44,085 nucleotides of DNA. It comes from Sedimentisphaerales bacterium. GTDB lineage: Bacteria; Planctomycetota; Phycisphaerae; Sedimentisphaerales; Anaerobacaceae. The notes beneath the pieces were generated by a model. The model was not told where the DNA came from, searched no databases, and was given only the letters and a program-made list of their open reading frames with translations. Positions 1 to 44,085 of this stretch are shown in pieces; within the stretch, counting starts at the first letter, position 1; each line of letters begins with the position of its first letter. The DNA lies in contig JANQHJ010000100.1 in assembly GCA_028282745.1 (NCBI GenBank), forward strand, positions 1-44,085, read 5' to 3'. The position numbers and the translations under genes are program-made.

Positions 1-2
1 TT

Positions 3-116
3 GTGATTGGAAATGCATCACTTCTCTGTATAAACGACCCTCAGGAGCCTTGGGGAGAATGTATTACTGATGAAGACTGGCGGGTACAGTATATGAGAGC
101 GTGCGACACCTGGTAA
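3..116 (+). CDS. C-terminal end of a gene truncated by the window edge
   Basis: An open frame runs in from the left edge and ends at TAA 114-116. It encodes 37 residues rich in Trp, Cys and acidic residues, ending in RACDTW. The composition, with several Trp and Cys and no low-complexity sequence, looks like a real protein tail. The piece is too short to assign to a family. The adjacent pseudopilin-type gene suggests an exported-protein context, but this is only inference. The start lies outside the window. Confidence 0.4.
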   Translation: MIGNASLLCINDPQEPWGECITDEDWRVQYMRACDTW

Positions 117-415
117 GAAAGAAAAGGCGACTGCCTGCCCCCACCGCCGCACTCTAGCCGCCCGTCCTGTTGGGTCTTCTCCTTAGCCCATTTCCACTTT
201 TCCTGTCCCGACAATAACTGCCCATCTCTGGGCTCTTCTTCCTCTCTTAATATGTATGCTGGAACTTAACGAACGAATGTTGATTTAAATCTCTGTTTTT
301 TGGGAGGAAAATTTCCTTCTTGTCGCTTATACCATCCATTTCCCAAAGATATAATAGTTGCTAAGTACTGCTTTTCACTTTACTTAACAGTAAATCATGT
401 TAGAATCTGATATAA
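117..415. other. Intergenic region upstream of the prepilin gene
   Basis: About 300 bases without a convincing gene. The first part (about 120-240) is a pyrimidine-rich stretch. A TATAAT hexamer at 350-355 could serve as a -10 element, but I see no good -35 at the right spacing. No Shine-Dalgarno sequence precedes the ATG at 416. Confidence 0.4.
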
Positions 416-1213
416 ATGAAACGTTCCGGTTTTACCATTGTAGAGTTAGTTGTTGTAATAGCTGTTATCACCGTATTGGCTGGAATACTAATGCCTGTAT
501 TACGCACGATTAAGCAGAAAACCAGAATGGTTGTCTGCGGTTCTAACCTCAGACAGCTGTTACTGACATTAACCATTTACGAACGAGAGAACGATGTATT
601 CCCATACGGTTTCGATAACTCTCAAAAAGATTTACTGCCAAAAGGCGGCTATCCCGGTTCTGGAAAAGACGGTCAAGGTTGGTGGTGGTTTAACTTTTTG
701 CCGGATATTGTAAGAGATGGCTATGATAAAAGTAGTATCCTTTGGTGTCCATCCCGTTATGTGGAAACACCCCAAAACAAAAAGTATGTACTCTTCGGGA
801 GTTATGGCGTTAACAGGGCTGTTTGCAGAGATGCAACGGGCATTCTTGGTACCGAATTCCTCGGCTCACCATTAGGATTCAATCAGATTTCTCGTCCCGC
901 CGAAACTCTGCTTATAACCGATAGTGGATACAGCCTTATAAGCTGGCGGGCGGCTGCAGAGGCTACCGGTACTATCTTTGAGAATACAAATAGAGAAGAG
1001 ATGTTCTATCTTCCAGGTTTGGAAATCAACAGTGAAAGAGAACTATCATCAGACTATCGTTCGGATGCTATAAACGGCCGCCATCCCTGCAAAACCGTTA
1101 ATATTGGGTTTGCGGATGGCCACGAAGAGCGTGTAAAAGCAAATGATCTGTTAGTGGAAAAAGATCAGAATGGTCACTTTAATATTGGCACGCCATGGAA
1201 ACCCACAAAATAG
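416..1213 (+). CDS. Prepilin-type protein with N-terminal cleavage/methylation motif and H-x(n)-DG tail
   Basis: A 265-residue type IV pilin-like or type II pseudopilin-like protein. The short basic leader MKRSG is followed by FTIVEL, the prepilin peptidase site: cleavage after Gly5, Phe6 as new N-terminus, Glu10 as the +5 Glu. A hydrophobic helix then runs to about residue 30. Near the C-terminus HPCKTVNIGFADG resembles the H-x9-DG signature of the planctomycete DUF1559 pseudopilin-like family, but with ten residues between His and DG. Such proteins are processed by PilD and assembled at or released across the inner membrane; their substrates are unknown. No assembly ATPase or PilC gene is nearby. 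The start is fixed by the leader. The gene converges on the anti-sigma gene with a gap of about 10 bp. Confidence 0.85.
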   Translation: MKRSGFTIVELVVVIAVITVLAGILMPVLRTIKQKTRMVVCGSNLRQLLLTLTIYERENDVFPYGFDNSQKDLLPKGGYPGSGKDGQGWWWFNFLPDIVRDGYDKSSILWCPSRYVETPQNKKYVLFGSYGVNRAVCRDATGILGTEFLGSPLGFNQISRPAETLLITDSGYSLISWRAAAEATGTIFENTNREEMFYLPGLEINSERELSSDYRSDAINGRHPCKTVNIGFADGHEERVKANDLLVEKDQNGHFNIGTPWKPTK

Positions 1214-1223
1214 AGTGACCCAG

Positions 1224-2621
1224 CTAAAAATCAGGTTCTTCCATAATCGTTTGGGTTGAAAAGGTTTCGGGATAAGAAACATTTGTTATGGATTCAAGTT
1301 CGTATTGGCCTTGCAGTGATATTCTTTTCCAACGTTCGATCCTTACAGGCAATTTTGTTTCAGCATCTATATAGCCTCTCCATTTCTCATAGATTGCCGC
1401 GCCGCTGAGGCTCTGTTCTGTCCAAGTCAAATCATATACCTCTGTACCAGCCATTGTAAATTCAAGATTATCGCCCGAAACTAACTGCCAGTTGGCTTTA
1501 GATGGTACCTTGGATATATCATCAAATGGTAATAGTCCCCAGGGTGCTGCCATATTTGCGCTGATTTTGGCAATATCATCATCGCTTAATTTTTGAGTTT
1601 TGACCGAACCAGTATATAGGGATTTAGTTTTCCTGAGTTTCTTATCCATATCCCATAGCACAGATTGGCTTTTTGTTTTGAATATCTTGATATTTTGCTC
1701 CTGCGATATCCATACTTTCTGTCCAGGCCTTTCATCGTGGGGTGCTGAAAGGCTAATGTAGATATTCTTGACATGTTCAAGGGCCGTGTAAATACGTTCA
1801 AGACCAACAGCTTGGGCTGTTGGAGAAATGGAAAAGAAGATCAATGCAAAAATTATAACAGCGGCAGCAGCTGCAAACTTTACAAAGAGTTTCATTCGTG
1901 TTGGATGAACTGCTTGCTTATCAGATAAAGATTCCGATTGCTTATGGGGCGATACTTCCACGCTAACTGGGAAACCAGCATATATATCATCCTGTTCACT
2001 TATAGATTTGTCTTTATCCTGTTGTTCAATGTTAAAACATGTGGTAACACCTGAATCCGGTCGTTCATAAATGCCATAAATTATCTTATGTAATTTCTGA
2101 GCTTCCTTCACAGAAATTACTGATTCAACGGCAGAGATAAATTGTGCAAAATTGTCGTGACTATTCTGGCTTCTATCTGCAAACAGTTGCCCTAAACGAC
2201 AAAGTTGCTTGTGGCTCAGATTCAACCTCTGTATTTTCTCAAGGTCTTCGGAACAACTGGAACATTTATCCAGATGAGCTGTTATCGGGGTGGGCATATT
2301 AACCTTCAGATACTTGTCTGCAAGGCTGGGTAGGAATGGTTTTGCCGCGCTACAGTTTACCGGAACTGTTGCATAATAGAAGTGTGATTTCAGAACCTCG
2401 ACTTGCATCGCGACATACTTGTCAGTTGCCTCTAACTTTTTATTGGCACAATTTTCTTCCACAAGATCTTTAAGTCGCTCAAGTTCACTCTGACAATGTT
2501 TACACTGAGATACGTGGTTGATTATCGTGTCGGGGATACTTTGCCTGGTCTTTTTACCAAGATAATCGTAATAATACCTCTTGGCCTTCTCGCAGGTATT
2601 GTTAGGATTGTCGGTTATCAT
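1224..2621 (-). CDS. Membrane anti-sigma factor with two zinc-finger-like HxxxCxxC motifs
   Basis: A 465-residue protein encoded directly after the ECF sigma gene; only two bases separate the sigma stop from this ATG. Two anti-sigma zinc-finger-like motifs are visible: HVSQCKHC near residue 36 and HLDKCSSC near residue 117. A single transmembrane segment (about 248-268, Ala/Ile/Phe rich) separates this cytoplasmic part from an exported C-terminal domain of about 195 residues that I do not recognise. By analogy with ZAS-family anti-sigmas, it should hold the partner sigma factor inactive at the membrane until an envelope signal releases it. Most such proteins carry one finger and are shorter, so the tandem arrangement is unusual. 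The role is inferred from motif, topology and gene pairing. Confidence 0.8.
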   Translation of the reverse strand: MITDNPNNTCEKAKRYYYDYLGKKTRQSIPDTIINHVSQCKHCQSELERLKDLVEENCANKKLEATDKYVAMQVEVLKSHFYYATVPVNCSAAKPFLPSLADKYLKVNMPTPITAHLDKCSSCSEDLEKIQRLNLSHKQLCRLGQLFADRSQNSHDNFAQFISAVESVISVKEAQKLHKIIYGIYERPDSGVTTCFNIEQQDKDKSISEQDDIYAGFPVSVEVSPHKQSESLSDKQAVHPTRMKLFVKFAAAAAVIIFALIFFSISPTAQAVGLERIYTALEHVKNIYISLSAPHDERPGQKVWISQEQNIKIFKTKSQSVLWDMDKKLRKTKSLYTGSVKTQKLSDDDIAKISANMAAPWGLLPFDDISKVPSKANWQLVSGDNLEFTMAGTEVYDLTWTEQSLSGAAIYEKWRGYIDAETKLPVRIERWKRISLQGQYELESITNVSYPETFSTQTIMEEPDF

Positions 2622-2623
2622 TT

Positions 2624-3169
2624 CTAATCTCTCCCTTCTAAATGGAAGTGGTCGCGGGCCTTTCTCAGACCGACGGAAAGATATCTGCTCGCAGATCTCG
2701 ATTTGACTCCCATTTTTTCAGCTATCTCTTTTATTGTATAACCGTTTTTGTACCGTAATGAAACTGCCGAGTTTTCCGTTGGGCTCAGACGCTTCCGGAT
2801 CGATTCAAACATTCTTGTTATTTCTTCTACTTCTATAAGTTCTTGCTCAGGGCGTCTGTTGAAAGTGCCACGCTGTTCAGTAGCACTCCGTCGAACTCTT
2901 CTTTGATAACGCCCAATGCTTCGAACAGAATCTTTAATCTTATCAGTAATTACTTTAAATAAAAATCCTTTTATATTCCGCACATCATCCGGTATCGGCT
3001 TGGAAACCAGATGGAGAAATAAATCCTGAAATAAGTCATCGCAAAGAGCTTCGTCTCTGATATTGAATTTGATAGTTGAGCGAATGAAATTACCGTATAT
3101 TGAGAATACTTTAGCAGCAAGCTCAACATTATTCGGCAGACTATTCCCTTTTTTATCTTCCCCAGGCAA
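2624..3169 (-). CDS. ECF-type RNA polymerase sigma factor
   Basis: A 181-residue sigma-70-family protein of ECF size. Region 2 lies at about residues 18-85 (DDLFQDLFLHLVSK and FLFKVITDKIKD resemble 2.1-2.4). Region 4 lies at about 118-175, with a helix-turn-helix around YTIKEIAEKMGVKSRSASRYL. It should direct RNA polymerase to promoters controlled by the adjacent membrane anti-sigma factor, to which it is translationally coupled. The annotated start is a TTG at 3169 with a weak ribosome site; the frame stays open upstream, so the true start is uncertain. The target regulon cannot be read from the sequence. The neighbouring prepilin gene is a candidate only by proximity. Confidence 0.85.
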   Translation of the reverse strand: MPGEDKKGNSLPNNVELAAKVFSIYGNFIRSTIKFNIRDEALCDDLFQDLFLHLVSKPIPDDVRNIKGFLFKVITDKIKDSVRSIGRYQRRVRRSATEQRGTFNRRPEQELIEVEEITRMFESIRKRLSPTENSAVSLRYKNGYTIKEIAEKMGVKSRSASRYLSVGLRKARDHFHLEGRD

Positions 3170-3337
3170 TCTCTCATTGCTCCAAAAACAAGGCCAAATA
3201 CTATGAAATTAAATGCGAAAAGCAACATTGTTAAATAAATTATAAATATTATATAGTACAAATCCATAATCATCAACATCTAAATCCTCAGGAATGTGCA
3301 CATAAAGCCGGTTTTGGGGCTTCATTACTTCTGTTCC

Positions 3338-3655
3338 TCAAAAGAGAACCAAACACTGTTTGGCTAAAGTGGTGGATGTTTGTCTTTTTACAACATAAAT
3401 AGTCCCAGAATGGCGTTCGTTATGCTGTGCTTGACGCTTTGCTCCCAACCCAATGAAGTGGTCTATTATTTCTATAGCTACATCATAGTTAGTTGTGTTT
3501 TTGTACATCCATAAGCTAATTTTTGCGTCGCATATGCGCAGAATTGCTACCTGCGAGTTTTCACAAATACCCAGAGACCATTTACTATAATCTCCACCAT
3601 TGTTTTGTATAAATCTGTCGAAAGAACGGATTATTTCTTCTTTATCTTCAGCCAT
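3338..3655 (-). CDS. Small hypothetical protein
   Basis: A 105-residue protein of unknown function. It opens with an acidic N-terminus and a DYSKWSLGI segment, then LWMYKNT and a helical AIEIIDHFIGLGAK stretch, and ends in a basic TIYVVKRQTSTT segment. From memory this order resembles a small family of uncharacterised bacterial proteins with DYSKWYVGI and WIYR motifs, which are loosely GIY-YIG-like. Here the usual YVGI is SLGI, so catalytic function is doubtful. The ATG at 3655 overlaps the end of the preceding small ORF on the same strand. No signal peptide or membrane segment is evident. Confidence 0.5.
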   Translation of the reverse strand: MAEDKEEIIRSFDRFIQNNGGDYSKWSLGICENSQVAILRICDAKISLWMYKNTTNYDVAIEIIDHFIGLGAKRQAQHNERHSGTIYVVKRQTSTTLAKQCLVLF

Positions 3656-3914
3656 CGCATTTATTTCCTGCTATCATCGGTAATTGCCGTATAACAAAAA
3701 TGCGTACAGCATCCACAGCACCGTATATGTAGCCGCCGGATCGTATCAGAATGTTGACAATAAAATCGAAAAAATTAGATTTTCTGCCAAAAAACTGAAC
3801 CAAGCGGCTTTGGCTCTTGCTTGCTATGACTTTGTAAACTGAGGCATTAAAGAAATGGACCATATGGTCAAAAATATTGCTTCTGGGATGCTTTATCAGG
3901 ACGTTTTCGATCAC
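3648..3914 (-). CDS. Possible small ORF between the CheW-like gene and the 105-residue gene
   Basis: An 88-codon frame beginning with GTG, 23 bp after the CheW-like gene and overlapping the next start by 8 bp. The spacing is operon-like, but the predicted protein has no recognisable motif. The plus strand of the same stretch also carries open segments with ordinary composition. It may be a real small gene, a decayed gene or chance; I lean slightly against it being real. Confidence 0.25.
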   Translation of the reverse strand: MIENVLIKHPRSNIFDHMVHFFNASVYKVIASKSQSRLVQFFGRKSNFFDFIVNILIRSGGYIYGAVDAVRIFVIRQLPMIAGNKCDG

Positions 3915-3937
3915 TACTGTTTAATTGCGAAAACTGT

Positions 3938-4345
3938 CTAGTTGACTCCTGGATGGGGCAACAGATGCCTTTTGGCCGATATTAAAATTGGTGCCATTTG
4001 GTTTTCTGTAATCTTAGAGATATTAATTACATGTGCAATATCGTCAACTATTAAGCCAAAGCGATTCTCTGGTTTTTGAGAATATTCAAAAACAACGATA
4101 CAAGAGGCGTCTTTAGCCCTGTTTGTATTTTTTCTGCAAAATAATTCCAAGTCAACAACGGGTATATCATCACCCCATGGTCTTATAATGCCGGCAAACC
4201 CTTCTTGCTGGTTAGTTTCCGCTTTGTGGCTATATAGCCTTGATAGGCCAATATATCTCAGTATAGCTATTTCCCCCTCTTTAAAAAATGTAAAAGTTAA
4301 GCACTTTTCTGCTTTTCCGGACACTTTATCTAAACCTTCAATCAT
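3938..4345 (-). CDS. CheW-like domain protein, short
   Basis: A 135-residue protein made of one divergent CheW-like domain. Recognisable parts are an N-terminal strand pair (LTFTFFKEGEIAILRYIGL), a central GIIRPWGDDIPVVDLE block matching the CheW GVINLRGxIIPVIDL motif, and a C-terminal CIVVFEY...FGLIVDDIAHVINI block. CheW proteins couple chemoreceptors to the CheA kinase in the cytoplasm. No cheA, receptor or cheY is adjacent, so the partner is unknown. The domain is slightly shorter than a typical CheW (about 150 residues), and PWGD replaces LRG. The ATG at 4345 has an AGGTG-like ribosome site. Confidence 0.65.
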   Translation of the reverse strand: MIEGLDKVSGKAEKCLTFTFFKEGEIAILRYIGLSRLYSHKAETNQQEGFAGIIRPWGDDIPVVDLELFCRKNTNRAKDASCIVVFEYSQKPENRFGLIVDDIAHVINISKITENQMAPILISAKRHLLPHPGVN

Positions 4346-4747
4346 TGCTGCACCTTTTTTGTCGAACAGAACCCTATAGTGAAGTTTTTTATGGTTTATC
4401 GCTTTTCTCTCGCGTAGTTAAGCCGCGGATGAGTACTGATTTCAATAGGCTACTATCTCCCTGCAATTTTTTGTCTTTTTACTCTATAGCCGCTACAAAG
4501 ATTCTTAATGTTGATTAATTGCTTTTAATTAATCACGGACTTTTTTATTTGCTATATGTATTATTTGGATCAACTAGTGCTTAATGTATATCTTTTAGTT
4601 TAAAAGACCAACGGACCATCAATCCGATAGCCTGTTTGTCAAAATCTGTTAACTGCTACCACAAAAACTGCCACAAAATTGACAGTTTTGCTTTTTGCGA
4701 AAAAGAAAAGCCCATGCAAATTATTTTTTCGCAAGAGCTTATGATAA
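4346..4747. other. AT-rich intergenic region with two inverted repeats
   Basis: About 400 bases with no gene I can support. TGATTAATT at 4512-4520 pairs with AATTAATCA at 4527-4535, a 9-bp stem with a six-base loop. A second, larger hairpin next to the tRNA-Val 3' end is listed separately. The rest is AT-rich and shows no further signal. Confidence 0.4.
4695..4734 (-). terminator. Hairpin downstream of tRNA-Val, possible terminator
   Basis: TTGCGAAAAA at 4695-4704 pairs perfectly with TTTTTCGCAA at 4725-4734 across a 20-base loop. The hairpin begins 14 bp past the 3' end of the minus-strand tRNA-Val gene. Read on the minus strand, the second arm is U-rich, so the hairpin could end the tRNA transcript. 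The loop is large, so confidence is limited. Confidence 0.4.
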
Positions 4748-4821
4748 TGGGCGATACAGGACTCGAACCTGTGACTTCCTGCGTGTAAAGCAGGCGCTCT
4801 AGCCAACTGAGCTAATCGCCC
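4748..4821 (-). tRNA. tRNA-Val (anticodon UAC)
   Basis: A full cloverleaf can be folded on the minus strand. The acceptor stem GGGCGAT/ATCGCCC is perfect with discriminator A at 4748. The D arm contains AGCTCAGTTGGCTAGAGC, the anticodon stem is CCTGC/GCAGG with loop TTTACAC (anticodon TAC), and the T loop is TTCGAGT. CCA is not encoded. This is a standard valine tRNA reading GUA and, by wobble, other GUN codons. Confidence 0.95.
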
Positions 4822-4836
4822 TAAAACGAAACCGCG

Positions 4837-4865
4837 AAAATAACCTTTTTCCACCATAAAGTCAA
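4837..4865 (-). promoter_or_regulatory. Promoter of tRNA-Val
   Basis: On the minus strand TTGACT (4865-4860) and TATTTT (4842-4837) are separated by exactly 17 bp, ending 15 bp before the tRNA 5' end. This is a good sigma-70 housekeeping match. Confidence 0.65.
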
Positions 4866-4921
4866 TATCCTTCGTTATTTAAATTTAACATTTCCTCAGG
4901 ATTCTCCAATTTAATCGAATA

Positions 4922-4950
4922 TTGACTTTTAGCCTTTATTAGTGTAAATC
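4922..4950 (+). promoter_or_regulatory. Probable promoter of tRNA-Ala
   Basis: TTGACT at 4922-4927 is a good -35. The -10 is either TGTAAA at 4943-4948 (15-bp spacer) or TAAATC at 4945-4950 (17-bp spacer). The tRNA begins 15-17 bp further on. The -35 region mirrors that of the divergent tRNA-Val promoter. Confidence 0.45.
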
Positions 4951-4964
4951 TGGTGATTGTTCTT

Positions 4965-5035
4965 GGGGACGTGGTGTAACGGGAGCACACCGCGGTCGCA
5001 TCGCGGAAATGAGGGTTCGATTCCCTTCGTCTCCA
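4965..5035 (+). tRNA. tRNA-Ala (anticodon CGC), atypical
   Basis: The cloverleaf folds as acceptor GGGGACG/CGTCTCC with a G3-U70 wobble (the alanine identity element), D stem GTGT/GCAC, anticodon stem CCGCG/CGCGG with loop GTCGCAT, T stem GAGGG/CCCTT with loop TTCGATT, and discriminator A. CCA is not encoded. The anticodon is CGC (codon GCG). It is only 71 bases because of a 7-base D loop and a 4-base variable loop, and positions 32/38 are G/U instead of the usual pyrimidine/A. The gene is probably functional and charged by AlaRS. Confidence 0.8.
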
Positions 5036-5080
5036 GTGGCCTCCAGTAGATCGTTAGAGGCAGGCTGCCTGATAGGTTGC

Positions 5081-5854
5081 TTATTTAAGTAATTTACTTA
5101 CACCAAGCTGGGGCTGGCGAAGGTAGTGGGGTACTAAAACAAGAGGATCTGCGAATTCACCTTTAGCTGCTTTTTTTAGTCCAAGTGAATATACTTGGGT
5201 TGCGGCAGGGCACCAGTATTTTTCATCAATAAAATTGATACCCGCTGCTGCAAACTTGTCTTTGTAATAAACAAGCCCTTCACCTAAAAGCCATATAGGC
5301 TTGTTTTTGTCACTGAATTGCTCGACGAATTGCTCAGCATTCATCAGACAATCATTTATTACTTTCCTATATTTCACGCTACCTGTTTGAAATGCAATAT
5401 CTGATTCGCCTTCTGTTTCCTCATATGCAGCCACAAAAAACTGTCCTCGCTTGGCATCCAGTACAGCAGCTACTCTTTGGTATTTTTCTGTAGATTCTCC
5501 ATTAGACCTTAGCATATCTGCAACATTAGAGGCTATTACATCCATGGTATCAACCGAAACTATGTCGCAGCCGATGGCTAAATTCATGCTTTTAGCGAAG
5601 CTGGCAGCTATTCGAAGCCCCGTGAAACTACCTGGTCCAATCGAAATATAGACCTGCCCAACATCGCTTGGCTGATAATTATACTTCTCCAGCAGGCTGC
5701 TGACTGCTGGCAAGAGTTCCACACTATGCTTCATGGGCCCACTGAACGATATCTGCTCTAAAAGCCCAATTCCTCTGGCCAAAGCTACCGATCCTTGTCT
5801 GCCTGAGGTTTCGACTGCAACTATTACTGGTTTAAATGTTTTATTTTTGTTCAT
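5081..5854 (-). CDS. tsaB: tRNA threonylcarbamoyladenosine biosynthesis protein TsaB
   Basis: A 257-residue TsaB/YeaZ protein. With TsaD, TsaE and TsaC it forms the t6A modification at position 37 of ANN-decoding tRNAs; TsaB is the inactive ASKHA-fold partner that dimerises with TsaD. Visible motifs are the N-terminal VAVETS strand, MKHSVELLPAV, the hallmark GPGSFTGLRIA (about residues 73-83), and a C-terminal PHYLRQPQ end typical of the family. Length is slightly above the usual 220-240. It stands alone on the minus strand, its 3' end 45 bp from the tRNA-Ala gene; rimI and tsaD are not adjacent. The ATG at 5854 begins MNKNKTFKP. Confidence 0.92.
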   Translation of the reverse strand: MNKNKTFKPVIVAVETSGRQGSVALARGIGLLEQISFSGPMKHSVELLPAVSSLLEKYNYQPSDVGQVYISIGPGSFTGLRIAASFAKSMNLAIGCDIVSVDTMDVIASNVADMLRSNGESTEKYQRVAAVLDAKRGQFFVAAYEETEGESDIAFQTGSVKYRKVINDCLMNAEQFVEQFSDKNKPIWLLGEGLVYYKDKFAAAGINFIDEKYWCPAATQVYSLGLKKAAKGEFADPLVLVPHYLRQPQLGVSKLLK

Positions 5855-5964
5855 TGATTTTAGCCTTTTTTGCCGATTAAATATAGGACTATGAATGATA
5901 ATTTGTTAGTTGGTATAAAGCAAAACTTTTCCTGAAAGACACTGAGTTTCGGAGATTGATAGTA

Positions 5965-7062
5965 ATGAGAAGGACAAGAATTACAGTTGGTTTTTGTGAC
6001 ACGTTGAGTTTAATAGTATGTCTCAGTGTCTTGGCAATTTTAATAAGCATATTTTGTCAACCTGCTATTGCAGAAATAGAGCTGCTGGACAAACACCAGA
6101 TGATTGAAACTGCAGCAAGAAACTGGGTCGCGATAGCAGAATCTCAATATCAGCGGTCTATGTTTTCTCAAGCAAAGGCATCATTGGAGAGGGCACGACA
6201 GCTTTATCCATACCTTGACCAGAAACAGCAAATACAGATTGCCGAATTGCTCAAGAAGGTCAATTCTGTTGCAGGGCAAAAGCTGGCAATATTAGCTAAA
6301 GTTCGAAAAGCAAAAACTATGAGCAATGGTCGCGAATTGCTTCAAGCTAAAGCATATCTTGAAGAAGCTGTCAAAAGCAGAATGATTAGTGAATCAGAAA
6401 AAAGCAATATCAGCGTAATTCTTCAAAATATCAATGTTAGGATTAAAGAGCAGAAACGCTCGATGACTGGGTTATACAAAACCAGTCGCAAGCATTACAA
6501 AAAAGGCAACTATGATCAAGCCCAAGCCGGTTTCATAGAAGTCGCAAAAAGTGGCCTCTACGTGCCCAAAATGGGTAAATCCGCAGAGGAGTATCTCGAA
6601 TTAATAAAAGAAAAAACTGATGAATTTATGTTTCTTGAAAAGCCGGAAAAGGTATCTCCTGTATGGGCAAAACCGAATATTAAAAAGAACGATGAGGAAA
6701 TTACTGAGTCTGAAAAACCTATAATGATACAAAAAGAAGTTAAAGCAGTATCTGAAAAATCAGCTAATCAAAAAATTGCCAATCCTGAGCGTTTTGGCAA
6801 CACTAAGAATAACAGCAATGGTAGTAATAATATTAAATATAGTTACATTAGTGCTGTTATTCGTGATGCTGAAGTCAACGTAGTCAGTTTGACTCATCAG
6901 GGAGAATTCGATCAGGCTAAAGCTATTGTAAAAAACACTCATAACATCGTCAAAAAGTACAGATTTGATGTTGATGAGCTGTTTTATGAGCAGAGTCGTC
7001 AAAAGCTCCTCGCCATTTCCAGATTGATATTAATGCGGGAAAAGAACCAGCAAAATCTATGA
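5965..7062 (+). CDS. Exported TPR-like protein, paralogue of the secretin N-terminal region
   Basis: A 365-residue protein with a hydrophobic N-terminal segment (signal peptide or anchor) followed by helical repeats. I choose the ATG at 5965 over the TTG at 5956, because GGAG at 5951-5954 is correctly spaced only for the ATG. The segment NWVAIAESQYQRSMFSQAKASLERA and the later GNYDQAQAGFIEVAKSGL match the corresponding parts of the downstream secretin, as does the SAEEYLELI motif. The two proteins therefore share a duplicated TPR module, and this one lacks the secretin barrel. It probably acts in the periplasm with the secretin, but no function is proven. The middle (about 215-285) is Lys/Asn/Ser-rich and likely a linker. 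Confidence 0.65.
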   Translation: MRRTRITVGFCDTLSLIVCLSVLAILISIFCQPAIAEIELLDKHQMIETAARNWVAIAESQYQRSMFSQAKASLERARQLYPYLDQKQQIQIAELLKKVNSVAGQKLAILAKVRKAKTMSNGRELLQAKAYLEEAVKSRMISESEKSNISVILQNINVRIKEQKRSMTGLYKTSRKHYKKGNYDQAQAGFIEVAKSGLYVPKMGKSAEEYLELIKEKTDEFMFLEKPEKVSPVWAKPNIKKNDEEITESEKPIMIQKEVKAVSEKSANQKIANPERFGNTKNNSNGSNNIKYSYISAVIRDAEVNVVSLTHQGEFDQAKAIVKNTHNIVKKYRFDVDELFYEQSRQKLLAISRLILMREKNQQNL

Positions 7063-7547
7063 TATACCAGTTATTTAAACCGCATGACAACGCCTCTGAA
7101 AGGAATTTGCAATAAATTTTCTTTGAACTTGAGTCTGGATTCTGCTATAATACCATCTCTTCAAATGGGGTTTTTAGGCCTCTAAGTGGGCTTTTGAGGT
7201 CAAAAGTTGATTAATTCGTGCGGTGATTACACCGAAGATATATGATAGAAAAGAAAAGCTGATTTTTATTGTGTTTTTTTTTGCCCATGATTGGAGAGCT
7301 TTGAGCTAGCGAGTCTTATATTAAATGAATCACAACGTCTTGTGGTTAAATAATATAGGACGACTCCATATACCCCTTTAGAGGGGCTCAAAATGCAATT
7401 TTTTGCTTGCAAAAGTGGCGTTTTCTGGATAAAATAATAATCAGCGAAGGTTTACCCTTCTTAAACTGTGGGTGGTTTTAGGACGGGTGGGTGATAAAAA
7501 AATTGTGCTTAATTAACATTTTCCTTTTCTTTAAGGAGGACAGTGCT
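7063..7547. other. Long leader region of the secretin gene
   Basis: About 480 bases between the TPR gene and the likely secretin start. It contains a near-consensus promoter (7123-7151) and then almost 400 bases of probable untranslated leader. Three short hairpins are visible: GGCCTC/GAGGTC (7177-7201), CGGTG/CACCG (7221-7234) and CCCCT/AGGGG (7373-7386). I do not recognise a known riboswitch. Confidence 0.5.
7123..7151 (+). promoter_or_regulatory. Sigma-70 promoter for the secretin gene
   Basis: TTGAAC at 7123-7128 and TATAAT at 7146-7151 are exactly 17 bp apart, with TGC just before the -10 (extended -10). This is one of the best promoter matches in the window. Transcription would start near 7158. 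Confidence 0.7.
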
Positions 7548-10454
7548 TTGAATCTGTCAAATCTTACATTCAGAACGAGTCGTCTAAACAAACTTTGTAG
7601 CTTTATTATCTCACTGCTTATTATTGCCATGATAGTTCCTGCTGTCAGTGCAAAGAACAACAGCGACGAAAGGCAGAAGATCGTACAGCAGGTCGCCGCC
7701 AAGTGGATGCAGATCGGCGAGGATAAATATGATAACGGTTATTACCAGGCTGCTGAAGAGGCTTTACTAAGGGCGAAAGTTTACGAGGAATATCTTTCCT
7801 CATCTGAACGCAAAAAGCTCCAAAAGCTCCTGGAAAAGACGCATTCGGCTTCAGCAAAGCAAAGGGCTAAGGATCAAGAGCAAGCTGAACAAACACTATC
7901 ACCAATGCAGATGAGGATTGCCCAGATATACAACAACAGTGTTGATGCTTATAACGCTGGCGATCTTGAAAAGGCACGTGAAGGATTCCTGGAGGTAGCA
8001 AAGAGCAATTTGATGATAGCTCCTGCAGGCAGCCGTGCAGAAGATTATCTTGCCATGATAGATGCTCAGTTGATGGAAGACGCTGTCAAGGTTGATGAAA
8101 ACTCTGCGATGGTTGAAAAGGAACTATTTGGTGCCGCTGACGAGGTCGCCACTGAAGCAGGTATTGGGATGGTTGAGACAGAACTCCAGATAGTTACTGA
8201 TACAACTATCAAACCTGAACCTGTCATAGAAACGGGCAAAAATGGTGGTTATATTGATGTTATCAAGCGCAGGCAGGCATTGCTTCGTTCTTATACAAAG
8301 TCAGTTGTCAGTGATGCTATTGCAAAAGCCGAGGCATTTAAGAGTGAAAACAAATTTGCAGAAGCGCTAAAATCTATTGACTATGCTCAGAGCATTGTTA
8401 ACAGGAATCAATTCCAACTCGGCCAGCAACTTGCTGAACAATACAATATGGAATTAAAAGACGTCAGAAGTTCAATTAACACTGCAAAACAGGCGTATCA
8501 GGATAAAATTGACGAAAATGCCAGAATTCAAGCTCAAATAGATGCTGAAAAAGCTCGCATAGGAGCTGAAAATGAGCGAAAAGAAAGAATCAAAGAGTTA
8601 ATGGATAATGCAATTCTGCACCAAAGTCAGCAGCGATATGAAGAGGCACTGGGACAGTTGCACAGCGTATTGGCAATTGATCCTTTGCATCAGGAAGCTT
8701 TGATTCTTAAGGATACACTTGAAGATACAGTCGCATTTAGGGAGCAGCTTGAAGTGATCAAGGAAAGAGAGAAAGAAAGGGCAGAACTTTTAATGAACGT
8801 TTCGGAAAGTGGAATCCCGTGGGCCAACGAAATAACTTATCCGAAGAATTGGCACGAAATCTCCGAGAGGCGAGATTCAGAAGATGTAATTGGTCAGGAC
8901 CCGGCCACGGCGAGAATATATGAACAACTTGAGCAGATAGTAGATCTTTCTGATTGGAACAGAGATATGTCACTTTCTGACGCTATAGAGATTTTAAGAA
9001 ATGTGTCAGAGCCGCCTATTCAGATTTTTGTTAACTGGAGAGACCTTGAAGACAATGCTGACATTGATCAGGAAACACCGATAAACATGGATCCTCTCCC
9101 TTCGATTAAGCTGTCTCTTGCCCTAAGACTGCTTTTAGACGCGGTTTCAGGTGGTTTTGTAGATTTAGATTATAGTGTGGAAAATGGCATTATTACAATT
9201 GCTACTATCGAGCAGATTTCAACTGAGTTGGTAACATTAGTATATGATGTGACTGACTTGGTCCAGAGACCTGCAAATTATCAAAGCAGTACATCATCCA
9301 GAGGAGGCGGTAGTGGAAGTAACGTAGAGGAATCTGGAGCTCAGTTTGATGATGACGACGACGACGACGATGATGATAGCGAAAGAAGAGATGAAAGAGG
9401 CGCCCAAAGGACAAATTCTTTAATTCAGCTGATACAAAATACTGTTGAGCCTGACAGTTGGTCTATTGTTGGTGGTCCAGGTGAAATAACAAGTTACAGC
9501 CGTCGTCTCCTCAGTATCCGTCAGACGCCGGAAATTCATACTGAAGTAAGTAAACTGCTTAAGGAGCTTCGTAAGGCTCATGGTTATCAGATTGCTATCG
9601 AGGCCAGATTTTTAACTGTCCAGGAAAACTTCCTTGAAGAAATTGGATTGGATTTAGATTTTGTCTTTTCACCCGGCGGAAAATTCACTGATATCAGTTT
9701 CACAAACAGCTCTGCATTACTTGCTGAATCTATTAGTACTGGTATTCAGGGTACATTAGGTGGTTCATTAGTGTCTTCGATTTCTGGAGGTTATGGAACA
9801 ATATTGGATAACCTGCAGGTTAGCTTTTTACTGAATGCTTCACAGGCACACACAGATACCACTTTGCTTACTGCACCCAAAGCGACTGTATTAAGTGGCG
9901 AATCGGCCACTTTCAGGTCTCAGAGGTATCTTCTATATGCAGGCGATATCGATGTTGAATCAAGAGAGCCGAGTGAACGAACAAGTTCTGTGCAAATTAA
10001 CTACGACACAAGAAGAATAAGGTCTGGTACAATCCTTAACATCACTCCAACTCTTAGTTCTGACAAGAAACATGTATTGTTGAATATTAATGTGCAGTTA
10101 AGTGACTTTTTGGGCTTTAGGAAGCAGGTAATAGATGTTCCATTATTCGGTGATTTGGGTGGTGGTGATGAATTCACTCTTGAGTTCCCGGAAACCGAAG
10201 TTTCTCAGGTAAGAACAAGGGTAAGTGTTCCTGATGGTGGAACTTTACTGCTTGGCGGGCAAAAGCTCAGTGCTGAAACCGAAAGGGAAGCATCTGTACC
10301 TGTCCTCAGTCGGATACCTGTGGTTGGAAGGTTATTCGCAAATCGAAGCAAGGTAAAAGATAATAAAGTGCTGCTGATTCTTGTCAGGCCGACCGTTATT
10401 ATACACGGTGAAGCTGAAGCAGATGCTATGGCCGCGCTGGAGAATGAATTTTAA
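7548..10454 (+). CDS. TPR-containing secretin (GspD/PilQ family)
   Basis: A 968-residue outer-membrane secretin. I choose the TTG at 7548 because a perfect AAGGAGG (7533-7539) lies 8 bp upstream and a clean signal peptide (CSFIISLLIIAMIVPAVSA) follows; the longer GTG frame at 7491 has neither. Order of parts: TPR-like helices (about 35-160), a Gln/Glu-rich coiled-coil and further TPR (about 310-410), an STN/N0-like domain (about 470-560), a Ser/Gly linker with ten consecutive Asp, and the C-terminal secretin domain. The last is marked by ARFLTVQENFLEEIG, LLTAPKATVLSGESATF, VPDGGTLLLGGQ and VPVLSRIPVVGRLF. It forms a multimeric outer-membrane channel for type II secretion or type IV pili. No other secretion genes are in the window. 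Confidence 0.9.
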   Translation: MNLSNLTFRTSRLNKLCSFIISLLIIAMIVPAVSAKNNSDERQKIVQQVAAKWMQIGEDKYDNGYYQAAEEALLRAKVYEEYLSSSERKKLQKLLEKTHSASAKQRAKDQEQAEQTLSPMQMRIAQIYNNSVDAYNAGDLEKAREGFLEVAKSNLMIAPAGSRAEDYLAMIDAQLMEDAVKVDENSAMVEKELFGAADEVATEAGIGMVETELQIVTDTTIKPEPVIETGKNGGYIDVIKRRQALLRSYTKSVVSDAIAKAEAFKSENKFAEALKSIDYAQSIVNRNQFQLGQQLAEQYNMELKDVRSSINTAKQAYQDKIDENARIQAQIDAEKARIGAENERKERIKELMDNAILHQSQQRYEEALGQLHSVLAIDPLHQEALILKDTLEDTVAFREQLEVIKEREKERAELLMNVSESGIPWANEITYPKNWHEISERRDSEDVIGQDPATARIYEQLEQIVDLSDWNRDMSLSDAIEILRNVSEPPIQIFVNWRDLEDNADIDQETPINMDPLPSIKLSLALRLLLDAVSGGFVDLDYSVENGIITIATIEQISTELVTLVYDVTDLVQRPANYQSSTSSRGGGSGSNVEESGAQFDDDDDDDDDDSERRDERGAQRTNSLIQLIQNTVEPDSWSIVGGPGEITSYSRRLLSIRQTPEIHTEVSKLLKELRKAHGYQIAIEARFLTVQENFLEEIGLDLDFVFSPGGKFTDISFTNSSALLAESISTGIQGTLGGSLVSSISGGYGTILDNLQVSFLLNASQAHTDTTLLTAPKATVLSGESATFRSQRYLLYAGDIDVESREPSERTSSVQINYDTRRIRSGTILNITPTLSSDKKHVLLNINVQLSDFLGFRKQVIDVPLFGDLGGGDEFTLEFPETEVSQVRTRVSVPDGGTLLLGGQKLSAETEREASVPVLSRIPVVGRLFANRSKVKDNKVLLILVRPTVIIHGEAEADAMAALENEF

Positions 10455-10647
10455 GTTTTATATTAGTGAAATGCTATATGGATATAGAGTTATTAGGCTG
10501 TGTTTTTAGCCTGTTGGAATAAGGTTTTAGTATAAATGTATCCTGGGGTGGGATATGGATAATAGTTGTTTATGACCCATAGACCTTGTGAAAAATGTAA
10601 AGTGTTTTCATAAGGCCCTGAAGGGATGTTGACAGAAAGGATATACC

Positions 10648-13600
10648 GTGAAAAAAATACTATATGTTACCTTAGTATTATTATCAATCGTGTTTACAGG
10701 TCTTGCTAATAATCAAGGAAATGCTGTATCACGTACAAGCACTGTAGTCGGCATAAATGCATTGGATAACAGTACAATAAAGGTATTGCCCAAGACACGC
10801 GGATCCAATGGTTTTGCTGCACTTTCTCAACAGAGCCCGTTTGTTAGAATGGCTAAGAAAAATGAACATCTGTGTTCATTAGGGGCACCTGAGAATTATT
10901 ATTTTTCTGTCAATACTGTTGTGCCTGGTGATCCAAAAACTACTGCCCAGAACTTTATTTATGAACAAAAAGAAATATTTGGGATTACAGGTAGTGAGGT
11001 GGATTTTTCTTCTAAAAGAAGTAAGAGAAAAAATGGCAAAAACTATGAGCGATTTCAGCAGACTTATTCTCAAATCCCTGTTTATGGTGCAGAATTTCTT
11101 GTTCAATTAGACGATTCTGGAGGAGTAGAGTATGCGTTTTGTGATATCATGACTGACACCAGCTTACTGGATGACGGGCACATTTCTACAACTCCTGCTA
11201 TTTCAGCGTATGATGCTGAATGTACTGCTTTAGAGAAGTTGAGCCAGGAAAACCCAGCGTATCAACTGGATTCTCTTGATCCTAAGTTGATGATATTTCA
11301 TCCCGAAGTAATTGGTAATGTTGGTCCGACAAAACTGATCTGGTACACGGAAGTCAAGAGCACCCATGCTTATAATGTGGACGAGGTTGTTTTGGTTGAT
11401 GCGCATTCAGGCCAAATCTCGATGCGTTTTTCTCAAATCAAGCATATCAAAGAAAGGCAAGTTTACGATTCAAGTAATAGTACTGATAACCCGGGTACTT
11501 TGTCACGTTCTGAAGGAGAAGCACCTATCGGTAATCAAGACGTCGATGACTGTTATGATTATTTGGGCGACACATATGATTTCTATTTCAATGAACATGG
11601 GCGTGACAGTATTGACAATGCGGGTATGATCCTAAGTGCGACTGTCCGTTTTTGTATGTTTGAGACAGATTGTCCGATGCAAAATGCATTCTGGAATGGC
11701 TCGCGCATGTTTTTTGGCGAGGGTTTTGCAACCGATGATATTACAGCACATGAGCTTACCCATGGTGTAACACAATACGAATCAAATCTCATATATATGA
11801 ATGAGTCTGGCGCAATTAATGAATCATTTTCAGATATGTGGGGCGAATGGGTTGACTTGACTAACACAGGTGGCAACGACTCTCCGTCTGTAAGATGGCT
11901 ATTGGGAGAAGACATCGGTGCCATCAGGAATATGGCTGATCCTACCCAATTCCAGGACCCTGACAGCAAGTGTAGCCCTTTCTGGTATGCTGGTTCTGGT
12001 GATAATGGCGGTGTACATACCAACAGCGGTGTTGGTAATAAGCTTTGCTATCTGCTTACAGATGGCGATATCTTCAAGGATGTTGAAATACAGGGGATGG
12101 GAATTTCCGCTGCGGCAGAGCTTTTCTATGAAGTCCAGACAAATCTTCTAATACCAGCATCTGATTACGCAGATTTACACATTGCCGTGACACAGGCGGC
12201 AATTAATCTGGGGTGGACTCAGCAAGAAAGGCTGAATCTTGAATATGCGTGTCTGGTCACAGAGCTAAGTAAATGTTTTGATCCAGCTGATCTTATCGAT
12301 AATATTCCGCCGTATCCCGATCCTGCAGAATGGGCCAGTTGGGGTCAGCCTGTACAGACCGGTGTACAAACTATAATTATGGAAGCTAAAAGAGCTGTTG
12401 ATAACCGGGGTGGCGAGGTTGAGTATTACTTTGAATGTACTACCGATTCAAGTTTTGATAGTGGGTGGCAGTCAAGTACCGTTTATAATTCTACTGGATT
12501 GCAGGCCGGTACTGAATATGCTTTTAGGGTACGGGCCCGTGATGAAGCAAATAATATTACAGAATGGTCTTCTGTAGAATCTGCTAATACGGATTCTACC
12601 TCCGACCAATCGCCTCCTTTTACTGATCCTCCGCGATGGCTTCATAAACCAAGCAAGCTTGTATTTGATCCTCCTAGTAATATTACTCTTACTATGATGT
12701 CATGGCCGGCCTTTGATGAAAGTGGGGTCGAATATTGGTTTGAAATGGTTACTCCTGATGGAAATGGCGGCTGGATAGCTGATGTCAATTCGGGATGGTC
12801 GGTATTAAGGTACTGGAGACCGGATCAGGCCACGACAGGTTTTATTGCTGGCAATACTTACCATTTCAGATTCAAGGTTCGTGACAGGTCAGCACAGAAT
12901 AATGAGACAGCTTTTTCTTCTGTAGAATCTGTCACGCTTGTACGAGATCCGCAAGTTATTACTGTTCCCGGCCAGTACCAGTCTATACAGGATGCGATAG
13001 ATGCTGCGGCTCCTTCAGGCGATATTGTTGTAGTCAGCCCTGGTACTTATACAGGCCCGAGAAATAACAATTTGGATTTCGATAGTAAAAAAGTTACAGT
13101 TCGAAGTACGGACCCAAATAACTTAGTTACGGTTAATACTACAATTATTGATGGTAGTGGTATTCGCAGGGCATTTGATTTTAGTAAAAGCGAAGGGCCT
13201 GATTCTATTGTCGCCGGCTTTACTATTACTAACTGTGCCAATCAGGGAGCTGATACAGATACAGGTGACCCTAATAATCCTATACCTCCTGGGCCCGGAT
13301 TGGGTGGCGCTATCATTTTTACAAACAATTCCAGTCCTACGATTAAAAACTGTATTATTAATAACTGTTATGCTATGGGTGGAAATTCTACAGACCCTAA
13401 TGGTGGTAATGGAGCAGATGCTTTAGGCGGTGCGTTATACATCGATAGCGGCTGTCATCCAATCATACAGAATTGTGATATATCTGGCTGTTATGTTCAG
13501 GCTGGAACTGCGGTCAATGGTTCACCTGGTTCAGCAATGGGCGGTGCAATTAATGTTAATTCCGGGGCCAATCCAAAAATTATTGACTGTACTATTACGT

Positions 13601-16600
13601 CTTGCACAGCAGACACTGGAACCCCTGTATTATTCAGTGAGGGAGGAGGAATTTATTGGGATTTATCAGTGGCAACCTCTTCATGGGATCCTAATATTAT
13701 TACTGGCACGGATATAGTTTCAAATTATGCTGAAGATGATGGTGGTGGTATATTTTTTACCGATGCAAGCGTGCCTGTTAATCTTAGAAATTGCAGAATA
13801 CATCAGAATTATGTCACACAGGGTGATGGTGGGGGAATTGCATATTCTCATGGAAATGTATTAACCATTTCCCAAGGCAGTGTTATTTCAGAAAATTCCG
13901 CTGATACCTGGGGTGGTGGTATTGTTGTGGGGGAAATTTCAAGTACATCTTTGGATGCGAGCTTAGTGATTGTTGATTCGCAGATAAGAGGTAATACAGC
14001 CCAGTTCGGCGGGGGTATTTACGCTAACAAAACAACAATAGACGTGAACGGCAGTGATGTATCCGAGAACATCGCTAATGAAGGTGCTGGTATTAATAGC
14101 AGTTATTCTGATGTAACAATTTATATGAGTGATTTTAATGGTAATAATGCTGACGCTAATTTGATAATTGGTAATTCGGGTACAGGTGGTGCCTTGGCGC
14201 TATGGGATTCGAATATCGTAATTACGAGCTGTGAATTCAAATCGAATGTAGCCGCTGGTATCGATGGAATGGGTGGCGGTATTTATATTAGTGGTAAAAG
14301 CCTGCTGCCGTCGATTATAACCAATTGTCTGGTTGTAAACAACGAAGCTGAAAATGAAGGTGCTGGTATATTCTGCCATCTTGGTGCTCTCGTTCAGCTT
14401 AATAATTGTACCATTGCTGACAATAATGTAACTTCGCCTGTTGGTATAGGTGGTGGTGTTGCTTGTGCCGAACATTCCTCTTATATCCAGGTTAATAACA
14501 GTATTCTATGGAACAACTATGCGGGAGAAGGGCCTCAAATTGCTGTCGGTAGAAAAGACAGCTCGATATTTGATCCTCAGGCCATAGTTGATGTGTGGTA
14601 TTCTGATGTTCAGGGCGGGGAATCTGACGTTTATATTGAAGATAACAATCCTTATGTTGCTGCATATTTTCTCATGGGCAATCATGATGTTGATCCGCTT
14701 TTCACTAACGTTAGAGTTGATGAATCAGGTAATATGATACAGGATTATTACCTTAGTAACGCACAGGCCGGCCAACTCGAAGACAGCCCGCTTATTAACA
14801 TGGGGGATGGTTCTGTTGATGACCTTGTTAATGTCGTCGGCTATCCTGTTTCAACAAGAACAGATCATGTCGCAGATGTATGTGAAGTTGACATGGGTTA
14901 TCACTATTCGGCTTCTATCCAGCCAGAGTATTACTTGCTTACTATTACCGTTGATAAACCTGGAAATGTTGCACTTGAAGGGTATTTGCGTGCCCATACT
15001 TTTGATTTTGATATTATTGCAGGGGATGAGCCTAATAGCATATTAGTTAAGCAGGGTACGGTTGTAAAGCTAACGGCAATGCCTAATAACAATTTTGTTG
15101 TTGGCACGTGGCAAGGTACTGATGACGATACCTCTACTGATCCCTGTAACACTGTTTTAATGACTACTGATAAAAATGTAATCCTGTCGTTCTTGCCTGA
15201 TGGAATGTTTTATCTAAATACAGAGGTTATCTCTGGCAATGGTAAAATATTCTATATCGATGGCCAGGATAACAAAGTTCAGCATCCGGGAACAACTATC
15301 CATTTAGCTGATGAACTGGTTAAGTTAGTTGCGGAACCGGATGTCCTGACAGATGTTACACATTGGACAGGTACTGATAACGATACGACTATTTTGCGTG
15401 AGATCGTCATAAAAATTGATTCTAACAGGGACGTACAGGTAGCCTTTAGAACACCGGATATACTTCATGTCCCCGACGATTACACTATTATTCAAACTGC
15501 TATTGAAGAAGCTCAGCCCGGTGATATCGTTAAGATCGCACCCGGAGAATACCAGACAGAGTATGTTACTGCGTATTTAATTGATGGTAAACCAATTGTA
15601 CTTACAAGTGAGGACCCTGAAGATCCTTGTGTAGTTGCCGAGACTATCCTTCGTAATGGTTTGGAGATTTTAAATGTTGACCGCAGTTGCAGGATTCTCG
15701 GTTTAACTTGGGCTAATTTCGGATGGAGCCCTCCTGATGGCAGAAATGGTAATACGCCGCAAAATCCTTTGGCAGATGGTGAGAATGGGAATCCATCTTA
15801 CGGTGTTGCTATATTGTTGCACGAAGACTATGTAGATATTATTGATCCACCCAATATTGGCTCATCTCCTTATATTAAAAATTGTGTTTTCAGGAACATT
15901 TCTGCTGTAGGAAGTAATGGAGGTAATGGCGGAGTCGTAAATGGCCAACCTGGCGATGGTGGCTGGGGTGGTTGGGCCCAGGGTGCTGCTATTTCACTTG
16001 GCTCTGAAAGTAATCCCAAAATAGAAAATTGCAAATTCATTAACTGTTCTGTTACTGGCGGTGATGGTGGTAATGGTACTAATCCACCAAATGCTGGACG
16101 AGGAGGTATGTGGACCCAGACATATCTTGGTTCTGATGGCTGGGAATATGGCCCATACGTAGAATTTACCAGGTACACAGGTCGGGGAGGTGCCCTGTAT
16201 GTTGAGGTAAATAGTACTCCTGAAATTATTAACTGTGAATTCACCGATTGTGTTGCTATGGGCGGAGCCAGCGGGCAGGGTGGTGGACCGGTATCTCCTA
16301 ACAGATATTATAGAAACAATCGATATGGTGGCGCGGTTTACTGTGCTGAAGGTAGTAGCCCAGTCTTTACTGGTTGTAAATTTACTAACAATGTTGCCGA
16401 TATCAATGGCCCCGCGCAATGGCATGATAATCGAGGGAACCCCGCACCGGCATTTTCTTATCACGACTTTTTGAGTTATGGCGGTGCCGTGGCTTTCGCC
16501 GGTTCATCGGTTCCAACATTTATTGATTGCAACTTTACTAATAATTCCTCTACGATCGGTGGTGGTATGTATTGGGCTGATTGTAATCCTGAATTATACA

Positions 16601-18570
16601 ACTGTGATTTCAATGACAACACTGCTTATCACGGTGGAGGTATATTATGCATTGGAGGTTCAGGAAGAATTGATCATTGCCGCTTTACTTCGAACAGCGC
16701 GTCATTTGTCGGTTCGTACGGTGGAGCAGTAGCCTCTATAGGTGCTGATACTCACATCATAGATTCTCAGATGATAGATAATTATGCTAATGCTGGTGCA
16801 GGTATGTACACATCCAGTATGAATATCATAGATCCTAACAGTGAAGAGATTCCTGCATTGAATAAAATTACGATAAGAAATTGTCTTTTTGCCGATAATA
16901 AAGCATTGTCATCAGGTGCTGGATTGTCGGTCAACTGGCATTCATACGCAGATATTGACCTTTGTACTTTTGCTGATAATGCTGTTTTGGGCAGCGGTCC
17001 TGGCGGCGGTGTTGAAAGTACTTATGGCAGCTTTGTTTCGATCAATGATAGTATTATCTGGAATAATTCTGCTGGAAATGGCAGGCAGATTGCTGTTTAT
17101 CCCGAAGCTACTCCTGCTGCGGCAGTTGTTGAGTATAGCAATGTTGAAGGAGGCGGTATAATTGGCCTTAATGTTAGAGTAGATACTGGTAATATATTTG
17201 ACTATGCCCAGAACACAAACATTAATGATGATCCTTTATTTGTCAGCAGCCCGGTGGGCGATTATTTCCTCTCACAGAAAGCTGTTAATGGGCAAAACCA
17301 GGATAGTCCTTGTATCGACATTGGCAGTGATTTTGCTATTGATCTCGGCATGAATGAAAGGACAACAAGGACGGACCAGCAATATGACAGGGGGCTTGTC
17401 GATATGGGATTTCATTATCCATTTGCCGGTATTGATGTCATTTGCAAAGTATGCGATCTGTTATTTGACGGTAAGATCACACTCTTTGACCTGGATTACT
17501 TTGCTCTTAGATGGCTTAACGATGATTGCAGGGAAGGCAATAACTGGTGTGAGGGAGCCGACTTTAACTTCGATACAAATGTTGATTTGTTTGATCATGC
17601 ATATTTTGCTCAATGTTGGCAGATGGAAGATAAAACGCCGCCGATACCTAATCCTTCAACCTGGTATAAGGCTCCCGCTGCTACTCATTCGGGTATTGAA
17701 ATGCACGCTGATGCCGCATGGGATGCCTGGTGGGGCAGCCATGAAGATGGTTATATTGAATATTACTTCAAATGCACCTCAGATTCGAATTTCGATAGCG
17801 GCTGGATAGACAGTAATTCTTATGAGCCTCCAGGTCTTGTAAGGGGCCAGGAATATACCTTTAAGGTTAAGGCGAGAGACGGTTCAGGAAATGAAACTGT
17901 CTGGTCTAATATACGCGGTGTTAAAGCCGGCGATCCGGTAGTGCTCGTTCCAGATCCTCTTACCTGGGCCCAGATACCTGTAGCTATTAGTGAATCTGTC
18001 GTGAGAATGGAAGCTGATCAGGTTACTGGCGCTTCTCCAATTGAATATCTGTTCATTAACCAGACTACTGGAGAGGACTCGGGCTGGCAGTCAAGTGCTG
18101 AGTATGAAGAAACTGGCCTGACGCCGAATACCCAATATACCTATGTTTGTGTGGCGAGACATCCTGATAGCGATACTTACACAACTCAATCTGAACCGAT
18201 CACAGTTACTACGCCTCTACCGGGAGTTGCGGATGTCACCCCGCCAATTCCGCTCAAAGCGTCATTTGATTCGGGGCCGGTTGTACAGGCATTAGGTGAT
18301 GGTTATTACCATACAATGACTGCTGTTACTGCTACTGAAGAGCAGGAAGGTGGCACACCTCCGGTATGGTATAAATTCTACTGTGAGGAATCTGGTTTCA
18401 ATAGTGGCTGGCAGCTAAGTCCAACATATAGCGTTAGGATTTCGACATTGAATCAATGGGGACAATTATTCTGGCAGGTACAGACACGCGATAGCGTAGC
18501 ACCTTTCCCGAATGTTGGTCAGATATCTGATAAACGAAATGCGTTTGGTCAGGTTATACCTGTCCCGTAA
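10648..18570 (+). CDS. Giant exported M4 metallopeptidase with Fn3-like, beta-helix and dockerin-like domains
   Basis: A 2640-residue modular secreted protein beginning with GTG, preceded by AGAAAGGA. A signal peptide (about 1-20) and an FTP/PepSY propeptide (about 75-265) lead into a thermolysin-family M4 domain. Zinc and catalytic residues are HELTH (His368, Glu369, His372), Glu392 in GAINESFSD, and His457 in NGGVHTNSG. Then follow two Fn3-like domains (about 550-766, with SGWQSS and YAFRVRARD motifs), a first right-handed beta-helix (about 770-1425), two Listeria-type repeat-like beta domains (about 1428-1602), a second beta-helix (about 1607-2258), a dockerin-like EF-hand pair (about 2263-2328) and three more Fn3-like domains. 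It probably degrades or binds extracellular protein or polysaccharide. Domain limits are approximate. Confidence 0.88.
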   Translation: MKKILYVTLVLLSIVFTGLANNQGNAVSRTSTVVGINALDNSTIKVLPKTRGSNGFAALSQQSPFVRMAKKNEHLCSLGAPENYYFSVNTVVPGDPKTTAQNFIYEQKEIFGITGSEVDFSSKRSKRKNGKNYERFQQTYSQIPVYGAEFLVQLDDSGGVEYAFCDIMTDTSLLDDGHISTTPAISAYDAECTALEKLSQENPAYQLDSLDPKLMIFHPEVIGNVGPTKLIWYTEVKSTHAYNVDEVVLVDAHSGQISMRFSQIKHIKERQVYDSSNSTDNPGTLSRSEGEAPIGNQDVDDCYDYLGDTYDFYFNEHGRDSIDNAGMILSATVRFCMFETDCPMQNAFWNGSRMFFGEGFATDDITAHELTHGVTQYESNLIYMNESGAINESFSDMWGEWVDLTNTGGNDSPSVRWLLGEDIGAIRNMADPTQFQDPDSKCSPFWYAGSGDNGGVHTNSGVGNKLCYLLTDGDIFKDVEIQGMGISAAAELFYEVQTNLLIPASDYADLHIAVTQAAINLGWTQQERLNLEYACLVTELSKCFDPADLIDNIPPYPDPAEWASWGQPVQTGVQTIIMEAKRAVDNRGGEVEYYFECTTDSSFDSGWQSSTVYNSTGLQAGTEYAFRVRARDEANNITEWSSVESANTDSTSDQSPPFTDPPRWLHKPSKLVFDPPSNITLTMMSWPAFDESGVEYWFEMVTPDGNGGWIADVNSGWSVLRYWRPDQATTGFIAGNTYHFRFKVRDRSAQNNETAFSSVESVTLVRDPQVITVPGQYQSIQDAIDAAAPSGDIVVVSPGTYTGPRNNNLDFDSKKVTVRSTDPNNLVTVNTTIIDGSGIRRAFDFSKSEGPDSIVAGFTITNCANQGADTDTGDPNNPIPPGPGLGGAIIFTNNSSPTIKNCIINNCYAMGGNSTDPNGGNGADALGGALYIDSGCHPIIQNCDISGCYVQAGTAVNGSPGSAMGGAINVNSGANPKIIDCTITSCTADTGTPVLFSEGGGIYWDLSVATSSWDPNIITGTDIVSNYAEDDGGGIFFTDASVPVNLRNCRIHQNYVTQGDGGGIAYSHGNVLTISQGSVISENSADTWGGGIVVGEISSTSLDASLVIVDSQIRGNTAQFGGGIYANKTTIDVNGSDVSENIANEGAGINSSYSDVTIYMSDFNGNNADANLIIGNSGTGGALALWDSNIVITSCEFKSNVAAGIDGMGGGIYISGKSLLPSIITNCLVVNNEAENEGAGIFCHLGALVQLNNCTIADNNVTSPVGIGGGVACAEHSSYIQVNNSILWNNYAGEGPQIAVGRKDSSIFDPQAIVDVWYSDVQGGESDVYIEDNNPYVAAYFLMGNHDVDPLFTNVRVDESGNMIQDYYLSNAQAGQLEDSPLINMGDGSVDDLVNVVGYPVSTRTDHVADVCEVDMGYHYSASIQPEYYLLTITVDKPGNVALEGYLRAHTFDFDIIAGDEPNSILVKQGTVVKLTAMPNNNFVVGTWQGTDDDTSTDPCNTVLMTTDKNVILSFLPDGMFYLNTEVISGNGKIFYIDGQDNKVQHPGTTIHLADELVKLVAEPDVLTDVTHWTGTDNDTTILREIVIKIDSNRDVQVAFRTPDILHVPDDYTIIQTAIEEAQPGDIVKIAPGEYQTEYVTAYLIDGKPIVLTSEDPEDPCVVAETILRNGLEILNVDRSCRILGLTWANFGWSPPDGRNGNTPQNPLADGENGNPSYGVAILLHEDYVDIIDPPNIGSSPYIKNCVFRNISAVGSNGGNGGVVNGQPGDGGWGGWAQGAAISLGSESNPKIENCKFINCSVTGGDGGNGTNPPNAGRGGMWTQTYLGSDGWEYGPYVEFTRYTGRGGALYVEVNSTPEIINCEFTDCVAMGGASGQGGGPVSPNRYYRNNRYGGAVYCAEGSSPVFTGCKFTNNVADINGPAQWHDNRGNPAPAFSYHDFLSYGGAVAFAGSSVPTFIDCNFTNNSSTIGGGMYWADCNPELYNCDFNDNTAYHGGGILCIGGSGRIDHCRFTSNSASFVGSYGGAVASIGADTHIIDSQMIDNYANAGAGMYTSSMNIIDPNSEEIPALNKITIRNCLFADNKALSSGAGLSVNWHSYADIDLCTFADNAVLGSGPGGGVESTYGSFVSINDSIIWNNSAGNGRQIAVYPEATPAAAVVEYSNVEGGGIIGLNVRVDTGNIFDYAQNTNINDDPLFVSSPVGDYFLSQKAVNGQNQDSPCIDIGSDFAIDLGMNERTTRTDQQYDRGLVDMGFHYPFAGIDVICKVCDLLFDGKITLFDLDYFALRWLNDDCREGNNWCEGADFNFDTNVDLFDHAYFAQCWQMEDKTPPIPNPSTWYKAPAATHSGIEMHADAAWDAWWGSHEDGYIEYYFKCTSDSNFDSGWIDSNSYEPPGLVRGQEYTFKVKARDGSGNETVWSNIRGVKAGDPVVLVPDPLTWAQIPVAISESVVRMEADQVTGASPIEYLFINQTTGEDSGWQSSAEYEETGLTPNTQYTYVCVARHPDSDTYTTQSEPITVTTPLPGVADVTPPIPLKASFDSGPVVQALGDGYYHTMTAVTATEEQEGGTPPVWYKFYCEESGFNSGWQLSPTYSVRISTLNQWGQLFWQVQTRDSVAPFPNVGQISDKRNAFGQVIPVP

Positions 18571-18596
18571 CAAAAACAATAACTCGGTTTTTATAG

Positions 18597-18630
18597 AAAA
18601 AACCTCGGGCTTTTAGCCCGAGGTTTTTTT
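18597..18630. terminator. Strong bidirectional terminator between the giant gene and aroC
   Basis: CCTCGGGCT (18603-18611) and AGCCCGAGG (18615-18623) form a perfect 9-bp stem with a TTT loop. It is followed by seven T on the plus strand and preceded by a run of A that serves the minus strand. It sits between two convergent genes, so it can end both. Confidence 0.9.
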
Positions 18631-18651
18631 GTTGTGCTGCTTAATAGATAC

Positions 18652-19980
18652 TTATTTAACTTTGTCTAACACAGCCTTATAACCAAGCTGCATCATCAGG
18701 TTGTCAAGAACAACCATTGCTGTAAAGTTTTCCGCGATTGGCCAGATACGTCCAACAATAGTGGGGTCGCGTCTTGTAATAGCCTCGAGCTTTTTGTTTT
18801 CGAGGGTGTATTTATCAATGGTTACTTGTGGCTTGGCGATAGTCGGCGTAGGCTTAACGGCAATGCGGGCTACTATTGGCTGGCCTGTTGACAAACCGCC
18901 TGTAATTCCGCCTGCCTGGTTCGACTGAAACTTGACCTGGCCGTCTTCTGAATAGATCTGGTCGTTTGACTCGGCTCCTGTCATATCCTTAACAGCCATG
19001 CCGGCTCCGATCTCAACAGCCTTAACGGCTCCGATGCCGACGAGCTTACCAAGCTGGCTGTCGAGTCTTTCAAAGCACGGCTCGCCAAGGCCTGCAGGAG
19101 CTCCCAGAACCACAACTTCACATATGCCGCCTGATGAATCACCAGTCTCGGTGATCTTGTTACAGGCATCGACCATATCATTGGATACATCGATGTCGGG
19201 ACAATTGACTATGTGATGAACACCGTACTTTTCTTTGATCTCTTCAGGTACGATCTTAGGTGCCTTATCCCTGATAGCATCAATTTCCTGCTCGATTTCT
19301 GCGAACACCTTGCATTTCTCAAGATAACGCATATCCATATGCACTCTGCCGCTCTCATAAACTTCCTGGTAGAACGGATCGTAATCCCATCTCATCTGTT
19401 TATATCTGTTGGTGTAATCCAGAATAGCCTGGTAATCCATCTCTGGACATTTAACACCAGCAGCCTCTTTGATGTAAGAGAATATCTCGATACCAAAGCT
19501 CTTTAGCACTTTCTTAGCCACGTACCCGGCTGCTACGATGGTTGCGGTTCTTCTGCCACTGAAGAATCCCGCCCCGATAGCGTCATCATCAGGCCCATAC
19601 TTCATGAAAGAAGCGTAGGATGCGTGACCCGGACGAGGTGTCCGGTTAGTATCCTGGTACTGCTTAATATGTATGAAGTGCCTGTCGAGATTCGGGATAA
19701 CGATAACCATCGGTGTGCCGTTGGTATGATTCTTATTACCAGCGCCCTGAATCGTATCCTCGACATTGATGCCCGAATAGATAATGGGCAGATCGGGCTC
19801 CTTACGAGGACTCGAAAGCTCATCGGCTCCCGGCTTTCTCAGAAGAAGATCGCCGTAGATCTCTTTTTCACTAAATTCCATTCCTGGCGGATTGCCGTGT
19901 ATCATAGTCGTCAGACCTTCCTGATACGAACCGCCCGCCACCGTCACTTGAAACATTCTACCTGTATGACAACCTAACAT
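18652..19980 (-). CDS. aroC: Chorismate synthase, divergent (AroC-like)
   Basis: A 442-residue AroC-family protein. The enzyme converts EPSP to chorismate using reduced FMN in the cytoplasm. Recognisable blocks are GNPPG (about 30-34), TPRPGHASY with the second conserved His, FFSGRRTATIVAAGY (the SxR signature) and TRRDPTIVGRIWPIAE near the C-terminus with the conserved Asp. It is about 80 residues longer than usual (near 360), mostly from extra sequence around 190-260. The N-terminal GESHG motif, which carries a catalytic His, reads GGSYQ here (Tyr19). The RHDP motif is RRDP and several FMN-site residues also differ. It follows aroA on the same strand after 59 bp. I call it aroC by family, with activity uncertain. 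Confidence 0.8.
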   Translation of the reverse strand: MLGCHTGRMFQVTVAGGSYQEGLTTMIHGNPPGMEFSEKEIYGDLLLRKPGADELSSPRKEPDLPIIYSGINVEDTIQGAGNKNHTNGTPMVIVIPNLDRHFIHIKQYQDTNRTPRPGHASYASFMKYGPDDDAIGAGFFSGRRTATIVAAGYVAKKVLKSFGIEIFSYIKEAAGVKCPEMDYQAILDYTNRYKQMRWDYDPFYQEVYESGRVHMDMRYLEKCKVFAEIEQEIDAIRDKAPKIVPEEIKEKYGVHHIVNCPDIDVSNDMVDACNKITETGDSSGGICEVVVLGAPAGLGEPCFERLDSQLGKLVGIGAVKAVEIGAGMAVKDMTGAESNDQIYSEDGQVKFQSNQAGGITGGLSTGQPIVARIAVKPTPTIAKPQVTIDKYTLENKKLEAITRRDPTIVGRIWPIAENFTAMVVLDNLMMQLGYKAVLDKVK

Positions 19981-20039
19981 AGTTCGTAAAATCTCCTAAA
20001 ATTAATAATAACGAAGAATTCCGAGCCAGACAGTATACA

Positions 20040-21299
20040 CTATTTGTGAAAAATTTCAAATCTTTCCCAAAAATCTGGAAAACTCTTTGCCACACACCCC
20101 GGATTCTCGATTTGCTGATCCCCGGTAACCAGCCCAGCCACCGCAAAGCTCATAGCTATCCGGTGGTCATTATGCGGATCGATCCGTGCCCCATGGGCAT
20201 CTTTTGTGCCTTCAATAGATAGCGAATCTTCATCGCATCGGGCCTTTACGCCCATTTTAGCCAGTTCTGAGACCATTACGCCCAATCTGTCACATTCCTT
20301 ATGGCGCAGATGCCCGATGTCCGTCAATCTGCTTACCCCATCTGCAAAGGCGCACGCAACAGCCATCGGAGGCACCAGGTCTGGGATATCACTCATGTCA
20401 TGTTCTATTGCCTTTAAAGGCCGTCCGGAAACAGTAATACATCTGCTGCCTTGCTCAACTTCGCATCCCATCTTTTTCATAAGCTCGACAAACTCACTGT
20501 CGCCTTGCCGGGTGTCCTTGCTGAGATTTGTAACGGTTATCTTGCTCTGGCAGATTGCAGCTGCCAAAAAGAAGAACGATGCACTGCTGTAATCACCTTC
20601 TATATTTATTGTTTGACCTTGGTATTTACCCTGCGGTACAGTCATTATCTTGTAATTATCATTCTTTGCCTTGATCCCGAACTGCTCCATAATCCCAAGG
20701 CTAATATCGAGATAAGGCTTCTCCGTCATCTCATCGAGACAGTTTATAGTAACAGGCTCTTTCGAGTAGGGTGATGTTATCACGATCGAGCTGAAATACT
20801 GTGAAGTTTTACTTCCCTGCATATTAACTTGTCCGCCGCCGATACCTCCGCCTGCAATTCTAATAGGCGGAAATCCTTCCTCTGATAAATACTCTATCGA
20901 GCATCCTAACTGCCTCAGTCCGTCAACGACTTGACCAATAGGCCGCTCTGTTATTCTCTTAGCACCTGTAAGAATGACGGGGTTTTGGGATAGACAGCTT
21001 ACACTGCTGAGAAAATTCATCCCCACCCCTGACTCACCTACATTGAGTTGCTCTGCAATGGGTGTTAATTCTCCGCCTGTCCCCTCAACGACTATTTCGT
21101 CGGAGCCCATTTTAATCTTAACGCCTAATCCCTCAAGGCATCGTATTACATTAAGCTGGTCTTCGCCCAGAAGGGGTTTTTGAATTACTGTTTTACCCTC
21201 TGCCAAAGCTCCTATTATCAATGCCCGAAGCGTATGTGCCTTCGCTGCCGGTGCCTCGGCTGTCACATCAAGATTACATATCTTATCTACTGTTTTCAT
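20040..21299 (-). CDS. aroA: 3-phosphoshikimate 1-carboxyvinyltransferase (EPSP synthase), divergent
   Basis: A 419-residue AroA-family protein; I choose the ATG at 21299 over an adjacent TTG. EPSP synthase joins PEP to shikimate 3-phosphate. Conserved parts are Lys20 and Arg25 (PAAKAHTLRAL), TERPIGQVVDGLRQLG, GSKTSQYFSSI, GDYSSASFFFLAAAI, DIPDLVPPMAVACAF (catalytic Asp), HLRHKECDRLG, DPHNDHRIAM and KSFPDF. Unusual changes are Ala21 where the substrate-binding Ser of the GSKS motif normally lies, and GESGVGMN in place of GNAGTAMR, so the usual Thr and Arg are missing. Length is normal. It is upstream of aroC and probably co-transcribed. Overall fold and pathway are secure; specificity is less so. 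Confidence 0.85.
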   Translation of the reverse strand: MKTVDKICNLDVTAEAPAAKAHTLRALIIGALAEGKTVIQKPLLGEDQLNVIRCLEGLGVKIKMGSDEIVVEGTGGELTPIAEQLNVGESGVGMNFLSSVSCLSQNPVILTGAKRITERPIGQVVDGLRQLGCSIEYLSEEGFPPIRIAGGGIGGGQVNMQGSKTSQYFSSIVITSPYSKEPVTINCLDEMTEKPYLDISLGIMEQFGIKAKNDNYKIMTVPQGKYQGQTINIEGDYSSASFFFLAAAICQSKITVTNLSKDTRQGDSEFVELMKKMGCEVEQGSRCITVSGRPLKAIEHDMSDIPDLVPPMAVACAFADGVSRLTDIGHLRHKECDRLGVMVSELAKMGVKARCDEDSLSIEGTKDAHGARIDPHNDHRIAMSFAVAGLVTGDQQIENPGCVAKSFPDFWERFEIFHK

Positions 21300-21398
21300 C
21301 AATCTTATATCATTTAGCAGCGTTCGACACGAACGCTCAATTTAGTTTTGAAAAAATAGCTTACCATACAAAGTTAAAAATTCACACAAAAATTAAAA

Positions 21399-21424
21399 GC
21401 CGCCATACTGGCGACTGCTAAATA
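21399..21424 (+). repeat. Left REP-like hairpin of the RAYT element
   Basis: CGCCA TAC TGGCG forms a short hairpin (21401-21413) followed by ACTGCTAAATA. The same tail in inverted orientation lies right of the transposase gene. The arrangement suggests a REP that the adjacent transposase recognises. Confidence 0.65.
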
Positions 21425-21511
21425 AAAAATGGTATCTTTGGAAAACTTGATTTATCTGTTATTCTAAACTAAAATTTCCTTTTATTACTATTGTATAATA
21501 GCGGGAATCTT

Positions 21512-22057
21512 ATGGTTATTGCTTATCATGTTATTTTCACAACTTATGGTACATGGCTGCCAAATGATCCAAGAGGATCATATTCTAAAGGTGTTTACAG
21601 TGAACAATTGAAACGTTTCGGTGAAATTAAATATGGCAGGCAATATCCTCAGCCTGGTAAACAAAGTTTGAAAAAGTTCTGGAAAGCATCAAAAAATCAG
21701 ACTATGAATCCGCCTTTTTTTATAAATGATAATACGCGCCTTTTAATAGCTGACGCTTTTAGTCAGGTGATTGAACGACTAAATGTTAAAGTTGTAGCTT
21801 GCGCAATCATGAATGATCATGTACATATCGTTATTCTTAGGACCCGTTACAAAATCCAGTATATTGTTAATCAACTGAAAGGTGCTGCAACCCGAAAGAT
21901 AGATATGAAACGTACACTCTGGACAAGAAGTTTTTGGAAGGTTTTCATTGATAGTAGAGATGACCTAAAGATGACCATCGAGTATGTTAATGCTAATCCT
22001 GTAAACAGTGGATTTAATCCTCAATCATGGGATTTTGTTCAGCCGATTGATTTATAA
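21512..22057 (+). CDS. REP-associated tyrosine transposase (Y1/IS200-like)
   Basis: A 181-residue HUH-type single-stranded DNA transposase. The N-terminal VIAYHVIFTTYGTWLP strand, the metal-binding motif NDHVHIVIL (HxH) and TIEYVNANPV, with the likely nucleophilic Tyr, are all present. The ATG at 21512 is preferred to a TTG at 21491, because homologues begin near this point; a TATAAT at 21493-21498 lies just upstream. The gene is flanked at 21399-21424 and 22119-22146 by inverted hairpin repeats sharing ACTGCTAAATA, the layout expected for a RAYT with its REP pair. RAYTs are often domesticated single-copy genes. This frame is intact. Confidence 0.85.
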   Translation: MVIAYHVIFTTYGTWLPNDPRGSYSKGVYSEQLKRFGEIKYGRQYPQPGKQSLKKFWKASKNQTMNPPFFINDNTRLLIADAFSQVIERLNVKVVACAIMNDHVHIVILRTRYKIQYIVNQLKGAATRKIDMKRTLWTRSFWKVFIDSRDDLKMTIEYVNANPVNSGFNPQSWDFVQPIDL

Positions 22058-22118
22058 TCCTGAACATTCAGCAGTATTCGGCATTAATACTCATTGAAGA
22101 AAAATATAAATATGAAAC

Positions 22119-22146
22119 TATTTAGCAGTCGCCGTTACGGCGACTT
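22119..22146 (-). repeat. Right REP-like hairpin of the RAYT element
   Basis: AGTCGCCG TTA CGGCGACT is a perfect 8-bp stem, preceded by TATTTAGC. Read on the minus strand, it matches the left repeat through GGCGACTGCTAAATA, so the two copies are inverted around the transposase gene. Confidence 0.7.
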
Positions 22147-22242
22147 ATTGTAATTTCGTACTTAATATTGGGATATTTTGTAAATATAGCTTGGCTAGTA
22201 AAAGCAGATTCCTGTTGAAATTTATCCTTGCCAAGGCAGCAA

Positions 22243-23880
22243 TTATTCGGATGCGATCTGTTCTGGTTCGAGGTGATTCAAAAACACACTAATGTCATTG
22301 ACATCTATATCGCCGTCTTCGTTCACATCACCTATGATATACTGTTCCGGCCTTATCTTGAATTCTCTTATTCTATCAGTCAACATCATTAAATCTTCGA
22401 TATCAACCGTGCCGTCATAGTTAAAATCACAAGTCTTTTCTTTACCCCCTGTTGCTTTATCGGTCACTGCCCAGGCGATGGCATAATCATGCTTTTCTAC
22501 CTCTGGCTCATTAACATCATCTGCGAAAGAAACGGCCAGCTTGTACTCGTTGTAATTAACATCGGCGGCGAAGTAAATATGCTCGACATTATCGACCTTG
22601 CTGTCACTATAATCTAACATAACATCGGCATTTTCCTCTTGGCTATCTATACCCCAAAGCTCAAGCCTTATATCGACATCTTTATCGCAAAGTCTCTCAA
22701 AAGGATATTTATTACTATAATGTCTGTTGAAAGCTACCGTAGCTGTTATCATTTTATCGTTCGGCTCATTAACTTCGAATTGGTATTCATTTTTTGTTTC
22801 AAGTCTAACTTGTCCGAAATCCCATCCGGTATTCGACACAACGCCGGGCTCATACTGCCCAGCCATAAGATTCGAATAAGCCCTCACACTATCCAACATT
22901 CCCGCCCCTTGCAAAAGATCCAGCGGTGCCGAATGATCGTCATCTTTTGTGACCTTACCTTTATGCCAGTAAGGCAGCTTCTTGGCGGAATTGACCAGGA
23001 TAGCTTTCATAACTTCCGGTGCAATAGCAGATGCTAAATTAGGCTTGGATTTGATCTTTTGCTGTAGCAGGGCGATTGTCCCGGTCACCATTGGTGTTGC
23101 AAAACTCGAATAGTTTCCGCATTCAAGATACTCATCAACTGTTCCCGCAAGCGCCGCCTTACTCAAGACAGGTGCTACAAGGTCTGGCTTACATCTCATA
23201 TCCGACGTCGGCCCGCAGCTCGTATCATTCGGCTCTGCTACTGAAATTTCGCTGCCGTTTATTTTTGCTGCCACTCCTACACCTATTACATTTGTCCCAG
23301 CTGCCGGATATAACGGCGGGTCGTGTGCCCTGGCTCCGTTACCGATACCAGCGACAACCACAATACCGTGTTGCTCGACCATCACTTCGAGTCCTCTTGT
23401 CCACCAGTCTTCGAATACACTACCCATACTCGCCGATAGAATGTCAACTTCAGGCGAGATGTTATTGAATACATATGTTTTTAAAAAGTGCCAGAACTCG
23501 AACACTTCTCCATTTGATTTAGAAGCGACTCCTTTAAACTCAGGTTTATTAGCGTCGGCCCCAAAGATTATCGAGCATACAGCAGTACAGTGTTCTGAAA
23601 TACCAATGTCCATGTGACCTTCGTCGTTTAATTGAAGTTTGGCATTATCAAAACAAACATGGTCAATATCAGGCTGGTAATCGTTTTGAGGTTCACCATC
23701 TATATAAGTGATGCTGCGGGAGATGATGCCGATGTTGACACCGGCACCGGACAGATTAGGGTCAATCTGCCTCAGTTGTTTGATACCAGCCGGGCTATCA
23801 GCCTGTACACTCGCTGCTGCCGTGCCAGCCAGTATTATCAACACAATTAGGCCCGATACTATGCGGGCGCATTTCTCCAT
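22243..23880 (-). CDS. Subtilisin-like (S8) serine peptidase homologue with C-terminal dockerin
   Basis: A 545-residue exported protein. It has an AAAGGAG ribosome site 7 bp from the ATG and a signal peptide to about residue 27. The S8 fold is shown by GAGVNIGII (about 45-53), EHCTAVCSIIFG with His97, VVVAGIGNGA (oxyanion Asn region) and NYSSFATPMVTG with the nucleophile Ser259. The first strand reads IISRSI where active subtilases have IDTGI, so the catalytic Asp is replaced by Ser54 unless another Asp substitutes. The C-terminus (about 480-540) is a type I dockerin-like pair of EF-hand loops, DFNYDGTVDIEDL and DVNEDGDIDVNDI. Dockerins bind cohesins or surface scaffolds; no cohesin gene is here. 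It is probably a secreted, surface-attached peptidase or pseudopeptidase. Confidence 0.82.
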   Translation of the reverse strand: MEKCARIVSGLIVLIILAGTAAASVQADSPAGIKQLRQIDPNLSGAGVNIGIISRSITYIDGEPQNDYQPDIDHVCFDNAKLQLNDEGHMDIGISEHCTAVCSIIFGADANKPEFKGVASKSNGEVFEFWHFLKTYVFNNISPEVDILSASMGSVFEDWWTRGLEVMVEQHGIVVVAGIGNGARAHDPPLYPAAGTNVIGVGVAAKINGSEISVAEPNDTSCGPTSDMRCKPDLVAPVLSKAALAGTVDEYLECGNYSSFATPMVTGTIALLQQKIKSKPNLASAIAPEVMKAILVNSAKKLPYWHKGKVTKDDDHSAPLDLLQGAGMLDSVRAYSNLMAGQYEPGVVSNTGWDFGQVRLETKNEYQFEVNEPNDKMITATVAFNRHYSNKYPFERLCDKDVDIRLELWGIDSQEENADVMLDYSDSKVDNVEHIYFAADVNYNEYKLAVSFADDVNEPEVEKHDYAIAWAVTDKATGGKEKTCDFNYDGTVDIEDLMMLTDRIREFKIRPEQYIIGDVNEDGDIDVNDISVFLNHLEPEQIASE

Positions 23881-24254
23881 CCCATCACTCCTTTGGCCTC
23901 ATGAGGATATTTGATCCGATTTTCATAGCCATATAAGTTCGCAAACCAGCAGTCTTTCCGGCTGCCTGGACCCTACATAATGGTACCAGAATTTGACCTT
24001 TTTTTCAAGTTAATTGAGCCACCGCAAAACCCTAAAATACAGTCTAAGGGCCTGTTTTTCAAGGCTTTTATGAGACCTAACTGAATATTAATAATGTATT
24101 TCGAAAGAACCACAATTTGACTTTTTTTTCCAATTTCAGCCGCTGATTTTAACCGCAATATTTCTTGTCAATATCCCCAACTTGTACGTTGAATGCCCCC
24201 TTTTTTTAGCCGATATAAAGGCGGTTAGATTCTTTAAAATTAGGATTCATTGGA
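23881..24254. other. Divergent intergenic region between the S8 and PilZ-like genes
   Basis: About 370 AT-rich bases with poly-T and poly-A stretches that must hold both divergent promoters. A TTGAAT at about 24190 with TATAAA 19 bp downstream is a weak candidate for the rightward gene. I see no gene, RNA or long repeat. Confidence 0.35.
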
Positions 24255-25070
24255 ATGGAAGAAGTTATTATGCTGCTGGGCGAAAAGCCCCGAAAAGTAC
24301 TGGAATATATACACGACAACGGCATCGCCGTCAAGGTATCCTTCATGTCGCAGGGCTTATGGCTCATCAGGAGGGCGGCCATTACATCTTTGACTAATGA
24401 AAACTTCGAGATTACTGTCTGGCCCGAAGACCCTGATGATGTGATTGAGCTTGGCAACGGCCGAAACGTTGGTATCACATATATCGATGAAGTCGGCGAT
24501 AGATTCCTCTTTGCGGCTCAAGTTGCATCAACTTCCATCAACATGGATAACCTCTCGGACAAAAATTACATCCTCGATTTTCCGGAAGAGATAGAGGTTA
24601 TAAGAAAGAGCGGCTACATCAGTGTCAATATCTCTAATTCGCTTGATGTCCCTGTTAATATTACTCATCGCGATTTTCCTGGATCTGGTAACTCTACAGT
24701 AAGGGCCCAGGTTCTGCATGGTTTTTCAGGCCGATTGACGAATCTCTCTGTTGACACTTTAGGCATGGAGATAAGTGCCCAGCAGGGCCCCGATTTCGAA
24801 AAGGGCCAATATGTCCAGATAAAATTTACACCAATGGCAAACGAGACCGATATTTCTCTGAACGCTTATGTCGGCAATAGTATCAAAACAAATTCCGGCG
24901 ATATCTATATCGAATTACAGATTACCGGCCTCGAAACCAGTGTCGAAGGGCAGATGGTAATAAGAAGACTTTGTAATATAATTTCTCGCTACCGCAAACT
25001 ATCGCAGGAAGACATCGCCGCTCCGGAATCACAAAAACAGCCCCTTGCTCCCGAACTCGGCATCAGATAA
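24255..25070 (+). CDS. PilZ-like / YcgR-like protein
   Basis: A 271-residue cytoplasmic protein with the layout of YcgR-type c-di-GMP effectors. An N-terminal beta domain (about 10-105) is followed by a PilZ-like barrel. EVIRKSGYISVNI resembles the RxxxR entry strand, with only the first Arg kept, and LTNLSVDTLGMEIS resembles the D/NxSxxG motif. The missing second Arg suggests weakened or lost c-di-GMP binding. A Gln/Pro-rich tail ends the protein. It lies just before pyrR, but pyrR has its own promoter, so the two are probably not functionally linked. Assignment rests on motif pattern only. Confidence 0.6.
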   Translation: MEEVIMLLGEKPRKVLEYIHDNGIAVKVSFMSQGLWLIRRAAITSLTNENFEITVWPEDPDDVIELGNGRNVGITYIDEVGDRFLFAAQVASTSINMDNLSDKNYILDFPEEIEVIRKSGYISVNISNSLDVPVNITHRDFPGSGNSTVRAQVLHGFSGRLTNLSVDTLGMEISAQQGPDFEKGQYVQIKFTPMANETDISLNAYVGNSIKTNSGDIYIELQITGLETSVEGQMVIRRLCNIISRYRKLSQEDIAAPESQKQPLAPELGIR

Positions 25071-25093
25071 ATCTCTAATCTTTTTGACTGCCC

Positions 25094-25122
25094 TTGTCAT
25101 TATTGCTGATTCTTGCTATACT
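25094..25122 (+). promoter_or_regulatory. Promoter of the pyr cluster
   Basis: TTGTCA at 25094-25099 and TATACT at 25117-25122 are separated by 17 bp, with TGC before the -10. The start would be near 25129, leaving a leader of about 28 bases. That is too short for a PyrR-type attenuator ahead of pyrR. Confidence 0.65.
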
Positions 25123-25156
25123 CCCACTTTAAGTGAGCATTGTCAGAGAATAAACC

Positions 25157-25684
25157 ATGAAAACCATATTAAACACAGAGCAGATAACTCAGGCTGTAAA
25201 CGATTTAGCCGACAAAATCTGTAAGGAAGCCTCCAATGGTGTGCAGGTCGCAGCCATTGGAATCCGCAGCAGGGGAGAGGTCCTTGCCCAGCGCCTAACG
25301 CATGTCCTGACCGAAAAACTCGGCCGCGAGGTACTGAACGGAACACTGGATATAACACTTTACAGAGACGATCTCAATTCGCATTCTGCTGACGCCCAGC
25401 CGCAGGTTCGAACTACTGAGATAGGTTTTAATATAGATGACAAGCTTGTAATACTCGTTGACGATGTACTCTTTACCGGCAGAAGCGTGCGAGCCGCCCT
25501 TGACGCACTGATAGATCTCGGAAGACCCAAGGCCATCAGGCTCGCCGTACTCGTCGAACGCTCAGGTAGGGAACTGCCGATACAGGCTGACTATACCGGA
25601 TACATAGCCGACGTCGAACCGGATTCGCATGTGCAGGTTAATCTCATCGAATCGGATGGCGTCGATCAGGTCGTGATAGAATAA
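25157..25684 (+). CDS. pyrR: Bifunctional pyrimidine regulator / uracil phosphoribosyltransferase PyrR
   Basis: A 175-residue type I phosphoribosyltransferase. The PRPP-binding loop VILVDDVLFTGRSVRAALDAL (about 96-116) and the GIRSRGEVLAQRL block are typical of PyrR. In Gram-positive bacteria PyrR binds pyr mRNA in response to UMP and also converts uracil to UMP with PRPP. It is the first gene before pyrB and pyrC on the same strand, about 150 bp from pyrB. I see no anti-terminator hairpin set in the leader or in the pyrR-pyrB gap, so the RNA-binding role is not demonstrated here. Confidence 0.9.
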   Translation: MKTILNTEQITQAVNDLADKICKEASNGVQVAAIGIRSRGEVLAQRLTHVLTEKLGREVLNGTLDITLYRDDLNSHSADAQPQVRTTEIGFNIDDKLVILVDDVLFTGRSVRAALDALIDLGRPKAIRLAVLVERSGRELPIQADYTGYIADVEPDSHVQVNLIESDGVDQVVIE

Positions 25685-25835
25685 TGACGCCAGCGTCAAA
25701 ATCTTATTAGTTGTACCTTTGGGTTTTAATAGCCGGAGCTGTTTTCAGGCTTGCTTGAGATTTTTGGCGGTTCCGTCAATAATAGTTGATTTTGCACGAC
25801 AATAGTGTTAGCTTAGCACGGACGCGAAACTTTTT

Positions 25836-26795
25836 ATGACGACTAAGAAAAAAAGCGACAATTTCATCTGGCGGCACAAGCACCTGCTGGGACTGCGTGA
25901 CTTAACAGCTGAGCAGATCAGTTACATTCTTGACACTGCACAGGGCTTCGAACAGATCAGCACCCGTTCGGTCAAAAAGGCTCCGCCTCTGCGGGGTAAA
26001 GTCGTTGTCAATCTCTTCTTCGAGGACAGCACAAGAACTCGCAATAGTTTCGCCTTGGCAGCAAACCGCCTAAGCGCCGACGTCATCGAGTTCACCAAAA
26101 AGACCAGTTCTGTAAGCAAGGGCGAAACCCTGCTTGACACTGCCCGCAACCTCGAATCGATGGGCGTTGATATTGTTGTTATCCGCCACAGTGCCGGTGG
26201 TGCCCCAAAGATGCTAAGCAGGAGTATCAACGCTTGTGTTGTGAACGCCGGCGACGGATACTGTGAGCATCCAACTCAGGCCCTGCTTGATGTTTTTACG
26301 ATAAGGAAAATAAAGGGCTCACTCAAAGGATTGAAAATTGCGATCGTTGGCGACATCGCTCATTCCAGGGTCGCCAGAAGTGATATGTGGGCAATGACAA
26401 AACTCGGTGCCGAAGTAACATTCGTAGCCCCACCGACCCTTATCCCCGCCGAGGTCAAAAAGCTGCCGGTAAAGGTAAGCTACAGCCTCGACGAGGTTAT
26501 TGAAAAAGTTGATGTAATAAATATGCTAAGGATTCAGTTCGAAAGGCTCGGCGGCAATCCATTTCCATCCGTCAGGGAATACTCCCATTATTTTGGCCTG
26601 ACTGCCGAAAGAATGAAACGGGCCAAGGACGACATTATAGTAATGCACCCCGGCCCGATTAACAGGGGGCTCGAAATTGAATCCGAAGTCGCTGACGGAA
26701 ACAATAGTGTTATTCTCGAACAGGTTAAAAACGGATTAGCTGTGCGAATGGCGGTGCTGTTCCTGGTGAACCAGGCTGCGACAACTCAGCAATAA
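25836..26795 (+). CDS. pyrB: Aspartate carbamoyltransferase catalytic subunit
   Basis: A 319-residue PyrB that condenses carbamoyl phosphate with aspartate, the committed step of pyrimidine synthesis. The carbamoyl-phosphate signature FFEDSTRTRNSF (about 57-68), HSAGGAP, the HPTQALLD motif, IVGDIAHSRVARS and MHPGPINRG are intact. Length is normal for the catalytic chain. No pyrI regulatory subunit gene is present. It is followed by pyrC after 16 bp, so the two are almost certainly co-transcribed. The ATG at 25836 has only a weak ribosome site. Confidence 0.95.
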   Translation: MTTKKKSDNFIWRHKHLLGLRDLTAEQISYILDTAQGFEQISTRSVKKAPPLRGKVVVNLFFEDSTRTRNSFALAANRLSADVIEFTKKTSSVSKGETLLDTARNLESMGVDIVVIRHSAGGAPKMLSRSINACVVNAGDGYCEHPTQALLDVFTIRKIKGSLKGLKIAIVGDIAHSRVARSDMWAMTKLGAEVTFVAPPTLIPAEVKKLPVKVSYSLDEVIEKVDVINMLRIQFERLGGNPFPSVREYSHYFGLTAERMKRAKDDIIVMHPGPINRGLEIESEVADGNNSVILEQVKNGLAVRMAVLFLVNQAATTQQ

Positions 26796-26811
26796 TTGCA
26801 AAGTGTGATTT

Positions 26812-28089
26812 GTGAATAAAGAACTGCTAATAAAAAATGGACGTGTAATAGACCCGGCTAATGACCGTGATGAAGTTTGTGACGTCCTCATTGTTGACGA
26901 AAAGTTCGCCGAAGTCGGTAAGATCGACAGGCAAGTCGATAACACCATCGACGCTTCCGGTATGATAGTCAGCCCAGGCTTAATTGACATACACGTTCAT
27001 TTCCGCGAACCAGGCGATGAAGAGGAAGAGACTATCGCTAGCGGTTCCGCCGCCGCTGTTGCTGCCGGTTTCACTTCAGTTGTCTGTATGCCGAACACCA
27101 AGCCGCCCATTCAGGACGAGACCGACGTCGAATACATACACCGCAAGGGCAGACAAAGCCGCAAGACTCATGTTTACACGATGGGTTCTGTTACAAAGGA
27201 TAGACAGGGCGTCGAACTTGCGGAAATGGGCTTCATGGCTGAGGCCGGGGCAGTAGGTTTTACGGACGATGGTTCTGGTATCCAGGATCCATCTGTTATG
27301 CTGCGTGCTATGAAATATGGAAAGATGTTCGACAAGGTCATTTCTCAGCATTGTCAGGATGACAGTTATGGCAAAGGTGGGGCAATGAACGCTGGATACC
27401 ATGCCACAGTACTCGGCCTGCCTGGCATCGATAATCTTGCCGAAGAGGCTATGCTCTGGCGTGACATCCAGCTGGTCAAAAAGACAAACGTCCGCTACCA
27501 TGCCCAGCACATTTCGACTGCTGGCTCAGCTGAATTAATTCGCCGTGCAAAGAAATTGTCACTGCCGATTACCTGTGAGGTGACGCCGCACCATCTAATA
27601 TTGACAGATGAAAATTGTTACGATTACGACACTAATTTCAAAGTCAATCCCCCTCTGCGAACAGCCGTTGACATAGAAGCTCTCAAACAGGCTGTCAAAG
27701 ATGGCGTCGTAGATGCACTTGCCTGTGATCACGCCCCTCACCTGCAGAGTGAAAAAGAGCTTGAGTTTCTCTCTGCTCCGTTCGGCATTGCCTCGCTTGA
27801 ATGTGCGCTTAGCCTTTATGTAAAAGCATTGATCGAACCCGGGATCATTGACTGGCCTTCGTTGATTACAATGATGACCATCGGGCCTGCCGAGATCATT
27901 GGCATCGACAAAGGCTCGATGACTATTGGCCGGCAGGGGGATATAACTATAATCGACCCAGACGCTGAATATATAATTGACACTTCAAAATGGTTTTCCA
28001 AGGGCCGAAATTGTCCATATCAAGGCTGGAAAGTAAAAGCCCAGGTACAGAAAACCATAGTCGGCGGTGAAATCAGGTTCCAAATGTAG
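26812..28089 (+). CDS. pyrC: Dihydroorotase
   Basis: A 425-residue class I dihydroorotase, which cyclises carbamoyl aspartate to dihydroorotate. The zinc-binding DIHVHFREPG (about 58-67), the AVGFTDDG segment with the class I Asp, QHISTAGS, and the DHAPH motif near residue 304 with the catalytic Asp are visible. It starts with GTG at 26812, only 16 bp after pyrB. The length is typical of the single-domain bacterial enzyme. Together with pyrB and pyrR it forms a partial pyrimidine operon; carAB, pyrD, pyrE and pyrF are not in this window. Confidence 0.95.
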   Translation: MNKELLIKNGRVIDPANDRDEVCDVLIVDEKFAEVGKIDRQVDNTIDASGMIVSPGLIDIHVHFREPGDEEEETIASGSAAAVAAGFTSVVCMPNTKPPIQDETDVEYIHRKGRQSRKTHVYTMGSVTKDRQGVELAEMGFMAEAGAVGFTDDGSGIQDPSVMLRAMKYGKMFDKVISQHCQDDSYGKGGAMNAGYHATVLGLPGIDNLAEEAMLWRDIQLVKKTNVRYHAQHISTAGSAELIRRAKKLSLPITCEVTPHHLILTDENCYDYDTNFKVNPPLRTAVDIEALKQAVKDGVVDALACDHAPHLQSEKELEFLSAPFGIASLECALSLYVKALIEPGIIDWPSLITMMTIGPAEIIGIDKGSMTIGRQGDITIIDPDAEYIIDTSKWFSKGRNCPYQGWKVKAQVQKTIVGGEIRFQM

Positions 28090-28151
28090 CTTTTCTGTAT
28101 TTTACTCGAATTTCGGCACAGAAATTACCTCACCTTATACCCTGTAAACTA

Positions 28152-28179
28152 TTGATTAACTTTCGCCAGGAGATATACT
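28152..28179 (+). promoter_or_regulatory. Promoter of the YacP / sensor kinase operon
   Basis: TTGATT (28152-28157) and TATACT (28174-28179) are 16 bp apart, 30 bp before the ATG at 28210. Confidence 0.55.
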
Positions 28180-28209
28180 ATAAGTTTAAGTGATACATAG
28201 AGATTTTAC

Positions 28210-28686
28210 ATGTACATAATTGACGGGCACAATCTTCTCTGGTCTGTACATAAAGTACAGCCTGACCAGGGAGAGATTGATGAAATTAAGCTTTGTAGAA
28301 TGATAAGCGAATACCTGAAGCTTTCAGGTGATTCGGGCCAGATTGTTTTTGATGGTATTGGCCCGCCTGAAAAAGAAACTTTTAATTATATTGCTGCTCT
28401 TGAGGTCTTTTTTTCAGGAACGAATACTGACGCTGACACCGTAATAAAAAGGAAGATAGAAGCTGATTCAGCGCCTAAGAGATTAATAGTTGTCAGCACT
28501 GACAGACAGGTACGTGATGCTGCGAGGTCGAGAAAAGCGACATCTATTAAATCTGAGCAATTTTGGGCAGGGCTGCTTACGCAGCTTTCCAAGCGAAGAA
28601 AGTTTAAAGAGCCTAATGAAAAACAGCAGGGACTCGACGATGCCCAGACTAAACGATGGCTCGATTACTTTGACATTGAGCAATGA
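28210..28686 (+). CDS. YacP-like NYN-domain ribonuclease
   Basis: A 158-residue protein of the YacP/Rae1 NYN family (PIN-like nucleases). The N-terminal MYIIDGHNLLW has the metal-binding Asp, followed by IVFDGIG, GTNTDADTVIKRKI and a VVSTDRQVRDAA block with further acidic residues. In Bacillus the relative Rae1 cleaves mRNA on the ribosome; the role here is inferred. It has its own promoter and is the first gene of a run that continues with a sensor kinase after 9 bp. Confidence 0.8.
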   Translation: MYIIDGHNLLWSVHKVQPDQGEIDEIKLCRMISEYLKLSGDSGQIVFDGIGPPEKETFNYIAALEVFFSGTNTDADTVIKRKIEADSAPKRLIVVSTDRQVRDAARSRKATSIKSEQFWAGLLTQLSKRRKFKEPNEKQQGLDDAQTKRWLDYFDIEQ

Positions 28687-28695
28687 CCGGTATAT

Positions 28696-30360
28696 ATGCG
28701 GTCGAAGAAGATACTGATGGAAGATTTTGACATTAACAAACTTGATTTAGGACTCCATAATTCTGATCCTGCTGACAGTGTCGCTGCTATCAATGCGCTC
28801 GAAGAATCTGATGAGATTTACGGAACTATTTTCGAAAATGCAGCTGAGGGCCTTCTTGTCGCTGATGTGCAGACCAAGCGCTTTGTTTACGTTAATCCGG
28901 CTGTTTGCAAATTACTTGGATACTCACAATTAGAGCTGTTAAGTTTAAAAGTTTTTGATCTGCATCCGAAAGAGAGCCTGCCTCATGTTCTTTCGGAATT
29001 CGAGGCACAAGCCGCAGGCCAAAAAAGACTGGCAGCTAATATTCCCTGTTTGTGCAAAGACGGTAAGGTCAAGTATGCGCATATCAACTGCGCTCCTGTC
29101 ATTATTGATAATAGAAAATGTGTCGTCGGCTTCTTTACTGATATTACCGATCTTTTAGAGGCCCAGGAGAAACTAACACAGGCCCAGGCACAATACCAGG
29201 CTATAATCGAACAGATACCTGCTGTTACATACACCTCTGACTGCGGCACACCGATGATAAAAACTTATATCAGCCCTCAGATCGAGACTGTTCTGGGATT
29301 TTCGCCTATCGAGTTTATAAATGATAGCACACTCTGGAAACAGCAGGTTCATCCTGATGATTACCAGCGATTGATCGATCATATTAAGCACACTTGTGCT
29401 GAAGATATGCCTTTTTGTTGTGAATACCGTATGTTCACTGCTGATGAAAGAATTGTATGGCTAAGGGACGAAGCCAAAATAATAAAGGATGAAAAAGGCA
29501 AATTACTCTTCCTGCAGGGCGTTATATTTGACATAACTGCACGCCGCAGAACCGAGGAAATGCTCAGACAGGGAAAAGGTGAGCTTGAATCCAGTGTCAG
29601 GAAAAGAACAGCTGCACTTGAAGAAGCTAACGAAAAGTTAAAAGCCCAGATCAGTTCAAGGGCGAAGATCGAGTCGCAGCTTTTAAGGTACCAGGACCAG
29701 CTTAGAAATCTTGCTTCGGAACTTTCACTTGCCGAAGAAAGAACAAGAAGGCAAATTGCTACTGAGGTACATGACCAGATAGGACAGAACCTCGCAATGG
29801 CAAAAATCAAGCTTGATCAGCTTGGAACTATGGTTGACGATGAGCATAATAATGAAATAATAAATTCTATTAAAAATCTTGTTACGGAAACTATAGAGAC
29901 CACTCGCTCATTGACCCTCGAGATTAGTCCGCCTGTCCTGTATGAGCTGGGCTTTGAACCTGCTGTCGAATTTCTCCTGACAAGAGTAAGAAAAGAACAT
30001 GGTATCGACACGGTCTTCAGAACGGATGGTAAAGAGAAGATTTTTGATGATAACATCAGGATATTTTTGTTCCAGGCTGTAAGAGAGCTGTTAAACAATA
30101 TCATTAAACATGCCAAAGCAGAAAGAACCGAGGTCTCTGTTAATATATCTCAGGGACATGCTGTTGTCAGCGTCTGTGACAATGGTGTAGGCATTGACAG
30201 GGAGCAGCTAAATGCGCACCATCATACATCCAGCGGTTTTGGATTATTCAGCATTAGGGAAAGATTAAGTTGTATTGGCGGCAAATTCAAGATAAACTCT
30301 ACGCCGGATAAGGGCACAGAAATTAATATAGCGGTACCATTATCAGGGGAATTTAGTTAG
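28696..30360 (+). CDS. PAS-PAS sensor histidine kinase, NarL-partner type (HisKA_3)
   Basis: A 554-residue kinase. Order: PAS domain 1 (about 38-160, IFENAAEGLLVADVQTKRF), PAS domain 2 (about 165-290), a coiled coil (about 290-345), the HisKA_3 dimerisation helix with phospho-acceptor His359 in IATEVHDQIGQNLAMAK, and a HATPase domain (about 430-550) with RELLNNIIKHAKA, DNGVGID and GFGLFSIRERL. No transmembrane segment is seen, so sensing is probably cytoplasmic. It phosphorylates the NarL-type regulator encoded 6 bp downstream. The PAS ligand is unknown. The ATG at 28696 is used; another in-frame ATG lies at 28717. Confidence 0.92.
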   Translation: MRSKKILMEDFDINKLDLGLHNSDPADSVAAINALEESDEIYGTIFENAAEGLLVADVQTKRFVYVNPAVCKLLGYSQLELLSLKVFDLHPKESLPHVLSEFEAQAAGQKRLAANIPCLCKDGKVKYAHINCAPVIIDNRKCVVGFFTDITDLLEAQEKLTQAQAQYQAIIEQIPAVTYTSDCGTPMIKTYISPQIETVLGFSPIEFINDSTLWKQQVHPDDYQRLIDHIKHTCAEDMPFCCEYRMFTADERIVWLRDEAKIIKDEKGKLLFLQGVIFDITARRRTEEMLRQGKGELESSVRKRTAALEEANEKLKAQISSRAKIESQLLRYQDQLRNLASELSLAEERTRRQIATEVHDQIGQNLAMAKIKLDQLGTMVDDEHNNEIINSIKNLVTETIETTRSLTLEISPPVLYELGFEPAVEFLLTRVRKEHGIDTVFRTDGKEKIFDDNIRIFLFQAVRELLNNIIKHAKAERTEVSVNISQGHAVVSVCDNGVGIDREQLNAHHHTSSGFGLFSIRERLSCIGGKFKINSTPDKGTEINIAVPLSGEFS

Positions 30361-30366
30361 GAGACT

Positions 30367-31026
30367 ATGCAGGTGAGTATTAAAATTATTCTGGCAGATG
30401 ACCACAAGATTACAAGGCAGGGCTTGCGTTCGTTGCTGGAGAAAAATCCTGAAATGCAGGTCCTTGCGGAAGTCGAGAATGGACGAGGAGCCGTGGAAAA
30501 AGCGAGGGAGCTGAAACCGGATGTTGTTATTATGGATGTTAGTATGCCCGACCTCAATGGTGTCGAGGCCACTCGTCAGGTCCTCCAGGAGAACGGCGAT
30601 GTTAAGGTGATTGCTTTATCGATGTACTCTGATACACTTTTTGTTTCTGAAATGCTCAAAAGCGGGGCAAGCGGTTATTTATTAAAGGATTGTGCTTTCG
30701 AGGAATTGGAGCAGGCTATTAAAACCGTTACCGAAGGAAAAGCTTATCTTAGTTCTTCAATTTCCGGCGTAGTTGTCGAAGATTACCTCCATCGCCTTAG
30801 TCGCGCCGAGGTTTCCGCTACCGATATCCTGACTGACCGCGAACGTGAGGTTCTCCAGCTGATTGCCGAGGGGCAATCGACAAAACTTATTGCTAAAAAA
30901 CTGCACATTAGCGCGAAAACAGTCGAAACTCATCGACGACAGATTATGAATAAACTCAATATTCACACCGTTGCCGAACTTACTAAATATGCAATTCGTA
31001 AGGGCCTCACAGCCCTGGACAATTAG
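30367..31026 (+). CDS. NarL/FixJ-family response regulator
   Basis: A 219-residue transcription factor. The receiver domain (about 5-120) has the ADDH acidic pair, the phosphorylation site in VVIMDVSMPDLNG, and a conserved LKD segment with Lys. A LuxR-type helix-turn-helix (about 155-215) reads LTDREREVLQLIAEGQSTKLIAKKL and SAKTVETHRRQIMNKLNI. The AGGAG ribosome site overlaps the stop codon of the kinase gene, so the two are translationally coupled. Target genes cannot be read from the sequence. Confidence 0.94.
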   Translation: MQVSIKIILADDHKITRQGLRSLLEKNPEMQVLAEVENGRGAVEKARELKPDVVIMDVSMPDLNGVEATRQVLQENGDVKVIALSMYSDTLFVSEMLKSGASGYLLKDCAFEELEQAIKTVTEGKAYLSSSISGVVVEDYLHRLSRAEVSATDILTDREREVLQLIAEGQSTKLIAKKLHISAKTVETHRRQIMNKLNIHTVAELTKYAIRKGLTALDN

Positions 31027-31062
31027 AATATGGTCACAGCATTGGAAAGTTAGATTTCGATT

Positions 31063-32031
31063 ATGGACATGGATATAATTTTAAAAATTGCAGGGGCTCT
31101 TGGTTTAGCCTTAGTTTTACTCTCTATGGTTACAGGCACATCATGGTTGATAAGGATTCGTATTGTTATTGCTATGTTTATCGGTATTGTTGTTATCGGT
31201 ATTTTTACCTGGCCTCTTGTACAGCCGGCAGATCCATTTGGCTTTATTGGCATTCCTAAACTGGTTAACGCTTTGATTATTATTGCCTTAGCTGTTGTTA
31301 CTGCTTTAGTGAGTTTTTTTATTCTTTGGCCAAACGGAAAACAAATAGCAGTTATTGTTGTCCCTGTCGGTGTTTGTGTCTGGTCTATAAGATGTGCTTC
31401 TATTGCCGATACCATAAGGCAGACAACTGACATTGACAAAAGACTCGGCATTTATCAAAGTATGTTACCTCAGCCGTTTTTCTGGCTGCTGGTCATTGCC
31501 GCTGGAATCCTGCCTGTTTATCTTGCTCATTGCCTCGTGGGGCCCAAAGTGCACATACATGAACAGGAAACCCTTGAAAAAGCAAAGAACAAGATCGCGA
31601 ATAATGTGACTGCTTTGTTGGGCTCTGCCTTGATAGGATTTTTTCTGGTGTCATTGCTGGCGCAGGGCCTAAAGATACCAGGAACCAAATTCATTGCCCA
31701 GCCGGCGGTAGCACAAATCGCTTTTGCCGTATTTGTAGCTTTTGCGGTCGCTGCATTTATAGTTAAACATTTTATTAACGCCCATTATTTTTGGCCTGTT
31801 GCTGCCACATCTTTTGTTGCTTCTTTCGGGCTTTTCTTTTTTACAAAAAGACCAGTTCTGGAAAGGATAAGCATCGATTTTCCTGCCAATATTTTCAGTC
31901 ATCCAACCGCAGCCATTTTACCAATACAGATGGTATCTTTTGGTACTCTGGGCGCTATAGCCGGGTTTTGGATGGTTGAACTTTTCCATCAATGGCAGGA
32001 AAATGAGTTGAAAAGTCCCAATGATCAATAG
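31063..32031 (+). CDS. Polytopic membrane protein of unknown function
   Basis: A 322-residue inner-membrane protein with about eight hydrophobic segments; the clearest lie at about 7-25, 33-52, 68-88, 95-110, 137-158, 185-205, 220-240 and 245-262. I recognise no family motif. A soluble loop between about 110 and 137 (ADTIRQTTDIDKRLGIYQ) and another around 160-182 (HIHEQETLEKAKNKI) are probably exposed. It follows the response regulator after 36 bp on the same strand and may be part of the same transcript, as a sensor accessory or regulated target. That is inference. Confidence 0.7.
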   Translation: MDMDIILKIAGALGLALVLLSMVTGTSWLIRIRIVIAMFIGIVVIGIFTWPLVQPADPFGFIGIPKLVNALIIIALAVVTALVSFFILWPNGKQIAVIVVPVGVCVWSIRCASIADTIRQTTDIDKRLGIYQSMLPQPFFWLLVIAAGILPVYLAHCLVGPKVHIHEQETLEKAKNKIANNVTALLGSALIGFFLVSLLAQGLKIPGTKFIAQPAVAQIAFAVFVAFAVAAFIVKHFINAHYFWPVAATSFVASFGLFFFTKRPVLERISIDFPANIFSHPTAAILPIQMVSFGTLGAIAGFWMVELFHQWQENELKSPNDQ

Positions 32032-32074
32032 GCTTTTCACCTGTTTTTATTACCTTTTTATAACTGTAAATATG

Positions 32075-32107
32075 AGCGTAAGTATTTTAAATACTTAGTG
32101 TTACGCT
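32075..32107. repeat. Inverted repeat after the membrane-protein gene
   Basis: AGCGTAA (32075-32081) and TTACGCT (32101-32107) pair around an inner TATTT/AAATA stem. No U-run follows, so it is at most a weak terminator or an mRNA-end structure. Confidence 0.4.
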
Positions 32108-32267
32108 ATTTACGCCCCATAACTCACTTGCCTTGATCCAAAACAATTAAAAACAACTATTTTTGGACTCTTGATTGGCCGAAGATACTATTACGGGTGG
32201 CATTAGCATTGTCATTATCGTAACGGTAAGAGATGAACTGATAAACTCTTATCGGCGTAAATATAGA

Positions 32268-32290
32268 AGGGCAAGAGCCCTCAAAAGGAG
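32268..32290 (+). promoter_or_regulatory. Hairpin and Shine-Dalgarno site in front of csrA
   Basis: AGGGC AAGA GCCCT forms a 5-bp hairpin at 32268-32281, immediately upstream of AAAGGAG (32284-32290), which sits 6 bp before the ATG. CsrA binds GGA in such contexts, so the site could mediate autoregulation. Confidence 0.5.
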
Positions 32291-32296
32291 TTGAAA

Positions 32297-32524
32297 ATGT
32301 TGGTTTTGAGCAGGCAGAAAGATGAATCAATAGTTATTGGCGATGATGTGGAGATTACGATTGTTGATGTGAGAGGCGATAAGGTTCGTCTGGGTATTAC
32401 AGCACCGAAGAGTATTTCTGTTCACCGTCGAGAAGTTTATGATGCAATACAAAGAGAAAAAGCCGCCAATAATAATGGCGAAAATTCTGACACTAAACCT
32501 GTAAAAGCAAAGCCGCCGCAATAA
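32297..32524 (+). CDS. csrA: Carbon storage regulator CsrA
   Basis: A 75-residue CsrA. The canonical [23 protein letters not shown] start fixes the ATG at 32297; AAAGGAG lies 6 bp upstream, and an in-frame TTG at 32291 overlaps that region and is unlikely. The RNA-binding residues of strand beta-1 (Leu4, Arg6) and the C-terminal [10 protein letters not shown] with Arg are retained. The last 25 residues are a charged, disordered tail. CsrA dimers bind GGA motifs near ribosome sites to block or stabilise mRNAs. It appears monocistronic, with a strong terminator 36 bp after the stop. No fliW is adjacent. Confidence 0.96.
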
Positions 32525-32560
32525 TAAAGATAAAAACAGACTTCTTCTTTAATATAAACA

Positions 32561-32594
32561 GCCGATTTTCCACACGAAAATCGGCCTTTTTTTT
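32561..32594 (+). terminator. Rho-independent terminator of csrA
   Basis: GCCGATTTTC (32561-32570) pairs perfectly with GAAAATCGGC (32576-32585) across CACAC and is followed by C and eight T. Confidence 0.93.
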
Positions 32595-32658
32595 GGGACT
32601 ATAAAATGTTTTTACATCTCTTAGGAAACTAACCTGTAAAAATGCCGTAAAAGCTATA

Positions 32659-34335
32659 TCACATTCTCTGATAACGAGGCCCGCCGCCGCCTTCGGGCAC
32701 AGTCCAGCGTATGTTATCAAAGGGGCATTTCCGCTGACATGTCTTGCAATGCAGACAGTTTGACGGATTTGCTGCTTTAACTTCATCGCTTATTGTCTCA
32801 TAAACACCGGCTGGACAGAAAGTAATACAAGGTCTCTCGAATTTCGCAGCGCATTTTTCTACGCAGATATTTTTATCAATAATTATCAAATGACTTGGTT
32901 GATCTTCTCTGTGCTCTGTTGCTGCTACAGCGGTAAACGTATCTTTGTCGAAACGGTGTTTGCATTTGAACCTGTACTTTGCTTTCGTCATAACCTCATA
33001 GTCTTTTTCTACTTTAAACTTAGGAAGTAAATTGCCCAAAACCGATATAGGCAAGCCGAACAAAGGCCCAAGCTTTGCAATAGTCTGCCTGTAATTACGC
33101 CCTGACATCATCTCTTTATCTACACTTGAATTGTCAATAAGCTTGGTATATTGCTTAGCTGCTTCGTTCGGTTCGGATATTGAAGAAGCTATCGCCTTAG
33201 CTGCTTTTGTCCCGGATATAATAGCGTTATGAAGTCCCTTGATTTTCAGCATATTTACAAAGCCGGCGCTGTCACCAGCTATAATACAGTTACCAATTCC
33301 AATAGAACCGCTGACCGGGTCACGCGGTATGGCATAATATCCACCTTCCGGTATCATCTTCGCACCAGCTTCAACTACCGTTCCGCCTTTAATATATTGC
33401 TCCACAAAACGATGTTCTTTGAATCTCACCAGGGCATCTTGTGGATTAAAATCATGATACTTCCAGTCTGCCCCGACGATTATCCCGACAGATAGATGGT
33501 CTTTCATTCCGGCATAAATAATGCCACCGCCGAACATCGCAGGCCCTATTACGGGTCTCCAGAGTGGGTAACCCATCGCATGTACTACTCTGCCTGGCGT
33601 GAATTTTTCATACTGATCCGGATTGACTTTTATTAACTCTTTAACACTGACCGAATAAAGCTGATCACTCTTTCTTTCTAACCCGGCCTTTCCGACTAAA
33701 TTTTCAGTTAGAAGCCCATCACACCCCTCAGCCAACACAACAAAATCGGCCTTTACGATTTCACCAGCCAAATAGTTAGGCTGTTTATTGCCTTCTTTAT
33801 CCAGCCCCTGATCGATAAGTTTCACACCTGTGACAACACCCTTAACATCATTGAAAATAACATCTTCAGCTGCGAACCCTTTGAGTACCTCAGCACCCAA
33901 TTCACTCGCTATTTCGCCAAGCCACCTTGTCAACCTGCTGATTGACACCGAGTAATCATCAATGTGCATCATCTGCCCAAGGCTAAGACCGAGCATGTTT
34001 GCTATCTTTATCATAAAGAAAATGTTGAAAGACAAGCTCTTGCCTAATAAAAACGTTATGCTGTCTTTCTCTATCTTATTTGCTAAAACTTCCTTCGCTT
34101 TATTACTTTCCATCCAGCCGGGCCGAACATCATCCAACAACTGATGTAGCGCCATAACCTCCAGCACTGCCCCCGATAAGTTATGGTTCCCAAGCTCCTG
34201 TCCTTTTTCAATAACACAGACTTCAAGCTCAGGCTTTTCATACTTTAGCCTTATCGCCGCAGCCAACCCAGCTGGCCCGCCCCCAACGATCAACACATCT
34301 GTCTTATTATATTTATCTATATCTTTCACCGTCAA
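32659..34335 (-). CDS. Electron transfer flavoprotein:quinone oxidoreductase
   Basis: A 558-residue ETF-QO/FixC-family flavoprotein that passes electrons from ETF to the quinone pool at the membrane. The FAD-binding DVLIVGGGPAGLAAAIRL lies at about 13-31. A second FAD motif reads GNCIIAGDSAGFVNMLKIKGLHNAI, and the C-terminus carries a 4Fe-4S site: CPAGVYE and NCLHCKTCQRKCP. It begins with TTG whose last two bases overlap the TGA of the fused EtfBA gene, so translation is coupled. The length matches ETF-QO rather than the shorter FixC. In anaerobes such a module can feed low-potential electrons into menaquinone. Confidence 0.92.
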   Translation of the reverse strand: MTVKDIDKYNKTDVLIVGGGPAGLAAAIRLKYEKPELEVCVIEKGQELGNHNLSGAVLEVMALHQLLDDVRPGWMESNKAKEVLANKIEKDSITFLLGKSLSFNIFFMIKIANMLGLSLGQMMHIDDYSVSISRLTRWLGEIASELGAEVLKGFAAEDVIFNDVKGVVTGVKLIDQGLDKEGNKQPNYLAGEIVKADFVVLAEGCDGLLTENLVGKAGLERKSDQLYSVSVKELIKVNPDQYEKFTPGRVVHAMGYPLWRPVIGPAMFGGGIIYAGMKDHLSVGIIVGADWKYHDFNPQDALVRFKEHRFVEQYIKGGTVVEAGAKMIPEGGYYAIPRDPVSGSIGIGNCIIAGDSAGFVNMLKIKGLHNAIISGTKAAKAIASSISEPNEAAKQYTKLIDNSSVDKEMMSGRNYRQTIAKLGPLFGLPISVLGNLLPKFKVEKDYEVMTKAKYRFKCKHRFDKDTFTAVAATEHREDQPSHLIIIDKNICVEKCAAKFERPCITFCPAGVYETISDEVKAANPSNCLHCKTCQRKCPFDNIRWTVPEGGGGPRYQRM

Positions 34336-36422
34336 TGCAGTTCCAATGACTGAACAAGTTTAGGTAGTATTTCTTCCGCACTACCTACCATATAATAATC
34401 ACACTGCTTGAATATCGGAGCATGCGGATCGCTGTTGATTGCGACTATCGTTTCGGTATTTGCAACGCCTATCATATGCTGGATCGCTCCGCTGATTCCG
34501 ACCGCTACGTAAAGCTTCGGCCCCACCGAAGCCCCCGTCTGACCAACCTGCCTGATACGCCCGGCGAATCCCTGTTCGACCGCTGCTCTCGTCGCGCCTT
34601 TTTCTACACGCTTTTCAAAATTTTTCTCAAGTATCTTGCATAATGAGCCAATCAGCCTTTCATAATTATCACGGTTCTGCATACCCTTACCGCCGCTGAC
34701 AATGATATCTGCATCGAGACTCACTTCTCCGTTGCCTTTGACACTTTCGATAATTTCAAGGCTTACATCATCTTCTGATAAATTAACCTCGTGGCGGATA
34801 ACTTTTCCTTTTCGGTTTTTATCTTCCGGCAACCTTTTCATAACGCCAGGCCGCGCCGTCGCCATCTGCGATTTCGAATTCTTGGTACAGATGGTCGCCA
34901 TCACATTACCGCCGAGAGCGGGGCGGGTCTGCAGCAATATCGCTATCTCACCCCTTCGGGAACTGTCTTTTATGTCGAGCCTGGTACAATCAGCCGTCAG
35001 CCCGCAACCGCATCGATACGAAACCATAGGAGCCAGTATCCTGCCCTGCGGTGTCGCGGCAAAGAGAACTATCTGGGGCCAGTGTTTTTCTATACAATCC
35101 GACACTGCCTTTCGATAAACCACGGGATCGAATTGCTCAAGCAGCTCATTTTCAACAATATAAACTTTGTCAGCACCTGCCCATATCAGCGGATCTGTCA
35201 TGTCTTTGATTTTATTACCCAAAAGCAAAACGCCTGCCTCTACTTCAAGCGATTTGGCCAGCTCCTTCGCCTTTCCTATTAGTTCATAAGTAGCAGGATG
35301 CACCTGGCCATCGATTATCTCCGCGACTACCCAGACTTCACCATTATAAGTAGGTTCGCTCAGGTTGAACCCCTCAAGCATTGCCTCCAGGGTGTTCTTA
35401 TGAAAACGCTTACCAGACTCTACAATAAGCTTGCTTTTGGCATATTCGTCCAAATCACCCGGCTCGCCCACTCCCAACTCTTGAAGCTTCTCAACTAACA
35501 GGGCGTAATCCTTGATTTCCTTTTCGAGCCCTTCGAATCTCCTGTCAAAAAGACTCTCTCGGTTTTTGACAAGAACATAACTTCCGTCATCTTGTATTCT
35601 GGCCGCCGACTTCAATCCATTTTCGCCCAGGCATTTTGTGATAAGCTTTGATAGAGTTCCCACATCCTCTACTTGCTCACATTTTCTGCTGCTTTTACCC
35701 GGCGGGAACACTCTTATCACAGCTGTCTTGGATCCCTTTGCCCCGATACTGCTTGCCCGAACGTCACCTGTTCCCCACCGAATCACATTCACATGCTGAG
35801 CCCATCTGCTTCGTCCAAAAGATGCGAACATCGGGTACTCGTATTTTGCCACGGTTATTACCGCCGGCTTACTCTTCACCGCGGCCACTTCGCTGCCGCC
35901 GCTGATTATCCGGGTAAACTCGAACCTGCCGTTCTTGTATTTACTATCGGTTACATAGGCAACGCATGGTATCTGCAGTTCCTCTGCAACCTGCCCGGGC
36001 ACCTGTGCCGTGTCACCGTCAACTGATTGCATCCCGCTCAGGACATAATAATCATTTTCATTTTTTAGTATTTCTTTCGCGATTTTTCTTATTGCAAATG
36101 CAAGCGGATTTGCTGTCGCCCATGTATCCGCTCCGCCAAGTGCTCGATCAGTTAGCAAAACAACTTCATCAGCGCATCGTGACAAGCTGTATCGAAGTAT
36201 CTCTTCCGCTTTAGGCGGCCCCATCGTCAGGCATATTATTTTACCGTCACCGCCCGATATGTCCCTCATATGATTAGCTGTTGCCAGCGCTTGTACATCC
36301 AGCTCGTTAATAACGCTTATTAATCGGCTACGTATTAATGTCCCGCTCACCGGATCAAAAGCATTGTCCGTTATCTGGCTTATATCGGGTACTTGTTTGA
36401 CTAAAACTATATAATCTGACAT
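34332..36422 (-). CDS. Fused electron transfer flavoprotein, beta and alpha subunits in one chain
   Basis: A 696-residue fusion. Residues about 1-260 are EtfB (YIVLVKQVPD start, SGMQSVDGDTAQVPGQVAE nucleotide site). A linker of about 100 residues with coiled-coil character follows. Residues about 355-696 are EtfA (WVVAEIIDGQVHPATYELIGKA, then the FAD signature GASVGPKLYVAVGISGAIQH and AINSDPHAPIF near the C-terminus). ETF is usually two separate proteins that accept electrons from acyl-CoA or other dehydrogenases. The order beta-alpha and the overlap with ETF-QO form one electron-transfer operon. No acyl-CoA dehydrogenase is in the window. Confidence 0.92.
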   Translation of the reverse strand: MSDYIVLVKQVPDISQITDNAFDPVSGTLIRSRLISVINELDVQALATANHMRDISGGDGKIICLTMGPPKAEEILRYSLSRCADEVVLLTDRALGGADTWATANPLAFAIRKIAKEILKNENDYYVLSGMQSVDGDTAQVPGQVAEELQIPCVAYVTDSKYKNGRFEFTRIISGGSEVAAVKSKPAVITVAKYEYPMFASFGRSRWAQHVNVIRWGTGDVRASSIGAKGSKTAVIRVFPPGKSSRKCEQVEDVGTLSKLITKCLGENGLKSAARIQDDGSYVLVKNRESLFDRRFEGLEKEIKDYALLVEKLQELGVGEPGDLDEYAKSKLIVESGKRFHKNTLEAMLEGFNLSEPTYNGEVWVVAEIIDGQVHPATYELIGKAKELAKSLEVEAGVLLLGNKIKDMTDPLIWAGADKVYIVENELLEQFDPVVYRKAVSDCIEKHWPQIVLFAATPQGRILAPMVSYRCGCGLTADCTRLDIKDSSRRGEIAILLQTRPALGGNVMATICTKNSKSQMATARPGVMKRLPEDKNRKGKVIRHEVNLSEDDVSLEIIESVKGNGEVSLDADIIVSGGKGMQNRDNYERLIGSLCKILEKNFEKRVEKGATRAAVEQGFAGRIRQVGQTGASVGPKLYVAVGISGAIQHMIGVANTETIVAINSDPHAPIFKQCDYYMVGSAEEILPKLVQSLELH

Positions 36423-36624
36423 CGTGTTACTGCTACCATTTTCTTCTGATAATTACGTGACTATAAAGCTATTTTAACAACAAAGTTGTAAATTATATAC
36501 ACTCATTTTGCTCCGTTTTTAGGCTGTATAGGCTACTATTGTTAAAATGGTTAAAGTTTAACACTTGTTTTTGCTAAATAGAAATAGCACACTTATTTAT
36601 ATGCAAAAAGCGCCATGAAATTTT

Positions 36625-36652
36625 TTGTAAAATATTTTATTCTTGCTATAAG
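36625..36652 (+). promoter_or_regulatory. Promoter of the corrinoid-protein gene
   Basis: TTGTAA (36625-36630) and TATAAG (36647-36652) are 16 bp apart, with TGC before the -10. The leader would be about 60 bases. Confidence 0.5.
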
Positions 36653-36720
36653 TTATTCTTTTGTGTTAAATTAAATTTGTTAACTGACTGTTAACTTTGG
36701 AAGAAGATCGAGGTGAGATA

Positions 36721-37347
36721 ATGGCAGACCTTAAGGCGTTAGCTGAAGCGATCACTAAAGGAGATCAAAGCTCCGCGGTCGAAATCACTAATGCGGCTCT
36801 TGCAGAAGGGCTCGAAGTTAAAACAATTCTTGACGAAGGCCTAATCGGGGGAATGGACATTGTCGCCGAAAGATGGAAGAACAACGAAATTTACATCCCC
36901 GAAGTACTCATTGCCGCACGGGCTATGAAAAGTGCGATGGAGCTTCTCGAGCCTGAAATGGCCAAAGCCGGACTCGAACCTCAGGGGACATGTGTACTTG
37001 GCACCGTACAGGGTGACTTGCACGACATCGGAAAGAATCTTGTCGTCATGATGTTAAAAGGAGCGGGATTTGAGGTTGTAGATGCCGGCGTTGATACCGC
37101 GCCGGAAAAATTCCTTGAGTTGGCAAAACAAAACAGCCCACAGATCGTTGGAATGAGTTCGCTTCTAACGACAACCATGCCCGCCATGGAAAAAACTATT
37201 CAAATATTTAAAGAAGCTGGTATCGATACGAAATTTATTATTGGAGGAGCGCCGGTGACACAGGGCTATGCTGATAAGATCGGTGCCGATGGATATGCTC
37301 CTGACGCCGCTTCTGCGGTTGACTTAGTAAAAAACCTTGTTGCGTAA
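36721..37347 (+). CDS. Corrinoid (B12-binding) methyl-carrier protein
   Basis: A 208-residue protein of the MtbC/MttC/MtaC-like family. An N-terminal helical cap domain (about 1-85, ALAEGLEVKTILDEGLIGGMD and EVLIAARAMKSAM) is followed by a Rossmann B12 domain with the DLHDIGKN motif, whose His101 coordinates cobalt, and SSLLTTTMPAM and IIGGAPVTQGYADKIGADGYAPDA. I choose the ATG at 36721 because GAGGTGA precedes it; an upstream TTG at 36697 adds eight residues. Such proteins carry a methyl group between a substrate methyltransferase (methylamine, methanol or aromatic methyl ether) and a second methyltransferase. Neither is adjacent, so the substrate is unknown. Confidence 0.9.
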   Translation: MADLKALAEAITKGDQSSAVEITNAALAEGLEVKTILDEGLIGGMDIVAERWKNNEIYIPEVLIAARAMKSAMELLEPEMAKAGLEPQGTCVLGTVQGDLHDIGKNLVVMMLKGAGFEVVDAGVDTAPEKFLELAKQNSPQIVGMSSLLTTTMPAMEKTIQIFKEAGIDTKFIIGGAPVTQGYADKIGADGYAPDAASAVDLVKNLVA

Positions 37348-37420
37348 TTGTACTTGCTTTTGTCAATTTCAAAAAAAACTTGCGCGGCAGGCCTATATTT
37401 TTTTCTCTGTTTGATGTCAA

Positions 37421-37449
37421 TTGGACACTTGGTTTCTTGAAAATATATT
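37421..37449 (+). promoter_or_regulatory. Promoter of the sigma-factor gene, probably leaderless
   Basis: TTGGAC (37421-37426) and TATATT (37444-37449) have a 17-bp spacer. Only five bases (AAACT) separate the -10 from the ATG at 37455, so transcription would begin at or next to the start codon. Confidence 0.5.
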
Positions 37450-37454
37450 AAACT

Positions 37455-39134
37455 ATGCGTAAAATTAAGAATCCCCATCTTGCTCAGTTGCTGATGCAGT
37501 TAAGATTCACTTCTCCGGAGAAAAGAAGAAAGTACCTCGAAACCACGGAAGCTCTGCTGGACATCATTGAACCTCAAAAAGAATATCCCTTCGATTTCAT
37601 CTGCTATAAAATAACGGGATACCACCCAAAAGGATTACCTGGCGAAATCATTACTGCAAAAGAACTTACAGACGATCTGCACATCTTCCTATGGAAACTC
37701 AGCGGCCAGGTCGATGACCCGGCCGACGAGCAGGGACAGAACGTTTATCCTATAGATTCTCTCGCTAAGGAGCTTAATGTTTCAACAAAGACAATTAGCA
37801 GGTGGCGTTCAAAGGGGCTGCTCGCAAGAAAATATACATTCGATAACGGAAGAAAAATGCTCGCCGTCACTCAGGAAAACCTGGATAAGTTCCTTACTGC
37901 TAATCCAAACATAGCTGAAAGGGCAAAAAGTTTTACTCACATGACTCCTGCAGAAAAACAGCTTGTTCAGGATCTTTTGAACGAGCTGTCCGCAGACAAA
38001 AACTATACTCGCCAAAAAGCGATTGACGAAATAGCCAAACGTCTCGGCCGGGCAAGAGAGACCATAAGACTTATGCTCGCTGACTCGGAAGGGCCCCGAA
38101 AAAAGATCTTTAAAGATTACAAGAGGCCCCTTGACCCAAAAGCAAATGCAGAGGTCTTCAAGCTATATCAGCAGGGAACCAAACCTAAAGAGATCGCCAA
38201 AAAATTCAGACGTGCCGTTACTTCAATCTACCGTATCGTCAGGATAAAAAGAGTAAATATTATGCTCGCTAAAAATATCGAATTCGTGCCGAGCGATGAA
38301 TTCGAACATCCCGATGCCTATGATACTATCATTGGCCAATACCTGCAGCAGCGACATCAGTTGAAAGACAAAGCCGGCCAACCTGACTTATCGAGCGGCC
38401 CGTTGAATAAATATCTGCAATCGATAAAAAAGCTCCCAAGGATGACAAGGGATACGGAGCTCGATTTGTTTAGAAAATACAATTATTTAAAATATCTTGC
38501 ACGGCAGACACAAAGAAAGCTTCATGACGACCATGAAAATTCCGAACTGTTGTGTAAGATTGAAAAATATTACACAGAAGCACAGGTAATTAACAACCGC
38601 ATCATCGAATCCAACCTCCAGCTCGTTGTCAGCATTGCAGGCAAGCACACTACCACCGGGGCCAGCCTTCAGGAGCTTATCAGTGAAGGAAATTTCGCCA
38701 TGATGCGAGCCGTCGAAAAATTCGACTATTCCAAGGGCTTCCGTTTCGCAACTTATGCATCATGGATTATAGCCAAAAACTTTGCAAGAAAGCTCCCTCA
38801 GAAAGGACTCGACAAAAGGACGGCGGAACCGCTGGAGAACATCCAGAAAAATCTCCGTCTCGCCGAGGAGATCGACTTTGGAGCGATCGACCGTGCGCGC
38901 AATAGTCTTGTCCAGGTTATAAGGGAAGAACTCGACGAAAGGGAGCAGCACGTCATAATACACCATTACGGTCTGACCGGCTCACCCATCATTAAGAAAA
39001 CAAGAACTCTAAAGGAAATAGGTGATGATCTTGGTCTTACTGGTGAACGTATCAGGCAGATCGAGCTTACCGCACTTCAAAAACTAAAACAATCCCTCAG
39101 CATAGACCAGTTCGAACTGCTCACAACTGACTGA
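37455..39134 (+). CDS. Sigma-70-family factor with extra N-terminal helix-turn-helix regions
   Basis: A 559-residue sigma factor. The C-terminal half has region 1.2-like sequence (LNKYLQSIKKLPRMTRDTELDLF, about 313-335), region 2 (NLQLVVSIAG, LISEGNFAMMRAVEKFDY, FRFATYASWIIAKNFAR) and region 4 (RTLKEIGDDLGLTGERIRQIELTALQKLK, about 515-545). Only about 45 residues lie between regions 2.4 and 4, so region 3 seems missing or much reduced. The N-terminal 290 residues hold three helix-turn-helix-like stretches: VSTKTISRWRSKGLL, RARETIRLMLAD and KPKEIAKKFRRAVTSIYRIV. It is therefore not a standard RpoD. It may be a lineage-specific regulator that reads a DNA or ligand signal itself. Promoter specificity is unknown. 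Confidence 0.85.
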   Translation: MRKIKNPHLAQLLMQLRFTSPEKRRKYLETTEALLDIIEPQKEYPFDFICYKITGYHPKGLPGEIITAKELTDDLHIFLWKLSGQVDDPADEQGQNVYPIDSLAKELNVSTKTISRWRSKGLLARKYTFDNGRKMLAVTQENLDKFLTANPNIAERAKSFTHMTPAEKQLVQDLLNELSADKNYTRQKAIDEIAKRLGRARETIRLMLADSEGPRKKIFKDYKRPLDPKANAEVFKLYQQGTKPKEIAKKFRRAVTSIYRIVRIKRVNIMLAKNIEFVPSDEFEHPDAYDTIIGQYLQQRHQLKDKAGQPDLSSGPLNKYLQSIKKLPRMTRDTELDLFRKYNYLKYLARQTQRKLHDDHENSELLCKIEKYYTEAQVINNRIIESNLQLVVSIAGKHTTTGASLQELISEGNFAMMRAVEKFDYSKGFRFATYASWIIAKNFARKLPQKGLDKRTAEPLENIQKNLRLAEEIDFGAIDRARNSLVQVIREELDEREQHVIIHHYGLTGSPIIKKTRTLKEIGDDLGLTGERIRQIELTALQKLKQSLSIDQFELLTTD

Positions 39135-39188
39135 AAGTCATCATTGCAGACCAACTCATATTTTCTTATATTTACCGGTTAAATATCC

Positions 39189-39206
39189 ATCCCGATTTTT
39201 CGGGAT
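39189..39206 (+). terminator. Possible terminator hairpin after the sigma-factor gene
   Basis: ATCCCGA TTTT TCGGGAT is a perfect 7-bp stem. The T-rich stretch that follows is not immediate, so termination is only probable. Confidence 0.4.
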
Positions 39207-39260
39207 TCAGAAATTTTGATATTTGTTGTTTGATTTTTTATTTTCCTGTAGGGGTTTTAT

Positions 39261-40061
39261 ATGGAAACTATCGGATTCATCGGTGGCGGGAACATGGCTG
39301 AAGCCGTCATAAAGGGGATTATCACTGCCAGGATTTATCCACCTGAAAACATCCTTGTTAGCGATATCAAACAGGATAGGCTGCAATATTTAGCCAATAC
39401 TTATCAGCTGAGAACAACCACCGACAATGCCGAAGTCTCGCGCACTGTCGATATTCTGGTCTTGAGCATAAAACCACAGATAATGCCGGATGCCCTCCAG
39501 GGCATCAAAGGCAACATCTCACCCGATACGCTCATAATCTCTATCGCAGCCGGCATTCTTATAAGAAAGATAACCGACGTACTCGGCCACTTACCTGTCA
39601 TTCGCGTAATGCCCAACACTCCCGCGCTCATTGGTACCGGAGCAAGCGGCGTTTTCGCCAACGACCAGGCCAAGCCTATGCTGCGAAAGGCCCAGCGTAT
39701 TACCGACGCTATCGGCATAACCGTCTTTGTTGATACTGAAGATATGATAGATTCCATCACCGCCACCAGTGGATCAGGCCCAGCTTATTTCTTTCTCCTG
39801 ATGGAGGAAATGACAAAAGCCGCTGTAGAGCTCGGCTTCGATCAAGACACCGCCCGAAAACTCGTCATCCAGACAGCAAAAGGCGCCGCTTTATTAGCCG
39901 ATTTTTCTGACGACGATCCCGGCGAACTAAGAAGGAAAGTAACAAGCCCAGGTGGTACAACAGAGGCTGCTATTAAAGTTTTCAACGATGAGAATTTTGG
40001 ACAAATTGTAAATAAAGCACTGAACAGGGCAAAACAAAGAAGCATTGAACTTTCAAAATAA
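39261..40061 (+). CDS. proC: Pyrroline-5-carboxylate reductase
   Basis: A 266-residue ProC, which reduces pyrroline-5-carboxylate to proline with NAD(P)H. The N-terminal IGFIGGGNMAEAVIKG is the nucleotide-binding fold, VIRVMPNTPALIGTGASG is the central motif, and SGSGPAYFFLLMEEM and VTSPGGTTEAAI form the substrate region. Length is typical. A TAGGGG ribosome site precedes the ATG. It appears to be a single gene; proA and proB are not nearby. Confidence 0.95.
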   Translation: METIGFIGGGNMAEAVIKGIITARIYPPENILVSDIKQDRLQYLANTYQLRTTTDNAEVSRTVDILVLSIKPQIMPDALQGIKGNISPDTLIISIAAGILIRKITDVLGHLPVIRVMPNTPALIGTGASGVFANDQAKPMLRKAQRITDAIGITVFVDTEDMIDSITATSGSGPAYFFLLMEEMTKAAVELGFDQDTARKLVIQTAKGAALLADFSDDDPGELRRKVTSPGGTTEAAIKVFNDENFGQIVNKALNRAKQRSIELSK

Positions 40062-40075
40062 ATTGCATTATAACG

Positions 40076-40113
40076 GATTGTCATTGCGAAGGAGTGAAAC
40101 GACTGCGGCAATC
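40076..40113. repeat. Short interspersed repeat-like element
   Basis: A 38-bp unit begins GATTGTCATTGCGAAGG and ends CTGCGGCAATC. GATTG and CAATC at the ends are inverted. It resembles the family of short dispersed repeats with ATTGCGAGCGAAGCGAAG-type cores found in many environmental bacteria. Only one copy is in this window, so family membership comes from recall. Confidence 0.45.
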
Positions 40114-40146
40114 TTGACCTTTAATTATGATATAGGGGTTTGAAAA

Positions 40147-41598
40147 ATGAAATTAAATCGCAGGGAATTTGTGAAATATGTTGGCATAAATGCCGGACTG
40201 CTGACTTTAGCTGGTTGCAAGAAGAAGGCTGCCGCTAAATCTAAGAAAAAACCTAACATCATTTACATAATGGCCGATGACATGGGCTATTCAGGCCTCG
40301 GTTGCTACGGTCAGACAAAGATACTTACGCCTAACATTGATAAAATGGCCGCACAGGGTATGAAGTTCACTGATTTTTACACTTCTTGCCCCGTCTGCGC
40401 CCCAGCCAGGTTCAGTCTCGTCACAGGTAAACATGGCGGACATGCCTATGTACGTGACAACTATGAAATAGGCGAATGGGAAAGCTACCAAGGCCAACTC
40501 CCCATCCCGCAAGGCACTGTCACTATAGGCTCAATACTCAAAAAACAAGGCTACGCCAACGGCTGCTTCGGAAAGTGGGGCATCGGCGCCGTCAATACAT
40601 CCGGCGATCCACTAAATAACGGTTTCGACCGATTCTACGGCTATAACTGCCAGCGTCACGCCCATAACTATTATCCAAGATACCTCGTCTCCGACAAAGA
40701 AAATGTTCCTCTCGAAGGAAACGACCGCGGCACCACCGGCAAACATTATGCTCCGCAACTTATTGCCGATCAGTTGCTCGATTTCATCAGAGACAACAAG
40801 GACAAACCGTTCTTTGTATATTATGCCTCTGTTCTTCCTCACCTCGGTCTCCAGGTCCCGCAGGAGTATATCGACCAGTATTTAGGCAAATGGCCCGAAA
40901 CACCATATACCGGAAAGTCATACGTCCCGCACCCAACCCCCAAAGCCTGTCTTGCTGCAATGCATACCTTCCTTGATGCCCAGGTCGGCCGTATTATAGA
41001 ATTACTGAAGGAACTTGGTATTGAAAACAATACCATCGTGATGTTCTCATCTGACAATGGCCCGTCACCGATTACTGACCAGACATTCCCCGAATTCTTC
41101 GAGCCTGCAAAACCATTCAGGGGCAAAAAGCGTGATGTTTATGAAGGTGGCGTTCGCGTACCTATGGTCGCATACTGGCCAGGCAAGATTAAACCTGGTA
41201 CAGTCACCGATCATATCTCTGCTCAGTACGACCTGCTCGCCACTGTTGCGAATCTTGCCAATGCCGAAGTCCCCAAAGATACCGATGGCATCAGTTTTGT
41301 GCCGACATTAATGTCTCAGCCGGAAAAGCAAAAACAGCACAAGTATCTCTTCTGGGATTTCGCCGGCGCTGGTGCAAAGATAGGTGTCCGAATGGGCAAG
41401 TTCAAGGGTATTAAAAAGGATTTGAAAAAGAATCCGGACGCGCCGCTTGAGTTATATAATCTGGAAGATGATATCGCTGAATCTAAGAACGTCTCTGCCG
41501 ACTATCCTGAGATAGCCGTTAAAATCGAAAAGATTATGCTCGAAGCCCGAACAAAACCGGAGATCAAAGAATTCCAGTTCGGAAAATATAAACAATAG
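40147..41598 (+). CDS. Arylsulfatase-family protein, probable Tat-exported lipoprotein
   Basis: A 483-residue sulfatase of the alkaline-phosphatase superfamily. The N-terminus has a twin-arginine-type motif (NRREFVKYVG) and a lipobox-like LAGC (Cys24). The active-site CxPxR is C84-A-P-A-R88, where Cys84 would be converted to formylglycine. Metal ligands include the IMADDMGYSG Asp pair and SSDNGP near residue 303. Other conserved blocks are GKWGIG and EGGVRVPMVAYWPG. It hydrolyses sulfate esters, probably on sulfated polysaccharides, as is common in planctomycetes. The maturase is not in the window. Substrate specificity cannot be read here. Confidence 0.93.
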   Translation: MKLNRREFVKYVGINAGLLTLAGCKKKAAAKSKKKPNIIYIMADDMGYSGLGCYGQTKILTPNIDKMAAQGMKFTDFYTSCPVCAPARFSLVTGKHGGHAYVRDNYEIGEWESYQGQLPIPQGTVTIGSILKKQGYANGCFGKWGIGAVNTSGDPLNNGFDRFYGYNCQRHAHNYYPRYLVSDKENVPLEGNDRGTTGKHYAPQLIADQLLDFIRDNKDKPFFVYYASVLPHLGLQVPQEYIDQYLGKWPETPYTGKSYVPHPTPKACLAAMHTFLDAQVGRIIELLKELGIENNTIVMFSSDNGPSPITDQTFPEFFEPAKPFRGKKRDVYEGGVRVPMVAYWPGKIKPGTVTDHISAQYDLLATVANLANAEVPKDTDGISFVPTLMSQPEKQKQHKYLFWDFAGAGAKIGVRMGKFKGIKKDLKKNPDAPLELYNLEDDIAESKNVSADYPEIAVKIEKIMLEARTKPEIKEFQFGKYKQ

Positions 41599-41605
41599 AT
41601 TTTGC

Positions 41606-41783
41606 TAGAAGCCATCCCAAAACCTGGTTCGTTACGAAATTGAGCGAAAAGTTTGAGGGCAAGGCTGGAGGCGAAAAAGGCTCGCAAGCGTATTGAAATA
41701 CGTTGAGAACGTTTTTAGCCGACAACGCAGGCCCCGAATTTTGCAGCCAATTGCAGTAGATCGAGGTTTTGGGATGGCTTCTA
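41606..41783. mobile_element. 178-bp palindromic MITE-like element
   Basis: Perfect 20-bp inverted ends, TAGAAGCCATCCCAAAACCT (41606-41625) and its reverse complement (41764-41783), enclose an imperfectly self-complementary interior centred on CGTATT GA AATACG. The ends start and finish with TA, which could be the target duplication of Tc1/IS630-type elements. It carries no gene. It sits between the convergent sulfatase and ferredoxin genes. The frames that cross it are accidental. Confidence 0.7.
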
Positions 41784-41797
41784 ATAAGCTTTGGAAC

Positions 41798-41980
41798 TTA
41801 TTCTACAATAATTGCTTCGACTGGGCACTCATCTGCCGCCTGCTGCGCCGAGTCCTCGGACTCAGGTGGTACTATTTCGACCTTAACCTCAGCAATATCG
41901 TTGCCCATCTCAAAAACATCCGGGCAGGTATCAACACAAAGCCCGCACGCCGTACACGTATCTTCGATCCTGACTTTCAT
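41798..41980 (-). CDS. Ferredoxin, single 4Fe-4S cluster
   Basis: A 60-residue ferredoxin. CTACGLCVDTCP supplies three close Cys and CP, and ADECPVEAI the final Cys, the pattern of Fer4-type monocluster ferredoxins. The ATG at 41980 (MKVRIEDTC) is chosen over TTG at 41986, since GAGGG lies 6 bp upstream. The Glu/Asp-rich middle (VPPESEDSAQQAADE) is typical of small acidic ferredoxins. It donates electrons in the cytoplasm; the partner is not identified. It is monocistronic, just beyond the palindromic element. Confidence 0.93.
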   Translation of the reverse strand: MKVRIEDTCTACGLCVDTCPDVFEMGNDIAEVKVEIVPPESEDSAQQAADECPVEAIIVE

Positions 41981-42064
41981 AACCAACCCTCACAAATGTT
42001 AACATTTGACTAATCCCTTACTATCATTTATTATGCCATCCAGCGCTCATTTTTCAATAATTTT

Positions 42065-42093
42065 TTGAGCGTAGTTTGATTGGATTTTATGTT
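42065..42093 (+). promoter_or_regulatory. Possible promoter of the SRP RNA gene
   Basis: TTGAGC (42065-42070) and TATGTT (42088-42093) are 17 bp apart and place the transcript start at about 42100, where the RNA stem begins. Confidence 0.4.
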
Positions 42094-42100
42094 ATCTCAC

Positions 42101-42200
42101 GGCCGGGTCCCAGACAGATCGGACCCGAGAACCTGGTCAGGCGGGGAACCGAGCAGCCATAATCGCCAGTTCGGTCGTGCCTGGTAAACCCGGCCGCCTT
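42101..42200 (+). ncRNA. ffs: Signal recognition particle RNA (4.5S, bacterial small type)
   Basis: GGCCGGGT (42101-42108) pairs with ACCCGGCC (42188-42195) to close a long hairpin. The distal part reads GGTCAGGCGGGGAACCGAGC followed by AGCC, matching the SRP domain IV motif: GGTCAGG, a GGAA tetraloop closed by GG/CC, and AGCAGCC. The closing pairs are swapped relative to E. coli, which is compatible covariation. The RNA binds Ffh and guides membrane-protein insertion. It lies directly upstream of dnaX, a recurring synteny. Ends are approximate; a T-rich stretch follows at 42200. Confidence 0.88.
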
Positions 42201-42261
42201 TTTTATACAAGCGATATTGGCATATGTTTTTAGGGATTGATTAGACCAGAAGGATAACACA

Positions 42262-43905
42262 ATGGCTTATCAAGTGCTGGCTAGGAAGTATAGGTCGCAA
42301 ATTTTCGATGAGGTTGTAGGGCAGGATCCGATCGCGCAGACTCTAAAAAATGCCATTAATTCCAAACGCATAGCGCACGCCTATCTCTTTAGCGGTACCC
42401 GCGGCGTTGGTAAGACCACGATGGCTCGCATTTTAGCCAAGGCTCTTAATTGTCTAAAAGCCGATGAGCCCACTGCCGAACCTTGTTGCAAATGCGAAAG
42501 CTGCCTCGCTGTAAATCACGGTGACGATATCGATGTCATCGAGATCGACGGTGCCAGTAACAACGGCGTCGAAGAGGTTCGCAGGCTGCGGGAAAATGCT
42601 ATATACCGCCCAGCCAGGGCTCGCTTTAAGATTTATATTATAGACGAAGTACACATGCTAACGACCAGCGCGTTTAACGCTTTGCTGAAAATTCTGGAAG
42701 AACCCCCGGAGCATGTGAAATTCATCTTCGCAACTACCGAACCTAATAAAGTACTCGCTACAATACAGTCGCGATGTCAGCGGTTTGATTTTAGTAATAT
42801 CAATCCGCAGGATATCGCCGAGCAGCTAAAAAAGGTGCTCAAATCAGAAAACATCAAATTCGAAGATGATCTCATCCTGCAGGTAGCAAAAATGGCGAAA
42901 GGCTCAATGCGCGACGCACTTAGCCTGCTCGATAGATTACTCAGTACAGGCGAGCAGCCTTTAACTTCTCAATTGCTTGAGCAGTTCCTCGGCTGTCCGG
43001 ATTCGGAAAAAGTACACAGTCTTTTAGAAAGAATAACCGATTGTGACGCAGCCGGCACGCTTGGTGCGCTTGATTCATTATTGAGCACCGGCCTGACAGA
43101 AGTTCAGATCGTTGACGCTCTCGTTGAATATATTCGCGATCTTATGGTCGCCAAGTCGGCAGGGGCCGATAGCGAGCTTTTAATGCTCACCGCCCAACAG
43201 GCTGACAAACTTGCTCAACTCACTGAAAAATTTGACATCCCGGCCCTTGTCTATAGCATCACAGCTCTGGAAAAAATTCGCTGGTCGGTAAAGAATACTG
43301 AAACGGCCCGGCCGCTGCTCGAGGCTTTAATGCTGCGGTTTGCGTTAGCGGAAAAATTCCTTAACGTCGAAAACTTACTTACAAATCAACCGGCAGGATC
43401 TACCGCGGGCGTAAAAAAAAACAAAACTATAAGCGCATCTGACGTTGCCGTTACCTCAACGCCTGCCTCCAATCAACATTCCAAACCGAAAGTTGTTGTC
43501 AGCCCAACCGCTTTTACTGATATCGAATCATTAAGAACCAACTGGCCTGTCATCATCGAAACTGTCGCCTCCGAACTCGGCAGCGGCACAGGCGGATTGA
43601 TTGCACTGTCCAAGCCTGTTGATTTAAAAGACGACTTGCTGACCATAGCTTTTGATTTTACTGCTAAGATGTCGATGGATCTTTGTCAGACTAACGGCCG
43701 GGGCGAGCAGATAGAAAATTGCCTTTCCAATATTCGCGGTTCGGTAGTTAAGCTCAAAATGAAAATGATAGATAACGGCGATTCCGCTCCTGCCAGGCCG
43801 AAGGGTAATATCTCATCAGCCGAACGAAACGAGATCATGGATAACCCCGCTGTTAAGACCATAATATCCCAACTCGGCGCGACAGTAACTGGAATAGAAC
43901 AATAG
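42262..43905 (+). CDS. dnaX: DNA polymerase III subunit tau/gamma
   Basis: A 547-residue DnaX clamp-loader ATPase. The start MAYQVLARKYRSQIFDEVVGQ is typical. The Walker A motif is GTRGVGKTT (about 45-53), a zinc-binding Cys cluster follows (CCKCESC), the Walker B motif is IYIIDEVHML, and IQSRCQRFDF is the SRC motif. Domains I-III end near residue 375, and the C-terminal part (about 415-547) is a shorter tau-type region that should contact the polymerase. A run of nine A at 43413-43421 lies between them, just after Val384, and could generate a shorter gamma form. The gene follows the SRP RNA gene; recR and ybaB are not in the window. Confidence 0.96.
   Translation: MAYQVLARKYRSQIFDEVVGQDPIAQTLKNAINSKRIAHAYLFSGTRGVGKTTMARILAKALNCLKADEPTAEPCCKCESCLAVNHGDDIDVIEIDGASNNGVEEVRRLRENAIYRPARARFKIYIIDEVHMLTTSAFNALLKILEEPPEHVKFIFATTEPNKVLATIQSRCQRFDFSNINPQDIAEQLKKVLKSENIKFEDDLILQVAKMAKGSMRDALSLLDRLLSTGEQPLTSQLLEQFLGCPDSEKVHSLLERITDCDAAGTLGALDSLLSTGLTEVQIVDALVEYIRDLMVAKSAGADSELLMLTAQQADKLAQLTEKFDIPALVYSITALEKIRWSVKNTETARPLLEALMLRFALAEKFLNVENLLTNQPAGSTAGVKKNKTISASDVAVTSTPASNQHSKPKVVVSPTAFTDIESLRTNWPVIIETVASELGSGTGGLIALSKPVDLKDDLLTIAFDFTAKMSMDLCQTNGRGEQIENCLSNIRGSVVKLKMKMIDNGDSAPARPKGNISSAERNEIMDNPAVKTIISQLGATVTGIEQ
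43413..43421 (+). promoter_or_regulatory. Candidate slippage site (A9) inside dnaX
   Basis: Nine A in a row at codons 385-387. Adding one A leads to a TGA after nine further codons and losing one A leads to a TAA after five, giving products of about 393 and 389 residues, both containing domains I-III only. Confidence 0.5.
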
Positions 43906-43959
43906 TTTCGTCACTAATTGCTCGACACTCGATACAGGTCTTCGGTCTTTTATACCTCT

Positions 43960-44070
43960 GTGCTCTCTATGACCTCTGTGGCTAAAAATATTCAAAATTC
44001 CCTTTGTAAATCTTAGTGCCTCTGCGCCTTTGTGCCTCTGCGCCTTTGTAACTTTTTTCAAAAATTTCCT
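43960..44070. repeat. Dispersed-repeat-type intergenic sequence with tandem 16-mers
   Basis: The region after dnaX contains CCTCTGTGCTCTC and CCTCTGTGGC, then two perfect tandem copies of GCCTCTGCGCCTTTGT (44018-44033 and 44034-44049). Sequences of this kind (read on the other strand as AAGGCGCAGAGGCACAAAGG) recur in intergenic DNA of many environmental bacteria. The reverse frame gives a typical false protein rich in His, Arg and Gly. Confidence 0.6.
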
Positions 44071-44085
44071 TGACAAAACTACTGC

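Follow-up and report, generated by a model that had tools for sequence, protein, structure and literature searches.

In the published mechanisms of chorismate synthase (AroC), as given in the parts of the papers cited here and below, the histidine of the GESHG motif, which is described as conserved, lies near the EPSP phosphate and acts as the acid that protonates this group as it leaves (PMC2386126, PMC7144000). The other catalytic histidine protonates flavin N1, its replacement by alanine leading to a 20-fold loss, and the catalytic aspartate primes flavin N5, with a 300-600-fold loss on replacement (PMC3509576). An arginine has been allowed as an alternative acid (PMC12697075), and docking with a fungal enzyme put R129 and R354 at the EPSP phosphate and R46, R103 and R362 at further contacts (PMC11633415). 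For EPSP synthase (AroA), changes at Thr97 and Pro101 lower the glyphosate sensitivity of the E. coli enzyme (PMC8983318, PMC3411725). Among the open-access titles and beginnings of abstracts that were searched, no report of a His-less chorismate synthase or of a missing shikimate kinase in Planctomycetota was found.

The window considered here is a stretch of 44,085 nucleotides from a Sedimentisphaerales bacterium in which genes for an EPSP synthase and a chorismate synthase homolog lie side by side, with the following features:

18597..18623, minus strand: hairpin CCTCGGGC-TAAAA-GCCCGAGG followed by T6, directly 3' of aroC', read by eye
18652..19980, minus strand: aroC', predicted Tyr-type chorismate synthase of 442 aa with GGSYQ, RPGHAS and TRRDPT
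19981..20039, minus strand: aroA-aroC' gap of 59 bases, in which an AGGAG-like ribosome site precedes the aroC' ATG, read by eye
20040..21302, minus strand: type A aroA, for an EPSP synthase carrying KA and a GESGVGMN loop; TTG at 21302, ATG at 21299

Since the TTG of aroA directly precedes an ATG, the start of aroA is placed at the ATG at 21299, as in the initial annotation of this DNA. The short gap and the ribosome site are consistent with aroA and aroC' being on one transcript, and the hairpin with its T6 run is likely the intrinsic terminator of the pair. One flank holds the genes for a 2640-aa M4-metallopeptidase/beta-helix protein and for a secretin, and the other holds a REP-transposase-like gene (below the cut-off of its model), a subtilase gene and pyr genes.

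The window AroC passed the cut-offs of PF01264 (306.8 bits, cut-off 27) and TIGR00033 (302.4 bits, cut-off 212.2) and reached 311 with NCBIfam PRK05382, which is below the cut-off of 321. An AlphaFold model obtained with 12 close sequences had a poor pLDDT of 61 and was replaced by a model from 79 sequences with a pLDDT of 92.1, which matched 7rca (Z 42.6, rmsd 1.8 over 350), 1um0 (Z 39.2) and the FMN and EPSP complex 1qxo (Z 37.5, rmsd 2.5 over 352); every one of the 28 Foldseek matches under 0.001 was a chorismate synthase. The predicted model is a full chorismate synthase fold, and the active-site differences pointed out in the initial annotation are present. GGSYQ at residues 16-20 places Tyr19 where the GESHG of the E. 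coli enzyme has the catalytic His19 (H17 in N. crassa), TRRDPT stands where E. coli has GRHDPC, and the roughly 80 extra residues amount to 81 (442 versus 361 in E. coli). Further changes, absent from that annotation, are Glu17 to Gly, Asp46/Arg47 to Leu/Leu, Asp108 to Ser and Arg125 to Phe. Nor does it mention that two E. coli catalytic residues are retained, His106 as His119 and Asp321 as Asp405 of the window protein.

These residues were compared in an alignment (A2) of 79 proteins, consisting of 47 members of the group of the window protein (AroC'), 16 members of a second form found in relatives (AroC'', with GESYG) and 16 canonical enzymes. The residues reported for the window AroC were identical in 47/47 AroC' rows and are thus not due to chance, and Gly17, Tyr19, Gln20, Lys49, Ser121 and Arg404 are fixed within AroC'. 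At the position of the GESHG histidine, 47/47 AroC' rows have Tyr whereas 16/16 canonical rows have His; RRD occurs in 47/47 AroC' and 16/16 AroC'' rows and RHD in 16/16 canonical rows, and His104 is present in all Tyr-type rows and in none of the canonical ones. Eight residues are common to all 79 rows, namely R48, R59, R103, H106, R129, K293, R319 and D321 in E. coli numbering, or R48, R59, R116, H119, R143, K376, R403 and D405 in AroC' numbering. Compared with known AroC (PF01264, TIGR00033; 1qxo, 7rca, 1um0), AroC' is alike in fold, in the E. coli residues R48, R103, H106, R129, K293, R319 and D321 and in its site beside aroA, but it differs in His19 to Tyr, His320 to Arg, Glu17 to Gly, Asp46/Arg47 to Leu/Leu, Arg125 to Ile, Phe or Leu, in the new His101 and His104, and in the additional residues, which include helices at positions 183-252 of the model.

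Judged by sequence comparison, the changes in the window AroC are neither decay nor paired drift, and the protein belongs to a conserved clade. Members of AroC' are 57-82% identical, carry the signature SYQ, RPGHAS and TRRD and occur in Sedimentisphaerales, other Phycisphaerae and MAGs labelled Lentisphaerae, Spirochaetota, Omnitrophota, Fibrobacterota and Armatimonadota. In an evenly drawn sample of 298 Phycisphaerae genomes, where the AroC class of a genome was judged from the number and identity of its listed matches, at least about 74 had a protein 57-100% identical to the window AroC (P0001) among the matches listed. The named loci are the best 80 of 349 confirmed stretches, most of them from MAGs and with taxon names taken from the record titles, which include Lentisphaerae, Spirochaetota, Omnitrophota, Fibrobacter, Chitinivibrionales, Armatimonadota and Ratteibacteria. 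These best 80 of 349 were 69-82% identical and had TRRD and RPGHAS in 80/80 cases, and SYQ was found in all 79 that are complete at this motif (78 with GGSYQ and L312 with GASYQ; L357 ends before it). In the AroC tree, 51 AroC' formed one group with a support of 100/100 and 17 canonical sequences another with 100/99; two rows (G229 and G197) were in wrong reading frames and their correct genes carry GESYG.

Like AroC', AroC'' shows the His-to-Tyr and the His-to-Arg change. It occurs in family f16 and in G047 of the same class, with GESYG in 16/16 genes, though an insert smears the Tyr19 column of A2 such that only 10/16 rows are shown as Y, and it has Arg404 (in place of His320), Thr402 and His104 in common with AroC' (16/16). 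Unlike AroC', it retains Glu17, Gly20 and Arg125, has about 408 aa and is 40-43% identical to the window AroC; an insert after GESYG was present in 8 of the 9 first examined.

AroC forms were assigned, from the matches listed, in the 123 distinct genomes of two PF01202 searches (54 and 70 genomes, with G058 in both): 57 had AroC' only, 16 AroC'' only, 15 both forms and 35 only canonical AroC. In the last class, GESHG and GRHD were read in 22/35 genomes, the other 13 being G041, G042, G043, G044, G046, G050, G060, G061, G068, G110, G117, G139 and G243. Among the matches listed, AroC' is the sole AroC in most carriers. In the set of 54, the shikimate dehydrogenase domain was detected in 54/54 genomes and chorismate-binding enzymes likewise in 54/54, including all 29 AroC'-only genomes tested. 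In genus g35, AroC' of G120 occupies the locus that in G038 holds a canonical AroK-AroC fusion, the flanking DNA being 82% identical on one side and 79-83% on the other, and this exchange looks like replacement by a functional equivalent. Because AroC' is the sole listed AroC in most of its carriers, because shikimate dehydrogenase and chorismate users are present, and because of the locus swap, AroC' most likely makes chorismate and would be a conserved, active subclass of His-less chorismate synthases. Of the distinct mechanistic subclass suggested by the initial annotation, the AroC sequence class stands (one group at 100/100, a fixed signature, sole listed AroC in most carriers), whereas a differing mechanism is something that we infer.

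The window AroA passed the cut-offs of TIGR01356 (418.1 bits, cut-off 287.25) and PF00275 (362.5 bits, cut-off 22.8). It shares most S3P and PEP residues with the class I EPSP synthase of E. coli (PF00275, TIGR01356), retaining Lys22, Arg27, Arg124, Ser170, Gln171, Asp313, Lys340, Arg344, His385, Arg386 and Lys411. Among the class I substrate-site residues, the replacement of KS by KA and the loss of Thr and Arg from the GESGVGMN loop had been noticed before and correspond to Ser23 to Ala, Thr97 to Val and Arg100 to Asn in E. coli numbering (the E. coli row of this comparison is a PDB chain with Thr23, and the K-12 gene itself has Ser23); the protein also differs in Asn94 to Glu, Ala95 to Ser, Ala98 to Gly, Pro101 to Phe and Ser197 to Glu. 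The window AroA is probably active and, because the positions of Thr97 and Pro101 are changed, probably also poorly sensitive to glyphosate, the latter as a guess.

This AroA (type A) is not the usual partner of AroC'. The commoner type near AroC' is type B, with KSH...NSGTTLR and Lys411 replaced: within flanks of up to 3 kb of the best 80 of 349 AroC' loci, type B occurred in 37/80, type A in 6/80 and no aroA in 37/80. The loop is an ordinary NSGTTLR in 32 of these 37 type B proteins and partial or divergent in 5, and N100 is also found in two type B AroA (G010, G126). In the AroA tree, the 9 type A rows cluster in a single group (100/99) and all come from AroC' genomes. The tree as a whole mixes AroC'-only, both-form and canonical genomes, and the AroC'-only label, which includes the Spirochaetota and Armatimonadota rows regardless of other AroC genes there, needs 10 changes; type B of G236, which has canonical AroC, groups with that of the AroC' genome G008 at 99/92. 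Within genus g16, AroC' adjoins a type B AroA in G015 and a type A one in G186; together with the tree, this indicates that types A and B swap at one site whatever the form of AroC. The coordinated drift of two consecutive enzymes, and with it a paired AroA/AroC clade, found no support in this comparison, since type B outnumbers type A near AroC', the AroA phylogeny does not follow the AroC form and the two trees do not change together. As judged from these trees, the window AroA is an independent EPSP synthase variant of a separate lineage, and the apparent pairing of AroC' with this odd AroA is incidental.

Shikimate kinase (AroK) was sought with PF01202 in sets of 54, 70 and 24 genomes. Among the 73 genomes with only a Tyr-type AroC (class by listed matches), 49 were without a PF01202 match and at most 3 had an AroK-like protein. 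The 29 AroC'-only genomes of the first set comprised 17 without a match, 11 with homoserine-kinase-like proteins only (one together with a weak match) and G022, with an AroK-like gene on a contig of fragments. Among the 28 in the second set, 22 had no match, 3 had homoserine-kinase-like proteins, G040 had a weak partial match, G018 a divergent protein lacking the GGG motif and G165 a match that was not typed. The 16 AroC'' genomes divided into 10 without a match, 1 with a weak partial match and 5 with homoserine-kinase-like proteins. In contrast, all 35 canonical-only genomes had a match with E of 4e-24 or better, 30 of them outside the homoserine-kinase-like clade of the tree (AroK-side), 3 as fused frames of 543-569 aa and 2 untyped (G046, G117). 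Counting three positives and ignoring relatedness, the difference in AroK between Tyr-type-only and canonical genomes gave a Fisher p of 3e-25. In the third set, in which G314 and G315 are probably G001 and G011, G331 is probably G029, and locus-derived genomes count as AroC' genomes whatever other AroC they hold, 16/24 further AroC' genomes had no match, including the single-contig G001, G011 and G017 and genomes with other-phylum labels. The other 8 had homoserine-kinase-like proteins (G020, G331, G324, G326), an AroK-like protein (G322) or cytidylate- or gluconate-kinase-like or odd proteins (G317, G318, G325). G277 and G078, which have both AroC forms, were without a match as well. Since the search also misses the bacterial control Synechococcus elongatus, absence of a match is not proof; the numbers for the 73 genomes nevertheless mean that there is no known maker there of S3P, the assumed substrate of AroA.

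None of the 54 genomes exceeded the cut-off for the archaeal GHMP shikimate kinase (TIGR01920), weak partial matches occurring in 30/54, and no conserved kinase-looking gene was seen near the aroA-aroC' pair or the AroD-AroE gene among neighbours that were partly judged, mostly by eye. The stand-alone PF01202 proteins were rejected as the missing AroK, as they form their own clade (100/100) and also occur in genomes with a fused AroK; in the kinase tree, G049_L396 lies inside this homoserine-kinase-like clade and E. coli AroK outside. Compared by sequence alone, their best-scoring model was the Desulfovibrio-type homoserine kinase (NF040667; DvMF_0971, PMC5764234), with 186.4 and 185.5 bits for two of them, just under the cut-off of 197; the first letters of the nearest neighbours in five loci, a weak test, suggested no adjoining threonine gene. 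In Tyr-type organisms, either the shikimate kinase is of a kind not yet recognised or the route differs.

We consider it likely that aroA-aroC' is an ordinary chorismate-making pair whose AroC belongs to a distinct and widespread Tyr-type subclass, with the shikimate 3-phosphate route probably kept. In our own numbering, the docking-study residues R46, R103, R129 and R362 would correspond to E. coli R48, R103, R129 and R319, all of which are retained, and R354 has no placed counterpart. The retained flavin-side residues and EPSP arginines, together with the lost histidine, suggest an intact flavin side and a remodelled leaving-group side. Through these arginines, AroC' would bind reduced FMN and EPSP in the usual way, His106 would protonate flavin N1 and Asp321 would act as base near flavin N5, while the departing 3-phosphate would be protonated by another group, for which Tyr19, the new Arg404 of TRRD and His104 are candidates. 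Shikimate 3-phosphate would probably still be the intermediate and may in most Tyr-type organisms be made by a yet-unrecognised kinase.

The data would also agree with a changed leaving group, since the only catalytic histidine lost is the one near the EPSP phosphate, which is said to protonate the leaving phosphate (PMC2386126, PMC7144000). Shikimate would then not be phosphorylated by a kinase, its 3-position being free or otherwise activated, AroA would add the enolpyruvyl group, and AroC' would be a flavin-dependent eliminase for that other group or for water, making the loss of His and the loss of AroK one change. The lack of AroK in Tyr-type-only genomes, and likewise in the further AroC' genomes, single-contig and other-phylum ones among them, favours this idea, as does the observation that in Sedimentisphaerales canonical AroC is accompanied by its own AroK (fused to it in 10 genomes for which the kinase part was aligned, next door in G028 and G027). 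However, type B AroA serves genomes with canonical AroC as well as those with AroC' and has identical active-site residues in both, the docking-study phosphate residue R129 and the other placed EPSP arginines are kept (PMC11633415), and AroK-like genes adjoin AroC' in G119 and G048 and lie within 2.1 kb of it in G283 and G299, all four genomes having further AroC matches. The altered substrates considered by the initial annotation are thus possible but disfavoured, also in view of the shikimate dehydrogenase domain and the chorismate-binding enzymes in all 54 genomes, and we regard a changed leaving group as unlikely. The Ser197 to Glu exchange in AroA, at a phosphate-side serine in E. coli, was rejected as a sign of an unphosphorylated substrate, as Glu197 also occurs in genomes with canonical AroC and their own AroK (G028, G030, G091, G236).

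A search for second copies, as proposed with the initial annotation, revealed a canonical AroK-AroC fusion on contig C1 of the window genome and no second aroA, the only other PF00275 match being MurA (TIGR01072, 532 bits, cut-off 392.7). AroC' therefore need not carry the flux there, and it might, together with type A AroA, be a specialised or moonlighting paralogue in another enolpyruvyl pathway while the fusion makes chorismate. Both AroC forms were present in 15/123 genomes among the matches listed, the canonical copy being read in 9 of these (G000, G032, G033, G051, G142, G206, G240, G244, G285), and G142 and G285 have the gene order AroA, AroK-AroC fusion, AroC'. Against this stand the 57 genomes in which AroC' is the sole listed AroC, with chorismate users in all 29 tested, the in situ swap with a canonical gene and a neighbourhood comparison in which no further conserved pathway gene was seen adjoining the pair. 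Moreover, the fusion lies on a 7.9 kb contig and has a GC3 of 0.36 versus 0.51 for aroC', and with a contamination estimate of 3.25% it may not belong to the window genome at all, so that a role as paralogue seems improbable. That both genes are decaying under relaxed selection after the canonical copy in the same assembly took over is very hard to believe, given the open frames, the signature kept across many taxon labels at 69-82% identity (best 80 of 349) and the status of AroC' as sole listed AroC in most carriers; for the AroC' clade, its conservation refutes decay.

Our preferred reading remains that of an ordinary chorismate-making pair with a Tyr-type AroC. The shikimate pathway is a target of herbicides and antibiotics, and a whole clade of presumably working His-less AroC would offer a direct test of the mechanism in which the histidine serves as acid for the phosphate. 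The repeated absence of a known shikimate kinase points to either a new kinase family or new chemistry to be found. As genomes with the His-to-Tyr AroC usually lack a recognisable shikimate kinase, part of the textbook pathway probably runs differently in these organisms.

Genes for the upper shikimate pathway of the genome from which the window derives (G000) were located on another of its contigs (C38), where they form one group, L268:

G000:C38, 4602-10356: genes for ADH synthase, 3-dehydroquinate synthase II and AroB, together with an AroD-AroE-like gene and one for an HMGL-like aldolase

The ADH synthase matched TIGR01949 with 360 bits, the 3-dehydroquinate synthase II match reached 459 bits, which is above the cut-off, and with this gene content the upper pathway looks partly archaeal. 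The AroB profile PF01761 found no match in 8 of the 48 genomes searched.

Among other genes of the window, positions 10648-18570 encode a protein of 2640 amino acids that combines M4 peptidase domains of the thermolysin type with repeats of the right-handed beta-helix kind, and its cluster has members in 17 of the 41 aroC' neighbourhoods compared, some as partial frames only. A single 696-residue protein (34332-36422) with two ETF domains and an ETF alpha FAD-binding domain is apparently a fused electron-transfer flavoprotein, and an ETF-QO-like protein adjoins it.

In G022, a relative's genome with AroC' as its only AroC match, an 8.8 kb contig (C326; L144) harbors one intact AroK-like gene and further broken copies with stops. 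On contig C1 of G000 (L001), a canonical chorismate synthase carries shikimate kinase (AroK) joined at its N-terminus, and this fused form is the usual state of canonical AroC in Sedimentisphaerales; all 12 fused rows in the tree form one clade (98/98). In two relatives possessing both AroC forms, the genes for AroA, the AroK-AroC fusion and AroC' follow one another on the same strand (L126 in G142; L129 in G285), an arrangement that appears to be an operon.
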